From an uncultured Eubacteriales bacterium (lineage in GTDB: Bacteria > Bacillota > Clostridia > Christensenellales > Aristaeellaceae): DNA of 64,000 bases. Of the stretch, positions 1-64,000 are shown one piece after another (within the stretch, counting starts at the first letter, position 1; the number at the start of each line of letters is the position of its first letter). The notes beneath the pieces are model-generated. The model did not search any database, was not told the origin of the DNA, and worked only from the letters and a program-made list of their open reading frames with translations. The position numbers and the translations under genes were made by a program. The stretch covers positions 62,001-126,000 of the forward strand of contig CACWHI010000005.1 of NCBI GenBank assembly GCA_902760595.1, read 5' to 3'.

Positions 1-1561
<1,561 letters not shown>

Positions 1562-1569
1562 GGTGGAAT

Positions 1570-3333
1570 ATGAGTGAGCAAACCGCAAGGCAGTCGTCCG
1601 CGGGCAAGCTGTTCAAACGCTTTCTGCCCTATTTCGGCCGCTATAAGGCGGCCTTGATCTTTGACCTCGCCTGCGCGGCGCTGACGACGGTCTGCGAGAT
1701 CGTATTCCCCCTCATCGTCCGGGAGATCACCAACCGGGCCATGATCGCGCCGGACACGCTGACCATCCCCTGGGTGCTGAAGCTGGGCCTTCTTTACCTG
1801 GTGCTGCGCGTCATCGATACCCTCGGGGCCTATTATATGCAGTCCCGCGGGCATTTCATGGGCGCGCGGATCGAGACGGACATGCGGCGCGACCTCTTCA
1901 ATCACCTGGAGCGGCTCTCCTTTTCCTACTACAACAACACCAAGATCGGCCAGCTGATGGCACGGCTCACCAGCGACCTGTTCGACATCGCGGAGTTCGC
2001 CCACCACTGTCCGGAGGAATTCTTCATCGCGGGCGTCAAGATCATCGTGTCCTTCGTGATCCTGCTCAACATGAACGTAGGCCTCACCCTGCTGGTGTTC
2101 GCCATGGTACCCGTCATGATCGTGCTGCTGCGCTACTTCAACCTGAAGATGCGCCTGGCCTTCAAGGAATGCCGGCATGAAGTAGGCGAAATGAACGCCC
2201 GCATCGAGGACAGCCTGTTGGGCGTGCGGGTGGTGCAGTCCTTCGCCAACGAGCCGCTGGAGCAGGAGAAGTTCGGCGTGAACAACCAGAACATCCTGAA
2301 CGCGAAGATCCGCCAGTATATCGCGATGGCGGGCTTTGGCTCCGTGACCCGCACCTTCGAGGGCGTCATGTACATCCTGGTGGTGGTCATCGGCGCGGTG
2401 CTGCTGGCCCGGCACCGGCTGCAGGCGGGCGATTATGTGGCCTATATCCTGTTCATCGGCACGCTGCTCACCTCCATCCGCCGCATCGTGGACTATATGG
2501 AGCAATTCCAGCGCGGCCTGACCGGCCTGGAGCGCTTTACCGAGATCATGGACGTCATGCCGGACGTGGAGGACAGCCCCGACGCGAAGCCGCTCACCCA
2601 GGTCCGGGGCGACGTATGCTTTGAAAACGTGTCCTTTCACTACAGTGACGATATGTCCCACGAGGTGCTGACCGGGATCAGCGAGCGGATCCCCGCCGGC
2701 ACCAACGTGGCGGTGGTCGGGCCTTCCGGCTCCGGCAAAACGACGCTGTGCAGCCTGATCCCGCGCTTTTACGATGTCACGGGCGGGCGCGTGCTGGTGG
2801 ACGGGCAGGACGTGCGGGATGTCACCAAGGCCAGCCTGCGGCAGTCTATCGGCGTCGTGCAGCAGGAGGTCTACCTCTTTTCCGGCACGGTGATCGAGAA
2901 CATCCTCTACGGCCGTCCGGACGCGACGCGGGAGGAGGCGATGGCCGCCGCCCGCCGCGCCGGCGCGGACGAGTTCATCGAAAAGCTGCCCCAGGGCTAC
3001 GACACCTATATCGGCGAGCGCGGCGTGAAGCTGTCCGGCGGACAAAAGCAGCGCCTGAGCATCGCCCGCGTCTTCCTCAAGGATCCGCCCATCCTGGTGC
3101 TGGACGAAGCCACAAGCGCCCTGGACAACGAATCCGAGCGCTATATTCAGGAATCGCTGCGCGAGCTGGCCAGAGGCCGCACCACCTTTACCATCGCCCA
3201 CCGCCTGACCACCATCCGCAACGCCGACGTGATCTGGGTGCTGACCGAAAAAGGCATCGAGGAAGCCGGCGACCACGACACCCTGATGGAAAAGAACGGC
3301 CTGTACGCAGGCCTCTACAAGCTGTATTGCTGA
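1570..3333 (+). CDS. ABC transporter, fused permease and ATPase (MsbA/MDR type)
   Basis: 587 aa half-transporter. The N-terminal ~320 residues form the six-helix type I exporter membrane domain, with long hydrophobic stretches from about residue 24 onward. The C-terminal ABC domain has Walker [11 protein letters not shown]-loop VVQQEVYLF, signature LSGGQKQR, Walker [12 protein letters not shown] and the switch His in TIAHRLTT. Such proteins homodimerise in the plasma membrane and export lipids, peptides or drugs. Substrate cannot be assigned. The start at 1570 has GAGGTGG just upstream. It lies between tgt and the topoisomerase gene with short gaps, so it is probably in the same transcript. 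Confidence 0.93.
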
Positions 3334-3349
3334 GCGACAAGGAGACCCT

Positions 3350-5782
3350 ATGCCCAAGAAACCGCAGGAACCCGTCAAGGAAGAGATCCTGATCCAGATG
3401 CCCCTCGAGGAGGTCATGCCCAGCAGCATGATGCCCTACGCGGAGCATGTCATTTTGGAGCGCGCCCTCCCCCGCGTGGAGGACGGGCTGAAGCCCGTAC
3501 AGCGCCGCATCCTGTACACCATGCACGAGCTGGGCCTGACGCCCGACAAGCCGCACCGCAAGTGCGCGCGCATCGTCGGCGACTGCCTGGGCAAGTATCA
3601 CCCCCACGGCGACAGCTCCGTTTACGACGCGCTGGTGCGCATGGCCCAGCCCTACTCGATGCGCGGCGTGCTGGTGGACGGCCACGGCAATTTCGGCTCC
3701 ATCGACGGCGACAGCGCCGCCGCCATGCGATACACGGAAGCGCGCATGACGCCCCTGGCGATGGAAATGCTTAAGGATATCGAGAAGGATACCGTGCCCT
3801 TCCGGCTGAACTTTGACGATACGCTGAAGGAGCCGGAGCTCCTGCCCGCCAGCTATCCCAATCTGCTGGTCAACGGCTCCACCGGTATTGCCGTCGGCCT
3901 GGCTACCAATATTCCGCCGCACAACCTGCGAGAGACGATCAACGCGACCAGCCTGCTCCTGGAAAACCCTGAAGCCTCCACGGACGAGCTGATGGCGCTG
4001 ATGCCCGCGCCGGACTTCCCCACCGGCGGTATCCTGCTGGATACCCCCGAGCTGCGGACGGCCTATGAGACCGGCAAGGGCAAGCTGACCCTGCGGGCCC
4101 GCGTCGACATCGAAAAGGGCAGCGCCGGACGCACCCTTTTGGCCATCACCGAGGTGCCCTACGGCATCAATAAAGCGCAGATGCTGGAGAAGATCCAGAA
4201 GCTGCGCGAGGAAAAGAAGGCTCAGTTCGCCTGCATCTACGATATCCGTGACGAGTCCGACCGCACCGGCCTGCGCGCGGTGATCGAGCTCAGGAAGGAT
4301 ACGGACCCGCAGCAGGCTCTGGCCTATCTGTACAAGTATTCCGACCTGCAGATCACCTACGGCGTGAACCTGTTCGCGATCGCGGAGGGCAAGCCGCGCC
4401 AGCTGGGCGTTCGCGACGCGCTGAACTACTATATCGGCCACCGCAAGCAGGTGGTCACCCGCCGCACCCAGTACGAGCTGGAGCAGGCCCGCGCCCGCGC
4501 CCATATCCTCGAAGGGCTCATCGTCGCCGTAGACAACCTGGACGAGGTCATCCAGCTGATTCGCTCCAGCAAGTCCGGCAAGGAAGCCAAGGACCGCCTG
4601 ATGGCGCGCTTCGGCTTCACGGACCGCCAGGCCCAGGCGATCCTCGACCTGCGCCTGCAGCGCCTGACCGGGCTGGAGATCCTGGCCCTGCGCAAGGAGT
4701 ACGCGGACATCCTGAAGCTCATAGATACGCTCGAGGGCATCCTGAAGAGCGAGAAGAAGCTGATCCAGGTGATCAAAAAAGAGCTCCAGCAGGTGGCCCA
4801 GGAGTTCGGCGACGACCGCCGCACCACGCTCCTGCGGGAGGAAAAGCCCGTGGAGATTCAGGCCATGAAAGCCGAGGAGCCGCTGCCGGAGCCGGCGAAG
4901 GTCGTCCTGACCGAAAGCGGCCTGCTGCGCCGCTATGATCCGCGCACCTTTGAAAAGGTCAGCTGGGAAGAGCAGGGCGAGCAGCCGCGATATATCCTTG
5001 ATACGGACACCGGAGCGACCCTGCAGCTGATGACCGACCTGGGCAACTGCTACCAGCTCGGCGTTTCCCAGATCCAGGAGTGCCGCCCGAAGGACCGCGG
5101 CATTTCCCTGTCCGGCATCCTCGCCGATCTGGCCACCGGCGAACGCTGCGTCGGCCTCAGCCTGCAGGCGACGGACGAAAGCCCCGCCGCCGATTACGTG
5201 CTGGTCACGGCCCGGGGCATGATCAAGCGCAGTCCCAAGGCGGAATACCGCGTGCGGCGTTCCAAGTTCGCAGCCCTGACCCTGAAGGACGGGGACAGCC
5301 TGGTGAACGTATTCGAGACGGACGGCGAGGGCGATATCCTGCTGATCTCCGCGCTGGGACAGAGCATCCGCTTCAGCCTTTCCTCCGTTCCCCAGATCGG
5401 GCGCTCCGGTGCCGGCGTGAAGGCCATGCGGCTGGACCCCGACGATCAGGTGCTGCTGGCGACGCCGCTCGCCAACATGGACGAGATCCTGCTGGTCTCC
5501 GACAACGGCATGGGCAAGGCCATCCTCGGCGCGATGTTCGACCCCCAGGGGCGCGCGGGCAAAGGTGCGCGCTGCTGGAATTTCCTGAAAAACGGCAGCG
5601 CGGGCACAAAGCTGGCCGGCGCGCTGCGGCTGACCGGGGAACGGAATATCCTGATCAGCCAGGGAACCCGCGTCACGACAGTTCCCAGCTCCGCCTTCCC
5701 CGTGCTGAACCTGTCCGACAAGGGCAAGCCCATCGTGCTGGTCGTGCCCATGCTCAACGACTGGGTCACATCCGTCAAATAA
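3350..5782 (+). CDS. Type IIA DNA topoisomerase subunit A (GyrA/ParC family)
   Basis: 810 aa. This is the DNA-cleaving subunit that changes supercoiling or decatenates chromosomes together with a GyrB/ParE partner. The breakage-reunion domain is intact: [17 protein letters not shown] at about residues 84-100 and catalytic Tyr128 in [11 protein letters not shown]. The quinolone-contact Ser89 and Asp93 are wild type. The C-terminal beta-pinwheel is present, but the GyrA box is degenerate (QGRAGKG near residue 733 instead of QRRGGKG), which argues for a ParC-like role. No gyrB or parE is adjacent, so GyrA versus ParC is left open. RBS AAGGAG precedes ATG 3350. Confidence 0.9.
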
Positions 5783-5830
5783 GCTGCACAGCGCTATCAA
5801 AATCAAAACCAAACCTGGAGGTGCGTCATC

Positions 5831-7195
5831 ATGCCTGATTTCAAGCACATGAAGCTGTCTGAGCTGGTCCGCCATGAGGGGTATACCTGTCAGTGCGGAC
5901 GGGAGCACATCTGCGCGCTGGACTACCTGAACGTAGGCCGCGGCATCATCACCGAGGTCCCTGAGATGCTGAAGGCCATGGGCGTATCCCATCCCTTCGT
6001 GGTCTGTGACGACAACACCTATCGCGCCGCCGGGCAGCGCGTCTGCGAGGTGCTGGACCGGTCGGGCATCCCCTACAAGCTCTACGTCATCCCCTGCCAG
6101 ACCGACCGCCTGAAGCCAGCCGAATGGGAGGTCGGCAGCGTCGTCATGCATTTCGACCCCGCCTGCGACGTGCTGCTGGGCGTGGGGAGCGGCGTGGTGA
6201 ACGACATCTGCAAGGTTGTCGCCCACGCGGTCGGGCGTAAGAACGCCATCGTCGGCACCGCGCCTTCCATGGACGGCTATGCCTCCAACAGCTCCTCCAT
6301 GGAGGTCAACCACGTCAAGGTGTCCCTGTATAATCAGGCGCCCAGCGGCATCCTGCTGGACGTGGACATCCTCTCCCAGGCCCCGATGCGCATGCTCTGG
6401 GCCGGCCTGGGCGATATGATCGCCAAGTATATCGCGATCTGCGAGTGGCGCATTTCCCACCTGATCATCGACGAGTACTACTGCGAGGACATCGCCGACC
6501 TGATGCGGGTGGCCCTGGCAAAGGTCATGAGCGCGGCGGACAGGCTGACAGAGCGCGATCCCGACGCGGTGCAGGCCGTGGCCGAGGGCCTGGTGCTGGC
6601 GGGCATCGGTATGGCCTTCGCCAAGATCTCCCGCCCCGCCTCAGGCCTGGAGCACTACTTCTCCCACATGTGGGAGATGATGGCGCTGGAGCGCGGCGAG
6701 CCCTATGATCTGCACGGCATCCAGGTGGGCATCGGCAGCCTGCTGACCCTGAACCTGTACAAGGATATCCGCGCGATCACACCCGACGCGGCCAAGGCCC
6801 GGGATTACTGGCAAAGGATGACCCCCGAGCGCTGGGAGAAGCAGATCAGGGCCATCTTCGGCAAGACGGCGCCCGAAATCCTCGCGCTCGAAAGGGCCAG
6901 TCATAAAAACGATCCCGACAAGCACGAGGCGCGGCTGAGCCGCATCATCGCGAATTGGGATCGGATCCTGACCATTATCGACGAAGAGATTCCTGATTTC
7001 GACCGGATCTACGGCGTCATGGCCAAGGCCGGCATGCCGCTGACGCCCCAGGAGATCGGCATCAGCGCCGAGGACACCGTCAACGCCTTTATCGGCTCGC
7101 GCGACGTCCGCGACAAGTATATGACCTGCACCCTCCTGTGGGACCTCGGCCTGACCGAGGAATACGCCGAAAAGGTCAGACAGTGCATTTCGTGA
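5831..7195 (+). CDS. sn-glycerol-1-phosphate dehydrogenase, AraM/EgsA family
   Basis: 454 aa member of the iron/zinc-dependent alcohol dehydrogenase superfamily. The family reduces dihydroxyacetone phosphate to sn-glycerol-1-phosphate, the archaeal lipid backbone enantiomer; B. subtilis AraM does this for heptaprenylglyceryl phosphate. Supporting motifs are the nucleotide-binding VLLGVGSGVVNDICK, TAPSMDGYAS, and the metal-ligand region with HYFSHMWE and HGIQVGIGS. CTGGAGGTG sits at 5814-5822 ahead of ATG 5831. It ends 2 bp before a strong terminator and is last in its transcript. No prenyl-glyceryl phosphate synthase is in the window, so the lipid role is inferred. Confidence 0.88.
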   Translation: MPDFKHMKLSELVRHEGYTCQCGREHICALDYLNVGRGIITEVPEMLKAMGVSHPFVVCDDNTYRAAGQRVCEVLDRSGIPYKLYVIPCQTDRLKPAEWEVGSVVMHFDPACDVLLGVGSGVVNDICKVVAHAVGRKNAIVGTAPSMDGYASNSSSMEVNHVKVSLYNQAPSGILLDVDILSQAPMRMLWAGLGDMIAKYIAICEWRISHLIIDEYYCEDIADLMRVALAKVMSAADRLTERDPDAVQAVAEGLVLAGIGMAFAKISRPASGLEHYFSHMWEMMALERGEPYDLHGIQVGIGSLLTLNLYKDIRAITPDAAKARDYWQRMTPERWEKQIRAIFGKTAPEILALERASHKNDPDKHEARLSRIIANWDRILTIIDEEIPDFDRIYGVMAKAGMPLTPQEIGISAEDTVNAFIGSRDVRDKYMTCTLLWDLGLTEEYAEKVRQCIS

Positions 7196-7196
7196 G

Positions 7197-7238
7197 AAAA
7201 CGCTCCGCCGGGGAGTCACGTCCGGCGGAGCGTTTTTT
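7197..7238 (+). terminator. Rho-independent terminator after the glycerol-1-phosphate dehydrogenase gene
   Basis: A perfect 11-bp GC-rich stem (CGCTCCGCCGG, 7201-7211, pairing with 7222-7232) with a 10-nt loop is preceded by AAAA and followed by TTTTTT. It lies between two convergent genes and may also stop the long minus-strand wall operon. Confidence 0.9.
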
Positions 7239-7250
7239 ATTCCCAGGGGG

Positions 7251-7949
7251 TTACCCGAGCTGCTCCAGCTCCTTCTGGATCAGGTCCTTGGTGGCGTAGT
7301 TGAGCGGCGAGAAGCGTCCGCCCAGGGCCTTTTCCAGCTTCTCCTTCGCGGCTTCCCTGTCGCCGGCTTCCAGGTCATAGCGGGAAAGAAAATAAAGCGT
7401 ATCGATCTGGGAATCCTTGTATTCCAGCGCCTTTTTGAAGTATTCGAGGGCCTTCTCCTTATCGTTCAGGACACGGTAATAGAGCTGGCCCATGTTATCC
7501 AGGCAGATCGAGTCCTCGTCGTCATATTCCAGGGCCGCCTCGTTGAAGGGGAGGCCCTTTTCCGCGTCCCCCGCCTCCACGTAGAGGTATCCGAGGGTCT
7601 GATAGGTGCTGCCGCAGGGGTTCTTCTGATGGGACACCTCCAGCAGGTGGATCGCTTCAGGCAGGTGGCCGAGCTTGTACTGCGCGCAGGCATAGTTGAC
7701 GTGGATCTCGGTGCGCTGCTGCGGGCTGAGGCCGGGCAGCTTTTCCACCTTACGCAGGATCTCCTTGACCTTCTCAGCCTCCTCCTCGCCACCCTCACGC
7801 AGCAGCAGGATGGTATAGGGAAGCAGGTAATTCTGGTCCATCACCCCGGCGGCATACAGCGCCTCGTAGGCAGCCCTGGCTCCCTGCAGGTCCCCTTTGT
7901 TGTGCAGCGTGATCGCCTTTCTGACCTTGAAAGCGTCCATCAGTCCCAT
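7251..7949 (-). CDS. Tetratricopeptide-repeat protein
   Basis: 232 aa, no signal peptide or membrane segment. Helical repeats with TPR spacing run through the protein, for example around YQTLGYLYVEAGDAEKGL and LDNMGQLYYRVLNDKEKAL, and end near QKELEQLG. TPR arrays bind partner proteins. The start overlaps the end of the YprB-like nuclease gene by 10 bp, so the two are translationally coupled. It is the last gene of the operon that begins at mraZ. The partner is unknown; the nuclease, whose own C-terminus is also TPR-like, is the obvious candidate. Confidence 0.85.
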   Translation of the reverse strand: MGLMDAFKVRKAITLHNKGDLQGARAAYEALYAAGVMDQNYLLPYTILLLREGGEEEAEKVKEILRKVEKLPGLSPQQRTEIHVNYACAQYKLGHLPEAIHLLEVSHQKNPCGSTYQTLGYLYVEAGDAEKGLPFNEAALEYDDEDSICLDNMGQLYYRVLNDKEKALEYFKKALEYKDSQIDTLYFLSRYDLEAGDREAAKEKLEKALGGRFSPLNYATKDLIQKELEQLG

Positions 7950-9070
7950 AGGTCGTCCGTCCTTTCGGTTTTTCGTTTAAGTCTCTGGTATCGCCGGTTC
8001 AGCCGCTCCAGCTCCGCCTCGTCCCCGCACAGCAGCATGGCCCGCTGTGTCAGCCGAAGGGCCTCCCCGGGCCTGTTGAGCCTGTGCTCATACAGGATCG
8101 CCAGGCGCACCAGCACCTCTGTATTGGCCTGTCCCTCGCTGAGCATCCGCTCATAGATCCCGGCAGAGGCGGCATAGTCTGTTTCCCGGCGGTAGCTTTC
8201 CGCCAGCCTGAGCCGCGCCAGGCGCGACACCGTGCCCTTGTCCGCCGCGTAATAGCATTTCCGCGCCCGCTCCGTCTGTCCGCGTTTTTCCAGCGTGCGG
8301 CCAATAGAGAAAATATCCTCCTGATGCGGCTCTTCCAGCGGGGCGCGGTACATCTCCATCAGCCGCGCCAGGATCAGCGGCATGGACTTGATATCCTGCA
8401 CATTGTGCTCAAGGATACGCTCGATCAGGGTAAAATCCCCGGTCTTCAGATAATCGAACCAGGCCTTGGGCACCTCCGCGCCGGGCAGATCGTCCTCGCG
8501 CGTGATTCCCAGCACGGCCTCCTCCAGGCTCGACAGGCGGCAGCGGCGCAGGCGCAGCTTGAATACCGCCCTCGCGGGGTGCAGCAGGTCCAGGTGCAGT
8601 TTCCTGGTCAGCGGCACGCGGCGGCCGTTCATGGTGAACCGGCCCTCCAGCAGTGGCAGGTCGAAGGTCCGCCCGTTGAAGGTGACCAGCAGCTCCGCCT
8701 GCTCCACCCGCTCCAGCACCCGGTCCAGCATCGCGCCTTCCTCCGGGTAATCGCGCATCAGGTCCTGCTCCACCACGAAATCTCCGCCCTCGAACCAGCC
8801 CAGGCCGGTCAGGAACGCGATAGTGCCCGCGCCGCCGGAAAGCCCCGTGGTCTCCGTATCCAGAAACAGGAGGGACTCGAGGGGCAGACGCTCAGGCACC
8901 GTCAGCCCGCTCAGGTCGTTGATCAGGCCCGCGTCCAGGCAGTCGGACAGCCCATAGCCGCCGCGAGGCGTCCTCTCCTGCGTCCGGTAGCACTCCGTCC
9001 GCGCCGGCTGCGGAGCCGGCTTTTTCGGCTTCGTCCCGTAGGACGCGAGCCGGTCGCGCAGGCTGGGCAT
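7940..9070 (-). CDS. YprB-like RNase H-fold exonuclease with TPR-like C-terminus
   Basis: 376 aa. Residues ~60-230 form a DEDD-type exonuclease fold: FLDTETTGL with Asp71 and Glu73, then NGRTFDLPL and HNVQDIKSM supply the other acidic residues. This matches the family of B. subtilis YprB (ribonuclease H-like domain). The C-terminal ~120 residues are TPR-like helices (KCYYAADKGTV, IYERMLSEGQ). In bacilli yprB sits beside the helicase gene yprA; no helicase is here. The ATG at 9068-9070 is 1 bp from the stop of the upstream carboxypeptidase gene. Substrate is unknown. Confidence 0.85.
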   Translation of the reverse strand: MPSLRDRLASYGTKPKKPAPQPARTECYRTQERTPRGGYGLSDCLDAGLINDLSGLTVPERLPLESLLFLDTETTGLSGGAGTIAFLTGLGWFEGGDFVVEQDLMRDYPEEGAMLDRVLERVEQAELLVTFNGRTFDLPLLEGRFTMNGRRVPLTRKLHLDLLHPARAVFKLRLRRCRLSSLEEAVLGITREDDLPGAEVPKAWFDYLKTGDFTLIERILEHNVQDIKSMPLILARLMEMYRAPLEEPHQEDIFSIGRTLEKRGQTERARKCYYAADKGTVSRLARLRLAESYRRETDYAASAGIYERMLSEGQANTEVLVRLAILYEHRLNRPGEALRLTQRAMLLCGDEAELERLNRRYQRLKRKTERTDDLWD

Positions 9071-9071
9071 G

Positions 9072-9881
9072 TCAGTTGAACAGGGAGACTTCTTCCTCTC
9101 CCTCGTCGGTCGTATAAAGCACCTGCGCGGGCTCCGGGATGGCCCTCAGGCGCAGGAGCTCCCTGAAGTTGCCGCCCCTGGCCTCCCAATCCGCGATATA
9201 GGCGTGCCATTCCTCATCGAACTCTTCCAGGGACAGGTGGTGACCCATGATATACTGCGCCGCCTCCACACCCACGTAGCGCAGGTGCCACGGCTCGTAG
9301 ATGATGCCGGTGATGGCCTCCTTATCCTCCATATAGCGGATGATAAAGCCGTATTCCGCACAGTGCGCCTCCATCCACTGGGCTTCGGAAGTCGCGCCGA
9401 AGGCGGGCGTCATGCCGCTCTTTTTCGTCCATTCCAGGTTCAGGATGTCCGCGCCGAGGCCCGTCTGGTGATCGCTCGAGCCCGGATAGGCCACCACGCC
9501 GTCGTCCCGGCCCACGTTATTGAGCCGGTTATTATACATATAGCTCTGGGTCGAATACGCCCGGTAAACGCTCTTTAGATACAGCACCTGTCCGTCCGCC
9601 TCAGCGGCGGCGAACATCCTGTTCATCGCCTGCATGGCTGCCTTGCGCAGCTTATCTCCCTTGATGGCGTAGATATGACGGGCACTGATAGTCACCAGGT
9701 CGTCCGGCACATAGGTGCTGTCCAGCAGGTGGTCGCGGTTGACCAGCGTGATATAGCCGGATTTGTTTTCCAGGATCTCCGGCTCCAGCGGATATTCCCA
9801 CGCGGGCATGCCAAACTCCTCCGCCAGGCAGGGCCCGGCGAGCAGCAGCGCGGTCAGTATCGTGCAAAACAGGCGTTTCAT
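9072..9881 (-). CDS. M15-family D-alanyl-D-alanine carboxypeptidase, VanY type (copy 1)
   Basis: 269 aa secreted zinc peptidase. A signal peptide is clear (MKRLFCTILTALLLAGPCLAEE). The metal site of the VanY group is intact: SSDHQTGLGADIL supplies His and Asp, and YEPWHLRYVG supplies the catalytic Glu and third His. VYRAYSTQ matches the conserved substrate strand. These enzymes trim the terminal D-Ala from peptidoglycan stems. ATG 9881 overlaps the stop of copy 2 (ATGA) and has GGAG upstream. It lies downstream of ftsQ in the wall operon. It could act as a D,D-dipeptidase instead. Confidence 0.9.
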   Translation of the reverse strand: MKRLFCTILTALLLAGPCLAEEFGMPAWEYPLEPEILENKSGYITLVNRDHLLDSTYVPDDLVTISARHIYAIKGDKLRKAAMQAMNRMFAAAEADGQVLYLKSVYRAYSTQSYMYNNRLNNVGRDDGVVAYPGSSDHQTGLGADILNLEWTKKSGMTPAFGATSEAQWMEAHCAEYGFIIRYMEDKEAITGIIYEPWHLRYVGVEAAQYIMGHHLSLEEFDEEWHAYIADWEARGGNFRELLRLRAIPEPAQVLYTTDEGEEEVSLFN

Positions 9882-10555
9882 ACTCCGTCTCCTTGTCCGG
9901 TGCCGGTCTGAGCGGCCCTGAGCAGGGCAATGTATTCCTCAAAAGGTATATCGAGCTTCTGGATCAGCTGGGCGTGCTCCCTGCCCACATAACGGATATG
10001 CCAGGGCTCATAGGCGTAGCCGGTCGTCTCCTCCCATTCCGCCTTGTAGCGGAGGATGAAGCCGAAGCGGTAGCAGTTTTCCGCGAGCCATTTTCCCTCC
10101 TTGCTGCTGCCGAAGCTGCCTGTGAGCTTGTGGTTTTTGCTGCGCCCGACGTCCATGGCCAGGCCGAGCTGATGCTCGCTGGAGCCGGGCAGGGCCACAA
10201 ACTGGTCGGCCTTCGCCTGTCCGGCGTTCTTCACCCGGCGCTTGTAGATATTCTGCTGGGTCTGGTAGCTGCGGTAGCCCGATACGGCCACGAGCGTATA
10301 GCCCTCCTCAGCCTTGGCGGCGTTGAACAGCTCCTCCAGGGCCGCGGCGGCCTCCCTGCGCATCATCGCGGAGGAATTGATCCGCATCACGTTGGGCATG
10401 ACCAGGTCCTCAGGAACATAATCCGCGGTGATCATATATTCACGGTTGACGAGAAACAGCGTCCCGCCAAGCGACATCTGATCCTCATAATCGTTGACGG
10501 CGCCCTGGCCCAGGGACAGCAGCACCATCATCAGCATCAGCGCCTTGGAGATCAT
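9878..10555 (-). CDS. M15-family D-alanyl-D-alanine carboxypeptidase, VanY type (copy 2)
   Basis: 225 aa paralogue of the next gene, with a short hydrophobic N-terminus (ALMLMMVLLSLGQGA) that should export it. Zinc and catalytic motifs are complete: SSEHQLGLAMDVG and YEPWHIRYVG, plus SGYRSYQTQ. It lacks the ~45 C-terminal residues of copy 1. It starts 31 bp after ftsQ with only a weak ribosome site (AAAGGCTGG), so it probably depends on read-through. Placement inside a division cluster suggests septal or sidewall peptide trimming. No vanRS, vanHAX or other resistance genes are near, so glycopeptide resistance is not implied. Confidence 0.9.
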   Translation of the reverse strand: MISKALMLMMVLLSLGQGAVNDYEDQMSLGGTLFLVNREYMITADYVPEDLVMPNVMRINSSAMMRREAAAALEELFNAAKAEEGYTLVAVSGYRSYQTQQNIYKRRVKNAGQAKADQFVALPGSSEHQLGLAMDVGRSKNHKLTGSFGSSKEGKWLAENCYRFGFILRYKAEWEETTGYAYEPWHIRYVGREHAQLIQKLDIPFEEYIALLRAAQTGTGQGDGV

Positions 10556-10586
10556 CCAACCAGCCTTTCCGCGCCATGGCGGCGCT

Positions 10587-11441
10587 TTATTCGGGCGAGT
10601 AGATCGCCTCGCCCGGGATCGTCACGTCTATATAGCCGGAAGTCAGGCTGTTCGCCTGCAGCGCGGAGATCACCGCCCGCAGCGTGCCGATCTTCGCCAT
10701 CAGCTCCTTGGCAGTGCCCAACTCCGCCACATAGCCGGACTTATGCTTCAGGTAAATATGCTCCGAGTCTGTCAGGTTGATCTCCTCAAACTCGCTGACC
10801 ACGCCCTGCAGCAGCAGCTCCTGCATCACCTGGCGGTATTCGTCCACCTTGCCGATCCGCGAGGAAACCACCTGCAGGCCCTTCTTCGCGTCGCTCACCT
10901 GCATCCCGATCACGATGGGCAGGTTATTCACGGGCTTCGTCGTGCTGAAGGTCTGCAACACATAGGCGTCCTCGTCCACCAGGTACGTAACGCCGCCGCC
11001 CTGGATATTGGCGCAGGGCGCACGCTCCTTGATGCACAGCACCAGGCCGTTTGGAAACTGTCTGCGGAGCTCCGTGAACGACAGGTAGGGATCGCGTTCC
11101 AGCTCCGTCCGGATCCGGTTCTCATCGATGCTGAGCAGGCTCATCGGTCGGTTCAGTCCGGCTTTGGCAGCCACTTCTTCCGCGGTATACCGCCTGTTGC
11201 CGAGGACGCGGACATGGCGGATCCTGAACAGGGTCTCGTTCAGCACCAGCGTCAGCGCGCCCAGGGTCAGGATAATGATGACCAGCCTGGCCAGCGGCCG
11301 CATCCTGCGTTTGCCGGTCCATTCCCGGGTATCTCCGCCATTCCGTGCTCCGGCAGCTGCGCTGTCCTCATGGAGATCCGGCAGGAAATCGTCTGCGTCC
11401 CCAAAGCCCGGATAATTCCCGTTCTCCTCCGCCTTTTTCAT
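10587..11441 (-). CDS. ftsQ: Cell-division protein FtsQ/DivIB
   Basis: 284 aa bitopic membrane protein of the divisome core. After ~50 cytoplasmic residues comes one membrane helix (LVIIILTLGALTLVL), then a POTRA domain beginning IRHVRVLGNRRYTAEEV and containing the typical FPNGLVLCIKERAP turn, then the FtsQ/DivIB beta domain (GKVDEYRQVMQEL onward). FtsQ scaffolds FtsB/FtsL and restrains septal synthase activity. The start is 2 bp after murD. The order murD then ftsQ lacks the ftsW-murG genes that usually lie between them. Confidence 0.92.
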   Translation of the reverse strand: MKKAEENGNYPGFGDADDFLPDLHEDSAAAGARNGGDTREWTGKRRMRPLARLVIIILTLGALTLVLNETLFRIRHVRVLGNRRYTAEEVAAKAGLNRPMSLLSIDENRIRTELERDPYLSFTELRRQFPNGLVLCIKERAPCANIQGGGVTYLVDEDAYVLQTFSTTKPVNNLPIVIGMQVSDAKKGLQVVSSRIGKVDEYRQVMQELLLQGVVSEFEEINLTDSEHIYLKHKSGYVAELGTAKELMAKIGTLRAVISALQANSLTSGYIDVTIPGEAIYSPE

Positions 11442-11443
11442 GG

Positions 11444-12823
11444 TCAGGCGCCCGTCCAGCCGTTGACGATCGCCTTAAAGCGCTCGCCGCGCTCCTCAAA
11501 GCAGGTAAACATATCGAACGACGCGCAGGCGGGGCTCAGCAGCACGTTCCAGCCCGGCTTCGCCAGCTGTCTGCAAAGGGTGACCGCATCCTCAAAGGTT
11601 TCCGCCTCATGGGGCGTTACCGTACCGGCTGCCGCCAGCTCGCGCCTGAGCTGTTCCTTCGTCGCGCCGATGATCACCAGCTCCGCGATCTGGGGAGATT
11701 CCGCGATATGCCGGGCCAGCGGCTCAAAGGAGACATGCTTGTCGTACCCGCCCAGGATCAGCACGGTGGGGCGGTTCATGGTATCCACCGCCTTCACGGT
11801 GGAATCGGGATTGGTCCCCTTGGAATCGTTGATATACCGCACGCCGTCCAGCTCGCGCACGAACTCGATGCGGTGCTCGACCCCTTTGAAGGCGCGCAGC
11901 GTCCGCGCCGCGGCTTCCGGAGGCACGTTCAGGTCCATCGCGATGACGGCGGCCGCCATGGCGTTTTCCAGATTGTGCGGTCCTGGGATCCCGATCTCCT
12001 CGACGGGCAGAAGGGCCCACTCGTTGCCGTCCAGGCGGACGGTCAGCTGGCCATCCCGCACGAACGCCCCCTGTTCGACCTCGCCCTTGCGCGAGAACCA
12101 GGCGATCCGCGCCTTGAGCCCCTCCGCCATGGATACGCAGATGGGGTCGTCGCGGTTCAGCACCGCCAGGTCGCCGGCCTTCTGGTTTTCAAAGATCCGC
12201 CGCTTCATGGCGATATAGCATTTCATCGTATAGTGGCGGATTAGATGGTCCTCCGTCACGTTCAGTACGGCGGCGGCGCGGGGATGGAAGGTATCTATGC
12301 TCTCCAGCTGGAACGAGGAGACCTCCGTCACCAGCATATCGCCGGGCCTGGCGCTCTGGGCGACCAGGCTGAAGGGCGTGCCGATGTTGCCGGACAGCCA
12401 GGAGGACATGCCGGCTTCTTTGAACATCGTATCCAGCAGGGTCACCGTGGTGGTCTTGCCGTTGGTGCCGGTAATACCGATCAGGGTGCCCTCCGCGAAC
12501 TGCGCGGCCAGCTCCAGCTCGCCGGCCATATAGATCCCGCGCTTCTGGGCTTCCAGCACGGCGGGGCTGTCGATAGGTACGCCGGGACTGATGATCAGCG
12601 CATCCGCCTCATCCAGCAGCTTGACCGGGTCCTCCCCCAGCCGCCATTCCACAGGCTGATCGTTGAGGGAATCCAGCGCCGTACCGAACGCGTCCCGGCG
12701 CTTGATGTCGTTCAGGACCGGCAACGCGCCGTGCCTGATGAGCAGGTGCGCCGCCTGGACGCCGCTGCGCGCCATGCCGATCACCAGGACGCGCTTTCCC
12801 TGATAATTGAACGCTCGACTCAT
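11444..12823 (-). CDS. murD: UDP-N-acetylmuramoylalanine--D-glutamate ligase
   Basis: 459 aa, standard length. It adds D-Glu to UDP-MurNAc-L-Ala in the cytoplasm. The N-terminal Rossmann domain has VLVIGMARSGVQAAHLL; the central domain has the P-loop GITGTNGKTTTVTLL; the C-terminal domain has YINDSKGTNPDSTVKA and LILGGYDKH. All are diagnostic for MurD rather than the other Mur ligases. It sits 12 bp after mraY and 2 bp before ftsQ in the wall operon. Confidence 0.97.
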   Translation of the reverse strand: MSRAFNYQGKRVLVIGMARSGVQAAHLLIRHGALPVLNDIKRRDAFGTALDSLNDQPVEWRLGEDPVKLLDEADALIISPGVPIDSPAVLEAQKRGIYMAGELELAAQFAEGTLIGITGTNGKTTTVTLLDTMFKEAGMSSWLSGNIGTPFSLVAQSARPGDMLVTEVSSFQLESIDTFHPRAAAVLNVTEDHLIRHYTMKCYIAMKRRIFENQKAGDLAVLNRDDPICVSMAEGLKARIAWFSRKGEVEQGAFVRDGQLTVRLDGNEWALLPVEEIGIPGPHNLENAMAAAVIAMDLNVPPEAAARTLRAFKGVEHRIEFVRELDGVRYINDSKGTNPDSTVKAVDTMNRPTVLILGGYDKHVSFEPLARHIAESPQIAELVIIGATKEQLRRELAAAGTVTPHEAETFEDAVTLCRQLAKPGWNVLLSPACASFDMFTCFEERGERFKAIVNGWTGA

Positions 12824-12835
12824 GATGTTCCTCCG

Positions 12836-13861
12836 TCAGCGCAGAAAGCCGATCATGATCAGCACCGCCACCGCGGAAGAAACCGCGGTCACGATCGCGT
12901 ACATGCGGACGATCTGTGGCTCCTTCATCCCGCACAGTTCGAAGTGATGATGGATCGGCGACATTTTGAACAGCCGCTTCCCGTGGGTGAGCTTGAAGTA
13001 GCATACCTGGATCATGACCGACAGGCTGGAGCACACGGAGGTCAGGCAGAACAGCAGCATCGGGAAGGCGCAGCGCGAAAGCATGCCCACGCCCACCATC
13101 ATGCCGCCGATGAACATGCTGCCTGTGTCCCCCATAAAGATCTTCGCGGGATAATGGTTGAACTTCAGGAACCCAACGACCGCGCCGCACAGCGCCGCGC
13201 AGCCTGTCAGCAGCACGGGCCTGACCGCCATCGGCAGGCCGGCCTTGGTATTCAGGAAATAGCAGAAGACGCCGAAGGCAGCCATGCCGACGGCGGTCAC
13301 GGTGGACAGCAGGCCGTCCAGTCCGTCCTGCAGGTTGGCGCTGTTGGTCATGAACATCACCAGCACCGTCATCACCGGCACATAGAAGATGCCCAGGTTC
13401 CAGGTCTTGTCGGTAAAGGGCAGCAGGATCACTGTGCCCACGAGATACCGGCAGTAAAGCGAAAAAACCACCCCGACGACCAGCTGCATGAGCAGCTTCT
13501 GCTTGGGTGACAGGCCGTCGTGGCGCTTTTTGACATCCTTGATATAGTCGTCCGTGAACCCGATCCCCATGCAGAAGACCGAGATAAACAAAAGCCCCCA
13601 CATGGGGTTATCCAGTGAGAAAAAGGGGATGCCCGCGCTGCCGCACAGCCAGATGGTCCCGCAGAGCAGGCTCACTACGGTGCATGCGCCGATCAGGAGG
13701 CCGCCCATATTGGGCGTTCCCTGCTTCTGCTGGTGCTTGGGGCCGAGGGCGTAAATAGTCTGGCCCAGCTTCAGCGCCCGCAGGCGGGGCAGCAGTCTGG
13801 GCATCAGGAGAAGCATCCCGGCCAGGGATGCCAGAAATACGAGGATGGTACAAATCAACAC
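12836..13861 (-). CDS. mraY: Phospho-N-acetylmuramoyl-pentapeptide transferase
   Basis: 341 aa, polytopic (about ten hydrophobic segments). It transfers phospho-MurNAc-pentapeptide to undecaprenyl phosphate to make lipid I. Signature pieces are GTPNMGG near residue 50, GFTDDYIK, NSANLQDGLDGL with the catalytic Asp residues, FMGDTGS and the C-terminal PIHHHFE. It starts 5 bp after murE, with no murF in between; UDP-MurNAc-pentapeptide must be completed by an enzyme encoded elsewhere. Confidence 0.97.
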   Translation of the reverse strand: MLICTILVFLASLAGMLLLMPRLLPRLRALKLGQTIYALGPKHQQKQGTPNMGGLLIGACTVVSLLCGTIWLCGSAGIPFFSLDNPMWGLLFISVFCMGIGFTDDYIKDVKKRHDGLSPKQKLLMQLVVGVVFSLYCRYLVGTVILLPFTDKTWNLGIFYVPVMTVLVMFMTNSANLQDGLDGLLSTVTAVGMAAFGVFCYFLNTKAGLPMAVRPVLLTGCAALCGAVVGFLKFNHYPAKIFMGDTGSMFIGGMMVGVGMLSRCAFPMLLFCLTSVCSSLSVMIQVCYFKLTHGKRLFKMSPIHHHFELCGMKEPQIVRMYAIVTAVSSAVAVLIMIGFLR

Positions 13862-13866
13862 AGCTG

Positions 13867-15333
13867 TCAGGCGTCCTTTCCCATTTCTTTCAGCAGCTCG
13901 GCCACCACGACCTTCTCGTCAAAGGGCTTTTTGACCCCGTTGATCTCCTGGTAGGTCTCATGGCCCTTTCCCGCCAGCACGATCACGTCTCCCTCACGCG
14001 CCAGGCTCAGCGCATAGCGGATGGCCTCGCGCCGGTTCTCGATGACGGTATAGGGGGTCTGGGTGCGTTTCAGGCCCTTTTCCACGGAAGCCAGGATCTC
14101 ATACGGATCCTCCGTGCGCGGGTTGTCACTGGTCAGGACGCAGTAGTCCGAAAGCCTGCCGCCGATCTCGCCCATGATGGGGCGCTTGCCGTGATCCCGG
14201 TCGCCGCCGCAGCCGAACAGCGCGATCAGCCGTCCGCGGGTGAACTCCCGGACCGTGGTCAGGATATTCTCGAGCGCGTCGGGCGAATGCGAATAGTCCA
14301 GGATCACCTTGTAGGGCGTGTGCGTATCCAGCACCTCGGCGCGTCCCGGCACGGAGCGCACCGTTTCCAGCGCGGCGGCGATCTGTCCGGGGTCGATGCC
14401 CTGGTTCAGGCACACGGCCGCCGCGGCCAGCGCGTTGTAGACATTGAACATGCCGGTGAGCTTGAGCCGCACCGGGTACTGATCCGTATTCAGGACGTGC
14501 ATCACAAAGCTGACGCCGTCTTCGGTGATCTCGATATCGGTGGCCGTCACGTCGGCCGGCGTGCAGATGCCGTAGGTCAGGCAGGGCACGTCCATCGTCT
14601 TTTTGATCAGAGCGGCGCGCTCGTCGTCCGCGTTCAGCGCCGCGTTGCGGATGAAGTGCGAATGGAAGAAGCTGCGCTTGCAGTCGAAATAGCGCTCCAT
14701 CGTCCCGAAGAAGTCCAGGTGGTCCTGGGACAGGTTGGTATAGCAGCCGGTCTCGAAACGCATGCCCTCCAGGCGGTGCATGGCAATGGCGTGCGCAGAC
14801 ACCTCCATGGACACATATTCCGCGCCCTCGTCCGCCATCAGGCGCAGGGTCTTCTGCAGGTCGATCGGGTCCGGCGTGGTGAGGCCGCTTTTGAGCAGCC
14901 TGCCGCCCATATAGGAGCCGATGGTGCCGATGACGCCGCAGGAAGCCCCGGTCTGCTCCAGCACGCCCTGGATCAGGTAGCTGGTGGTCGTCTTTCCCTT
15001 GGTGCCCGTCAGGCCCAGCAGGCGCATCTGCCGGTCCGGATGGTCGTAGAACGCGGCCGCGGCCAGGGACATGGCGACACGGCTGTTATCCACGATCAGC
15101 TGGGGCACAGCCAATTCAGGCAGGGGGCGTTCGGTCACCAGCGCCGCAGCGCCGTTCTGCACAGCCGCGGGCGCAAAAGTATGGCCGTCAAAATGAGCCC
15201 CGGAAATGCAAAAGAACAGCCCGTGGTCTTCCTGCTTCCGGCTGTCCATGCAAAGCTCTGCGATCGGCGTATCCCCCGCCGATGGCAGAGCCTCTAAACC
15301 CATACTGACCGCAAGGTCATTCAGTGTTTTCAT
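13867..15333 (-). CDS. murE: UDP-N-acetylmuramoyl-tripeptide synthetase (meso-diaminopimelate type)
   Basis: 488 aa. It adds the third stem-peptide residue. The P-loop is LTGTKGKTTTSYLI, and the carbamylated-lysine/metal region is GMRFETGCYTNLSQDHLDFFG. Near residue 402 the substrate motif reads DNPRTEDP; DNPR is the established signature for meso-diaminopimelate specificity, so the wall is probably mDAP type. ATG 15333 overlaps the ftsL stop (ATGA). The usual neighbours ftsI/spoVD (upstream) and murF (downstream) are absent. Length excludes a MurE-MurF fusion. Confidence 0.96.
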   Translation of the reverse strand: MKTLNDLAVSMGLEALPSAGDTPIAELCMDSRKQEDHGLFFCISGAHFDGHTFAPAAVQNGAAALVTERPLPELAVPQLIVDNSRVAMSLAAAAFYDHPDRQMRLLGLTGTKGKTTTSYLIQGVLEQTGASCGVIGTIGSYMGGRLLKSGLTTPDPIDLQKTLRLMADEGAEYVSMEVSAHAIAMHRLEGMRFETGCYTNLSQDHLDFFGTMERYFDCKRSFFHSHFIRNAALNADDERAALIKKTMDVPCLTYGICTPADVTATDIEITEDGVSFVMHVLNTDQYPVRLKLTGMFNVYNALAAAAVCLNQGIDPGQIAAALETVRSVPGRAEVLDTHTPYKVILDYSHSPDALENILTTVREFTRGRLIALFGCGGDRDHGKRPIMGEIGGRLSDYCVLTSDNPRTEDPYEILASVEKGLKRTQTPYTVIENRREAIRYALSLAREGDVIVLAGKGHETYQEINGVKKPFDEKVVVAELLKEMGKDA

Positions 15334-15812
15334 TCGATAGTACTTCCTTTCGCCGCGAACGGACGGGTTTCCGGCGCGGTGACATGGTAGACCTCCTGTT
15401 CTTCGATCAGCACCATGCCGAGCTTTGTCGCGTTCAGGCTGATGTGCGTCATTTCCCGGGCGGCCATGACCTGTTTATCGAGGTCGTAGTTGGTCTCGGA
15501 CAGTGCCTTGACATGTTCCTCCAGTACGCTGACATCATACGCGAGCCTGCGTATATTCACGTGCTTGACGACGCAGACGGAAAGCAGGAGCAGCACCAGC
15601 GCCGCAAAGAGCATGACGGCATGTCTCGCTGAAACGCCGAAGCTCTCCTGGTGCGTACGCGTCACCGCCGGGTTCAGGCGCTCATCATATGCATCATACC
15701 CCTGTCCGGCCGTCGCGTCAAGGATAAAAACGCTTTTGTTGATCTCGAATTTATCCCTGTCAAGCTCACCGAATCCAGCCCTGCTGTAGCTGTTCCCGCG
15801 TACCAGCGACAT
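15330..15812 (-). CDS. ftsL: FtsL-like cell-division protein
   Basis: 160 aa. It has about 65 basic/polar cytoplasmic residues, one membrane helix (AVMLFAALVLLLLSVCVV), then a heptad-rich segment (VSVLEEHVKALSETNYDLD) and the short FtsL-like end with ATKLGMV. This is the topology of FtsL, which pairs with FtsB/DivIC by coiled coil in the divisome. Sequence conservation in FtsL is poor, so the call rests on topology and position between mraZ and murE. rsmH, normally between mraZ and ftsL, is missing (46-bp gap). Confidence 0.8.
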   Translation of the reverse strand: MSLVRGNSYSRAGFGELDRDKFEINKSVFILDATAGQGYDAYDERLNPAVTRTHQESFGVSARHAVMLFAALVLLLLSVCVVKHVNIRRLAYDVSVLEEHVKALSETNYDLDKQVMAAREMTHISLNATKLGMVLIEEQEVYHVTAPETRPFAAKGSTIE

Positions 15813-15858
15813 TTTCGCTCCTCCTTCCCAATCGAATTGTTACAAGTATTATGCGTTT

Positions 15859-16413
15859 TTATTCGTTCCGCCCTCTCGCGCTGCGCTGCACCTCCGCCAG
15901 GAAGGCCAGCGGATCCGGGAAGTCGTTCCTGAAGGTCTCGTCCTCCGCCTCGCCGGTCTCGGACTTGAGGATACGGATATAGTTCTTCGCGCCGCTGATC
16001 TCGACCTCGCGGCAGTTGTCCAGGTATTTGGCGCGCATTTTCTGCGGCAGCAGCAGGCGTCCCTGCTGATCCGTCTCACAGTCCGTGTAGCTGTACTTGT
16101 TGAACTGCTCGATCAGCCTCAGGACCCGCGCGTCCAGCTCCGCCAGGGCTTCCAGCTTGTCCTGCTGGTTCAGCCACTCATCCATCGGGTAGATAGCCAC
16201 GTTGCGGAAGTCCGGCGTCAGCGCCACAACGAATTTATCGCCAAGCCCGTCCCGGAAATTGGCGGGAATGATCATGCGCCCCTTGGAGTCTACGCCGTGA
16301 ACAAACGCCCCTGAAAACCGGCAGTCGGCCTTCCGTCTCTTCGCGGCGGGAGCAATGTCAGCTTCAGTCTCGGCCTGCGCCGTTTTCTGAGCGCGCTTTT
16401 CTTCATCTGACAT
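15859..16413 (-). CDS. mraZ: Transcriptional regulator MraZ
   Basis: 184 aa from the ATG at 16413. MraZ is a ring-forming DNA-binding protein that represses its own division/wall operon. Two SpoVT-AbrB halves are visible: FVHGVDSKGRMIIPANFR and TDCETDQQGRLLLPQKMR. About 30 extra charged residues precede the first domain (typical MraZ is ~145 aa). The upstream TTG (16428) is in frame, but GTGAGAG spacing favours the ATG. It heads a minus-strand operon running to 7.25 kb; its promoter and boxes are listed separately. Confidence 0.95.
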   Translation of the reverse strand: MSDEEKRAQKTAQAETEADIAPAAKRRKADCRFSGAFVHGVDSKGRMIIPANFRDGLGDKFVVALTPDFRNVAIYPMDEWLNQQDKLEALAELDARVLRLIEQFNKYSYTDCETDQQGRLLLPQKMRAKYLDNCREVEISGAKNYIRILKSETGEAEDETFRNDFPDPLAFLAEVQRSARGRNE

Positions 16414-16443
16414 ACTCTCACCACACAATCTGCCATATTTTCA

Positions 16444-16480
16444 CCACTTTATGGGCTCAGAAACCATTTTATCCCACTTT
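16444..16480 (-). promoter_or_regulatory. MraZ-box array upstream of mraZ
   Basis: Reading the minus strand, AAAGTGGG (16473-16480), AAAATGG (16464-16470) and AAAGTGG (16444-16450) begin at 16480, 16470 and 16450, exactly 10 and 20 bp apart. They match the AAAGTGK-type boxes described for MraZ. The first two overlap the promoter spacer and -10, as expected for autorepression. Confidence 0.7.
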
Positions 16481-16494
16481 TTGGCCGTTGGCAA
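16466..16494 (-). promoter_or_regulatory. Promoter of the mraZ wall/division operon
   Basis: Minus-strand -35 TTGCCA (16489-16494), 17-bp spacer, -10 TAAAAT (16466-16471). A start near 16459 would give a leader of about 45 nt to the mraZ ATG. Confidence 0.65.
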
Positions 16495-16756
16495 GAAAAA
16501 AACAGTTTCACGCCGAGGGTTGATTCCCAGGTTTTTGAGGTTCTGGCGGTACTTTTTTGGGCCGAAAATCCGTGTGTACAATTCGCATGCCGCCATAAGC
16601 TCATAAATTGCGTTTATAACAAATAGCAACTGTTATTTTTGCACTAAAATAATATTATATTTTATGCATTTTGACGTTTTTTGAACTTCGATATTTTTGG
16701 GGAGCAGACACCTTCTGAAATATTCCCAGTCTCCGAGCGGCCGCGCGTAATCAGGC
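16495..16756. other. AT-rich non-coding stretch between the mraZ promoter and the phosphoesterase terminator
   Basis: Much richer in A+T than its surroundings, with runs such as ATAATATTATATTTTAT near 16650-16665. A 62-codon frame at 16441-16629 has no ribosome site or recognisable motif, and I do not call it. I see no RNA gene or repeat here. Confidence 0.6.
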
Positions 16757-16758
16757 AA

Positions 16759-16802
16759 CAAAAAACATGCGGTTTCCACTTTTAGGGAAATCGCATGTCA
16801 TT
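16759..16802 (-). terminator. Terminator of the phosphoesterase operon
   Basis: On the minus strand a 13-bp stem (16786-16798 pairing with 16765-16777, one G-U) with an 8-nt loop is followed by TTTTTTG. It lies about 70 bp after the stop of the phosphoesterase gene. Confidence 0.85.
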
Positions 16803-16872
16803 TTGCTTAATCGTATTCAAATATCAGCGAAATTCAGGCATTGAATGGGACATATTCTCCACTTTCGGCGTT

Positions 16873-17580
16873 TCAGGCCCCACTCACGTCGTTGAGATCA
16901 GGCAGCTCATACAGCTTGAAGTCCAGCTGGTCGCAGGAAACGCACGCGAACAGCGTATCTCCGAGCATGCCGTTAAAGGCGCTCCGGCCTGAGCTGCCAT
17001 GCAGGTGACCGTATACACAGGCCTTCGCTCCGGCTTCGGTGATCAGGCGGGCCGCCTCGGTCATCTCCCCGCTCTCGCCCAGCGGAGGGAAGTGGGTCAT
17101 GACCACCAGCGGGCCGCCCAGCTTTTTGGCGCTGTCCAGGGACAGGGCCATCCGCATCAGCTCCCGCTGGTAGATGCGCTCGTCCTCGGCCGAGCCTCCC
17201 GTACCGGGCAGCGTCCAGCCGCGGGTGCCCGCGACGGTCACATGCTCCACGCGCAGCGCGTCGTTCTGGATGGCGTACATGCCCTCCGGCAGCACAGCCC
17301 TCAGCCGCCCGATACCGGACCACCAGTAATCGTGGTTGCCCCTCATCAGGACCTTCCTGCCCGGCAGCTCGCCGATACGTCTCAGGTCCGGCACGGCGCT
17401 GTCCAGCTGCATGGCCCACGAAATATCCCCGGGGATCAATACGAGGTCGTCTTCCGAAACCCGGCCGCGCCAGTCGGCGCTGATCTTTTCGAAGTGGCCC
17501 TTCCACTGATCCCCGAACACGCTCATGGGCTTGTCGTCGCCGCCCTCAAGGTGCAGGTCTCCTATCGCAAATACCCTCAC
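16873..17580 (-). CDS. Calcineurin-like metallophosphoesterase
   Basis: 235 aa with the full dinuclear metal motif set in order: AIGDLHLEGG, IPGDISWA, MRGNHDYWW, VMTHFPPLG and YGHLHG. It is a soluble phosphoesterase of unknown substrate (nucleotide or phosphoprotein targets are possible). It starts at GTG 17580, 3 bp after the zinc-ribbon gene, with which it shares a promoter at 18052-18080, and is followed by a good terminator. Confidence 0.9.
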   Translation of the reverse strand: MRVFAIGDLHLEGGDDKPMSVFGDQWKGHFEKISADWRGRVSEDDLVLIPGDISWAMQLDSAVPDLRRIGELPGRKVLMRGNHDYWWSGIGRLRAVLPEGMYAIQNDALRVEHVTVAGTRGWTLPGTGGSAEDERIYQRELMRMALSLDSAKKLGGPLVVMTHFPPLGESGEMTEAARLITEAGAKACVYGHLHGSSGRSAFNGMLGDTLFACVSCDQLDFKLYELPDLNDVSGA

Positions 17581-17583
17581 CGG

Positions 17584-18009
17584 TCACTCGCTTTCTTCGT
17601 CCTCGTCTTCGTTTTCCTGCTCTTCCTCGTCGCCCATCGCGTCCAGGGACAGCTCATTCTCGATCTCAGAGAACTCGCCCTCGGGAATATCATCATTGAT
17701 ATCCGGCATGATCTCATCCATGGAGCTCACCGGATCGATCGAGCCGATGGAATTCTCATCGACCGGGCTGACCTGTTCGTCGTCGCGTTCCATCTCATCC
17801 GCGTCGTCCTCGTTCGAAGCGTTCATTTCCTTCAGGCAGACCAGGCAGATATCCCGGCCAGGAATGGCGGGGCGTTCATTGCAAATCGTGCAGAGCTCCA
17901 CGTCGTCAGAGTTGTTCTCGCCCTGCATCTCGCGTTTGCAGATCTTGCAGAAGCCCTCTGATTCCTCGATATAGTTCAACTCACAGCGCGGGCACTTGAT
18001 AAAGCTCAT
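17584..18009 (-). CDS. Zinc-ribbon protein with acidic tail, function unknown
   Basis: 141 aa. The N-terminal ~75 residues hold four CxxC knuckles (CPRC, CKIC, CTIC, CLVC), enough for two zinc ribbons. The rest is strongly acidic and low complexity, ending in runs of Glu/Asp. ATG 18009 is chosen over the in-frame ATG 18015 because GAGGAGG abuts the latter but is 6 nt from the former. The layout resembles small nucleic-acid or protein adaptors, but I do not recognise a named family. It is first in an operon with the phosphoesterase. Confidence 0.75.
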   Translation of the reverse strand: MSFIKCPRCELNYIEESEGFCKICKREMQGENNSDDVELCTICNERPAIPGRDICLVCLKEMNASNEDDADEMERDDEQVSPVDENSIGSIDPVSSMDEIMPDINDDIPEGEFSEIENELSLDAMGDEEEQENEDEDEESE

Positions 18010-18051
18010 ACACATCCTCCTCAGGCATCTATTTTGCTGAAAAGCAACGGC

Positions 18052-18080
18052 ATTATACTACGTTCAATGATGAATGACAA
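18052..18080 (-). promoter_or_regulatory. Promoter of the zinc-ribbon/phosphoesterase operon
   Basis: Minus-strand TTGTCA (18075-18080), 17-bp spacer, perfect TATAAT (18052-18057). It lies in the short gap after rsmG. Confidence 0.75.
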
Positions 18081-18083
18081 GCC

Positions 18084-18809
18084 CTATTTTTCCATGATCG
18101 GGCGTTTATGCGGAATGCCGACGCGGCGCGGATAATTGGCCGGCGTGGCTGCCCGCTTTTCCGCGCGGACGACGACGCTTTCGCTGCCCTCCCCGCCGTA
18201 CGGGAGCGTGGTCAGCGCGCCTCCGCCCAGGGCCCTCACGGCCGCCGAAGCGGCGGCGAGCTCCTCCTCCGCGCGGCGTCCCTTCCAGCACAGGGCACGC
18301 CCGCCCACCGCCGTCAGCGGCAGCATGTATTCCAGCAGCTCCGGCAGTCCCGCCACCGCGCGGGATACCGTCACCATATACCTTTCCCGGTGTCTGACGT
18401 CCTGGCCTGCCGTTTCCGCGCGGCTCTCAAGCACCGACGCCTTCGAAAGGCCCAGTCTTCCGATGACCTCGCGCAGGAAATCGCAGCGCCTGCCGTTGGC
18501 TTCCAGCAGCGTGACCTCCTGGTCCGGCCTGAGGATCGCCAGCGGGATGCCCGGCAGTCCCGCGCCTGATCCCACGTCCAGGATGCTGTCATCCGGGCCG
18601 ATCAGTTCGGGATAACGCAGCACAGGCGCGATGCTGTCCGCGTAATGGCGGTTCGGCATCTCCACGTCCGGCACGTTGCTCAGGTCCATCAGGCGGTTCC
18701 GTTCGGTCAGCAGGGCATAGTACGCCCGGAAGCGCTCCAGCGCCACGGGATCATCCGCCAGGCCCGCGCGGCTCAGCGCCCGGCTCAGTATATCGTTCCT
18801 CTCGCTCAC
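18084..18809 (-). CDS. rsmG: 16S rRNA (guanine-527-N7) methyltransferase
   Basis: 241 aa SAM-dependent methyltransferase (GidB). The SAM site is ILDVGSGAGLPGIPLAI, preceded by the family motif NRHYADSIAPV and followed by the conserved VTVSRAVAGLPELLEY strand. It methylates G527 in the 530 loop of 16S rRNA; loss gives low-level streptomycin resistance in other bacteria. The start codon is GTG overlapping the holA stop (GTGA), so translation is coupled. It is the last gene of the mrp-walJ-comEC-holA-rsmG run. Confidence 0.95.
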   Translation of the reverse strand: MSERNDILSRALSRAGLADDPVALERFRAYYALLTERNRLMDLSNVPDVEMPNRHYADSIAPVLRYPELIGPDDSILDVGSGAGLPGIPLAILRPDQEVTLLEANGRRCDFLREVIGRLGLSKASVLESRAETAGQDVRHRERYMVTVSRAVAGLPELLEYMLPLTAVGGRALCWKGRRAEEELAAASAAVRALGGGALTTLPYGGEGSESVVVRAEKRAATPANYPRRVGIPHKRPIMEK

Positions 18810-19849
18810 GCGGCATTCCCCTTTAATGCTATAATATGAAGCATCGCCTGCTCCATCGCGCCTTCCTCGGTCAGCAGGCCCGCTTTGACCTCAAACTCCA
18901 CCTGGGCGCAGTAGCGCGTCATGTCGGCCAGGGCCTCCGGACTGTACAGCCGGGTCAGGGGGACCAGCTGGCGCACGGCGAACGGCGGGATCCCCAGCCG
19001 GCCCGCGATCACCGCCTGCTGCATCCCCTGATCCAGATAGAGTTTGGCGTCATACACCTGGCGGCACTGGCGGCTGAGCAGCGCCAGCAGCATCAGCGGC
19101 TGCTCGCCGTCCACCAGCATGGCGCGAAGCATGGCGAAGGCCTGCTTGCTCCTGCCCTGCAGCACCGTCTGGGCCAGCTCGAATATCCTGTATTCCGTCC
19201 GCGCGGTGCATACGTCGCGGATATCCGCGCCGGTCACCTCGCTCCTGCCATCGCAGTACGCGATCAGCTTCTCGATCTCGGAGAGGACGGTCGTCAGGTC
19301 GTCGCCCACCGAATACACCAGCTGGTCGCAGGCCTCCGCCGTAATCGACAGTCCGGCCTTTTTCATGGCCCTGGCGATATAGCTCTGGAGCTGCTTTGAG
19401 TCCAGACGGTCAAAGCTGACGACGCACCCGCACTTTTTGATCGTCTGGTAGAGCTTCTTACGCTTGTCAGCCGCCCCGCGGACATAAAAGACCAGCGCCG
19501 TCGTATCCGGCAGCTCGGGCAGGTAGGTCTTCAGCCGTTCCGCGCTGGCCGCTTCGTCGTAATCGCGGGCCTTTCCCGTCAGCATGCCGGACTCGCTGAC
19601 CACCACCATCCGCCGGTCCGCCATAAAGGGCAGGGTTTCCGCCGCCGCGATGAGCTGATTCGCGTCAGGATCCTTGAGCACGGTCTGATTCATATCCGGA
19701 AACGCGCCAAGCGGCAACACCTTTTCCAGCTGCTGGAGCGCGCTGCGCTTGATATGCTCCTCCTCGCCCTCGAACAGGTACAGGCCGGATACCCTGCCCG
19801 CCTTCAGGCTCTGGAAGAATTCGTCATGGGTCATGCTTTCGCTCTTCAT
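18806..19849 (-). CDS. holA: DNA polymerase III, delta subunit
   Basis: 347 aa clamp-loader delta subunit, which opens the sliding clamp. The N-terminal AAA+-like part has the family pattern GLYLFEGEEEHIKRSAL and VVVSESG; the middle has FYVRGAADKRKKLYQTI and the C-terminal collar helices include LLALLSRQCRQVYDAK. A longer frame extends to 19921, but ATG 19849 overlaps the comEC stop (ATGA) and is preceded by GGAAGGA. The order comEC-holA is common in Bacillota; the usual rpsT neighbour is absent. Confidence 0.93.
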   Translation of the reverse strand: MKSESMTHDEFFQSLKAGRVSGLYLFEGEEEHIKRSALQQLEKVLPLGAFPDMNQTVLKDPDANQLIAAAETLPFMADRRMVVVSESGMLTGKARDYDEAASAERLKTYLPELPDTTALVFYVRGAADKRKKLYQTIKKCGCVVSFDRLDSKQLQSYIARAMKKAGLSITAEACDQLVYSVGDDLTTVLSEIEKLIAYCDGRSEVTGADIRDVCTARTEYRIFELAQTVLQGRSKQAFAMLRAMLVDGEQPLMLLALLSRQCRQVYDAKLYLDQGMQQAVIAGRLGIPPFAVRQLVPLTRLYSPEALADMTRYCAQVEFEVKAGLLTEEGAMEQAMLHIIALKGNAA

Positions 19850-22191
19850 CGCGTTCCTTCCTTGATAAAACGCATCACGCGGTATCCCCCGCGCTCTGGC
19901 ACGACGCGCACCGCGCCGCAAGCCGCGGTCGTGTATACCTCCGTCCCGGCGTCCGCCAGGCGGCGGCGCACCGTGCTGTCCGGCTTTGCCGCTTCCGCGT
20001 TGGCGGAAACGCTGATGATCGCCGTCTTCGGCGATACCTCCGCCAGGAAATCCGGCGTACTGCTGAAGCGGCTGCCGTGGTGCGCTACCTTGAGCACGTC
20101 AGCGCGGGCGTGCACGTAGGGCTCGTAGGTTCCCGTCAGGTCTCCGGTCAGGAGCATCGTCACATCCTCCAGCCGGTACTCCAGGCACAGGCAGTAGTCG
20201 TTCGCGTCCCTGGCGGACCGGACGCCGCCCGGCTCCGGCCACAGCACACGCGCAGCGGTCCTCGGCGTTTCCCAGCCGTCCCCTGCCGACATATGCTCAG
20301 TCACTCCGCAGTATTCCTTCAGCCGCGCCAGCAGCAAAAGCATGTCCTCCGACACCGCCGCGCGCTCCGCGCCTTCGGGGATCACCAGCCTGCCGATGGG
20401 AATGCGGTTGTCCATCAGCGCCTGCGCCCCGAGACAATGGTCCGCGTGCAGGTGCGTCAGGACCAACACATCCGCCCGGCGCCCCGTAGCCAGCAGGTAC
20501 GCGCACAGGTCGCGGCCGTCTTCTCCACAATCGACGACCGTCGTATGGCGGCCGTCCTGGACGACGGCGCAGTCCGCGCTGCCGACATCCAGCTGCAGGT
20601 AGCTGACCCCGCGGTCCATCGTGCACAGGTGCAGCGTGGAACCCGCTGCGAACAGCGCCGCAAGGATCAGCGCGCGCCGCTTTCCTTTCCAGGCGGACGG
20701 CGCGTACGCCGAGCACAGCCAGATGAGCGCTGCCGCCAGCGGATAAAACGGCCATGGGATGGCCGGACAGTTGAGCGACATATAGGGCCACTGGGCGGCC
20801 GCCGCGATCCCGTCCGACATCAGCTGGAGCGCCCATCCCACCGGCCAGGCCAGCCAGCGCGCCGCGTCCATCCAGACCAGGCTCAGTACCTGAACCGCCA
20901 GGCACAGCGGCAGCAGATAAGCGAGCAGCGCGCAGACGACGGGACTGAAAACAAAGCCTGCCACCGAAAAGCAATGAAACGTCTGTACCGACGGCAGCGC
21001 CGTGCCCGCGACCGCCGAGACCGTGGACGCCAGCAGCCCGCCTGCCCGCCGGCCCAGAAAGCGGCTGACCCGCCGGTACACGGGACGGTACAGAAGCACG
21101 ATCCCGCCGGCGGCGGCAAAGGACAGCAGGAACCCGGCGGAGGTGATCTCCAGCGGCGACAGAGCCACGATCAGCATGAAGGCCAGCGCCAGCGCACTCA
21201 GCGGATCGCCGCTGCGCCCCCTGGCCTTCACGAACAGATAGACAAAGGTCAGCACGGAAGCCCGCACCACCGAGGCCCGGAATTCCAGCAGCATCGCGTA
21301 CAGCAGCAGGAACGTGCCGAAAAACCAGAGCTGCTTTTTTCCGGGCATGAGCCTGCGCACGATCAGCCCGATCGCAGCTACGATCAGCGAGATATGCAGT
21401 CCCGATACAGCCAGAACATGCGCGATCCCGAGACGGGCAAAGGCTTCCCGGTCCCGTTCGCTCAGCGCCTGGCGTTCGCCCAGCAGCAGCGCCTTTGGCA
21501 GGGCGGAGCGTTCGCCGAACGCGCTGTCCAGCCGGTCCAGCAGCGCGTATCTCAGGCGGATCAGCGCGGAGCGCAGGCTGCGGGGAGCCTCCTCCAGAAC
21601 GGTATAGTCTCCCCCGTTGTACAGGCCCGCCGACATATGGTTCTGTCTCAGGTACATGCGGAAATCGAAGCCGTAGGGGTTCCGCTGTCCGTCGGGCTCG
21701 TACAGGCGGCCGTACAGGCGCACCCTGCTGCCGGGTTCCGGCAGCAGGTAGCCCTCCTGGACGTACGCCGTCCAGTAAAGCCCGTCCGCCAAGCGCCGTC
21801 CGCCGCTTTCATCCGTCAGTACCACATCGCGGAGATGCACGGACACGTGACGCCCGTTTTCCCGCACGTGCGCCCGCTGCCGGACGATGCCCTCCACCGT
21901 GTACGCGCCGGCAGGCGGCGCGGGTCTTTCGTATACAGAGGCCGCGCGGCCCATGAACAGAAGCAGCGCGGCGAGCGCCGCCGTCATCGCCAGCAGCGTC
22001 CCCTTCGGCCGGGTCCACAGCGCAAGCGGGAGCATCGCCGCCGCAGCCGCCAGCGGAAGCCACGCAAGGCGGCCCGGCAGGGCGAAGCCCAACAGCGTCC
22101 CCGCCGCCGCGGCCAGGGCGCACCATACCAGCGGCCTGCGGACCGGACGCCGGCCCAGGGCGTCAGTCGATCGAGTAAACCTGTCCCACAT
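19846..22191 (-). CDS. comEC: DNA-uptake channel protein ComEC/Rec2
   Basis: 781 aa from ATG 22191. The domain order is typical: an N-terminal membrane/OB region (~1-180), a Competence membrane domain with many hydrophobic helices (HVLAVSGLHISLI and FRASVVRASVLTF are family motifs), and a C-terminal metallo-beta-lactamase domain with HLHADHCLGA near residue 582 and KVAHHGSRFS. ComEC conducts single-stranded DNA across the membrane during transformation. No other com genes are in the window. The start lies inside the end of the upstream MBL gene. Confidence 0.93.
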   Translation of the reverse strand: MWDRFTRSTDALGRRPVRRPLVWCALAAAAGTLLGFALPGRLAWLPLAAAAAMLPLALWTRPKGTLLAMTAALAALLLFMGRAASVYERPAPPAGAYTVEGIVRQRAHVRENGRHVSVHLRDVVLTDESGGRRLADGLYWTAYVQEGYLLPEPGSRVRLYGRLYEPDGQRNPYGFDFRMYLRQNHMSAGLYNGGDYTVLEEAPRSLRSALIRLRYALLDRLDSAFGERSALPKALLLGERQALSERDREAFARLGIAHVLAVSGLHISLIVAAIGLIVRRLMPGKKQLWFFGTFLLLYAMLLEFRASVVRASVLTFVYLFVKARGRSGDPLSALALAFMLIVALSPLEITSAGFLLSFAAAGGIVLLYRPVYRRVSRFLGRRAGGLLASTVSAVAGTALPSVQTFHCFSVAGFVFSPVVCALLAYLLPLCLAVQVLSLVWMDAARWLAWPVGWALQLMSDGIAAAAQWPYMSLNCPAIPWPFYPLAAALIWLCSAYAPSAWKGKRRALILAALFAAGSTLHLCTMDRGVSYLQLDVGSADCAVVQDGRHTTVVDCGEDGRDLCAYLLATGRRADVLVLTHLHADHCLGAQALMDNRIPIGRLVIPEGAERAAVSEDMLLLLARLKEYCGVTEHMSAGDGWETPRTAARVLWPEPGGVRSARDANDYCLCLEYRLEDVTMLLTGDLTGTYEPYVHARADVLKVAHHGSRFSSTPDFLAEVSPKTAIISVSANAEAAKPDSTVRRRLADAGTEVYTTAACGAVRVVPERGGYRVMRFIKEGTR

Positions 22192-22963
22192 GGTCCCGCC
22201 AGGCCATATACAGGCTGATATCCTCATCGGGGGTGATCCCTTCGCGCGAGAGCACGCTCAGCGAGGTCTCCATCGCCAGCTCCGGGGTATTGTTTTCCCC
22301 GCTCAGGTGGCCGAGGACGACATGGCGCACGTCCCGTTCGGTCAGCGCGCAGATGCCCCGGGCGCAGTCCTCGTTGCTCAGGTGGCCGTGCCTGCCCAGG
22401 ATGCGCTGCTTCAGCGCGCTGGTGTAATGCGGGTTGTTCCTGAGCATGTCCGGATCATGGTTGCTCTCGAACAGCACCATGTCCGCGCCGCGCAGCGTCT
22501 CCAGCACCTCCTTGCGCACATAGCCCATATCCGTCGCGGTCGCCACGCTGCGCGCGCCGGCGTAGACGCGGAACCCGACGGGGTCGTTGGCGTCGTGCGG
22601 GATGGCGAACGGATGCACGGCCAGGCCTTCGATATAAAAGTCGCGTCCCGTATCGAACGTGCGGTTCATGCCTGCGGGGATCTGCCCCACCTGCCGCGTC
22701 ATACCGCGCCAGGTGCCCTCGTTCGCGTAGATGGGCAGATGAAAGCGCCGGCTCAGGATGCCCGCGCCCTTCACGTGGTCCGAGTGCTCGTGCGTGATCA
22801 CGATGCCGCTCAGTGTTTCCGGCAGCACGCCGATCTGGGCAAGCGCGTCCATGATCTGCTTGCCGGAAAGACCGGCATCGATCAGGATACCGGTCTTTCC
22901 GTCGCTCACATAGGTGCAGTTGCCGCTGGACCCGCTGTACAGCGGGCAAAACGTCATGCCCAC
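22163..22963 (-). CDS. MBL-fold metallohydrolase, WalJ/YycJ (VicX) family
   Basis: 266 aa. The opening FCPLYSGSSGNCTYVSDG and the metal motif THEHSDH are characteristic of the YycJ/WalJ group, whose B. subtilis member is a 5'-to-3' exonuclease linked to DNA repair. Other ligands are visible in IPHDANDPVGF, FESNHD and VLGHLSGENN. GTG 22963 is taken as start; ATG 22957 two codons in is an alternative. The usual walRK genes are not beside it. Here it lies between mrp and comEC in a tight operon. Confidence 0.88.
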   Translation of the reverse strand: MGMTFCPLYSGSSGNCTYVSDGKTGILIDAGLSGKQIMDALAQIGVLPETLSGIVITHEHSDHVKGAGILSRRFHLPIYANEGTWRGMTRQVGQIPAGMNRTFDTGRDFYIEGLAVHPFAIPHDANDPVGFRVYAGARSVATATDMGYVRKEVLETLRGADMVLFESNHDPDMLRNNPHYTSALKQRILGRHGHLSNEDCARGICALTERDVRHVVLGHLSGENNTPELAMETSLSVLSREGITPDEDISLYMAWRDHVGQVYSID

Positions 22964-22967
22964 CGCG

Positions 22968-23786
22968 TCAGCCCATGACCGCCTTCAAGGCGGCGTCCAG
23001 CCAATCGCCCTCGTACAGTTCGATCAGGCCTGCGTCACAGGCCGCCGCCAGCTTGGGGTTGATCGGGATGCGTCCCAGGACGGGCAGGCTGTACCTGGCC
23101 GCAACCTCAGCCACATGGCTCTGGCCGAAGACCTCGATGTGCCTGCCGCAGTCGGGGCACACGGCGTAGCTCATATTTTCCACCAGACCCAGGACCGGAA
23201 TGTTCATCATGCCAGCCATGTTCACGGCCTTTTCCACGATCATGGACACCAGCTCCTGCGGGGAGGTGACCACGATGATGCCGGTCACCGGGATGCTCTG
23301 GAACACCGTCAGCGGCACGTCGCCCGTTCCGGGAGGCATATCGATGAACATCACGTCGTTGCGGCCCCAGTCCACATCCGTCCAGAACTGCTTGACCGTC
23401 CCGGCGATCACAGGGCCGCGCCAGACGACCGGAGAAGTCTCGTCCTCCAGCAGGTTGTTCAGAGACATCGTCTTAATGCCCGTCTTGCTCATCAGCGGCA
23501 GGATCGACGTATCGGTGCCCATCGCCTTGTCGTGGATGCCGAACATTTTCGGCACGGAGGGGCCGGTGACGTCCGCGTCCAGGATCGCCGTCTGGAAGCC
23601 CGCGCGCTGCGCGTTCACCGCCATCAGGCCGGTCACCAGGGACTTGCCTACGCCGCCCTTACCGCTAACCACGGCGACCACCTTGTCAAAGGAAGCGCCC
23701 GCGTGGGGCTGCGCCAGCAGGGACTTGGGATCCCGATCCGCGCAGGACTGGGAGCAGGAAGAGCAATCATGATTGCATTCGCTCAT
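22968..23786 (-). CDS. mrp: Mrp/NBP35-type iron-sulfur carrier P-loop ATPase
   Basis: 272 aa. It binds and transfers [4Fe-4S] clusters to apoproteins. The deviant Walker A is VSGKGGVGKS, with DADVTGPS and DMPPGTGD further on, and the C-terminal cluster ligands are CPDC. It also carries four N-terminal cysteines (positions 4, 8, 11 and 15), the NBP35-style N-terminal ferredoxin-like site lacking in short Mrp proteins. It heads a five-gene operon. The only cluster-assembly genes in the window are the minimal pair at 33.6 kb. Confidence 0.93.
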   Translation of the reverse strand: MSECNHDCSSCSQSCADRDPKSLLAQPHAGASFDKVVAVVSGKGGVGKSLVTGLMAVNAQRAGFQTAILDADVTGPSVPKMFGIHDKAMGTDTSILPLMSKTGIKTMSLNNLLEDETSPVVWRGPVIAGTVKQFWTDVDWGRNDVMFIDMPPGTGDVPLTVFQSIPVTGIIVVTSPQELVSMIVEKAVNMAGMMNIPVLGLVENMSYAVCPDCGRHIEVFGQSHVAEVAARYSLPVLGRIPINPKLAAACDAGLIELYEGDWLDAALKAVMG

Positions 23787-23848
23787 AGTTCAACCCTCAT
23801 TTTCTGTGATACGGCGGCTTATTGCGGTTTCCCGCTGCCGCCGCTGCT

Positions 23849-23877
23849 ATTCTATCCCCAAAAGCATAAAAAGACAA
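23849..23877 (-). promoter_or_regulatory. Promoter of the mrp operon
   Basis: Minus-strand TTGTCT (23872-23877), 17-bp spacer, TAGAAT (23849-23854), about 60 bp ahead of the mrp ATG. Confidence 0.65.
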
Positions 23878-23912
23878 GGGCAAAATCCAAGTACGCCGCT
23901 TGCCACCGTGTG

Positions 23913-24392
23913 TCAGCCTTCCGCGCGAACCTGGAATTCGAGCACCGTCTCTTCGTCGTTCATGTGATGGACGGCCGGTCCAAACGGCATGGTCACCCCC
24001 GTCCACAGCGCTTTGGCGGCGGTATTCTTTTCATTGTATTTGATTTCCCAGCGCCCCGCGTACGTGGACAGGATCAGCCGCGCGGCGTCCCGGGCGAGGT
24101 GTCTCCCGCGGTACGCAGGAAAAACGGTGAACTCTGCCAGCGTATAGTCATGCGCATGGCCGATATAGGAATACGGATTGATCATCGCGAAGCCGACCAT
24201 GCAGCCGTCATTGTAAATGAAGAAAGCCTTCCTGTCCGGATCGGTGAAGTACTCCTCGAAATGTCCGTAATGGAAGTTACCGTTCTCATCCATCGGATCA
24301 TCGTAATACCGCGTCATTTCATACAGGTATTTCTGGTTGATGTTCCACAGGAGATCACGGCCCTCCTGCCGGACAGCCTGCAATCTGATCAT
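23913..24392 (-). CDS. GNAT-family N-acetyltransferase
   Basis: 159 aa single-domain acyl-CoA-dependent transferase. The acetyl-CoA P-loop motif is visible as VFPAYRGRHLARDAARLI, followed by KYNEKNTAAKALW near the C-terminus. Substrate is unknown. ATG 24392 is preferred over GTG 24401 because GGGAG abuts the latter. It lies alone between the mrp promoter and divergent galM. Confidence 0.85.
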   Translation of the reverse strand: MIRLQAVRQEGRDLLWNINQKYLYEMTRYYDDPMDENGNFHYGHFEEYFTDPDRKAFFIYNDGCMVGFAMINPYSYIGHAHDYTLAEFTVFPAYRGRHLARDAARLILSTYAGRWEIKYNEKNTAAKALWTGVTMPFGPAVHHMNDEETVLEFQVRAEG

Positions 24393-24448
24393 CGCATACA
24401 CTCCCTGACAAAATATTGCCCTGCGGGCGGTTTCAACGCATGGCGGTC

Positions 24449-24477
24449 TTTACCTTTTCAGCAACTTCTGGTACAAT
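24449..24477 (+). promoter_or_regulatory. Promoter of galM
   Basis: TTTACC (24449-24454), 17-bp spacer, TACAAT (24472-24477), about 30 bp before the galM ATG. Confidence 0.6.
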
Positions 24478-24508
24478 AGGGGCCACGAGAAAAAGGAGGT
24501 CGATGACT

Positions 24509-25558
24509 ATGAGCATTTCCAGCAGACCCTTCGGCAAAGACGGCAGCGGCCGCGAAATGACCCTCTACACCATGACGAACGCTTCCGGCGCGTCCGTATC
24601 CGTGACCGATTTCGGCGCGCACATCGTCAGCATCCGCGTGCCCGACCGGAACGGAAGGCTGGCGGACGTCTGCCTCGGCTTCGACGAGCTCACGCCCTAC
24701 CTCACGTCCCACGGCAGCATCGGCGCGACGGTAGGCCGCTTCGCCAACCGGATCGGCAAAGCCCAGTTCACCCTGAACGGCCAGACCTATCAGCTTCCCG
24801 CCAACGACGGGCGGAACTGCCTGCACGGCGGGATCGAGAACTTCCAGTTCAAGTGGTTCAAGGCAGAGACCCTCGAAAGCGACGGCGAGGACGCGGTGCT
24901 GTTCACCTACGTCTCGCACGACGGCGAGGAAGGCTTCCCCGGCAAGATGCGCGTGCAGGTCACCATGGCCTTTGACAGCACGAACGCCCTGACCATCCGC
25001 TATCTTGCCCAGTGCGACCGGGATACCATCGTCAACCTGACGAACCATTCCTATTTCAACCTGGCCGGCCAGGGCGACATCCTGGACCAGGTGATCACCG
25101 TGCATTCCGCCGTCACCACCGAAACGGACGACGAGCTGATCCCGACCGGCAGGCTGATCGACGTGAGCGGCACCGCGCTGGACCTCACCAGGGGCGGCAC
25201 TGTGCGCGCCGGCCTGGCGAAGCGCGGTGAATGCCACCCCATCGACAACGCCAATGGCTATGACCTGAACTACTGCGTGCCCGGCGAGGGCCTGCGCGAG
25301 ATGGCCACAGCCGCGGATCCCGCCTCCGGCCGCGTCATGACCGTGATGAGCACCGAGCCCGGCGTGCAGTTCTACTCCGGCCAGGGCCTGCACCAGAAGG
25401 GCCACGGCGGCGTACAGTACGCGCCCTATTACGGCTTCGCCCTCGAGACCCAGCACTATCCGGACAGCCCGAACCATCCCGAATTCCCCACCACCACGCT
25501 GAAGGCCGGCGAGACCTTCCGGTCCGTAACTCAATACATCTTCTCAATCAAGGAATAA
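24509..25558 (+). CDS. galM: Aldose 1-epimerase (galactose mutarotase)
   Basis: 349 aa. It interconverts alpha and beta anomers of galactose, glucose and related sugars. Family motifs are VTDFGAHIVSIRVPDRNG, VGRFANRIGKA, NLTNHSYFNLAG with the catalytic His, and ALETQHYPDSPNHPEFP with the catalytic Glu. ATG 24509 is chosen since AAGGAGGT ends 8 nt upstream; the ATG at 24503 is too close. It is monocistronic by appearance, with no gal operon nearby. Cytosolic, no signal peptide. Confidence 0.95.
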   Translation: MSISSRPFGKDGSGREMTLYTMTNASGASVSVTDFGAHIVSIRVPDRNGRLADVCLGFDELTPYLTSHGSIGATVGRFANRIGKAQFTLNGQTYQLPANDGRNCLHGGIENFQFKWFKAETLESDGEDAVLFTYVSHDGEEGFPGKMRVQVTMAFDSTNALTIRYLAQCDRDTIVNLTNHSYFNLAGQGDILDQVITVHSAVTTETDDELIPTGRLIDVSGTALDLTRGGTVRAGLAKRGECHPIDNANGYDLNYCVPGEGLREMATAADPASGRVMTVMSTEPGVQFYSGQGLHQKGHGGVQYAPYYGFALETQHYPDSPNHPEFPTTTLKAGETFRSVTQYIFSIKE

Positions 25559-25573
25559 GAAACGATAAGGAAG

Positions 25574-25597
25574 GAAATCGCGCCTCCGCGCGATTTC
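25574..25597. terminator. Hairpin between convergent galM and MATE genes
   Basis: A perfect 10-bp stem (GAAATCGCGC, 25574-25583, with 25588-25597) with a CTCC loop. There is no clean T-run on the plus side; on the minus side it reads into TTTCCTTCCTT. A weak bidirectional terminator is likely. Confidence 0.45.
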
Positions 25598-25626
25598 AGC
25601 CGCAGTATCTCACGAAAGCGGGCGGG

Positions 25627-27015
25627 TCAGGTGCCCCGCCCCTGCATGACCGCGCCATCCTCCTTCACCCTTTTCCGATATACCGTCCGGATCATCGTCG
25701 TGAACGCCGCCAGCCCGCCCAGGGCGTTGGAGATCGGCTCGGCCCAGAACACGCCGTCCACTCCGAGCCCCAGGGCGGGCAGCAGCAGCGTCAGCGGCGT
25801 CACGATGACCACCTTGCGCAGCAGAGAGAAGAAGATCGCGTGCCTGGCATCCCCCAGCGCCTGGAAGGTGGACTGGGCCGACGTCTGGAAGGCCTGGAAG
25901 AAGAAGCCGAAGAAGTACAGCCTGAGCGCGTGTGGCGTGATCGCCCGTAGCGCGGCGTCGGAGGTGAAGAGTCCCGTCAGCGCCGGCGCCTGCCACAGCA
26001 CGGCGATCCAGGCGGCGCAGGTATAGCCGACGGCGGCAAAGGTCATGAAGCGGATGCCCTCGCGCACGCGGTCGTGCTTTCCCGCGCCGTAATTGTATCC
26101 CAGCACCGGCTGCGCGCCGCTGGTGACGCCGGTCACAGGCATGGACAGCACCTCGCGCACCGAATTGACCACCGTCATGGCGCCGACGTACAGGTCTCCG
26201 CCGTAATTGCGCAGCGTCGCGTTCGCCGCGATCTGCACCAGGGAATTGGTCGCCTTCATGATAAAGCCGACGACGCCGAGGGACAGGATGTCCCTGAGCA
26301 TTCTCGGTTCCACGCGCATGTGCTCCCGGCGCAGGGGCAGCGCCGCGCGCCTGCCGGTCAGGAAGCGCGCCACCCACAGGCAGGATATCACCTGACTGAT
26401 CACGGTAGCGACCGCCACCCCTCGGATGCCCCAGTGAAGCACGAACAGGAAGACCGGATCCAGCACCAGGTTGATGGCCGCGCCGAGAACGGTGGTGCCC
26501 ATTCCGACCCGCGGATAGCCCTGGGCGTTGATAAAGCCGTTCATCCCGGTGGCGATCATCGTGAACGGCGTGCCCAGCAGATAGATCTTCATGTATTCGT
26601 CCGCGTACGGGTAGGAAGCCTCGCTGGCGCCGAACAGCATCAGCATCGGGCGGCGGAGCGCCATGAACAGCGCCATGATCACCAGGCCGGTGCCCAGCAG
26701 CAGCGTAAAGGTGCAGCCCTGCAGCAGGCTGGCCCGGTCATCCCGTCCCTGCCCCCGCGCGATAGCGAACAGCGGCGCGCCGCCCTGCCCGTACAGGCTG
26801 GTGAACGCGCCGATCAGCGCGATGATCGGGAACGCGACGCCGATGCCGATCAGGGCCATGCTGTCCTGCTCGGACAGGTGGCCCAGGTAGATGCGGTCCA
26901 CGATCGTATAGGTGACCTGGACGATCTCCGCCAGCGTCAGCGGCAACGCCTGCGCCAGGATCCTCCGCCAGACCCTGCCCTCCGCGAAATTGCCCGCGTC
27001 CGCCGTATCGCGCAT
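25627..27015 (-). CDS. MATE-family multidrug/cation antiporter
   Basis: 462 aa with about twelve hydrophobic segments in two bundles, the MATE fold (MatE domain twice). The first bundle begins LPLTLAEIVQVTYTIVDRIYLGHL and the second near SLGVVGFIMKATNSLVQ. These proteins export organic cations or metabolites using Na+ or H+. Substrate unknown. Promoter 27093-27121 precedes it. A second MatE-domain protein at 58.6-60.4 kb differs by carrying an extra ATPase domain. Confidence 0.92.
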   Translation of the reverse strand: MRDTADAGNFAEGRVWRRILAQALPLTLAEIVQVTYTIVDRIYLGHLSEQDSMALIGIGVAFPIIALIGAFTSLYGQGGAPLFAIARGQGRDDRASLLQGCTFTLLLGTGLVIMALFMALRRPMLMLFGASEASYPYADEYMKIYLLGTPFTMIATGMNGFINAQGYPRVGMGTTVLGAAINLVLDPVFLFVLHWGIRGVAVATVISQVISCLWVARFLTGRRAALPLRREHMRVEPRMLRDILSLGVVGFIMKATNSLVQIAANATLRNYGGDLYVGAMTVVNSVREVLSMPVTGVTSGAQPVLGYNYGAGKHDRVREGIRFMTFAAVGYTCAAWIAVLWQAPALTGLFTSDAALRAITPHALRLYFFGFFFQAFQTSAQSTFQALGDARHAIFFSLLRKVVIVTPLTLLLPALGLGVDGVFWAEPISNALGGLAAFTTMIRTVYRKRVKEDGAVMQGRGT

Positions 27016-27092
27016 CCTTCCTCACCTCAAACCGATCGTTCCTGCGCCTGGCCGGACTCCGGTTTCCCGGCGGCAGGCTTCGCCGATTCCGT

Positions 27093-27121
27093 ATTATATC
27101 TGAAACTTTCACGCGACACAA
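27093..27121 (-). promoter_or_regulatory. Promoter of the MATE gene
   Basis: Minus-strand TTGTGT (27116-27121), 17-bp spacer, perfect TATAAT (27093-27098). Confidence 0.7.
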
Positions 27122-27142
27122 CCCGGATTTTCTGGAGGGCAT

Positions 27143-27179
27143 CAAAAAGGGACTGTTCACTGTGATGTGCAACAGCCCC
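27143..27179 (-). terminator. Terminator of the cadherin-like gene; repeat-family hairpin
   Basis: On the minus strand GGGGCTGTTGCAC pairs with GTGAACAGTCCC (27167-27179 with 27149-27160) and runs into TTTTTG. Three related hairpins occur at 35343, 55850 and 63168. Confidence 0.8.
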
Positions 27180-27205
27180 AGATACGGTAAGTACGCGGAT
27201 GCGCC

Positions 27206-27958
27206 TCAGTAATCCGGCGCGTACGGCAGTACGGCCACGATCTCATCCTCGATGTAGATGAAGCGGAACAGGCCGCCGATCGAAATGTTGTTCATGAAGT
27301 CGCTGATATTGTACGCCCGCTGCGGCGAGGCCATGGAGCCGTAGTAGAACGCGCAGCTGTCCGTGCAGGCGTAGCGGTAGTGGTCGACCGTCTTGTTGAC
27401 GAAGGTGGACAGATTGCCGTCCGCGTAGGTGACGGTGCCCAGGTCTGCGTCGATATACCATTTGCCGCTTTTCTGGTAAATGTTCTCGATGTATCCCGCC
27501 GAGACGCGCGTCCGGCGGTCGCTGGGGCGGCGCTGCAGGAACACCGTATAAGCGGTGCGTGCGCCGGAGCTGCCGATCACCTCGATCAGCACCTGCTGCG
27601 GATTGTCCGACATCCGGATATAGCTTGACGCGGCTCCGCTGCGCACGATGGCGCCGTTCACGTAGATCGTGGCGTAGGGATCCGCCGCCACCGGGGTAAA
27701 CTGCACCCGGCTGACCCAGCTGGCGACCGTCAGCAGATAGGTGGTCACCGACGGGCTGAAATACTCCGGCAGCATCTTGCCCGTATTGGGGCAGTTGTGC
27801 GTCAGGGAGATCAGCTGCGGACCGCCGTATACCGTTTCCGGCTGAACAGTTTCGCCCCAGTAGTAATCCCCCACGTCCAGCTCTTCATCCGCGACGGCGC
27901 AGGGGACGAATGCCGCAAAGATCAATGAGACAGCCAGCAACAGGGACAGCTTCTTCAT
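27206..27958 (-). CDS. Secreted protein with cadherin-like beta-sandwich domain
   Basis: 250 aa. MKKLSLLLAVSLIFAAFVPC is a signal peptide (possibly cleaved after the Cys-Ala region). Residues ~55-150 show the cadherin-like beta-sandwich pattern of repeated strands around YLLTVASWVSRVQFTPVA and ending in TAYTVFLQRR. The last ~90 residues are not recognised. ATG 27958 is chosen for its GGAGG at 12 bp; the frame runs on to 28033 without a ribosome site. These domains are common in secreted clostridial envelope proteins. Function unknown. Confidence 0.75.
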   Translation of the reverse strand: MKKLSLLLAVSLIFAAFVPCAVADEELDVGDYYWGETVQPETVYGGPQLISLTHNCPNTGKMLPEYFSPSVTTYLLTVASWVSRVQFTPVAADPYATIYVNGAIVRSGAASSYIRMSDNPQQVLIEVIGSSGARTAYTVFLQRRPSDRRTRVSAGYIENIYQKSGKWYIDADLGTVTYADGNLSTFVNKTVDHYRYACTDSCAFYYGSMASPQRAYNISDFMNNISIGGLFRFIYIEDEIVAVLPYAPDY

Positions 27959-28077
27959 CGCGATACCTCCAGTACGATCGAGCCGTACATTATTATAACG
28001 CGCCTCCCCCGCTTTTTTATCCCGATTTAACAATAATTTTGTGTTTTTTAATGCTTTTGTTACATTTTGGAGCGATC

Positions 28078-28740
28078 ATGAGCAAGATCCGGTATGACTT
28101 ACTGATGGAACAGGAGATCGCGCGGCTGCGGCAGCGCGGGGAGCGTCCCAGCCTGCTGCTGCACGTGTGCTGCGCGCCGTGCTCCACCGCCTGTCTCGAA
28201 AAGCTGACCGACGCCTTCCAGGTCACCTGTTTTTACTATAACCCGAATATCGAGCCCGAAGCGGAGTTTGAGCGCCGGTTTGCCGAGCTCGAGCGCCTGA
28301 CCCGGGAGATGCCGCTGCCCGGCCTTCCCCGGGTGATCAGGGGCGCCTACGAGCATCAGCGCTTCACGGAGATGGCCCGGGGACTCGAGGACCTGCCGGA
28401 GGGCGGAGAGCGCTGCGCCCGCTGCTATCGCCTGCGTCTTGAGGAAACGGCGACCGCCGCGCGGGACGGCGGATACGATTACTTCACCACCACCCTGTCC
28501 GTGAGCCCCTACAAGAACGCCGAAAAGCTGAATACCATCGGCGCGGAGCTGGCGGAGCGGTACGGCGTGCCTTACCTGTTTTCCGACTTCAAGAAGCACG
28601 ACGGGTATCTGCGCTCCATCCGCCTGAGCGCGGAATACAGCCTGTACCGCCAGGATTACTGCGGCTGCGTCTACTCCAAAGCGCAGGCGGAGCGCCGCAG
28701 GCAGGCCGCCGAAGCCTCCGAAAAAGAGAAGAACATATAA
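28078..28740 (+). CDS. queH: Epoxyqueuosine reductase QueH
   Basis: 220 aa iron-sulfur enzyme of the QueH (DUF208) family, which reduces epoxyqueuosine to queuosine in tRNA without cobalamin. Its cysteine motifs are complete: HVCCAPCS near residue 30, CARCYRLRL, and CGCVYSK near the end; TLSVSPYKNAEKLN is also conserved. GGAG at 28069-28072 sets ATG 28078 as the start, far downstream of the first in-frame Met. With tgt at the start of the window it implies queuosine modification in this organism. Confidence 0.95.
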   Translation: MSKIRYDLLMEQEIARLRQRGERPSLLLHVCCAPCSTACLEKLTDAFQVTCFYYNPNIEPEAEFERRFAELERLTREMPLPGLPRVIRGAYEHQRFTEMARGLEDLPEGGERCARCYRLRLEETATAARDGGYDYFTTTLSVSPYKNAEKLNTIGAELAERYGVPYLFSDFKKHDGYLRSIRLSAEYSLYRQDYCGCVYSKAQAERRRQAAEASEKEKNI

Positions 28741-28765
28741 TTGATGTAAAATTCGCGGCCCACAG

Positions 28766-28794
28766 TTGTCTGCGCCGAAAAAGTATGCTATAAT
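28766..28794 (+). promoter_or_regulatory. Promoter of the CotH/DUF4956/VTC operon
   Basis: TTGTCT (28766-28771), 17-bp spacer, perfect TATAAT (28789-28794). The ~85-nt leader that follows is GC-rich and can fold (AGGAC...GTCCT inside CGCGCC...GGCGCG). Confidence 0.75.
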
Positions 28795-28885
28795 GCAATC
28801 CGTCGCGCCGCCGAAGGCAGGACGGTCTGTCCTCCGCGGCCAGGCGCGGGTATGATTGACTGTGAAAGAAACGGGAGTTCACTGA

Positions 28886-31800
28886 ATGAGCCGAACCAGC
28901 AGCAGATATAACAAAAAAGAAAGCAAGCTCCTGATGATCGCGGTGCTGGGCGTCGTCCTGGCCGCGATGATCCTGCTGATGCCCAAGGAGCCGGTAGTCA
29001 AGGCCATCAACTCGGTCGGCCAGGGCTCCACCGGCGCCGGGCTTTACCTGAGCGAGATCATGAGCGACAACGCCAGCGCGCTGCCGGACGAAAACGGCGC
29101 GTTCGGCGACTGGCTCGAGGTCTGGAACAGCAGCGATCATCCCATCAGCATGAAAAACATCGGCCTTTCCAACAGGTCGGACAAGATCCAGTTCCTGTTC
29201 CCGGAGATGACGCTGGAGCCGGACGGCCGCGTCATCGTGTTCTGCGACAAGGTGAACCGCGACGATCCCGCCGGCACGCTGCACGCCAAATGCAAACTGT
29301 CCAGTCTCGGCGTCAACGTATACCTGTTTGACCAGAACGGCGTCGCGATCGACCACGCGGAGGTGCCGACGCTGAACGCCGACGAGAGCTACCAGCGCGT
29401 ATCCCCCACCGAGTGGCGCAGGACCGACGAGTACGCGCCCGGGTTTGAAAAGACGAACGATGGGCACGTGGCCTACCTGACCAGCTTCCACGTCGAAGCC
29501 GACGTGCTGATGATCAACGAGGTCATGCCGGTGCCCAAGACCGGCCTGCGCGACGAGGACGGCGAGCTTTCCGACTGGCTGGAGCTGTACAACGCGGGCA
29601 ACGCCACCATCCGCCTGAGCGACCTGGCGCTGAGCGACAACGAGCAGAAGCCCCTGAAATGGTTCTTCCCCGAGGGCGCGGTCATCGAGCCCGGGCAGTA
29701 CTATATCGTCTTCTGCTCCGGCAAGGACAAGATGCAGCAGAACGGCATCCCGCATACCAATTTCCGCCTCTCCGGCGAAGGCGAGACCCTGGTGCTCTCC
29801 ACCCGCGCGGGCGAGCTGGTGGACCGGATCACCGTCCCGAATATCGGCAAGGACGTCTCCTACGCCAAGAACCCCGGCACCCAGATCTGGTCCGTATTCC
29901 AGGTCGCGACCCCGGGGCGTCCCAATAACAGCCAGGGCGTGTCCGACGCGGACCGCTACATGCGGCAGATCAACGAAAGCCAGGTGTACATCACGGAGGT
30001 GCTGGCCTCCTCGGACGCAGTAGCGCCCGCCAACGGCGAGACGCCCTGTGACTGGGTGGAGCTGTATAACGCGGGCACCTCGCCCTTTGACCTCTCCCTG
30101 TGCGGGCTGAGCGACAACCTGGGCTGGCCGCGGAAGTGGCAGTTCCCGATGGGGACCACGATCTACCCGGGCGAATACAAGCTCGTCCGCTGCGATAAGT
30201 CCCCCACCTCCGGCTCCGGGCAGAGCCCGCACACATCCTTTGGCATCACCAAGGCGGGCGGAGAAACCATCACCCTGAGCGATCCGCAGGGACGCGTGCT
30301 GGATAAGCTGTATATCCCCCAGATGCGTACAGACGTGTCCTACGGCCGTTCCCTCGAGACGAACGGTTTTTTTTATTATGACGCGCCGACGCCCGGCCAG
30401 AAAAACGGCGTAGGCTTCGCCGGCTTCAGCCCGACCCCGACCCTGTCCCTGAAGGGCGGCCTGTACGAGGGCAACGTGGTCGTCTCCATCGACGTGCCCG
30501 ACGGCGTCACCGTGCGCTATACCACGGACGGATCCATCCCCACGCTGGAAAACAGCTCCGTCTATACGGTGCCGCTGGCGTTCCAGAATTCCATCGTGCT
30601 GCGCGCCAGGTCCTTCCAGAACGGGCTGCAGCCCTCCGATACCGTCAGCGCGTCCTATATCCTGAACACGTATTTCACGCTCCCGGTCGTCTCCGTGATC
30701 ATCGATCCCGACGAGCTGTACAACGAGAATACCGGCCTCTTCGTCGGCGGTCCGAACCTGGACAAGTCCAGAGGCATCCCCTTCCGCAACTCGATCTACC
30801 GCCAGTTCGGCAAAAACCCGCGCCCGGCCTATATCGAGGTGTTTGAGCAGAACGGCGCCGGCACGGTCATCAGCCAGGGCGTCAAGCTGGCGCTGGGCGG
30901 CGACTACAGCCTGGACATGCCGCAGAAGACGCTGAAGATCCGCGCCCAGGCCAAGTACGGCGAGAAATACTTCGATTACCCGCTGTTCGACGACCGGCCC
31001 TTCACCTACTACAAGTCCTTCAACCTGCGCAACTCCGGCAACGACTGCGTATGGACCCGCCTGTCCGACGGCTTCCAGAGCCAGCTGATCGACCTGCTGG
31101 ATACCGACATCATCCATCTGGCCTTCAAGCCGGTGATCGTCTACATCAACGGCGAGTACTACGGCCACTACAACATGCGCGAGCGCAAGGACCGCTTCTG
31201 CATCGCGCAGTGGGAGGGCCTGGATATGGACCTCGCCGACCAGATCACCATCCTGCGCGCCAGCTACTCCACGGTGCAGGGCAGCAACAAGGAATACCGC
31301 GCCCTGCTGGACCGCGTGAAGGCCTCCTCCCCCGGTAAGAATCCGGCCGACCTGCAGTACATCCTGGATAACGTGGATGTGGACAGCTATTACGATTACC
31401 TGGCCATCGAAATGTTCTTCGGCAATTCCGACATCGGCAACACCATGTTCTATAAGCTGCCGGGACCGGGCCAGAAATGGAAGTGGCTGATCTTCGACCT
31501 GGATTACGGCATGTTCTCCTCCAGCTTCAACAGCCCGAAGTCCTACACCAAGGCCAAGGGCATGGGCGACAAGCTGATCAACAACACGATCTTCCTGAAG
31601 CTGCTGGAAAACGCGGACATGAAGCAGAAATTCCTGGAGCGCCTGGCCTACGTGTACCGCACGCTGACGCCCCAGGTAATGAACGACAAGCTGACAGAGA
31701 TCAAGGCGATCCTGGAGCCTGAGATGCCCATGCACTTCGAGCGCTGGGCGCCCCTCAACGACAAAAAGATCAACTCCGACTCCCCCCTGAGCAAGGACGG

Positions 31801-31963
31801 CGCGCTCGGCTACTGGAACACCCGCATCAACCGTATGCGCGACACCATCAACCGCCGCCACCACTTCCTCTGGGGCTACATCAAGGAGGCGTTCGGCCTC
31901 TCCAACGCGCAGATGCTGGAGCTCTTCGGCGAACAGCCGGCAGACCCTCTGGCCAAGAAATAA
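28886..31963 (+). CDS. Lamin-tail/CotH-kinase surface protein
   Basis: 1025 aa. A single N-terminal membrane helix (residues ~15-32) anchors or exports it. Three lamin-tail domains follow, beginning about 53, 207 and 366 (YLSEIMSDN, MINEVMPVP, YITEVLASS, each followed by a W-x-E-x-Y/W-N motif). A chitobiase-C-like domain is near 540 (RYTTDGSIPT). The CotH domain spans ~595-960, with YGHYNMRERKD near 759 and LIFDLDYGMF near 866, the conserved kinase-like motifs. CotH proteins phosphorylate spore-coat proteins; lamin-tail domains are extracellular adaptors. The substrate here is unknown. First gene of a three-gene operon. Confidence 0.9.
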   Translation: MSRTSSRYNKKESKLLMIAVLGVVLAAMILLMPKEPVVKAINSVGQGSTGAGLYLSEIMSDNASALPDENGAFGDWLEVWNSSDHPISMKNIGLSNRSDKIQFLFPEMTLEPDGRVIVFCDKVNRDDPAGTLHAKCKLSSLGVNVYLFDQNGVAIDHAEVPTLNADESYQRVSPTEWRRTDEYAPGFEKTNDGHVAYLTSFHVEADVLMINEVMPVPKTGLRDEDGELSDWLELYNAGNATIRLSDLALSDNEQKPLKWFFPEGAVIEPGQYYIVFCSGKDKMQQNGIPHTNFRLSGEGETLVLSTRAGELVDRITVPNIGKDVSYAKNPGTQIWSVFQVATPGRPNNSQGVSDADRYMRQINESQVYITEVLASSDAVAPANGETPCDWVELYNAGTSPFDLSLCGLSDNLGWPRKWQFPMGTTIYPGEYKLVRCDKSPTSGSGQSPHTSFGITKAGGETITLSDPQGRVLDKLYIPQMRTDVSYGRSLETNGFFYYDAPTPGQKNGVGFAGFSPTPTLSLKGGLYEGNVVVSIDVPDGVTVRYTTDGSIPTLENSSVYTVPLAFQNSIVLRARSFQNGLQPSDTVSASYILNTYFTLPVVSVIIDPDELYNENTGLFVGGPNLDKSRGIPFRNSIYRQFGKNPRPAYIEVFEQNGAGTVISQGVKLALGGDYSLDMPQKTLKIRAQAKYGEKYFDYPLFDDRPFTYYKSFNLRNSGNDCVWTRLSDGFQSQLIDLLDTDIIHLAFKPVIVYINGEYYGHYNMRERKDRFCIAQWEGLDMDLADQITILRASYSTVQGSNKEYRALLDRVKASSPGKNPADLQYILDNVDVDSYYDYLAIEMFFGNSDIGNTMFYKLPGPGQKWKWLIFDLDYGMFSSSFNSPKSYTKAKGMGDKLINNTIFLKLLENADMKQKFLERLAYVYRTLTPQVMNDKLTEIKAILEPEMPMHFERWAPLNDKKINSDSPLSKDGALGYWNTRINRMRDTINRRHHFLWGYIKEAFGLSNAQMLELFGEQPADPLAKK

Positions 31964-31993
31964 ACAACACTTCATCACGATCAGGAGGAACGT

Positions 31994-32686
31994 ATGGAAA
32001 CCACCAGCTTCAAGGACATCGTCACCAACAACAGATTATCGGACTGGTTCGCCAACCAGCTGAGCAATTTCACCCCCTTCAACGTCGCGCTGGTGCTGTT
32101 CGCCGCGCTGGTGGCGGGCATCATCATCTCCCTGGTCTATAAAAAAACCTACCGGGGCGTGCTGTACAGCCCGAATTTCTCCCTGACGCTGATCATGCTG
32201 ACGCTGGTCACCGCGCCGGTCGTCATGGCCATCGGCTCCAACGTGGCGCTGTCCATGGGCATGGTCGGCGCGCTGTCCATCGTGCGCTTCCGCACCGCCG
32301 TCAAGGAGCCCCTGGATACCGTATACATGTTCTGGGCCATCACCATGGGCATCCTGCTCGGCGCGGGCCAGTACATCATCTCCCTGGTCGTGGTCATCAT
32401 GATCGCGGTGATCCTGCTGGTGCTCTCCTTCGTGCATTTCCGCAACCCCAACAGCTATCTGCTGGTGATGCACTATGACGAGTACGCAGAGGGCGACATC
32501 GAGGCCGAGCTGCGCCGCAGCGCGCGCTATAACCGCCTGCGCTCCAAGACTGTTACCCGCGCCGGCGCTGAAATGACCTATGAAGTCAGGATGGATCAGA
32601 AGGCGGACCTGGTGGGCCGCATGCTGGATATCGAGGGCGTGCACGACGCGACCCTGGTCGCCATGCAGACCGAGACCGGTGCGTAA
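31994..32686 (+). CDS. DUF4956 integral membrane protein
   Basis: 230 aa. About four membrane helices lie between residues ~25 and 155, followed by a ~75-residue soluble C-terminal domain. The conserved core is GALSIVRFRTAVKEPLDTVY between helices, typical of DUF4956, whose biochemical role is unknown. An AGGAGG-type ribosome site (31983-31988) precedes ATG 31994. It lies 30 bp after the CotH gene and 2 bp before the VTC gene; the same gene set recurs in other Bacillota. Confidence 0.88.
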   Translation: METTSFKDIVTNNRLSDWFANQLSNFTPFNVALVLFAALVAGIIISLVYKKTYRGVLYSPNFSLTLIMLTLVTAPVVMAIGSNVALSMGMVGALSIVRFRTAVKEPLDTVYMFWAITMGILLGAGQYIISLVVVIMIAVILLVLSFVHFRNPNSYLLVMHYDEYAEGDIEAELRRSARYNRLRSKTVTRAGAEMTYEVRMDQKADLVGRMLDIEGVHDATLVAMQTETGA

Positions 32687-32688
32687 GC

Positions 32689-33396
32689 ATGGCCATCCCT
32701 CTCAGGCATGAGCTGAAATTCCTGCTGAGTCCGCTGCAGGTGGACGTGCTCCGGCGCAACCTGCTGCCCGTGCTCAGCCTGGACCAACACGCCGCCAGGA
32801 ACGGAGGGCAGTATTCCATCCGCTCCCTCTATTTCGATACGGCTGAGGACGACGCGCTGTACGACAAAATGAGCGGTATCTATTACCGCCAGAAGTACCG
32901 CATCCGCATCTACAATTATTCGGACGCCGCCATCTTCCTGGAATGCAAGAGCAAGTTCGGCGACCTCATTTCCAAGCGCTCGCTGAAGATCCCCCGCGAC
33001 CTGGCCGAGCAGCTGATCGCCGGCGACCCGGACGGGCTGGAAAAGACCCATTACGGCCTGCTGAGCGACGTGTACCGGGAAATGCGCACCCGGCTTTTGC
33101 ATCCGGTGGTCCTCGTGGACTACGACCGGGAAGCCTATCTGCATCCCGCGGAAACGGTGCGCATCACCTTTGACAAGAACCTGCACACGGGCCTGGGCAG
33201 CATCGACCTGTTCAATCCGTACGTGCCCACCGTTTCCCCCTTCGACGAGCCGTGGACGATCCTCGAGGTCAAGTATGACCGCGTGCTCCCGCCCTATATC
33301 GCAGAGGTGCTCAGCTGGGCCGTGCCCGAGGCCGCCCGCAGCGCCGTGTCCAAATACACCTGGTGCAGGCGCTTCGAGCGGAAGGACGACATCTGA
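32689..33396 (+). CDS. VTC-domain polyphosphate polymerase
   Basis: 235 aa, just a VTC catalytic tunnel domain with no SPX or membrane part. The basic and acidic tunnel residues are readable: RHELKF at the start, YSIRSLYFDT, YRQKYRIRIYN, FLECKSKFG, the Lys in ILEVKYDRVLP and SKYTWCRR at the end. Yeast VTC4 polymerises ATP gamma-phosphate into polyphosphate while moving it through the membrane. The start is 2 bp after DUF4956, so both are made together; DUF4956 may supply the membrane element (inference). Confidence 0.9.
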   Translation: MAIPLRHELKFLLSPLQVDVLRRNLLPVLSLDQHAARNGGQYSIRSLYFDTAEDDALYDKMSGIYYRQKYRIRIYNYSDAAIFLECKSKFGDLISKRSLKIPRDLAEQLIAGDPDGLEKTHYGLLSDVYREMRTRLLHPVVLVDYDREAYLHPAETVRITFDKNLHTGLGSIDLFNPYVPTVSPFDEPWTILEVKYDRVLPPYIAEVLSWAVPEAARSAVSKYTWCRRFERKDDI

Positions 33397-33433
33397 TCGA
33401 AGGGTGAAGGGCGGTTTTGCTTTTTGCCTTCTG

Positions 33434-33595
33434 ATACTAATATCTGGTAAAAATGCTAAAAGATTGTGCGTGGATTTGGCGTTTGATCAAGGAACCCGCA
33501 CGAAAGCGTACCCGTTAGGTACGGTGAGGGTGGGTGACGCTGAGCAAGCGTCAAAGACACGTGCAAGATTTAGCGGTTTTACCAGAGATTAGTAT
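33434..33595 (+). repeat. Long palindromic repeat element, copy 1 (complete)
   Basis: 162 bp, near-symmetric about position 33515. The 27-bp ends (33434-33460 and 33569-33595) are inverted copies differing at three bases, and complementarity continues inward, through TTTGGCGTTTGATCA against TGAGCAAGCGTCAAA, to a central hairpin CGTACC-CGTTA-GGTACG. It encodes no protein and lies between the VTC and smsC genes. It could be a MITE-like element or a structured RNA. Confidence 0.85.
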
Positions 33596-33631
33596 GACGT
33601 TTGTATTATGGAAAGCAGGTAGATCATCGCA

Positions 33632-34390
33632 ATGTTGGAACTCAGGAACATTTCATTCAACGTAGGTCAGGAAGGGCAGGACAAGGAGATCATCCGCAAT
33701 GTCAGCCTGGCCCTGCCGGACGGCCAGCTGACGGTCGTCACCGGGCCGAACGGCGGCGGCAAATCCACCCTGGCGCGGCTGATCGCGGGCATCGAGCGCC
33801 CCGCCTCCGGCCAGATCCTCTGGAACAGCCAGGACATCACGGGCTGGAGCGTCACCGAGCGCGCCCGCGCGGGCATCGCCTTCGCTTTCCAGCAGCCGGT
33901 GCGCTTCAAGGGCATCCAGGTGATCGACCTGATCCGCCTGGCCGCGGGCAAGACCGTCACCGTGGCGGACGCCTGCAAGTACCTGAGCCGCGTCGGCCTC
34001 TGCGCGCGCGATTATATCGACCGCGAGGTCAACGCCAGCCTGTCCGGCGGCGAGCTGAAGCGCATCGAGATCGCCACGGTGCTGGCCCGCGGCGCTTCGC
34101 TCACGATCTTCGACGAGCCGGAAGCCGGCATCGACCTGTGGAGCTTCCAGAACCTGATCGAGGTCTTCGAGGATATGCGCGCCGCCATCGCCGGCAGCTC
34201 CATCCTGATCATTTCCCACCAGGAGCGCATCCTCAACATCGCGGACGAGGTCGTGGTGCTGCGGGACGGCCAGGTGGCCGCCCAGGGCCCGAAGGATCAG
34301 ATCCTGCCCGGACTGATCGGGACCTCCTCCGCGGTGCCGGAGTGCCGCGTCAATACCGAAGCGGGAGGTGCGAAAAATGCTGAAGCTTGA
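33632..34390 (+). CDS. sufC: SUF-type iron-sulfur assembly ATPase (SufC/SmsC)
   Basis: 252 aa ABC ATPase without membrane domain. Walker A GPNGGGKS is at 38-45, the signature LSGGELKR near 136 and Walker B LTIFDEPEAGID near 156; FDEPEAGID is typical of SufC rather than of transporters. It drives conformational change in its SufB-type scaffold partner. Only one scaffold gene follows and sufS, sufU, sufE and sufD are absent, matching the two-component SMS system. The ribosome site is weak (AGGTAG, 12 nt away). Any promoter must lie in or beside the palindromic element upstream. Confidence 0.9.
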   Translation: MLELRNISFNVGQEGQDKEIIRNVSLALPDGQLTVVTGPNGGGKSTLARLIAGIERPASGQILWNSQDITGWSVTERARAGIAFAFQQPVRFKGIQVIDLIRLAAGKTVTVADACKYLSRVGLCARDYIDREVNASLSGGELKRIEIATVLARGASLTIFDEPEAGIDLWSFQNLIEVFEDMRAAIAGSSILIISHQERILNIADEVVVLRDGQVAAQGPKDQILPGLIGTSSAVPECRVNTEAGGAKNAEA

Positions 34391-35303
34391 CGAGATCCAG
34401 AAGCGCCTGCTGCGCGAGGTGGCCGACCTGCACGAGGTGCCGGAGGGCGCGTACAATATCCGCTCCAACAGCAAGTCCGCCGGCCGCCAGTCCACCGCGA
34501 ATATCGAGATCGTCCCCAAGACCGACGTGAGCGGCCTGGAGATCCGCATCAAACCGGGCACCAAGCACGAGAGCGTGCACATCCCGGTGGTCATGACCGA
34601 AAGCGGCCTCACCGAGGTCGTGTACAACGACTTCTTCATTGGTGAGGGCTCCGACGTCACCATCATCGCCGGCTGCGGCATCGACAACTGCGGCAACCAG
34701 GACAGCCAGCACGACGGCATCCACCGTTTCTTCGTCGGCAAGAACAGCCGCATCCGCTATGTGGAAAAGCACTACGGCTCCGGCGACGGCAAGGGCAAGC
34801 GCATCCTGAACCCCGTGACCGAGGTCTACCAGGAGGAGGGAAGCACCGTCGAAATGGAGATGGTGCAGATCAAGGGCGTGGACGACACGACCCGCACCAC
34901 CAGGGCCGAGCTGGCGAAGGACGCCAAGCTGGTCGTCCGCGAGCGGCTGATGACCCACGGCCGGCAGAACGCCGTCAGCATCTACGAGGTCAGCCTGAAC
35001 GGCGAAGGGGCCAGCGCGGACGTGGTGTCCCGCTCCGTCGCCAGGGACGACTCCTATCAGAAGTTCGACGCCAAGCTGATCGGCAACGCCGCCTGCAACG
35101 GGCATACGGAGTGCGATTCCATCATCATGGACCACGGCCGCATCCTGGCGGTGCCCGGTCTGGAGGCCAACAATGTGGACGCCGCCCTGGTGCATGAGGC
35201 CGCCATCGGCAAGATCGCCGGCGACCAGATCATCAAGCTGATGACCCTCGGCCTGACCGAGCAGGAAGCCGAGGAGCAGATCGTCAACGGATTCCTGAAA
35301 TAA
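34377..35303 (+). CDS. SufB/SufD-family scaffold of a minimal SUF (SMS) system
   Basis: 308 aa, far shorter than SufB (~470) but equal to the SmsB group (for example methanogen MJ0034). The beta-helix core is readable through TIIAGCGIDNCGNQ, YQEEGSTVEMEMVQI, RAELAKDAKLVV and the C-terminal HEAAIGKIAGDQIIKLMTLGL with the conserved Glu/His. GGGAGGTG followed by 6 nt sets ATG 34377, overlapping smsC by 14 bp. It should build [4Fe-4S] clusters with the ATPase. The sulfur donor is unknown. Confidence 0.88.
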   Translation: MLKLDEIQKRLLREVADLHEVPEGAYNIRSNSKSAGRQSTANIEIVPKTDVSGLEIRIKPGTKHESVHIPVVMTESGLTEVVYNDFFIGEGSDVTIIAGCGIDNCGNQDSQHDGIHRFFVGKNSRIRYVEKHYGSGDGKGKRILNPVTEVYQEEGSTVEMEMVQIKGVDDTTRTTRAELAKDAKLVVRERLMTHGRQNAVSIYEVSLNGEGASADVVSRSVARDDSYQKFDAKLIGNAACNGHTECDSIIMDHGRILAVPGLEANNVDAALVHEAAIGKIAGDQIIKLMTLGLTEQEAEEQIVNGFLK

Positions 35304-35342
35304 CGCTATTGCTCCCCAAATATATTGGTGGAGCATTACAAT

Positions 35343-35385
35343 CGGCGGGGCTGCCACGATGATGTGACAGCCCCGCCGCATTTTA
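35343..35385 (+). terminator. Terminator after the smsCB pair; repeat-family hairpin
   Basis: An 11-bp perfect stem CGGCGGGGCTG (35343-35353) with 35368-35378 and a 14-nt loop, then CATTTTA. The minus strand reads GGGGCTGTCACATCATCGTG, like the hairpins at 27149, 55850 and 63168. It could also serve the convergent ppx gene. Confidence 0.75.
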
Positions 35386-35524
35386 TACTAATATCTGGTA
35401 AAAATGCTAAAAAATTGTGCGTGGATTTGGCGTTTGATCAAGGAACCCGCACGAAAGCGTACCCGTTGGTACGGTGAGGGTGGGTGACGCTGAGCAAGCG
35501 TCAAAGACACGTAGAGATTAGTAT
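35385..35524 (+). repeat. Long palindromic repeat element, copy 2 (21-bp deletion)
   Basis: Same orientation as copy 1 and nearly identical over the left arm and centre. It lacks 21 bp of the right arm (after GACACGT) and one loop base (CGTT for CGTTA). Its last base is the last base of the ppx stop codon. Confidence 0.85.
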
Positions 35525-36438
35525 TATTGCCCGAGCAGCTCCCACGCCAGGCCGTGGCGCAGGCCGCGGTCGCTGACGGTCAGGGAAGCGGTGCCGAAGC
35601 GCTCGAGGATGGCCTTCACGATACACGCTCCGGCCAGGAGCACATCGGCCCGCTTTGGCTGCACGCCGGGGATCTGCCGGCGCTCCTCCAGCGTTTTTGA
35701 CTCGAAATCGCGCAGCTGCCATTCCACATCCCCGGAAGTCAGGACGGAACCGTGGACGACCGCCGGATCGTACGTTTTCAGCCGGTGCTTCACCGCACTC
35801 ATGCCGGTGACGGCCCCGCCGATGCCGATCAGCCGCTCCGCGCTGCCGCCGACACCCGCGTTCATGAGCTCCGCCCGGATCTGAGAGAGGGCGGCGTCCA
35901 CACTGCCGGGCTTCACCGGATCATCCGGGAAGTACGCTTCCGTGATCCGGTTCACGCCCAGGTCGATGCTGAAACGCTTCTCCAGCGTTCCGCCGTGTCC
36001 ATAGATGAATTCCGTGCTGCCGCCGCCCGTATCGAAGATCACGAGGCGGCCGTTTCCCACATCGAGTCCCGTCAGCACGGACCGGTAGCTGAGCCGGGCC
36101 TCCTCTTCTCCGGGGAGGATCTGTACGCCGAGGCCGCAGAGCGCCCGGACCCGGGCTGTGAAATCCGCGCTGTTCTCCGCGCTGCGCAGCGCCATGGTGC
36201 CGACAGCCTCGACCCTCTCCGCGCCGAGGGCCTCCGCCCGCCCGGAGAAGCGGCTCACCGCCTGCGCCGTGCGTTCCAGCGCGTCCGCGCCGATACGCCC
36301 CGTGCGGCTCAGCCCTTCTCCCAGGGACGTGATGTCATTGGCGTCCAGCAGCGTGGAAACGCTCCCATCCGCGCGCTTTTCGCCCACGAAGCATTTGACG
36401 GATTTTGATCCGATATCGATCACCGCGACCCTGCGCAT
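35524..36438 (-). CDS. Ppx/GppA-family exopolyphosphatase
   Basis: 304 aa ASKHA-fold phosphatase, the short form of the family. Motifs are VAVIDIGSKSVKCFVGE (phosphate 1), FDTGGGSTEFIYG (phosphate 2) and IGIGGAVTGMSA (adenosine region). Members hydrolyse polyphosphate and/or pppGpp. It ends exactly at palindromic copy 2 and lies 2 kb from the VTC polymerase. ATG 36438 is used; GTG 36441 one codon earlier is equally possible with GGAAGG upstream. Confidence 0.88.
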   Translation of the reverse strand: MRRVAVIDIGSKSVKCFVGEKRADGSVSTLLDANDITSLGEGLSRTGRIGADALERTAQAVSRFSGRAEALGAERVEAVGTMALRSAENSADFTARVRALCGLGVQILPGEEEARLSYRSVLTGLDVGNGRLVIFDTGGGSTEFIYGHGGTLEKRFSIDLGVNRITEAYFPDDPVKPGSVDAALSQIRAELMNAGVGGSAERLIGIGGAVTGMSAVKHRLKTYDPAVVHGSVLTSGDVEWQLRDFESKTLEERRQIPGVQPKRADVLLAGACIVKAILERFGTASLTVSDRGLRHGLAWELLGQ

Positions 36439-36466
36439 CACCCTGATCTGCCTTCCTTCAAAGATG

Positions 36467-36489
36467 AGCCCGGCCTGTTCAGCCGGGCT
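36467..36489 (-). terminator. Hairpin after the M3 peptidase gene
   Basis: Stem AGCCCGGC/GCCGGGCT with a 7-nt loop, followed on the minus strand by CATCTTTG. The T-run is poor, so some read-through into ppx is likely. Confidence 0.4.
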
Positions 36490-36496
36490 GCGTTGT

Positions 36497-38185
36497 TCAA
36501 TACCTCTCCTTCAGCTCATCGATCACGTGGCGGACGCTCTTTTCCACCGTCCCCTCACGGAAGGGATTGAGCAGGTTCCCGACCTCCAGCAGCTCGAAGT
36601 AGCCCTTCGTGCCGCCCGCGCGGCAGAGGCGCAGATAGTCCTCCCAGGCCTGTCTGCGGTCCGTCTTCATGCGGCCGTAATACTGGAAGGCGCACATCTG
36701 GGCCAGGGCGTAGTCGATATAGTAGAACGGGTAGAGGAAGATGTGCTGCTTCTGCATCCAGAAGCCGCCCTCCTCCAGGAAGAGCTCCCCGTCGTAGTCC
36801 CGCCACGGCATGTAGGTCTTCTCGATCCCGCGCCATACGCCGCGGCGCTCCTTCGCGGTCATCTCCGGCTCCGCGTACACGCGGTGCTGGAACTCGTCCA
36901 CGCACGCCATATAGGGGATCACGGAGATCGCGCCGATCAGATGGGCCGTCAGGTACTGCTCGCTGCGGCCTCCGAAGAAGCTGCCCATCCACGGGTAAGC
37001 GAAATGCTCCATGCTCATGGAATGGATCTCGTTGATCTCGGAGGTGGAGCCGCACAGCATGCCGATGGGGATGGAGCGCATGGCCAGATAGCCCTGGAAG
37101 GCATGCCCGGCTTCATGCGTCAGCACGTCCACGTCCGCGCTGGTGCCGTTGAAATTGCTGAAGATGAACGGCGCTTTGTAGCCCGGGAAGCTGGTCATAT
37201 ACCCGCCCATGCGCTTGCCGGGCCGGGTCTCCAGGTCGAACAGATGGTACTTCGTCATGAAATCGAAGAATTCCCCGGTCTCCGGACTCATCTCCCGGTA
37301 CATGCGCTGGGCCTTGAGCACCAGCTCCTCCATGTCGCCGATCGGATCCGCATTGCCCTCGGGGAACAGCAGCGCCTCATCGTAGTAACGCAGCTTGTCC
37401 ACGCCCAGGCGACGGCGCTGCTTTTCACGGATCTCCGCCACCGCGGGCGTGATCACGTCCCTGATCTGGGCGCGGAAGCGCGCCGCGTCCTCCTGGGTGT
37501 AATCGAAGCGCCGGCGCTGGAGATAGGCCATCTCCGTGTAGGAGCTGAAGCCCAGCTTTTTCGCCATGCCCGCGCGCAGGCGCACCAGCTCGTCGTACTG
37601 CTGATCCAGTTTGGGACTGATCTGCTCATACAGCTTTGCCCAGGCGCGGAAAGCCTCCTTCCGCTCTTCGCGGTCGGTGCTTTCCATATGCTTGAGCAGC
37701 CCGTAGAAGTTGCAGCGCTCGCCCCGGAAGTCCGTCACCGCCAGCGCGCTGTCCTTCTGGTAGGCCTGGCGAAGCTCGCCCTCGCGGATGGTATCCGCAA
37801 TGATCTTTTCATCCGTGGTCTTCAGGGCGGCGTCCACCAGGCGGAACATCTGCGGGCCGAACTCCGCCTCAAAATCCGCGCGGAAGGCGCTGCCCGCCAG
37901 GGCCTCGCTGTAACGCTTGCGCAGGGGGATCAGCGCCGCGTCCTGCTCCCGCAGCCACTTCATTTCCCCGTCGTAGTATTCGTCCGTTGTGTCAATGGTG
38001 TTGCGCACCGAGCCGATGGACATCATCGTGTCCGCCTTTTCCTCTTCCTCCTGCAGGGCAAAGAAGGCGTCCCGCGCCGCCTGGTAGCTCTTCGCCCCCT
38101 TCAGCGCGTCGATGGCCGCCTCATAGCACCTCCTGAGCGCGTCCATATCCGGACGCTCATAGGGCATTTCCCGAAAATCCACCAT
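36497..38185 (-). CDS. M3-family oligoendopeptidase (PepF-like)
   Basis: 562 aa cytosolic zinc peptidase that cleaves short peptides. The metal motif is THEAGHAFQGYL near residue 350, with the downstream Glu in STSEINEIHSMSMEHFAYP. Residues 1-200 form the helical M3 cap. ATG 38185 is taken because GAGGAGG lies 10 nt upstream; the open frame to 38248 overlaps the promoter. No peptide transporter is adjacent. The short 30-bp gap to ppx plus a weak hairpin suggests partial co-transcription. Confidence 0.92.
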   Translation of the reverse strand: MVDFREMPYERPDMDALRRCYEAAIDALKGAKSYQAARDAFFALQEEEEKADTMMSIGSVRNTIDTTDEYYDGEMKWLREQDAALIPLRKRYSEALAGSAFRADFEAEFGPQMFRLVDAALKTTDEKIIADTIREGELRQAYQKDSALAVTDFRGERCNFYGLLKHMESTDREERKEAFRAWAKLYEQISPKLDQQYDELVRLRAGMAKKLGFSSYTEMAYLQRRRFDYTQEDAARFRAQIRDVITPAVAEIREKQRRRLGVDKLRYYDEALLFPEGNADPIGDMEELVLKAQRMYREMSPETGEFFDFMTKYHLFDLETRPGKRMGGYMTSFPGYKAPFIFSNFNGTSADVDVLTHEAGHAFQGYLAMRSIPIGMLCGSTSEINEIHSMSMEHFAYPWMGSFFGGRSEQYLTAHLIGAISVIPYMACVDEFQHRVYAEPEMTAKERRGVWRGIEKTYMPWRDYDGELFLEEGGFWMQKQHIFLYPFYYIDYALAQMCAFQYYGRMKTDRRQAWEDYLRLCRAGGTKGYFELLEVGNLLNPFREGTVEKSVRHVIDELKERY

Positions 38186-38219
38186 ACAAAACCAGCCTCC
38201 TCTATGATATACTGCGACC

Positions 38220-38248
38220 AATATATCAAAGAAGAGACTGGCTGACAA
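38220..38248 (-). promoter_or_regulatory. Promoter of the M3 peptidase gene
   Basis: Minus-strand TTGTCA (38243-38248), 17-bp spacer, TATATT (38220-38225). Confidence 0.7.
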
Positions 38249-38303
38249 GTCTTTTTTATTTGCTTGCCGCTGACAGTTCAGTCTGAGGCTGATTATTCGC
38301 CGA

Positions 38304-39332
38304 TCACCATTTCGCCTTCAGCGCCTGCTTGACCGCCTTCTGGTGCGCGGGATCCACCTTTTTGCTCTCATGGGTCATGGAGCCCGTGAAGTGGATGCAG
38401 AAATGCCCGTCGAAGCCGTTGTTTTTGATGCTGCAGTTGCCGTGGGGCATCCCGTTCATGGAGGCGGCGTAGACGTGGCCCTTATACAGGACCAGGATGG
38501 CGCGGCGGTTCCAGCTCCAGCTGCCGCCGTACAGTTTTTTGATCGTCGCGGTCGCCTCGGCGTTCAGCGGCTCGGTATCCATATGGCTGGCGCCGTACAG
38601 GCGCTTGCACTGGAAGGTCCTGCCCGTCTTCACGTCCTTTACCGTAAAGGTCGCCCCGCGCGGGATCACATTGGCCCCGCCCTTGAACCAGTCGAGCTTT
38701 TCAGTCGTATAGGTGAAGTTCGCGGCCTTCTTGCCAAACAGCTTTTCTATGGTCGCGAAATCCGCCTGACCGGTCTGCTTCAGCTTGCTCGCCTTCTGGA
38801 AGGCCGTCACCGCCTTGACCGTCGCGTCGTCGAACTTGCTATTGACATTGGCTTTATAATACTTTTTGAGCTTCAGCGCCTGCTGAAGCGCCTGGACCTT
38901 CGCGCCGCTGTCCCCCTTTTTTGAGGTCGCAGGCACCTTGATCTGCGAGATCTTGGTGATGCCCTTCATCCCGGCGTCCCCGGCGGAGGTCTTTGCGTTG
39001 GCGGCAGCGGCGGCCTTTGTCTGGGCCGCGGCCGCCTGGTCCAGGGCCTTCTGGTCCGCGGCGGACACCTGGACGTACTTGCGCATCACGTAGCCCTTGG
39101 TCTTATTGTAGGTCACGCTGTAGTATTCGCCGGATACGCCCGTGATCACTACCTTGTTTCCCTTCTTGAACCGCCGGAGCACCGTCGATGACGAGCTCGC
39201 CTTCGCGCGGAAGAGGATCCTGTCCTTGACGATGGTGCCCGTATAGGTCTTCGACGCGGCCAGCACCGGCTCCACGGCCAGGAACAGAAGAAGAACGACA
39301 AGGAGACAGCTGACGGTACGGCGATACAGCAT
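38304..39332 (-). CDS. Secreted SH3 / peptidoglycan-binding protein with unassigned C-terminal domain
   Basis: 342 aa. The signal peptide is LVVLLLFLAVEPVLAAS; then a bacterial SH3 domain (~28-90, ending GYVMRKYVQV), an Ala/Thr linker, a peptidoglycan-binding type 1 domain (~135-190, SGAKVQALQQALKLKKYY), and a ~130-residue C-terminal domain with MDTEPLNAEATATIKKLYGG and GNCSIKNNGFDGHFCIHFTG. The last has a conserved look (HFCIHF...H) and could be enzymatic, but I cannot name it. GGAGG 8 nt before ATG 39332 fixes the start. Acts at the wall. Confidence 0.8.
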   Translation of the reverse strand: MLYRRTVSCLLVVLLLFLAVEPVLAASKTYTGTIVKDRILFRAKASSSSTVLRRFKKGNKVVITGVSGEYYSVTYNKTKGYVMRKYVQVSAADQKALDQAAAAQTKAAAAANAKTSAGDAGMKGITKISQIKVPATSKKGDSGAKVQALQQALKLKKYYKANVNSKFDDATVKAVTAFQKASKLKQTGQADFATIEKLFGKKAANFTYTTEKLDWFKGGANVIPRGATFTVKDVKTGRTFQCKRLYGASHMDTEPLNAEATATIKKLYGGSWSWNRRAILVLYKGHVYAASMNGMPHGNCSIKNNGFDGHFCIHFTGSMTHESKKVDPAHQKAVKQALKAKW

Positions 39333-39363
39333 GGTGTGTTCCTCCAAGCGATGAATTTGTTAC

Positions 39364-39392
39364 AATATATTACAAATTTATTAAATTTTCAA
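39364..39392 (-). promoter_or_regulatory. Promoter of the SH3/peptidoglycan-binding gene
   Basis: Minus-strand TTGAAA (39387-39392), 17-bp spacer, TATATT (39364-39369). The divergent gap also holds an AT-rich hairpin CAAAATTT-TTGTAG-AAATTTTG at 39413-39434 just ahead of the plus-strand gene. Confidence 0.65.
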
Positions 39393-39455
39393 GATGTATT
39401 ATTAACAAATCGCAAAATTTTTGTAGAAATTTTGTAATTTTGAGAAGGAGGACCT

Positions 39456-40013
39456 ATGGGTCAGCAAATCAGGCTGCGCGTCATCCGCAGCGGCCGTAAA
39501 ACTCTGGCGCTCCAGATCACCTGGGAGGGCGAAGCCGTGGTACGGGCGCCTTATCTGGCCTCCGATGAGAGCATCCAGCGCTTCGTCCGGGAACACCTGG
39601 ACTGGCTCGTCCGCCATACCGCCCAGAACCGGGAGAAAGCCGCGCGGAAGGCCCCGCCCTTCAGCGAGGACGAGATCCATCGCATGGTGGAGGACACAAG
39701 GCAGTTCCTGCCCGCGCTGATCCAGGAATACTCCGAACGCCTGCAGGTTCGCCCGGGCCGGATCACCATCCGGAACCAGAGGACGCGCTGGGGAAGCTGC
39801 TCCAGCCAGGGCTGCCTGAACTTCAACTGCCTGCTGGCCCAGGCCCCGGACCAGGTACGCCGCTATGTGGTCCTTCACGAGCTGTGCCACCTGAAGGAAA
39901 TGAACCACTCCCCCGCCTTCTGGCGTCTCGTGGCATCACAGATGCCGGATTACCAGCGGGCGAAGGAGTGGCTGAAAACGGAAGGCCAGCGGCTTATCGA
40001 GCGACTCGGCTGA
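39456..40013 (+). CDS. YgjP-like (DUF45/WLM-type) zinc metallopeptidase
   Basis: 185 aa. The core TIRNQRTRWGSCSSQGCLNFN followed by HELCHLKEMNHSPAFW gives the HExxH zinc site with a third His eight residues on, as in the YgjP family. These are small cytosolic proteases of unclear substrate, often near restriction or stress genes. GAAGGAGG precedes ATG 39456. It stands alone, divergent from the SH3 gene. Confidence 0.88.
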   Translation: MGQQIRLRVIRSGRKTLALQITWEGEAVVRAPYLASDESIQRFVREHLDWLVRHTAQNREKAARKAPPFSEDEIHRMVEDTRQFLPALIQEYSERLQVRPGRITIRNQRTRWGSCSSQGCLNFNCLLAQAPDQVRRYVVLHELCHLKEMNHSPAFWRLVASQMPDYQRAKEWLKTEGQRLIERLG

Positions 40014-40047
40014 GCTGTCTGATTGTTCGTTGTACGGTATTATCTTT

Positions 40048-40968
40048 TTATGCCGCGCTCTCATCTTCATCGGTTTCAGGCGGATAATCGGCGAGGTTCT
40101 GTTTCACAGTCTCCTGATTGTAATAGATCGCCAGCAGGGTCGGACGGTCGATGACGCCGGTCTCTTTCAGCCCATAGTCCGCCTGCAGCTGCAGCACAGC
40201 CGCTTCCATATCGTCGTCAAAAACAGCGCCGGCCTCGCCCCGCAGGTAGTTCCGGTCGATCAGGGACTGGCGGGCACTTCGGACGAGGCTGCTGGCGCTG
40301 CCGTTTTTCCTCTGATACCCGTACCAGGACATCATTATACGGACGAGATCTTTCATTTCTTCTGTATCCCTGAATTTGGGCGGCTTCATCCAGAAACTGC
40401 CTCCGCCGCCATTGCTCAGGGATACCGTCCGCCCAGGCGCGTTGGTCCGGGTGACAACACAGGTATGATACTGGTTGGACAGCATAAAGGCTTTGATCGT
40501 GACTTCACTGGCATAGCCTTTGACGACTTTTGAGCCTGAAATGTACTTCCCTTGTGAGATAAAGCGCTGATTCACCTTGATCAGGATATCCGCCCGGTCA
40601 GGATCGGAAACAAAGCGGATCGTGCCTTCTGACGCTTCTGTGATGGCACTGGCCAGCTCGGTCAGGTATTCCGCGATCTCGCCGATGCCTTTATCCACGT
40701 CTTTGTACATGCCGTCTTGACTGATGCCTACCATGCAGTCCGGGGCTGTGACCATAAAAGTGCTCAGCGGCTTCCCGTCCGCAGCGGTGTAGCGCTCTTT
40801 GGCGATTTCATATCTTTCAGCAAGCTGGTCATAGGTCAAAAATGCAGCCGTGTCAGCGGCGCGTGATAATCCCGGATTCCTTTCTGTCCCGGGCTCACAA
40901 AAAGCTGAAAAGGGCTGCATCAACATACACAGTAACACGACCAGGGCTTTGAACAGAGCGGTACTCAT
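40048..40968 (-). CDS. Secreted peptidoglycan-binding protein, function unknown
   Basis: 306 aa. Signal peptide ALFKALVVLLCMLMQPFSAFC. Residues ~40-215 form a domain I do not recognise, with DILIKVNQRFISQGKY and HTCVVTRTNAPGRTVSLSNGGGG. Residues ~225-290 are a peptidoglycan-binding type 1 repeat (AVLQLQADYGLKETGVIDRPTL), where the plain YGL-x3-G-x-ID pattern is typical. It diverges from the HTH regulator across a palindrome and may be its target. Codon use is slightly less GC-rich than its neighbours. Confidence 0.75.
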   Translation of the reverse strand: MSTALFKALVVLLCMLMQPFSAFCEPGTERNPGLSRAADTAAFLTYDQLAERYEIAKERYTAADGKPLSTFMVTAPDCMVGISQDGMYKDVDKGIGEIAEYLTELASAITEASEGTIRFVSDPDRADILIKVNQRFISQGKYISGSKVVKGYASEVTIKAFMLSNQYHTCVVTRTNAPGRTVSLSNGGGGSFWMKPPKFRDTEEMKDLVRIMMSWYGYQRKNGSASSLVRSARQSLIDRNYLRGEAGAVFDDDMEAAVLQLQADYGLKETGVIDRPTLLAIYYNQETVKQNLADYPPETDEDESAA

Positions 40969-41001
40969 CGGTCTTCCTCCTCATATCGGCTTCTCTTTTT
41001 C

Positions 41002-41029
41002 ATTGTAGCAGACCTCGCCCGATTATCAA
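41002..41029 (-). promoter_or_regulatory. Promoter of the peptidoglycan-binding protein gene
   Basis: Minus-strand TTGATA (41024-41029), 16-bp spacer, TACAAT (41002-41007). Confidence 0.6.
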
Positions 41030-41045
41030 CCCGCCGGAATTGTTT

Positions 41046-41065
41046 TTCATTGAATTATCAATGAA
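41046..41065. promoter_or_regulatory. Palindromic candidate operator between divergent genes
   Basis: Perfect inverted repeat TTCATTGA-ATTA-TCAATGAA. It lies between the two divergent promoters, 16 bp from each -35 element, a natural place for the adjacent HTH protein to bind. Confidence 0.55.
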
Positions 41066-41080
41066 TAGTCGCCATTCGCC

Positions 41081-41109
41081 TTTTCAAACCGGATAATTTC
41101 GTGTATATT
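41081..41109 (+). promoter_or_regulatory. Promoter of the HTH regulator
   Basis: TTTTCA (41081-41086), 17-bp spacer, TATATT (41104-41109); AAAAGGAGG follows at 41122. Confidence 0.55.
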
Positions 41110-41139
41110 GGAAGCGCCAGGAAAAGGAGGCGCATCCGG

Positions 41140-42630
41140 ATGAATAATGATTTCCCTTTTCGCCTGAAAATGCTGATGGATCAGCTGAGGATCTCCAACG
41201 CCCAGCTCGCGCGCGGGGTGAACGTGGATCCATCGCTGATCAGCCGGTGGCTGAGGTCAGGGTGCGGAGCCCGAAAGGCGGCGGACCACGCCTCTGCGAT
41301 CGGGCAATATGTGGCAAAGCGCAGGCTTTCGCCGGAAAACCGGGCCTGGCTGAACGCCACAGTCGGAGCGCCCGCCACCGCGGCCACCATCGCGCGCTGG
41401 CTGTGTCCGGAATCCGGCATGCTGGAATCGGACGAGATCAGGGAAGAGGTGGTCGAGAGCTTCCATCACGCGGTGGAGAAACGGCCGGACCGGCGCTCGC
41501 GCTATTCGGCCGTCGACGGTATGGACCGGATTTCCGGCATGATGCACGACGAGCTGGCCGTCCTGCCGGACGGCGCCGTGATCTGCATCCACCTGAGCAG
41601 CGAGGGAGCGAACGCCGCCGTGGATCCCAGGATCCTCTCCGAGCTCAAAGACGCGGTGGATCAGCGTAAAATGACGGTCCAGGTGCTGGTGGAATCGGCC
41701 AACAACTCCAAAATGTCCAGCCGCCTGATCAGCGCCTATATGCCCTTGCTGGTGCAGGGACAGCTGACGATTTCCATTATCCAGGGAACGCCCCAGACCT
41801 TCACGGTGACGACCAGCCTGATCCTGGGCGAACAGGCCGCGATCATCATCACGGAGACCGCCCAGAAGCACGTGACGGCCGTAGGCACGGTGATCCGGGA
41901 AGGCGCGGCCATCCGGGATATGCGGGACAGCTTTGAAAACAGCCGGGTCTACGCCCGGCCGATGATGATCGCCTATAACGACAGCTTCGCGCGGAATATT
42001 GTCGAAGTCTTCTTTGAGGAGTACGGCGTGGCCGGCAGCCTGGACGTGATCAAAAGCGGACTCAACCCCATGTACCTGACCGTGGAAGAGTACGGCAGGA
42101 TCCTGCGGGAATTCCAGCACCCGGACGATCAGTATCTCTGGCGCTATCAGGAGTTTGACCGGTTCAAGGCCGCGATGGCGGAGGTCCTCCGCACATCCCG
42201 TTTTCGTGAGGTCCTCTCCCTGACCAAGCTGCGCGAGATCGCGGCGACAGGCATCTGCCGCATGCCGTCCATGTATTTCTTTGAAGCTGGAATCTGCCAC
42301 CTGGACGCGCAGGACTGCGTGAACCTGCTGAACGGCTATATCCACTACCTGGAAACAGACCCGAACTTCCAGGTGGTGCTGCTGGAGGACGAGCAGCTGT
42401 TTATGCCCAATTCCTGCTGGCACATCAAGAACAACAAGCATATCATGATCCATTCGTGGAACATCGACGAGCCGATGATGGTGTACTCTGACCAGCTGAT
42501 GCTGATCGACGAATTCCAGCAGCATTTTGAGGTACTGTGGGAACGGAGCCTGAAGGACAGCAGTGTGAAGAACAGCATCCGTACCCTCAAAGAACTGCGC
42601 GATCAGTGCGCGGAGAAGATCAGGGAGTGA
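41140..42630 (+). CDS. Large HTH DNA-binding protein, family not recognised
   Basis: 496 aa. Residues ~5-60 form a lambda/XRE-like helix-turn-helix (ISNAQLARGVNVDPSLISRWL). The remaining ~430 residues are soluble with mixed alpha/beta content and no motif I can name; VICIHLSSEGANAAVDPRIL and TVQVLVESANN suggest a Rossmann-like sensor core. AAAAGGAGG 9 nt upstream sets ATG 41140. No operon partner; the last 11 bp overlap the convergent DUF4097 gene. Probably a ligand- or stress-responsive regulator (inference). Confidence 0.7.
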   Translation: MNNDFPFRLKMLMDQLRISNAQLARGVNVDPSLISRWLRSGCGARKAADHASAIGQYVAKRRLSPENRAWLNATVGAPATAATIARWLCPESGMLESDEIREEVVESFHHAVEKRPDRRSRYSAVDGMDRISGMMHDELAVLPDGAVICIHLSSEGANAAVDPRILSELKDAVDQRKMTVQVLVESANNSKMSSRLISAYMPLLVQGQLTISIIQGTPQTFTVTTSLILGEQAAIIITETAQKHVTAVGTVIREGAAIRDMRDSFENSRVYARPMMIAYNDSFARNIVEVFFEEYGVAGSLDVIKSGLNPMYLTVEEYGRILREFQHPDDQYLWRYQEFDRFKAAMAEVLRTSRFREVLSLTKLREIAATGICRMPSMYFFEAGICHLDAQDCVNLLNGYIHYLETDPNFQVVLLEDEQLFMPNSCWHIKNNKHIMIHSWNIDEPMMVYSDQLMLIDEFQQHFEVLWERSLKDSSVKNSIRTLKELRDQCAEKIRE

Positions 42631-43630
42631 CCTGTTGCTCCGCCGCTCCGACCCATACGTCGCCCGAAGTGGCGTGAATGCTGACCTCGGCGCTGCCGTC
42701 GCCGCAGATATAGTCGCTGCCCTGCTTGGTCAGGCTCATATCATAATTGAAGCTGCCGCTGGTGGTGGTGACGCGTGCCCTGAAGCCGGGTGCGGCAGGC
42801 AGGAACGCCTTTACGTCGCCGGAGGTCACGCCCACCTCCAGCCTGTCAAGCTTTCCGAGCCGGACCGTCACGCCCGCGCTGGTGCCTTTCAGGGCGACGC
42901 TGCCGGCCTCGGCGGCTTCGATGTCCAGGTTTCCGGAGGTGGCGGCGGCCTTAAGCTCTCCCGCGCAGTCCGCTTTGATCCGCACCAGGCCGGAGGTGAC
43001 GCTGGCGTCCAGCTTGTCCGCCGCATCGGCCCTGATCCCGATATTGCCCGAAGTCGCGTGTGCCGTGATCTCCCGGGCCTGTCCCCGGAGGTTCAGGTCC
43101 ATATCGCCGGAGGTCATCCTGCTTTCCACCGCGCCGGCTTCCGCCGACGCCCGGATCTCGCCCGACGTCACGCGCAGCTTCAGGCTGTCGGCCTTCATCG
43201 CCGGGATCGCCAGCTCCCCGGACGTGGCGGCCAGGCTCGCCTCGCCGAGATCCGCGCCCTCCGGCAGGGTCAGCGTCAGCTCCTTCTGGAGGTTCCAGTT
43301 CAGGCGCACGGCCCCCGCCTTCGCGTAACGGACGCGCAGCGTGTCCCCGTCCAGCCACCACCTGAGCCGCATATCGTCTGAAAGATCCCTTTTCGCGGCC
43401 TCGCTGACCAGCACGGTGGGCTCCTGATGATACGCGACAGTCACCCTGCCGTCGATCCAGTCCACATCCAGGTTCCGGACCGTGCCTTCGACCGTTCCCC
43501 CGCCCACGGTATATTTGTCCGCGTTCTCATAGCGGTAGCCGATGCCGTTTCCGAGGCTCATGGCGACAGCCGCGACGAGCACGGCGGCGCATACGATCAT
43601 AGCCGCGACGATCTTTTTATTCCTGTTCAT
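42620..43630 (-). CDS. Membrane-anchored DUF4097 beta-helix protein
   Basis: 336 aa. One N-terminal membrane helix (IVAAMIVCAAVLVAAVAMSL), then a DUF4097-type repetitive beta structure. The motif T-S-G-x-[ILV] recurs about ten times (ATSGELAI, VTSGEIRA, MTSGDMDL, ATSGNIGI and so on), giving a right-handed helix like those of bactofilin-type and envelope stress proteins. It overlaps the end of the anti-sigma gene by 14 bp. As the third gene of the ECF operon it is likely an envelope-stress effector or sensor. Confidence 0.85.
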   Translation of the reverse strand: MNRNKKIVAAMIVCAAVLVAAVAMSLGNGIGYRYENADKYTVGGGTVEGTVRNLDVDWIDGRVTVAYHQEPTVLVSEAAKRDLSDDMRLRWWLDGDTLRVRYAKAGAVRLNWNLQKELTLTLPEGADLGEASLAATSGELAIPAMKADSLKLRVTSGEIRASAEAGAVESRMTSGDMDLNLRGQAREITAHATSGNIGIRADAADKLDASVTSGLVRIKADCAGELKAAATSGNLDIEAAEAGSVALKGTSAGVTVRLGKLDRLEVGVTSGDVKAFLPAAPGFRARVTTTSGSFNYDMSLTKQGSDYICGDGSAEVSIHATSGDVWVGAAEQQVTP

Positions 43631-44366
43631 TCTTATTTCCTCCCTGTCGAATCACTTCGAGTACGATCAGCGCGATCCCGGCCAGCGTGCCGAGCGACAG
43701 CAGCAGATTGCCCGCCCTGAAGCCGTTGGCGGCAAAGATCATGTTCATCATGTTCACAAATAGCGCGGCGTCCAGGCCAAGGACGATCAGGCCTTTGCTG
43801 GCGCCGCCGATCAGCCGCTTCACCGGCTTCGCCCGGACCACAAAGGGCAGGAAGATCACCGCCAGCCCGAACAGCGCGGCGCTGGCCGCGATCCAGAACC
43901 AGTTCCCGCCGCTGTACAGGCAGGTGACCGCCAGCAGGATCACCAGGCTCACACAGAACGCGCAGAAGGTCCAGAACAGCTTGTCCTCCGGCACCGTGAG
44001 CGGCGTGATGACCAGGGACGCGGCGACTGCCAGCGACGCCAGCACCACGAAGAACCAGTCCAGCGTGTTGCCGGACGCGAGATTCACGACCAGGCACACC
44101 AGAATCGGGAGCATGAACAGCCCCGCGACCAGCATCCCCACCGCCGCGGAGCGGCGCTTGAAGCGCTTTTCGCCGTAGCGGATCACGTCCTGCTTTTCCA
44201 GCCTCAGGTCCTGCTCGATCTCGCTGCTCCTGAGGCGGACCAGCATGGTCCGACAGTCCGCGCAGCCCGCAAGATGCCCCTCCACCAGGGTCCGGCTGGC
44301 CCGGCTGCACGCGTCGTCCGCGTACAGCGGCAGCAGGTCCCGGATCACCTCACAATCATTTGTCAT
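43617..44366 (-). CDS. Anti-sigma factor with zinc-finger domain and membrane segments
   Basis: 249 aa. The N-terminal ~45 residues carry the zinc-binding anti-sigma motif (H-x3-C-x2-C in EGHLAGCADC), which binds ECF sigma factors. A linker is followed by about six hydrophobic helices between ~80 and 240. Membrane stress would release the sigma factor. ATG 44366 overlaps the sigma stop (ATGA). This polytopic form is less common than the single-helix kind. Confidence 0.88.
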   Translation of the reverse strand: MTNDCEVIRDLLPLYADDACSRASRTLVEGHLAGCADCRTMLVRLRSSEIEQDLRLEKQDVIRYGEKRFKRRSAAVGMLVAGLFMLPILVCLVVNLASGNTLDWFFVVLASLAVAASLVITPLTVPEDKLFWTFCAFCVSLVILLAVTCLYSGGNWFWIAASAALFGLAVIFLPFVVRAKPVKRLIGGASKGLIVLGLDAALFVNMMNMIFAANGFRAGNLLLSLGTLAGIALIVLEVIRQGGNKNEQE

Positions 44367-44848
44367 CGTTCTTCCATCCTTTCCCGCAGCTTCAGCCTGG
44401 CCCGGTGATATGTGACGCGCGCCCAGTTCTCAGTCTTTCCGAAGATCACGCCGATCTCATGGAAGCTCAGTTCCCCGAAGATCCTGAGCTCGAAGACCTC
44501 CCGGTAGGGCTCCTCCAGCGCATGCAGCGCCTGGTGGATCCGGAAGGAGGAATCCCGGTCGGCGACCTCTCTCTCCACACCCTTCGCCGGGTCCGGAGCG
44601 TCCTCCGGGATGCCCGTATGCCGTGCCTGCCGGCGCCTCTCGTCGAAGAAGAGGTTCTTCGCGATGGCGCAGAGCCAGGTCGCCTGGTCCGCCTCTCCGC
44701 GGAAATCCTTTTGCTTGGCAAAAGCCCGGAAAAAGGCTTCCTGCGTGATCTCCTCCGCCTCCTGCCGGTTCCCCGCCAGGGTCATCGTATACGAGAACAC
44801 CCGCATGTAGCAGGCCGTGTAGAGCTTCTCGAACGCTTCCCGCGTCAC
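44363..44848 (-). CDS. ECF-family RNA polymerase sigma factor
   Basis: 161 aa with sigma region 2 (YMRVFSYTMTLAGNRQEAEEITQEAFFRAF and the DNA-melting WLCAIAKNLFFDERRR) and region 4 (LEEPYREVFELRIFGELSFHEIGVIFGKTENW). The start is GTG 44848, with GGGAGG 7 nt upstream; the open frame continues to 45013 but crosses the autoregulatory promoter. Transcribed with its anti-sigma and a DUF4097 protein. Confidence 0.92.
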   Translation of the reverse strand: MTREAFEKLYTACYMRVFSYTMTLAGNRQEAEEITQEAFFRAFAKQKDFRGEADQATWLCAIAKNLFFDERRRQARHTGIPEDAPDPAKGVEREVADRDSSFRIHQALHALEEPYREVFELRIFGELSFHEIGVIFGKTENWARVTYHRARLKLRERMEER

Positions 44849-44881
44849 TTCATCACCTCCCTTCCAGCCAGGTACACCGTT

Positions 44882-44909
44882 TAGACGGGGAAAAGCCGGA
44901 TTCGTTACA
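44882..44909 (-). promoter_or_regulatory. ECF-type promoter of the sigma operon (autoregulation)
   Basis: Minus-strand TGTAAC (44904-44909), 16-bp spacer, CGTCTA (44882-44887). AAC at -35 and CGTC at -10 are standard ECF sigma elements, so the sigma factor probably drives its own operon. Confidence 0.7.
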
Positions 44910-45063
44910 GGATTTTTCAAAAAAGTTTTCAAAGCGCACCGCGCAACGTACGGGACCGCTTCAGCATAGCACATTCCGCCCCGGACCACAACCACGCGGC
45001 AGCCCGAGAGCATGGATTGATCAGCGGGGAACAGATACAGGGAGAAGGGAGAAAGTATCCCTC

Positions 45064-45098
45064 AAAAAAAGTCCTCCCCCGGATCCCGAGGGAAGACT
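45064..45098 (-). terminator. Terminator of pckA
   Basis: 13-bp stem with two G-U pairs (45086-45098 with 45070-45082), 3-nt loop, then TTTTTTT on the minus strand. Confidence 0.9.
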
Positions 45099-45159
45099 GC
45101 GCATTATGTAAAGTAGTATAAGTTCCTCACTCCTGCCCGGAGCGAGCATGAGCGAGCGA

Positions 45160-46773
<1,614 letters not shown>

Positions 46774-46823
46774 GGGAATCGTACCTCTTTCTGTAATCAA
46801 TTGCGCCTCTTTAAGGCAGTTAC

Positions 46824-46852
46824 AGTATAACACAAGCTTTTTTTTACGTCAA
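46824..46852 (-). promoter_or_regulatory. Promoter of pckA
   Basis: Minus-strand TTGACG (46847-46852), 17-bp A-rich spacer, TATACT (46824-46829). Confidence 0.75.
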
Positions 46853-46954
46853 TTATGCAAAAACGGCAAAAGATTTGCAGGAAAACGCCGCTGTCGATCG
46901 TCTTATATACAGAAGGCAGTTTTCTGCCATCATCATTTCAGGAGGATTTTTACC

Positions 46955-48361
46955 ATGAAACGAATCTTGTCTCTGTTCCTTGCGGCTCTGCTTGCCCTTA
47001 ACACAGCCGCCCTCTGTGCCGCGGAAACGCAGATCGGCTATATCAACGAGGACACAAAGGTTTATATGGACGCCTCTGAAAAGGCGATCGTGGACGGCAG
47101 CGCCGCCCTGGGCATGCAGGTACGCATCGAGGACGAGACAGTCTCCGAAGGCACCGGCTGGTACAAGGTCACCTTCCTGGCCAGCAATAAAACAGGCTGG
47201 GTCAAAGCGGACGACGTGGACCTGGTGATCGCCAAAAAGGCCATCACCGCCAGCGCCCAGTCCCCGGCAGTGCAAGGCGGTGTTCGGCCCGTCGAACGGG
47301 AGAGCGATTTCCCGGTGCTGAATGCCAGCGGCATCGTCGACCCCAGCACGCTCCCCCAGGGGTCGGCTTCTCTCCAATACCGCGACCTGTCTGTGGGTGA
47401 CTCCGGCGAGGACGTGCTGGCCGTGAGCGAACGCCTGTTTGAGCTGGGTTATCTGGACGCGAAATACGCGAAGAGAATAACGAAAGCGCATCAGAGCGCC
47501 ATTAAACAGTTCCAGAAAGCCAATAAGCTGGAGCAGGATGGGCTCTGCACGGCGGAGCTGCAGGAGAAGCTCTTCTCAGCCAGTGCGGTGGGAAAAGGCG
47601 GCAAAAAGGCGGCCGCGAAGGATCCGCTGATGCTCAGCAAAGGCAGCGTCAAGCCGGCGAAAAAGGGCGGCGGCACCATCAGCTTCAATATCAAAAATGA
47701 AACCGGTGAAAAGATCGACGCCTTCAACATGACGATGCGGCTGTACAACACCTATGGCGAGCGCTTCCTGTTCAGCAGCGTGGTCAGCGATATCACCATC
47801 GCGGAGGAACTGACGGCCCTGGATCACGCGGAGGAGCGGTATTCCCTGAAAAAGAACGAAACGGCCAAGTTCGGCTTTGAGCTGGGCAGCTACTATTTTG
47901 CCGGCGTCATGGTCGCGATCACCGCCTACCACACCGAGGACGGCGATACCGTGCGCATACCCGAAGACCAGCGTCATTGGTACGGTTTCGGCAAGGGCGT
48001 GGACAAGGATTATCAGCCCCTGCTGGTGACCCCGCTGACAACGGAGGAACGGCGGCTGGCCGCCCAGTGGAACAGCGGCATAGAAAGCATCTACGTGGAC
48101 GATGAAGTCGCCAAGAGCTACGGCGTGCGCGAGGGCTACATGATCCAGAAAATGGAGCCCGGCAGTATGCTGGATACGGCCGGCCTGAAGGCGGGCGATA
48201 TTCTGATGGCCATCGGCGACGTGCGCATCTTCGGCACCACCTCCATCGACCGCGCCCTCGCCCGCCTGAACCCCGGCCAGAGCGTCACGGTCCTTTTCCT
48301 GCGCAACGGTGTGGTTTACCAGACCCAGATGGCCGCGCCGGGCGGGTCCGAAGCGGCATGA
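46955..48361 (+). CDS. Secreted SH3 / peptidoglycan-binding / PDZ protein
   Basis: 468 aa. Signal peptide MKRILSLFLAALLALNTAALC. Domains in order: SH3-like (~25-90, GWYKVTFLASNKTGWVKADD), peptidoglycan-binding type 1 (~150-210, SERLFELGYLDAKYAK), an Ig-like beta domain (~235-345, GGTISFNIKNETGEKIDAFN), and a PDZ domain (~375-460, GYMIQKMEPGSMLDTAGLKAGDILMAI). No protease triad is present, so it probably tethers or regulates another wall enzyme. AGGAGG precedes ATG 46955. Confidence 0.85.
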   Translation: MKRILSLFLAALLALNTAALCAAETQIGYINEDTKVYMDASEKAIVDGSAALGMQVRIEDETVSEGTGWYKVTFLASNKTGWVKADDVDLVIAKKAITASAQSPAVQGGVRPVERESDFPVLNASGIVDPSTLPQGSASLQYRDLSVGDSGEDVLAVSERLFELGYLDAKYAKRITKAHQSAIKQFQKANKLEQDGLCTAELQEKLFSASAVGKGGKKAAAKDPLMLSKGSVKPAKKGGGTISFNIKNETGEKIDAFNMTMRLYNTYGERFLFSSVVSDITIAEELTALDHAEERYSLKKNETAKFGFELGSYYFAGVMVAITAYHTEDGDTVRIPEDQRHWYGFGKGVDKDYQPLLVTPLTTEERRLAAQWNSGIESIYVDDEVAKSYGVREGYMIQKMEPGSMLDTAGLKAGDILMAIGDVRIFGTTSIDRALARLNPGQSVTVLFLRNGVVYQTQMAAPGGSEAA

Positions 48362-48485
48362 GCCGGAATCAGCCATCTAAACGAAGACTTCTTTCCCTGC
48401 GAATCCGCCGCGCAATACGGCCATCAGATCTTATCCCGGCTTCCCGCCTTCCCCCGCACAGGGATCTGTCGGCCTGCTTTTTACC

Positions 48486-48514
48486 AGGATCGGTCCACCG
48501 GACCGATCCTTTTT
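48486..48514 (+). terminator. Terminator of the SH3/PDZ gene
   Basis: Perfect 11-bp stem AGGATCGGTCC-ACC-GGACCGATCCT followed by TTTT. About 120 bp of unremarkable sequence separates it from the stop codon. Confidence 0.9.
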
Positions 48515-48579
48515 GTTCATCGGCCCGTTGAGCAAGCAGACCGCCAGACCGCATGTCAAAATCAGTCCCGTTATTTCCA

Positions 48580-48608
48580 TTGCCAAACAGATGAAATAGT
48601 CTTATATT
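48580..48608 (+). promoter_or_regulatory. Promoter of the glg operon
   Basis: TTGCCA (48580-48585), 17-bp spacer, TATATT (48603-48608). Confidence 0.7.
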
Positions 48609-48619
48609 TCAATGTAGTT

Positions 48620-48650
48620 CCGTATGTACTTATAAATATTGTGCATACGG
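48620..48650 (+). promoter_or_regulatory. Stem-loop in the glgC leader
   Basis: CCGTATGTAC (48620-48629) pairs with GTGCATACGG (48641-48650), one G-U, with an 11-nt AT loop. It lies just after the promoter; it could be an operator or an RNA element. Confidence 0.5.
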
Positions 48651-48721
48651 GAAGATTCACAATACGTACCGCCCGTCGGCCCATGGCGGAGGGACGGTCA
48701 ACATCAAGGAGTGAGGGAGAT

Positions 48722-49906
48722 ATGCTGCGCAAAAAACGCTGTGTTGCCATGCTGCTCGCAGGCGGTCAAGGGAGCCGACTTGGCATCCTGACCAGTCATA
48801 TGGCGAAGCCTGCCGTCCCCTACGGCGGCAAATACCGCATCATCGACTTTCCGCTGAGCAACTGTGCCAACAGCGGCATTGACGTGGTGGGCGTGCTGAC
48901 CCAGTACCGGCCTTTGGAACTGAACGCTTACATCGGTTCCGGCGCCCCCTGGGATCTGGACCTGTCCAGCGGCGGCGCGTTCGTGCTGCCGCCCTATCAG
49001 ACCGGCGCTTCTGGCACCTGGTACAAGGGCACGGCCAACGCGATCTACCAGAATATCGCGTTCATCGCCCAGTACAACCCGGATTACGTGCTGATCCTGT
49101 CCGGCGACCATATCTATAAGATGGACTACGCCGCGATGCTCAAGCACCACATCCGTCATGAGGCGGACCTGACCGTCGCCGTGCGCCAGGTACCGTGGGA
49201 AGAGGCCAGCCGCTTCGGCATCATGAACACCGACGCGGACGACAATATCGTCGAGTTCGAGGAGAAGCCCAAGAACCCGAAGTCCAACAACGCCTCCATG
49301 GGCGTGTACATCTTCTCCTGGGACAAGCTGCGCAAGTACCTGGAGGAGGATGAAGCCGATCCCAAGAGCTCCAACGACTTCGGCAAGAACATCATCCCGA
49401 AGATGCTGGGCGACGGCTGCAGGCTGACGGCCTACACCTTCGCCGGCTACTGGAAGGACGTAGGCACCATCGCCAGCCTCTGGGAAGCCAATATGGACAT
49501 CCTGGAGGAGCGCCCCGAGATCGACCTGCACGACAAGTCCTGGCGCATCTACGCCCGCAACGAGGGCTACCTGCCCCAGTACATCGCCCAGGGCGCGGAG
49601 CTGAACCGCTGCCTGATCACCGAGGGCTGCCAGATCTCCGGCACGGTCACGCACTCCATCTGCTCCACCGGCGTCATCGTGGAGAAGGGCGCGCAGATCA
49701 TCGACAGCGTGCTGATGCCCGGCGTCCGCGTGGCGGCCGGCGCGCGCGTGGTGCGCTCCATCGTCGCGGAGAACGCGGTCATCGGCGAAGGCGCGCGGGT
49801 CGGCGAGGCTGACGGGGACATCGCCGTCGTCGGCATCGGCGTCACAGTGGCTCCCGGCGCAGCGGTTGCGGCCGGCGTCCAATACGAACCGAATCACGGA
49901 GGTTGA
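48722..49906 (+). CDS. glgC: Glucose-1-phosphate adenylyltransferase, catalytic subunit
   Basis: 394 aa. It makes ADP-glucose, the committed step to glycogen. The nucleotide-binding [44 protein letters not shown] and [10 protein letters not shown] motifs are intact, and the C-terminal left-handed beta-helix is present. ATG 48722 has GGGAG upstream. The stop is 5 bp before glgD; in Bacillota GlgC and GlgD form a heterotetramer. Confidence 0.97.
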
Positions 49907-49911
49907 CAGCC

Positions 49912-51033
49912 ATGAGCGATATTATGGGCCTCATTTACACGGGTGAAATGGACACCCGTCTGCGCGAGCTCACCGCGGTGCGCGCCATCGCGGCCGTACC
50001 GATCCTCGCGCGCTACCGTCTGATCGATTTCCCGCTGTCCTGCATGGTCAACAGCGGCATCCGCAATATCGGCGTCATCATGCAGCGCAACTACCGCAGC
50101 CTGCTGGACCACCTGGGCTCCGGCAAGGAGTGGGACCTGCACGGCAAGCGCGCCGGCCTGACCATCCTGCCCCCCTTCCTGACCAAGGACAGCGTGGGCG
50201 TGTACGAGGGCATGCTGGACGCCCTGCACAGCAATCTCCCCTACCTGCGCTCCTCCAAGGAAAAGTACGTGGTCATCTCCAACAGCTTCATGCTGTACAA
50301 CGCGGACTTTGAGGACATGGTGGAAGAGCACGAGAAGTCCGGCGCGGACATCACCCTGATGTACACCAAGGACGCCGGCGTCCGCCGCAGCAGCCAGGGC
50401 AAGTACTGCGAAGTGCAGGAGGACGGCCAGGTCACGCAGATCGAGGTCGATCCCATGATCACCCGGTTCGACAACACGATGACCGAGGTCTTCTGCATGC
50501 GGCGCGAGCTGCTGATCTCCCTGATCGACCTGTCCACCAGCCGCGGGCATTACCACTTCACCCGCCAGATGCTGCAGACCGGCGTCAACGACAAGAGCCT
50601 CAAGGTGCACGGCTACGAGTGCAAGTCCCGCGTGTGGGCCATCGACTCCGTCGAAGCCTACTACCAGTGCAATATGGACCTGCTGGATCCCGCGAACCGC
50701 GAGAGCATCTTCACCGAGGGCCGTCCCGTGCTGACCAAGCTGCGCGACGAGATGCCCACCCGTTACCTGCCCGGCGCTCACGTGTCCAACAGCCTGATCG
50801 CCGACGGCTGCATCATCGAGGGCACGGTCGAAAACTGCGTGCTGTTCCGCTCCGTCCGCGTCGGCAAGGGCGCGAGCATCCGCAACAGCATCGTGATGCA
50901 GGATGGCCGCATCGGTCAGATGGCCGAGGTCAACCACACCATCATGGACAAGCAGTCCGCCGTCCTCGAATCCACCCGCCTGATCGGCGCCGCCAACTAT
51001 CCGGTGCTGGTCAGCAAGGGACTCACGGTTTAA
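49912..51033 (+). CDS. glgD: Glucose-1-phosphate adenylyltransferase-like subunit
   Basis: 373 aa paralogue of GlgC. It lacks the N-terminal GGxGxRL catalytic loop (reads TGEMDTRLRELTAVRAI), the usual sign of the non-catalytic, activating GlgD. The structural core ARYRLIDFPLSCMVNSGI and the beta-helix (NSLIADGCIIEGTVENCVL) are retained. GGAGG 9 nt upstream sets ATG 49912. It is separated from glgA by a 170-bp repeat-bearing gap. Confidence 0.93.
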   Translation: MSDIMGLIYTGEMDTRLRELTAVRAIAAVPILARYRLIDFPLSCMVNSGIRNIGVIMQRNYRSLLDHLGSGKEWDLHGKRAGLTILPPFLTKDSVGVYEGMLDALHSNLPYLRSSKEKYVVISNSFMLYNADFEDMVEEHEKSGADITLMYTKDAGVRRSSQGKYCEVQEDGQVTQIEVDPMITRFDNTMTEVFCMRRELLISLIDLSTSRGHYHFTRQMLQTGVNDKSLKVHGYECKSRVWAIDSVEAYYQCNMDLLDPANRESIFTEGRPVLTKLRDEMPTRYLPGAHVSNSLIADGCIIEGTVENCVLFRSVRVGKGASIRNSIVMQDGRIGQMAEVNHTIMDKQSAVLESTRLIGAANYPVLVSKGLTV

Positions 51034-51050
51034 TTGAGTGTGAAGAGTGG

Positions 51051-51182
51051 AGAGTGAAGAGTGGAGTTGTCAGGGTTGTCATGCTGCAACGCTTCGTGCC
51101 CTGACGTGCTTCAAAAAATCAAACGATCCCTGAGCATGAGCAAAGAGATCGCACCTTCACTCCGCACTCCACTCTTCACTCT
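51051..51182. repeat. Inverted-repeat element between glgD and glgA
   Basis: 17-bp perfect inverted repeat AGAGTGAAGAGTGGAGT at 51051-51067 and 51166-51182. The left arm is part of a tandem direct repeat (two GTGAAGAGTGGAG units). Inside lies a GTCAGGG...CCCTGAC stem. It looks like a small palindromic mobile or repetitive element inserted in the operon. Confidence 0.7.
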
Positions 51183-51204
51183 ATTTTGAAAGGGGGCTTC
51201 TGTC

Positions 51205-52698
51205 ATGAAGATTCTCTTTGCCGCCAGCGAATGCGTACCATTCATCAAGACCGGTGGCCTGGCGGATGTCGTCGGCGCGCTCGCGCCCGTGCTTGCCCGC
51301 AAGGGGCATGATGTACGCGTGATCCTGCCGCTGTACACCGCGATCCCCGAAAAGTACACGGACGCCATGCGCCATCTGATCGACTTTGAGGTCGAACTGG
51401 GCTGGCGCAAGCAATACTGCGGCATCGAGGTTCTGGAGCAGGACGGCGTCACCTTCTATTTCGTCGACAACAAATACTATTTCGGCCGCAGCTACATCTA
51501 CGGCCTGGGCGGCGATGAGTACGAGCGTTACGGCTTCTTCTGCCGCGGCGTGCTGAACGCCCTGCCGCTGATCGGCTTCATCCCGGACATCATCCACGCC
51601 AACGACTGGCAGACCGGCATGATCCCGGCGCTGCTCAAGATCCAGTACGCGCACCTGCCGGAATACGCGAAGATCAAAACGGTCTTTACCATCCACAACC
51701 TGCAGTATCAGGGCGTGTTCGGCATCGAGCAGTTCAAGGACGTGTTCGGCCTGGGCGACAGCATCTTCACCGCCGACAAGCTCGAGCACTACGGCACCGC
51801 CAACTGCATGAAGGCCGGTCTCGTCTACGCGGACGAGATCACTACCGTCAGCCCCTCCTACGCTGAGGAGATCCAGACCGCCTACTACGGCGAGCGCCTG
51901 GACGGCCTGCTCCGCGCGAAGCGTAACCACCTGAGCGGCGTGCTGAACGGCATCGACGTGGACGACTACAATCCCGCGACCGACAAGCAGATCCCCTTCA
52001 ACTACTCCCTGGAGGACATGAGCGGTAAGGCCGCCGACAAGAAGGCGCTGCAGGAGCAGCTGGGCCTGGAGGTCCGCCCGGACGTACCGCTCATCGGCAT
52101 GGTGGGCCGCCTCTCCAACCAGAAGGGCCTCGACCTGGTGGATTACATCATCGGCGAGCTCATGGAGGAGGACATTCAGCTGGTGGTCCTGGGCATGGGC
52201 GACGCCAAGTACTTCAACCTCTTCTCCTGGGCGGAGCAGCAGTACGCGGGCCGCGTGGCCGCGCGCTTCCAGATGGACATCCAGCTCTCCCACCGCATCT
52301 ACGCCGGCGCTGACCTGTTCCTGATGCCCAGCCAGTTCGAGCCCTGCGGCCTGAGCCAGATGATCGCCCTGCGCTACGGCACGATCCCGGTCGTGCGCGA
52401 GACCGGCGGGCTGCGCGACACGGTGCTCAGCTACAACGAGGCCACCGGGGCCGGCAACGGCTTCTCCTTCTTCAACTACAACGCGCACGACATGCTCTAT
52501 ACCATCCGCCGCGCCGTGTGGTTCTACCAGAACCGCCCGGACGTGTGGCAGACGCTGCAGACCCGCGGCATGGAGGGCGACTATTCCTGGACGAACTCCG
52601 CGGAGACCTACCTGAGCCTGTACCAGAGCATGCTGAAGCCCGCCGAGCCGAAAGCGTCCACTGAAAAGCCCGCCAAGGCGGAAAAAGAAAAGGTATAA
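51205..52698 (+). CDS. glgA: Glycogen synthase (ADP-glucose)
   Basis: 497 aa GT5 enzyme that extends alpha-1,4-glucan from ADP-glucose. The ADP-glucose motif KTGGLADVVGALAPVLA is near residue 15; HANDWQTGMIP, TIHNLQYQGVF and the C-terminal PSQFEPCGLSQMIALRYGT are standard. The last ~20 residues are Lys/Glu-rich and extra. AAAGGGGG precedes ATG 51205. No branching enzyme, phosphorylase or glgX is in the window. Confidence 0.96.
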   Translation: MKILFAASECVPFIKTGGLADVVGALAPVLARKGHDVRVILPLYTAIPEKYTDAMRHLIDFEVELGWRKQYCGIEVLEQDGVTFYFVDNKYYFGRSYIYGLGGDEYERYGFFCRGVLNALPLIGFIPDIIHANDWQTGMIPALLKIQYAHLPEYAKIKTVFTIHNLQYQGVFGIEQFKDVFGLGDSIFTADKLEHYGTANCMKAGLVYADEITTVSPSYAEEIQTAYYGERLDGLLRAKRNHLSGVLNGIDVDDYNPATDKQIPFNYSLEDMSGKAADKKALQEQLGLEVRPDVPLIGMVGRLSNQKGLDLVDYIIGELMEEDIQLVVLGMGDAKYFNLFSWAEQQYAGRVAARFQMDIQLSHRIYAGADLFLMPSQFEPCGLSQMIALRYGTIPVVRETGGLRDTVLSYNEATGAGNGFSFFNYNAHDMLYTIRRAVWFYQNRPDVWQTLQTRGMEGDYSWTNSAETYLSLYQSMLKPAEPKASTEKPAKAEKEKV

Positions 52699-52720
52699 AT
52701 CCCCCTCCTTTGAGGCATTG

Positions 52721-52756
52721 CAAAAGGCTGCCGCGAATCCAGCGGCGGCCTTTTTG
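52721..52756 (+). terminator. Terminator of the glg operon
   Basis: Stem AAAGGCTGCCGC/GCGGCGGCCTTT (one T-G pair), 7-nt loop, TTTTT. Confidence 0.9.
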
Positions 52757-52768
52757 TTACATTTTAAT

Positions 52769-52810
52769 TCTACAATTTGTCTTGACATCAGTCACTACAT
52801 TGTGTAGAAT
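52769..52810 (+). promoter_or_regulatory. Promoter with two BlaI-type operators
   Basis: TTGACA (52782-52787), 17-bp spacer, TAGAAT (52805-52810). A perfect dyad CTACA-TTG-TGTAG (52795-52807) overlaps the -10, and CTACAATTTGT (52770-52780) abuts the -35. CTACA/TGTAG half-sites are the BlaI/MecI consensus, so the next gene probably represses itself here. Confidence 0.8.
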
Positions 52811-52852
52811 TATATTCGACAGGCTGTCTTATTAAACGGAGGAGGTATTGGA

Positions 52853-53242
52853 ATGAAAGACCATCGACTGCCGGAGGCAGAGTTTACAGTCATGAAGGCG
52901 ATGTGGGCGGCGGGGGCGCCGGTCACGTCGGCGGAGATCATGCGGTCGATCGGCGAGGAGCGAGGCTGGAAGCCGCAGACGCTGCTGACGCTGCTCTCCC
53001 GGCTGACGGAACGCGGTTTCATCACAGCACGGCCCGGCAAGGGACGGGAAAAGCTGTTTTCCACCCTCATCAGCCGGGAGGAATACCTGGCCCGCGAGAC
53101 CAGCGTCTTCATGGACGAGGTGCACGGCCGTTCCATCGGTTCGCTGCTGGCGGCACTGAACCGCGAAAAGATGAGCGCAAGCGACCTTCAGGAGCTGCAG
53201 AACTGGTTTGATCAGCTCAAGCGGGAGGCGTCTGAGCCATGA
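52853..53242 (+). CDS. BlaI/MecI-family transcriptional repressor
   Basis: 129 aa winged-helix protein: LPEAEFTVMKAMWAAGAPVTS (helix 1), ETLL-type recognition segment KPQTLLTLLSRLTERGFI, and a C-terminal dimer helix region. In the Bla/Mec systems a membrane M56 protease inactivates it; such a protease is the next gene, overlapping by 4 bp. Cognate operators lie in its promoter. Confidence 0.93.
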   Translation: MKDHRLPEAEFTVMKAMWAAGAPVTSAEIMRSIGEERGWKPQTLLTLLSRLTERGFITARPGKGREKLFSTLISREEYLARETSVFMDEVHGRSIGSLLAALNREKMSASDLQELQNWFDQLKREASEP

Positions 53243-55680
53243 GCGGATGGTTGGGTTCCCTGCTGAGCGGTATCCTGGGGATGAGCGTCCTGACGCTGGG
53301 CGTGATCCTGGCGCTGCCCCTCCTGTCCAGGCGTTACCGCCTTCGTACGGTGTACGGACTGCTGATCCTATGCCTGATCGGCTTCCTGATCCCCTGGCGG
53401 CCGCTGCTTACGCCCCGGACGGCTGTCACCGTGGAACTCCCGGCTGACACCGTTCGTCAGTTACAGCCACTTCCTGCCCTTCCCGCGCTGGAAGAGGTCC
53501 CGCGTGACGCCGCGGTCGCCCATCCCGCCTCGGACCGTCAGCCCACGCAAAAAACCGCGGCGCGTCCGACCGTCGGATGGCGCGTCATTCTGCTCATTCT
53601 CTGGGCGACAGGCGCGGCGGCAGTCCTGGGTCTGGAGATCTCGCGGTATATTCGCTTCAGACGGCTGCTCTCCCGCTGGCGCGAGCCGGCCGGCGAACCG
53701 CTCACCGCATTGCTTCGCGAAGAAGCGAACGATCTCAGCCTGAAACGGCTGCCGTCTCTCTGGACGGCCCCGGGCGTTTCCGGTCCCATGGTCCTCGGGC
53801 TGATCGCTCCGGCCATCTATTTGCCCGGTCAAACACCGGATACCGCGGATCTGCGGCTGATCCTGCGCCACGAGCTGACGCACATCCAGCAGGGTGATCT
53901 CCCCGTGAAATGGCTGACGCTGCTCGTCTGCGCGGCGCACTGGCCCAATCCGGTCGTGTGGCTGCTCCGGCGCGCACTGAACCAATACTGCGAGCTGAGC
54001 TGTGACGAGCGCGTCATGGCCGGCTCTGATCTGACAGAACGCACCCGCTATTCCGAAAGCATGATTGCCGCTGTCCGCGTCGGCGAACGGACCCCCACCG
54101 TGCTGTGTACCGCGTTCCGCGGCGGTCTGAAACGTATGAAACGGAGGATACTTCACATTATGGATACTCATTCAAAGCGCATCGGCGCCGCGGCGGTGGC
54201 CGCGCTGCTTTGTCTGACGGTGCTGGCCGGCAGCCTCATGTCCTTCAGCGAAGCCGACGCCGTGACGAAGCTGCCTGAATTTCCAGAGAATTATGACTAT
54301 GAATCAGAAGAACTCATTTCCTTTTCACAGCCCTATCCGGCCATCGCGGGGCCCGGTTTCGGACCCGCCTACAACTATTCGGATGATCCGCAATACCCCG
54401 CGGCCCTTTATGCCCCTGGCACACCGCTGGAGATCACCGGGCACAAGTGGCGGTCGGAGCATATCCCTGACGTCACCGGCAGGGACGGCATGGTCTGGCT
54501 TCAGGTGAACGTACTGGCCGGCGAACGCCTGGACGGCGTCTGGATGCCGGAGACCTTTGTCGAGCTCGGCGGCGTGAGCGTCCAGGAAACGCCGAAAGGC
54601 ACCTTGAAGGCCGCCGAAGGGCAGACACAGGTGCCCATGTACTCGCGGATCACGGATAGAGCGCCCACCCACACCTTTGAAGCTGGCCGCGAGGCTGAGC
54701 TGATCAGCTGGCAGCCCGGATACGCCCAGATCAGCGTCGGCGGCTATACCGGCTATGTCGCCGCGGACCAGCTGCTGCTCAGCCCGGAGATCACCGCTTC
54801 CCTCTCCCCCGCCTGGATGTACGGCTTCGACAGCTGGCGCCTGGGCTACGGCGAACACTACCGCCAGTACCTGGCCTGGTTCGGGGAGATGGAGAACCGC
54901 TATGGGAGCAATGATTTCTGGAGCAACGAGAACAAAGCCCTGATGACGGACATGCAGCGTGAATACGGCCTGCTGCAGCCCGGCGCTGCCGCCTTTACCC
55001 TGCCGCAGGAGGGCGATATCACCGCCGATGAGGCTATCGCCATTGGCAAACGACTGATCAGCGACAACGGCGGCACCGATGAGCTGGGCATTCCCTACTA
55101 TGCCTGGCAGGCCTATTTCATGTATACGGCAGGCCGGGACGAGGAACCCTACTGGATGCTCCGCGCCTGGGCTACCCACACCGATATGGACCGGCAGAAC
55201 ATCCGCCTGACGCGGACTGGCGAACTGATGGATATCTCCTCCTTCCGGGATGATCCCCACCCGGATAAGCCCTATTACAGCATCTCGCTCAACGTGCTGT
55301 ACGGTGAGACGGAAGAGATGTGGCCCCCTGCCGTGCGCAGTGCCTATGATCCCGAGGGCTGTCCCCCACTGCGGGACGGCTGGAAGACAGAGTCCGAGAT
55401 CCGGTCGATCGCCATGGATACCATCGAAGCCGCCTTCGGCGCGGACAAGCGGGCGGCCGTCGAAGACAAGTTCGAGGTCTATGCCAGCTATTACAACTAT
55501 GGCAGGGTCGAAGACAACGCCGCGGAGGAGCGCATTTTCTGGACAGTCCACTGCGTCAACCGTACACCCGGCGAAGCCGAGGACATCGAGGTACAGATCA
55601 ACATGGACGGCTCCCTGCGCGTCGAGCCCATCGACAACTACTACGGTGATATCGACTTCACCCCCGGCGGGAACGGGTAA
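53239..55680 (+). CDS. M56 (BlaR1-type) membrane protease with SH3-like ectodomain
   Basis: 813 aa. Several membrane helices span ~1-305, with the zinc motif HELTH (His211, Glu212, His215) followed by CELSCDERVM, as in BlaR1/MecR1. After another helix (AAAVAALLCLTVLAGSL, ~320) an outer domain of ~480 residues begins. It is not a penicillin-binding domain: it holds two SH3-like segments (QVNVLAGERLDGVWMPE; QISVGGYTGYVAADQ) and an unrecognised tail. It should sense an envelope signal and relieve BlaI. ATG overlaps the blaI-like stop. Confidence 0.88.
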   Translation: MSGWLGSLLSGILGMSVLTLGVILALPLLSRRYRLRTVYGLLILCLIGFLIPWRPLLTPRTAVTVELPADTVRQLQPLPALPALEEVPRDAAVAHPASDRQPTQKTAARPTVGWRVILLILWATGAAAVLGLEISRYIRFRRLLSRWREPAGEPLTALLREEANDLSLKRLPSLWTAPGVSGPMVLGLIAPAIYLPGQTPDTADLRLILRHELTHIQQGDLPVKWLTLLVCAAHWPNPVVWLLRRALNQYCELSCDERVMAGSDLTERTRYSESMIAAVRVGERTPTVLCTAFRGGLKRMKRRILHIMDTHSKRIGAAAVAALLCLTVLAGSLMSFSEADAVTKLPEFPENYDYESEELISFSQPYPAIAGPGFGPAYNYSDDPQYPAALYAPGTPLEITGHKWRSEHIPDVTGRDGMVWLQVNVLAGERLDGVWMPETFVELGGVSVQETPKGTLKAAEGQTQVPMYSRITDRAPTHTFEAGREAELISWQPGYAQISVGGYTGYVAADQLLLSPEITASLSPAWMYGFDSWRLGYGEHYRQYLAWFGEMENRYGSNDFWSNENKALMTDMQREYGLLQPGAAAFTLPQEGDITADEAIAIGKRLISDNGGTDELGIPYYAWQAYFMYTAGRDEEPYWMLRAWATHTDMDRQNIRLTRTGELMDISSFRDDPHPDKPYYSISLNVLYGETEEMWPPAVRSAYDPEGCPPLRDGWKTESEIRSIAMDTIEAAFGADKRAAVEDKFEVYASYYNYGRVEDNAAEERIFWTVHCVNRTPGEAEDIEVQINMDGSLRVEPIDNYYGDIDFTPGGNG

Positions 55681-55731
55681 ACAAACGAAATCGTCCGGAC
55701 CAGCCGCCAGCAGTCGCTGGCAGCCGGCTTA

Positions 55732-55795
55732 AAAACCTGTGTGCGTGCGTGTAGGCTCATTCCGTATTGTCCTTACACGCACGCACACAGGTTTT
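55732..55795. terminator. Long perfect hairpin between convergent M56 and pnp genes
   Basis: 22-bp perfect stem beginning AAAACCTGTGTGCG (55732-55753 with 55774-55795), 20-nt loop. Flanking A and T runs on each side make it bidirectional. The stem is unusually GT/CA repetitive. A smaller hairpin GCCAGC-AGTC-GCTGGC precedes it at 55706-55721. Confidence 0.85.
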
Positions 55796-55849
55796 GGTGT
55801 TATTACGTCAAAACTTTTCACTTTCCTGATCCGGAGCCGCAAAAGAAGA

Positions 55850-55880
55850 GGGGCTGTGCACGATGATCTGCAACAGCCCC
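55850..55880 (-). terminator. Terminator of pnp; repeat-family hairpin
   Basis: Minus strand GGGGCTGTTGCA-GATCATCG-TGCACAGCCCC followed by TCTTCTTTTG. Confidence 0.75.
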
Positions 55881-55918
55881 CTGATGTCACTTACTCAGCA
55901 GCTATAAGCTTATCCGTA

Positions 55919-58072
55919 TTATTTTCCGTCACGGCGCGGCGGGCGGGTGCGCTCAGCGCGGTCGCCGGAGCGCTGCTGGGGCTGGCGCTCATACACCATG
56001 TCGTTGCGGATCAGGTTCACGCGGCCCTGGGAGTCGATCTCGCTGACCTTGACCTCGATCTCATCACCGATGGAGAGCACGTCTTCCACCTTCTCCACGC
56101 GGTGATTGGCCAGCTTGGAGATGTGCAGCATGCCGTCCTTGCCGGGCAGCAGCTCCAGGAAGGCGCCGAAGTTCATGATGCGGACCACCTTGCCGGTGTA
56201 TACATCGCCCACTTCGATGTCCTTGGCGATGCCCTCGATGATGTGCCGCGCCTTGTCGGCAGCGGCCTGATCGGGCGTGGAGATGAACACGCGGCCGTCG
56301 TCCTCGATGTCGATCTTGACGCCGGTATCGTCGATGATCTTGTTGATCATCTTGCCGCGCGGGCCGATGACCTCGCTGATCTTCTCAGGATTGATGGTGA
56401 ACTGGATGATCTTGGGCGCGTACGGGCTCAGCTGCTCGCGCGGACGCGGCAGGGTGTCCAGCATGATGCCCAGGATGTGCAGGCGGCCGCGCAGGGCCTG
56501 GCCCAGCGCCGCGGACAGGATCTCGCGGTTGATGCCCTTGATCTTGATGTCCATCTGGATGGCGGTGATGCCGTTCATGGTGCCGGCCACCTTGAAGTCC
56601 ATATCACCCAGGAAGTCCTCGAGGCCCTGGATGTCGGTCAGGATGGCGATCTTGCCGGTTTCGGCATCCTGGATGAGGCCCATGGCCACACCGGCCACCG
56701 GCGCGTGGATCGGCACGCCCGCGTCCATCAGGGACAGGGTGCTGCCGCAGACGCTCGCCATGGAGGAGGAGCCGTTGCTGCTCAGGATCTCGCTGACCAG
56801 GCGCAGGGCGTACGGGAATTCCTCTTCGGTCGGGATCACGGGCAGGAGCGCGCGCTCCGCCAGCGCGCCGTGACCGATCTCGCGGCGGTTCGCGGAACGG
56901 GAACGGCCCGCTTCACCGGTCGCGAAGGAAGGCATATTATAGTGATGGATATAGCGCTTGCTGGTCTCGCCCACCAGGCCGTCCAGCTGCTGCGCTTCGC
57001 TGATGGAGCCCAGTGTAGTCACGGTCAGGGCCTGTGTCTCGCCGCGGGTGAAGACCGCGCTGCCGTGGGTGCGCGGCAGGACGCCGACTTCGCACCAGAT
57101 GGGGCGGATCTCATCGACCTTGCGGCCGTCGGGACGGATGCCCTCGTCCAGGATCTTGCAGCGCATGACTTCCTTGTTCAGGTAGTACAGCGCGTCCGCG
57201 ATCTCGCTTTCACGGCCGGGGAAGGTTTCAGCCAGGTGGCTCACGACGTCCGCCTTGACCTCCGCCTCGCGCTGCTGGCGTTCCTTGCGGACGTAGGTCT
57301 CGTAGACCCACTTGCACTTGTCCAGCGCGTACTCACGTACCGCCGCTTTCACATCGTCGCCGGTGGTCACGATGGGGAAATCGGACTTGGGCTTGCCGAT
57401 CTCCGCGACGATCTTGTTCTGGAACTCGACCAGCTCCTTAATGCCCTGATGCGCGTACAGGATCGCGTCCATCATGGCGTCCTCGCTGACCTCGTTGGCG
57501 CCCGCTTCGACCATCATGATGGCGTCATGGGTGCCGGCGACGGTCACGTGCATGTCGCTCATTTCGCTCTGCTGCACGTTGGGGTTCATCACGAGCTCAC
57601 CGTTGACACGGCCGATCACCACAGCGCCGGTGGGGCCGCCCCACGGGATGTTGCTGACCGCCAGCGCGATCGAGGAGCCGATCATCGCCGGGAATTCCGG
57701 AGGATTGTCCGGTTCCACGGACAGCGTGGTCACCACGACCTGGACGTCGTTACGCATGCCCTTGTTGAACAGGGGACGCAGCGGGCGGTCGATCAGGCGG
57801 CAGGTCAGGGTCGCCTTCTCAGTCGGACGGCCTTCTCGCTTGATGAAGCCGCCGGGGATCTTGCCCACGGAATACTGCTTTTCCTCAAAGTCCACGCTCA
57901 GCGGGAAGAAATCCGTTCCCTCGCGCGGGGCTTCGGAGGCGGTCGCGGTCACCAGCACCACGGTCTCGCCGTAGCGCACGACGACGGAGCCGCCGGCCTG
58001 CTGGGCATACTTGCCGAATTCCAGCGTCAGCTTTCTGCCGGCAAAATCCATTGAATAAACCTTGTAATCCAT
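55919..58072 (-). CDS. pnp: Polyribonucleotide nucleotidyltransferase
   Basis: 717 aa. PNPase degrades RNA 3'-to-5' with phosphate. Two RNase PH domains are present (GRPTEKATLTCRLIDRP; GTMNGITAIQMDIKIKG with the second-domain catalytic GGEEE-type region replaced by local family sequence), then a KH domain (IGPRGKMINKII near residue 560) and an S1 domain (VYTGKVVRIMNFGAFLELLPG), ending in a basic tail. ATG 58072 follows AAAGGAAG. It lies after rpsO in the classic rpsO-pnp order. Confidence 0.97.
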   Translation of the reverse strand: MDYKVYSMDFAGRKLTLEFGKYAQQAGGSVVVRYGETVVLVTATASEAPREGTDFFPLSVDFEEKQYSVGKIPGGFIKREGRPTEKATLTCRLIDRPLRPLFNKGMRNDVQVVVTTLSVEPDNPPEFPAMIGSSIALAVSNIPWGGPTGAVVIGRVNGELVMNPNVQQSEMSDMHVTVAGTHDAIMMVEAGANEVSEDAMMDAILYAHQGIKELVEFQNKIVAEIGKPKSDFPIVTTGDDVKAAVREYALDKCKWVYETYVRKERQQREAEVKADVVSHLAETFPGRESEIADALYYLNKEVMRCKILDEGIRPDGRKVDEIRPIWCEVGVLPRTHGSAVFTRGETQALTVTTLGSISEAQQLDGLVGETSKRYIHHYNMPSFATGEAGRSRSANRREIGHGALAERALLPVIPTEEEFPYALRLVSEILSSNGSSSMASVCGSTLSLMDAGVPIHAPVAGVAMGLIQDAETGKIAILTDIQGLEDFLGDMDFKVAGTMNGITAIQMDIKIKGINREILSAALGQALRGRLHILGIMLDTLPRPREQLSPYAPKIIQFTINPEKISEVIGPRGKMINKIIDDTGVKIDIEDDGRVFISTPDQAAADKARHIIEGIAKDIEVGDVYTGKVVRIMNFGAFLELLPGKDGMLHISKLANHRVEKVEDVLSIGDEIEVKVSEIDSQGRVNLIRNDMVYERQPQQRSGDRAERTRPPRRDGK

Positions 58073-58130
58073 TCTTCTTCCTTTCAACCTTCCCATGGTC
58101 ATCCGGTCAGTCCCGGATACAACCAATAAC

Positions 58131-58155
58131 AGGCTACCGGCAGAGCCGATAGCCT
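58131..58155 (-). promoter_or_regulatory. rpsO-pnp intercistronic hairpin
   Basis: Stem 58131-58141 with 58145-58155 (one mismatch), 3-nt loop, no T-run. In E. coli this interval carries the RNase III site that controls pnp; a like role is possible. Confidence 0.45.
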
Positions 58156-58168
58156 ATTCCTTCTCAGC

Positions 58169-58432
58169 TTATTTACGCAGGTTCAGCTGGGCGATCAGGG
58201 TACGATAGCGCTCGATGTCCGTCTTCTTCAGGTATTCCAGAAGACCGCGGCGCTGACCGACCATCAGCAGCAGACCGCGGCGGCTGTGGTGGTCCTTCTT
58301 GTTGAGCTTCAGGTGCTCGTTCAGGTGGTTGATGCGTTCGGTCAGGATCGCTACCTGAACTTCGGGAGAACCGGTGTCGCCCTCGTGACGTGCGTAGGTG
58401 CTGATAATTTCTGCTTTGCGTGCCTTGTCCAT
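58169..58432 (-). CDS. rpsO: Ribosomal protein S15
   Basis: 87 aa. Binds the 16S rRNA central domain early in 30S assembly. The family blocks [43 protein letters not shown] and [12 protein letters not shown] are all present. AAGGAGG precedes ATG 58432. First gene of the rpsO-pnp transcript. Confidence 0.98.
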
Positions 58433-58445
58433 TTTTCATGAACCT

Positions 58446-58530
58446 CCTTTTTATTCTGGCAATCGCCGTTCACTGAGCCTTCGGCGGAGGACCGCAAAAC
58501 CAAGCGAACGGTTCAAAAACCACGAGATTG
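58446..58530 (-). promoter_or_regulatory. Structured rpsO leader, candidate S15 autoregulatory RNA
   Basis: The leader between promoter and rpsO can form CCGTTC...GAACGG enclosing GCGG-TCCT-CCGC, a three-way-junction-like layout. S15 represses its own mRNA through leaders of varied structure in several bacterial groups. Confidence 0.45.
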
Positions 58531-58559
58531 ATAATACCATATCCCCGTTGTTTTGTAAA
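58531..58559 (-). promoter_or_regulatory. Promoter of rpsO-pnp
   Basis: Minus-strand TTTACA (58554-58559), 17-bp spacer, TATTAT (58531-58536). Confidence 0.7.
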
Positions 58560-58567
58560 CTGTTTTT

Positions 58568-60370
58568 TTATTGTTTTTCAGCGCATTCCGTACTTTTTTC
58601 AGGTACCGGCGGCTCCTGCGCCGCAGGCGCTTCAGCCGGAAGCTTGATGGTCAGGTTGTTCATGCTCAGCGAATAGGTATAGCTGACATCCCTGGCCAGT
58701 CCGCGCACCAGCTTCAGGCCCAGGGCGTCGGTGCTCGCGTCCGGCACGTAATGCACCGGATCGAACGCGGTGCAGTCGTCCCTGAACCGCAGGATCCAGG
58801 CGTCCGGCTTATGGAGCACGCGCAGCAACAGGTGGTTCCGTTTTTTCTCCTGGTTAAACCCGTGGCTGACGGTATTGCTGGCCATTTCCTCCACGCACAG
58901 GGCGATGTGGTTGCTGAGCTTCGGGCTCTGGCCATGCTCCAGGCAGAAGGCCTCCGCGCGCTCCGCCGCCGCCGCCACCTCCTGGCGGGAGCTGATATCC
59001 ACCTCCAGCAGGTTGTCGTCCGTCACGCCAAAGTCATCCCTGAGCAGCAGGTAGGCCCCGTCCTCGATGGGGCTCCGCTTCGTTTTCCGCCAGATATAGA
59101 TGAAAAGAGACATGAGCGTCAGCGCCTCGCCGATCACAAAGTACAGCCACGCCCCGGTGACGCCGAAGATCCGGCTCATCAGGAAGGCTGCCGCCGCCGG
59201 GAAGACCGCCCCCTCCAGCAGCGATATGAGCTCCGAGAGGAGGACACGTTCGGTCGCCTGATAGGTGAATTTGAGCGCGTTGTTGACGCAGCACGGGATC
59301 AGGCCCGCCGCGAACAGCCTCAGGCCCAGGATCGCCATGGCCTGTGTGTCGTTGGCCCGGGGAATGAAAATCGAGACCAGCTGCGGCGCGAAGACCAGCA
59401 GCAGCACACCCACGACCGCGCCCAGAGCCACCGAATAGCGCGCCAGCAGCCTCATCAGCTGCTTCAGACTGGTACGGTCCTCTTCATGATAAAAGATGCC
59501 GGACAGGGTCAGGGCGACGCCGCCAATGCCGGTCGTGATGCAGTTCGCGGAATTGCCCAGCGAGCTGATGACCGTATACGCGGCGATGGCGGGGGTGCCT
59601 CCCGCGCTTTTCAGGATATGGTTCATCAGAAAAACGAACACCACGGAGGCCGCCATGTTGAATCCGGCGGGGACGCCCCCGCGGAACAGCTCCGCCGTTT
59701 TCTTCCAGCTCACCAGCTTCCAGGAGAAGCGGAAGACGCAGCGCCTGGACAGGAAATAGAAGCAGCCCACGATCAGCGCGAGGTAATAGCTCAGGGAGGA
59801 TGCCAGGCCCATGCCGAACATGCCGCCGTGGAACATATACACGTTCAGCAGGTCCAGCGTGATATCCGCCAGCGTCATGCTGAGGACGGCCGCGATGAGC
59901 AGGCTGCTCTGCCCCGCCATCTGCATGAAGGGTACCAGCACCAGCGCCGCCATGGAGCCCGGCGCGCCGATGCAGAAGCCCGCCAGATAGTCCTGCGTCT
60001 GCCGGTTCACGCTGCCATCATGGCCCGCGCCCATGATGGCAGCCAGCGGCGCCCGGAAAACCAGCACGCCAACCATGAACAGGATGGAGATGGCCGCCAC
60101 CAGGATGACCGCCGTTGAATAGCCGGCGTTCGTTTCCTCCTGGGAGCCGCGGCCCAGCGACCGGCTGCACGCCACCTGGATACCCGCCGCCAGCAGGCTG
60201 CCGATGGCCCCGATGGCGAGCAGGATGGGATTGGAGAAGCTGTAGGCGGCCATCCCCTCCTCGCCTAGGAAGCGGCTGATCATGATATTATCAATGAGCA
60301 GGCACACGGACACGGTCAAAGCCGAAAAAATCTGCGCCGCAAGCATCTGGCGGACGAGCTTCTTGATCAT
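58568..60370 (-). CDS. MATE transporter fused to a GHKL (RsbW-like) ATPase domain
   Basis: 600 aa. Residues ~1-445 are a MATE transporter with about twelve helices (LTVSVCLLIDNIMISRFLG; GVPAGFNMAASVVFVFLMN). Residues ~460-575 are a GHKL/HATPase domain of the anti-sigma kinase type: the N-box reads IALCVEEMASNTVSHG near 490, and FRDDCTAFDP plus LGLKLVRGL supply the G1/G2 boxes. A Pro/Glu-rich tail follows. No stop or frameshift separates the two, so it is a genuine fusion. AAGGAG precedes ATG 60370. The ATPase may phosphorylate or sequester a regulator in response to transport. Confidence 0.88.
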   Translation of the reverse strand: MIKKLVRQMLAAQIFSALTVSVCLLIDNIMISRFLGEEGMAAYSFSNPILLAIGAIGSLLAAGIQVACSRSLGRGSQEETNAGYSTAVILVAAISILFMVGVLVFRAPLAAIMGAGHDGSVNRQTQDYLAGFCIGAPGSMAALVLVPFMQMAGQSSLLIAAVLSMTLADITLDLLNVYMFHGGMFGMGLASSLSYYLALIVGCFYFLSRRCVFRFSWKLVSWKKTAELFRGGVPAGFNMAASVVFVFLMNHILKSAGGTPAIAAYTVISSLGNSANCITTGIGGVALTLSGIFYHEEDRTSLKQLMRLLARYSVALGAVVGVLLLVFAPQLVSIFIPRANDTQAMAILGLRLFAAGLIPCCVNNALKFTYQATERVLLSELISLLEGAVFPAAAAFLMSRIFGVTGAWLYFVIGEALTLMSLFIYIWRKTKRSPIEDGAYLLLRDDFGVTDDNLLEVDISSRQEVAAAAERAEAFCLEHGQSPKLSNHIALCVEEMASNTVSHGFNQEKKRNHLLLRVLHKPDAWILRFRDDCTAFDPVHYVPDASTDALGLKLVRGLARDVSYTYSLSMNNLTIKLPAEAPAAQEPPVPEKSTECAEKQ

Positions 60371-60413
60371 AGTCGATCTCCTTCCATGGACTAAACGAAC
60401 AGATCGCAGGGCT

Positions 60414-60441
60414 ATTGTATCACAAAATCATCGATTGGCAA
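60414..60441 (-). promoter_or_regulatory. Promoter of the MATE-GHKL gene
   Basis: Minus-strand TTGCCA (60436-60441), 16-bp spacer, TACAAT (60414-60419). Confidence 0.65.
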
Positions 60442-60461
60442 ATGAAAATGTCACGGCCCTG

Positions 60462-60489
60462 TTGACAGGATCGCATGATCCATGATAAT
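60462..60489 (+). promoter_or_regulatory. Promoter of the ECF S-component gene
   Basis: Perfect TTGACA (60462-60467), 16-bp spacer, GATAAT (60484-60489), divergent from the MATE-GHKL promoter. Confidence 0.7.
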
Positions 60490-60496
60490 ATCTTTT

Positions 60497-60660
60497 CGCG
60501 GCTGAAGCCGCTAAAATGTTTGCAGAAGCAGACGCAAGACCTGTTTCTTATTCGGATTCTTCCGGTGTCATGAAGGTGCCGACGGCCATCCTGCGGTGGC
60601 GTCGGTGTTTTTTTATGCTTCCGGACCTCTGCCGCAGTCTATCAAAGGAGAAATCATATC
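60497..60660 (+). promoter_or_regulatory. Attenuator/riboswitch-like leader of unassigned class
   Basis: ~165-nt untranslated leader. In order: hairpin GCGGC-TGAA-GCCGC, hairpin GTTTGC-AGAA-GCAGAC, CGGA-TTCT-TCCG, then an intrinsic terminator (60577-60614) ahead of the gene. This is the plan of a transcription-attenuating riboswitch. It does not match the TPP, THF, FMN, preQ1, cobalamin or NiCo consensus as I know them. Confidence 0.55.
60577..60614 (+). terminator. Leader terminator upstream of the ECF S component
   Basis: 13-bp-class stem 60577-60590 with 60595-60607 (one bulge, G-U ends), 4-nt loop, seven T. It lies 46 bp before the coding start, so it must regulate rather than end transcription. 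Confidence 0.8.
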
Positions 60661-61254
60661 ATGAGCCAGTCAAAAAACTCTTCCCTCCAGACCCGTAAAA
60701 TGATCTACGCCGCGCTCTTCCTGGCGCTGGCCATCGTGCTGCCCTTCCTGACCGGCCAGATCCAGACGATCGGCCAGCTGATCAGCCCGCTGCACATCCC
60801 GGCCCTCATCTGCGGCCTGGTGTGCGGCTGGCCCAGCGGCCTGGCGGTGGGCGTCCTCTCGCCGCTGCTGCGCTCCCTTTTGTTCAATATGCCTCCGTTC
60901 CCGAACGCCGCGCTGCCCATGGCGTTTGAGTGCGGCGCCTACGGCTTGCTGACCGGCCTTCTGTATCCGCTCTTTCTCCGCCTCTATCGCAAGGAAAACC
61001 ACCTGCCGGCTATCCTGACCGCGCTGGTCCTCGCGATGATCGGCGGCCGCATCGTCGGCGGCACCGCCAGGGCGGCCCTGCTGGCCTTCGGCATCATCGG
61101 CAGCCAGAGCCCCTATACCTTCGCGGCTTTCTTCGCCAGCTACTTCACCTCGACAGCCCCCGGCGCGGCGATCCATATCGTGCTGATTCCGGCCATCGTG
61201 CTGGCGATGGAGAAGGGGAAGCTCTCCCTCGTCGTCGGAGGGGGCAAAGCGTGA
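60661..61254 (+). CDS. ECF transporter S component (substrate-binding membrane subunit)
   Basis: 197 aa with about six helices (ALFLALAIVLPFLTGQI; LHIPALICGLVCGWPSGLAVG; FECGAYGLLTGLLYPLFL). S components bind a vitamin or metal and dock onto a shared EcfAAT module; no Ecf ATPase is nearby. AAAGGAG precedes ATG 60661. Its stop overlaps the start of a larC remnant, which hints at a nickel-pincer/nicotinate-related substrate, but this is inference. Controlled by the leader terminator. Confidence 0.85.
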   Translation: MSQSKNSSLQTRKMIYAALFLALAIVLPFLTGQIQTIGQLISPLHIPALICGLVCGWPSGLAVGVLSPLLRSLLFNMPPFPNAALPMAFECGAYGLLTGLLYPLFLRLYRKENHLPAILTALVLAMIGGRIVGGTARAALLAFGIIGSQSPYTFAAFFASYFTSTAPGAAIHIVLIPAIVLAMEKGKLSLVVGGGKA

Positions 61255-61486
61255 CAATCCTGTCTCCCGACTGCGCGATAGGCGCGGCGGGCAATGTGTC
61301 GACTGCCGCCCTGTTGGAACCGAGCCCTGCTCGGCAGGCCTTTTCACGGCCATCGGCATGAAAAAAATCACGCCCGGCGTTCTGCTGAGCGTGATCTGGC
61401 TGCCGGAGGACGCTGACTGCCTGGCCGGCGTGATGATGAAGCACACCACCACGCCGGGCATCCAATACGATCGAAGAATCAAATAC
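61251..61486 (+). pseudogene. larC: Remnant of larC (nickel insertion for nickel-pincer nucleotide)
   Basis: GTG 61251 has GGAGGGGG 6 nt upstream and overlaps the S-component stop. The first ~30 codons read ILSPDCAIGAAGNVSTAALL, like clostridial LarC N-termini (YLDCxMGAAGDMLxAALLE), then stop at 61361. Two frames over, from 61358, MKKITPGVLLSVIWLPED and HTTTPGI match the LarC C-terminal core (MKKxRPGxLLxVLC, TTTxG). Intact LarC is ~400 aa, so most of the gene was deleted and the ends shifted out of frame. Confidence 0.75.
61361..61395 (-). terminator. Possible terminator of the endoglucanase operon
   Basis: Minus strand ATCACGC...GCGTGAT (61389-61395 with 61367-61373) with a 15-nt loop, then TTTTTT. 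It lies within larC remnant sequence, so it may be fortuitous. Confidence 0.45.
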
Positions 61487-61512
61487 CTTCCTCCGTCGCT
61501 CCGCCGGCTGTA

Positions 61513-62694
61513 TCAGTCGGCGGAGTATTTCATGATCGTTTCCAGGATCGGAGGAAAGGTCACCGTGCAGGTTTCGCGGTCGATCAGGCCAAAGCATTCG
61601 CCGCTTCCGGATACGGCATTATTGTCCCACCAGAGCACAGGCAGGTTCCTCGCCTTAGCGTGCGCGGTATAGAAGGCTGTCCAGCTGACCCGGTCCTGAA
61701 GATTGTCTCCCTTTTTCAGCGCGCCGAACTCGCCGATCACCACCGGGATCCCGTTCGCGATATAGCGGTTGTACAGTCCGTCCATGAAGGACAGGATGTC
61801 CCGCTTCTGCGCGTCCGTCCCAAAAGTCGCGACGCCCGGCAGCTCCAGCGCGAAGCTGTACGGCCTGTAAGCGTGCACCGACACGATGACGCGGTTATCC
61901 GCCGTATCCTTCGGGAGAGCAAAATAATCGTTCAGCGCACCCTCCGGCGAGGCGTCATAGCCCGGAACCATCAGGTAGCGTGTGGCATTATAGCCGCCAC
62001 CGGCACGTACGGTGTCAACGAAGGCCTGGTTCAGCTCGTTCAGGACCAGAGCGGACTCGCGGCAATCCTGATTATCGGCGTTGAACCACCACTCGTTATC
62101 GTGGTTGAGCATGCGCGGCTCGTTCATGGATTCCATGATCAGCCGGTCGTCATAGTCGCGGAACCGTTCCGCCAGCTGCTGCCAGACAGTCCTGATATAG
62201 CGCAGCGATTCCTCCCTGTGCGCGGGCGTCGGCAGGAACTGCTCCTCGTCATGGTGCGTATTCAGGATCACGCGCATGCCGCGGCTGTAGGCCCAGTCCA
62301 CTACTTCCTGCACCCGGTCCAGCCAGCGACGGCTGATCTGATAGTCCGCGTCCACATGGTCATGCCACGACACGGGGATGCGAATGCTGGTGAAGCCCGC
62401 GCGCTGGACCGTGTCGATCATCTCCTCGGTCGTCACGATGCGCGACCAGACGCTTTCAAGGGTCATCTCGTCCGCGTTTTTGTTCCAGCCCTGTTTGATG
62501 GCGTCAAAGGTGTTGCCCAGGTTCCAGCCCGCGCCCATCCCCCGCAGGAACGCCATCGCCTCATTATCCGGGACCGCGCGCCCAGCGACGGACAATTCAG
62601 GGATCATGATCTCGTCCGCCCCGGCCAGCGCCGGCGCCGAAAGCAGCGACAGCACAAAGCATAAGATCAGCAGCATGCACATTCCGTTCTTCAT
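61513..62694 (-). CDS. Secreted GH5-family endoglucanase (cellulase)
   Basis: 393 aa. Signal peptide MKNGMCMLLILCFVLSLLSAPALA. The GH5 barrel is clear: MGAGWNLGNTFDA, SIRIPVSWHDH, acid/base Glu in LIMESMNEPRM near residue 190, and nucleophile Glu in VVIGEFGA near 320. It cleaves beta-1,4-glucan or related glycans. No carbohydrate-binding or dockerin domain is present. AAAGGAGG sets ATG 62694, overlapping the DUF523 stop. Confidence 0.92.
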   Translation of the reverse strand: MKNGMCMLLILCFVLSLLSAPALAGADEIMIPELSVAGRAVPDNEAMAFLRGMGAGWNLGNTFDAIKQGWNKNADEMTLESVWSRIVTTEEMIDTVQRAGFTSIRIPVSWHDHVDADYQISRRWLDRVQEVVDWAYSRGMRVILNTHHDEEQFLPTPAHREESLRYIRTVWQQLAERFRDYDDRLIMESMNEPRMLNHDNEWWFNADNQDCRESALVLNELNQAFVDTVRAGGGYNATRYLMVPGYDASPEGALNDYFALPKDTADNRVIVSVHAYRPYSFALELPGVATFGTDAQKRDILSFMDGLYNRYIANGIPVVIGEFGALKKGDNLQDRVSWTAFYTAHAKARNLPVLWWDNNAVSGSGECFGLIDRETCTVTFPPILETIMKYSAD

Positions 62695-63152
62695 GAAACG
62701 GTCCTCCTTTGGCACTCCGCACAGAATTCCCGCCAATCGTCTTTTTCCGTGCAGGCAGGGATGCCCGCCTGCTTCAGCAGCCGGGTAAACACACCGTCCC
62801 CCGGGATCAGCGTTCTCGTAAAGGTGCCGTCATACACCGTCCCGCAGCCGCAAGACGGGCTTTTTGCCTTCAGGACCGCGCAGACGCAGTCCTGCTCCTG
62901 CCCGATCGCGAGCGCGCGCTCAGCCCCTCTGCGAAAGTTTTCGGTCACATCGTTGCCATCCCGCATGACGACCCGGCCGTCCCGCTCTTCGCTGGGCGTT
63001 CTCGGCGTGGGCAGTCCGCCCAGCTGCTCCGGGCAAACCGGCACGGCGATGCCCCGCTCCTGCAGCTCACGGATCTCCGGCACCAGGTTGTGCCCGCCGT
63101 CATAGCGGCAGCACTCCCCTGTCAGGCAGCGTGATACAACGATCTTCTTCAT
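62691..63152 (-). CDS. DUF523 family protein
   Basis: 153 aa, full length. Family motifs are VVSRCLTGECCRYDGG, VCPEQLGGLPTPRTPSE and LKAKSPSCGCGTVYDGTF. Conserved cysteines suggest a metal or redox function, but none is established. The stop overlaps the start of the endoglucanase gene (ATGA), so they are translationally coupled. Confidence 0.85.
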   Translation of the reverse strand: MKKIVVSRCLTGECCRYDGGHNLVPEIRELQERGIAVPVCPEQLGGLPTPRTPSEERDGRVVMRDGNDVTENFRRGAERALAIGQEQDCVCAVLKAKSPSCGCGTVYDGTFTRTLIPGDGVFTRLLKQAGIPACTEKDDWREFCAECQRRTVS

Positions 63153-63159
63153 AGCTCTT

Positions 63160-63199
63160 TTATAAGAGGGGCTGCTGCGCGTGTCCCGGCAACAGCCCC
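63160..63199 (-). terminator. Terminator of the 5'-nucleotidase-like gene; repeat-family hairpin
   Basis: Minus strand GGGGCTGTTGC pairs with GCAGCAGCCCC (63189-63199 with 63168-63178), then TCTTATAAAAG. Weak T-run. Confidence 0.6.
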
Positions 63200-63221
63200 G
63201 GCAGGTCAGAATATGCGGCCG

Positions 63222-64000
63222 TTACTTCAGGGTGACGGTATAGACGTTCTGCACCGTTCCGGGTTCCGTGTACGGATCCTCGTACGCGGAGGTCACGGTA
63301 TAGATCTTCTTCCCATCCGCCTCGCTCTCAGCCACGCTGGCGCCGTTGGTCACAGTGAAAGTGACCCCCTCAAGGCTGTCCGCCTTGTATTCGTATACGG
63401 TCGGAGAGAACGCAGGCTCCAGGCCCGGGCCTTCCAGATTGCTCAGCGTCGCGCTCTGATGCAGGATGGACTTGAGCAGGGCGGTACGGTTCAGCACGTT
63501 GGTGTGGGTGGCGTTGAAGCCCGCGCTGAAGTCGATGCCGTCGCCGGGGCCGGGATACAGGAAGCTGTTGGTGGCGATGCGGTAGACCTTCTCATCCTCC
63601 ACCGGCTCGCCGTTCAGCGTCAGGGACGCGATGGGGCCGTTGCCCTCAAAGGGGTCCGCGCTCTCGTAGACCACGTCGAAGCCGTACTGGAGCAGGCTGG
63701 TATAGGTGCCGTACTGGCATTCGCCGGAAAGCAGCTTTTTGATGTCCGCGCCCTTCATATCCAACGTGTAGATATAGTTCTCAAACGGCGCGGAGGCGTA
63801 CAGCAGGCGCAGGCTGATGGTATCGCCCGCCTCGATCACCTGGGAGCCGATGTTGCGGATGCCGCCCTTCTGGTGGAAATAGGCGTCCACATGCTCGCCG
63901 TACACGTGGTTCAGGTAGTACAGGTTATTGCGGAGGTACCATTTCTGGTAGCTGAACTTGAGCTCGTCCGGCTCAAAGCTCATGCGCGTATCGGACACGC
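63222..64000 (-). CDS. 5'-nucleotidase-type protein, C-terminal part
   Basis: Open to the window edge; at least 259 aa of a larger protein. The 5'-nucleotidase C-terminal domain is visible (QKGGIRNIGSQVIEAGDTI, FENYIYTLDMKGADIKKLL, NSFLYPGPGDGIDF), the part that forms the substrate pocket. After it comes ~80 residues of cadherin-like beta-sandwich (SNLEGPGLEPAFSPTVYEYK), as in surface-bound nucleotidases. The metallophosphatase domain must lie upstream, off the window. Confidence 0.85.
   Translation of the reverse strand, partial: VSDTRMSFEPDELKFSYQKWYLRNNLYYLNHVYGEHVDAYFHQKGGIRNIGSQVIEAGDTISLRLLYASAPFENYIYTLDMKGADIKKLLSGECQYGTYTSLLQYGFDVVYESADPFEGNGPIASLTLNGEPVEDEKVYRIATNSFLYPGPGDGIDFSAGFNATHTNVLNRTALLKSILHQSATLSNLEGPGLEPAFSPTVYEYKADSLEGVTFTVTNGASVAESEADGKKIYTVTSAYEDPYTEPGTVQNVYTVTLK

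What the first reader, a model, noticed from the sequence alone, without database searches (positions are those of the whole stretch)
28886..33396. CotH kinase / DUF4956 / VTC polymerase operon: a possible surface phosphate system
A secreted or anchored CotH-kinase protein with three lamin-tail domains, a DUF4956 membrane protein and a soluble-looking VTC polymerase share one promoter and 2-30 bp gaps. VTC needs a membrane channel in yeast; DUF4956 could supply it, and CotH or lamin-tail parts could display or modify the product. The joint function is not described to my knowledge.
Basis: partly seen in the sequence, partly recalled or inferred. Interest (0 to 1): 0.65.

Follow-up and report, generated by a model that had tools for sequence, protein, structure and literature searches.

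The report
VTC–DUF4956 core with exported CotH kinase
This rumen-type Clostridia genome carries a three-gene operon in which a probable polyphosphate-making enzyme and a membrane protein that never occurs without it (in 299 related genomes) travel with a kinase-like protein anchored outside the cell, which suggests that these bacteria make or move phosphate polymers at the surface; similar genes are known beside one biofilm-polysaccharide cluster, but this copy and most others lie outside it.

Summary
An anchored CotH-kinase protein with three lamin-tail domains (28886-31963), a DUF4956 membrane protein (31994-32686) and a VTC protein (32689-33396) form a tight operon. The pairing is not chance. 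In 299 genomes of the phylum, VTC and DUF4956 occur in exactly the same 46, adjacent at 53 of 55 VTC loci. Exported CotH occurs in 36 of these 46 genomes and in 1 of 253 others; cytosolic spore-type CotH shows no such link. At some loci CotH is replaced by the acid-polysaccharide-binding beta-helix Cthe_2159. All Vtc4 tunnel residues and the CotH catalytic Asp pair are retained. DUF4956 is MgtC-like with a C-terminal ACT domain.

Best reading: a polyphosphate synthase (VTC) coupled to a membrane partner (DUF4956), serving an extracellular phosphate-handling effector (CotH). Translocation through DUF4956 and the effector's substrate are inferred, not shown; a fused-chain fold was inconclusive.

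It is not wholly new: cotH-PPP-DUF4956 is described as accessory to Gram-positive Pel clusters (PMC7112168), with mutants in Streptococcus intermedius (PMC12345266). That paper reports failing to find the synteny outside Pel loci; this window and most loci studied here contradict that.

The parts
28766..28794 (+). sigma-70-like promoter TTGTCT-17-TATAAT with extended -10
   Evidence: 10 of 12 matches; 2 sites found in the region, 1.2 expected by chance
28886..31963 (+). membrane-anchored extracellular CotH-kinase protein: N-terminal anchor, three lamin-tail domains, CHB_HEX_C/Fn3-associated domain, C-terminal CotH kinase domain
   Evidence: anchors of its relatives
30899..31870 (+). CotH kinase domain (residues 672-995); invariant catalytic-type Asp849 and Asp871, 22 apart (A6 positions 264 and 286)
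   Evidence: profile of 21 relatives hits B. cereus CotH 5jd9, E 5e-32
31994..32686 (+). DUF4956 membrane protein: five predicted membrane helices plus a C-terminal ACT/ferredoxin-like domain; invariant RFR motif (R98-F99-R100)
32689..33396 (+). VTC (polyphosphate polymerase, triphosphate-tunnel) protein with R71, R73 and E193 equivalent to yeast Vtc4 R264, R266 and E426

Best explanation
The operon encodes a surface phosphate module. VTC, in the cytosol, makes inorganic polyphosphate from ATP. DUF4956 is its dedicated membrane partner: it docks or regulates VTC through its ACT domain and probably passes or controls the nascent polyanion at the membrane. The anchored CotH protein outside the cell is the effector: a kinase-fold enzyme that modifies or binds a surface or matrix component, using or responding to the phosphate system. 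In other species Cthe_2159, which binds acidic polysaccharides, takes the effector's place. Shown here: the near-obligate pairing, the retained active sites, the export signal of CotH, the swap of the third gene. Inferred: polymerase activity, passage through DUF4956, CotH activity and its target.
For: VTC and DUF4956 are in the same 46 of 299 genomes and adjacent at 53 of 55 VTC loci; also in the same three of 14 named control genomes. At 78 of the 80 named DUF4956 loci a VTC gene is found nearby; the two exceptions, L124 and L137, are cut off at a contig end. All Vtc4 tunnel residues are kept and are invariant or nearly so in 32 bacterial proteins; R264/R266/E426 are the triple used to inactivate Vtc4 (PMC9911596), and the fold search ranks Vtc4 first (3g3r, E 9e-12). 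Exported CotH is in 36/46 VTC+ genomes against 1/253 VTC- genomes (p 4e-36), whereas cytosolic spore-type CotH shows no significant link (2/46 against 2/253, p 0.11). The CotH/Cthe_2159 partner changes at least 7 times on the VTC+DUF4956 tree. The same trio is on plasmids of Pseudobutyrivibrio (inside a polysaccharide cluster) and Planococcus, and by profile in Nonomuraea and Enterococcus.
Against: No bacterial VTC of this family is known to me to have been assayed. The window's genome also has PPK1, so VTC is not its only candidate polyP synthase. DUF4956 shows no relation to the known VTC channel; its membrane part had no informative structural match, and the fused-chain model did not place the two domains. 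In S. intermedius the VTC mutant had no reported effect on Pel or aggregation, whereas the DUF4956 and CotH mutants did (PMC12345266). DUF4956 homologues on Hymenobacter and Sinorhizobium plasmids have no detectable VTC within about 5 kb.
Confidence: 0.5

Rival explanations
1. The cassette is a regulatory accessory of exopolysaccharide synthesis (as proposed for Pel): CotH phosphorylates or binds a component of the synthase or the matrix, and polyP is incidental.
For: Described next to pelDEADAFG in streptococci, clostridia and bifidobacteria (PMC7112168); mutants of DUF4956 and CotH change Pel level and aggregation (PMC12345266). PelG lies beside 5 of 133 DUF4956 loci, and other glycosyltransferase clusters hold the trio.
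Against: No PelG found in the window's genome; PelG in only 2 of 46 VTC+ genomes against 9 of 253 others, no association. A glycosyltransferase or PelG found with the few probes used lies near only 10 of 133 loci.
Confidence: 0.22
2. An intracellular phosphate-storage or Mg/phosphate-homeostasis unit: VTC stores polyP in the cytosol, MgtC-like DUF4956 senses metabolites through its ACT domain, and the CotH gene is a passenger.
For: DUF4956 matches MgtC weakly (E 3e-4, below cut-off) and MgtC's C-terminal domain by fold; an OmpR-type two-component system is near 52 of 128 loci; the second copy of the pair in this genome has a histidine kinase but no CotH.
Against: Does not explain why exported CotH, of all families, follows the pair (36/46 against 1/253), nor why the swap partner Cthe_2159 is a secreted-type polysaccharide binder.
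Confidence: 0.15
3. The VTC protein has another triphosphate-tunnel activity (triphosphatase, nucleotide cyclisation, or phosphate transfer to a sugar or lipid) rather than polyP synthesis.
For: The tunnel fold is catalytically diverse (one search lists triphosphatases and cyclases further down); PPK1 is also present in this genome.
Against: Sequence and fold matches are best to Vtc4, with every Vtc4 tunnel residue examined kept.
Confidence: 0.12
4. Chance adjacency of three unrelated genes.
For: None found.
Confidence: 0.01

Closest known systems
cotH-PPP-DUF4956(-DUF4832) accessory genes of Gram-positive pelDEADAFG clusters (PMC7112168; SIR_1592-1594 in S. intermedius, PMC12345266)
   Same: The same three protein families, contiguous; CotH exported, DUF4956 with MgtC-like membrane part plus ACT domain, VTC/PPP protein.
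   Different: Here no PelG was found in the genome, the gene order is CotH>DUF4956>VTC, and CotH has three lamin-tail domains; it shows that the trio exists outside Pel loci, which PMC12345266 reports not finding.
Yeast VTC complex (Vtc4/Vtc3/Vtc1)
   Same: Catalytic tunnel domain with the same residues; pairing of a tunnel polymerase with a membrane protein.
   Different: No SPX domain; the membrane partner is DUF4956 (MgtC-like with ACT) instead of the three-helix Vtc-type membrane domain; an extra extracellular CotH protein.
Spore-coat kinase CotH (B. subtilis, B. cereus)
   Same: Kinase domain and catalytic Asp pair.
   Different: Membrane-anchored and extracellular, lamin-tail domains, in an operon with VTC and DUF4956.
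C. perfringens NELoc-2 VTC/'tubulin'/CotH genes (PMC2879425)
   Same: VTC and CotH clustered, with a HEAT protein and a chitin-synthase-like glycosyltransferase; the 222-226 aa 'tubulin/FtsZ' neighbours are probably DUF4956 (not checked).
   Different: Two VTC copies, different order, next to a polysaccharide synthase.

Membership tests
VTC polyphosphate polymerase (PF09359) | score above Pfam cut-off | tested here: met
   131 bits, cut-off 23
VTC polyphosphate polymerase (PF09359) | tunnel and catalytic residues of Vtc4 (R196, K200, R264, R266, K281, K294, R361, R373, E426, K428, K458) | tested here: met
   window R6, K10, R71, R73, K87, K96, R147, R158, E193, K195, K222 align one to one
VTC polyphosphate polymerase (PF09359) | ATP-dependent polyP synthesis | not testable with these tools
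   needs enzyme assay
Eukaryotic VTC complex | SPX sensor domain and Vtc1-type membrane domain | tested here: not met
   the VTC protein has only the VTC domain; DUF4956 matches PF16316 and weakly MgtC, no Vtc1-type domain listed
CotH kinase (PF08757) | CotH domain with catalytic Asp pair | tested here: met
   E 9e-31; D849/D871 invariant; profile hits 5jd9
CotH kinase (PF08757) | protein kinase activity | not testable with these tools
   needs assay
MgtC | MgtC domain above cut-off | tested here: not met
   21.8 bits, cut-off 31.4
MgtC | C-terminal ACT-like domain like MgtC's | tested here: met
   best Foldseek match 2lqj, E 4.5e-3; Z 9.9 but tied with unrelated ACT and ferredoxin-like folds, so fold-level only
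Pel accessory cassette | cotH, PPP and DUF4956 contiguous | tested here: met
Pel accessory cassette | contiguous with pelDEADAFG | tested here: not met
   neighbours are QueH and SufCB; no PelG in the genome (genome 91.7% complete)

The most novel reading that the evidence does not exclude
VTC-DUF4956 exports polyphosphate, and that polymer is the phosphate donor for exported CotH kinases, which work where there is little or no ATP. This would explain why exported CotH is almost confined to genomes with VTC-DUF4956 while cytosolic spore-coat CotH is not.
Probability: 0.12. Interest if true: 0.85.

Novelty: new variant of a known kind. Interest (0 to 1): 0.52.

Why it matters
VTC-type polyP synthesis is studied almost only in eukaryotes, and extracellular bacterial kinases have an unsolved donor problem. 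A VTC-DUF4956 pair without exceptions in the sample, followed by exported but apparently not spore-type CotH, names the missing membrane partner for bacterial VTC and gives a directly testable link between polyphosphate and surface or matrix phosphorylation. It also corrects the view that the trio belongs to Pel loci.

Tried and rejected
A DUF4956 N-terminal motif (FxDIFKSSFLE) as a CotH-docking signature: it follows clade, not partner. Co-fold by a natural read-through of DUF4956 and VTC (L142, stop codons read as Gly): domains confident, placement not (pTM 0.52), so neither support nor refutation. Fold search for the DUF4956 membrane helices: only the ACT domain matched; no known channel was listed, which is inconclusive. 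VTC alignment as collection query: not conserved enough. A second 250-genome draw turned out to be nested in the first, so it is no replicate. PPK1 and VTC do not exclude each other (PPK1 in 13 of 46 VTC+ genomes against 30 of 253 others). Rfam: no RNA family in the window.

Full report
What is there. Three genes on the + strand at 28886-33396 encode a CotH-kinase protein, a DUF4956 protein and a VTC protein, 30 and 2 bp apart, confirmed by Pfam. A promoter-like site precedes the first gene and an AGGAGG ribosome-binding site precedes the second. Upstream is QueH, 145 bp away; downstream SufC, 235 bp away. In the two nearest relatives the flanks are kept in part (L117: QueH and SufCB; L118: SufCB), but in some twenty further relatives only the block persists, with CotH at 40-74% identity. 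So the block is the unit. The window lies in a 2.67 Mb Clostridia-like genome, 91.7% complete; the nearest named relatives are mostly ruminant-gut Clostridia assemblies.

Is it more than chance? In 299 genomes of the phylum, DUF4956 was found in 46, VTC in 46, and they are the same 46. The p-value of 3e-55 ignores relatedness; by genus each family is in 35 of 215. Of 55 VTC loci, 53 have DUF4956 beside them on the same strand; at the other two (G062:C52, at a contig end, and G270:C23, a short VTC match of 501 bp) no DUF4956 was found. Among 80 named DUF4956 loci from a separate collection, all but the two whose contig ends too early (L124, L137) have VTC nearby. In 14 named control genomes the two families again ring in the same three: Bacteroides ihuae, Corynebacterium glutamicum, Methanosarcina acetivorans. 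Exceptions exist outside the phylum: DUF4956 relatives on Hymenobacter and Sinorhizobium plasmids have no VTC within the roughly 5 kb searched on each side.

CotH. 41 of 299 genomes have a CotH domain; 37 of these are in the VTC+ set. By hydropathy of the N-terminus, 87 of 90 complete CotH proteins in the VTC-DUF4956 neighbourhoods carry an anchor or signal, against 0 of 128 VTC proteins. The CotH in the four VTC-negative genomes are two of 361-364 aa without a signal, like spore-coat CotH, one lipoprotein-like protein (G072), and one doubtful fragment below cut-off. Counting exported CotH, 36 of 46 VTC+ genomes have it against 1 of 253 others; cytosolic CotH shows 2 of 46 against 2 of 253. 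The export calls rest on hydropathy only.

The third gene varies. Of 128 loci with the VTC-DUF4956 pair, 90 have CotH, 18 Cthe_2159 and 20 neither within 4.5 kb (a few genomes are sampled twice). Cthe_2159 is a beta-helix protein that binds cellulose and polygalacturonic acid (PMC6712302). On a tree of VTC plus DUF4956 the partner changes at least 7 times (12-18 in shuffles), and the order of the core flips 4 times. An OmpR-type two-component system is close to 52 loci. Polysaccharide genes accompany some loci: PelG at five, a chitin-synthase-like GT2 with a HEAT protein at L068 and on a Planococcus plasmid, and a glycosyltransferase/pyruvyl-transferase cluster on a Pseudobutyrivibrio plasmid. 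The window locus has none next to it.

Active sites. The VTC profile hits yeast Vtc4 (3g3q, E 7e-21) and the model's fold ranks Vtc4 first. Window R71, R73 and E193 align with Vtc4 R264, R266 and E426, the triple mutated to inactivate the yeast complex (PMC9911596); R264/R266 are also cited as essential in PMC8749416. All three are invariant in 32 bacterial VTC proteins. The CotH domain keeps two Asp 22 residues apart (D849, D871); B. subtilis D228 is the catalytic residue mutated in PMC7821199, its partner D251 being from memory. DUF4956 has an invariant RFR motif at the end of its third predicted helix; its C-terminal domain is ACT-like, with MgtC's as best Foldseek match.

How it may work. 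Yeast VTC makes polyP in the cytosol and feeds it into a basic membrane channel (PMC9911596). The bacterial pair has the same enzyme and a different, dedicated membrane protein with conserved arginines on what the positive-inside rule makes the cytoplasmic side (inference). That makes coupling of synthesis to the membrane likely and translocation possible. An exported kinase-fold protein as usual companion, with an acid-polysaccharide binder as its substitute, points to a target outside the cell. A fused-chain prediction gave no confident placement, so the complex is not shown.

Against what is known. Whitfield et al. (PMC7112168) described cotH, PPP, DUF4956 and DUF4832 as accessory to Gram-positive Pel clusters. 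In S. intermedius, deletion of the DUF4956 and CotH genes lowers aggregation and changes Pel levels, while no such effect is reported for deletion of the VTC gene; the authors fail to find the trio outside Pel loci (PMC12345266). Here the window's genome has no PelG and PelG shows no association with VTC, so the trio is a wider module that some Pel clusters have taken in.

Limits. One sample of 299 genomes, no phylogenetic correction, many MAG-quality genomes, no biochemical data. The window's genome also holds PPK1, so polyP production in a mutant must be tested in that background.

Noticed in passing
L103 8347-10970 (G000:C34, same genome): Second VTC-DUF4956 pair in the same genome, preceded by a short ORF that looks like a degenerate receiver (no Pfam match) and a histidine kinase, without CotH; VTC 28% and DUF4956 16% identical to the window copies.
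   Followed up: partly
L203-L207 (G000 contigs 35, 59, 47, 8, 46): Seven further CotH proteins in the window's genome away from VTC, all with a signal or anchor by hydropathy, two of the contigs (C35, C59) with tandem pairs.
   Followed up: partly
35524-36441 (-): Ppx/GppA phosphatase (possible polyP or pppGpp hydrolase) just downstream of the Suf genes on the other strand.
   Followed up: no
27206-28033 (-): Probably secreted Cadherin-like beta-sandwich protein upstream of QueH.
   Followed up: no
PMC2879425, C. perfringens NELoc-2 (no window coordinates): The 222 and 226 aa genes annotated 'tubulin/FtsZ' beside each VTC gene are probably DUF4956 proteins; sequence not checked.
   Followed up: no
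L068 2747-10275, L223 5389-12824: A recurring cluster VTC-DUF4956-CotH, ~700 aa unknown protein, HEAT protein, chitin-synthase-like GT2, also like NELoc-2: a second polysaccharide context besides Pel.
   Followed up: partly
L161 9974-14198: A Bathyarchaeota-labelled contig has DUF4956, VTC and, on the other strand, Cthe_2159.
   Followed up: no
L197 (G072): The single exported CotH found in a VTC-negative genome of the sample; lipoprotein-like, 460 aa.
   Followed up: partly
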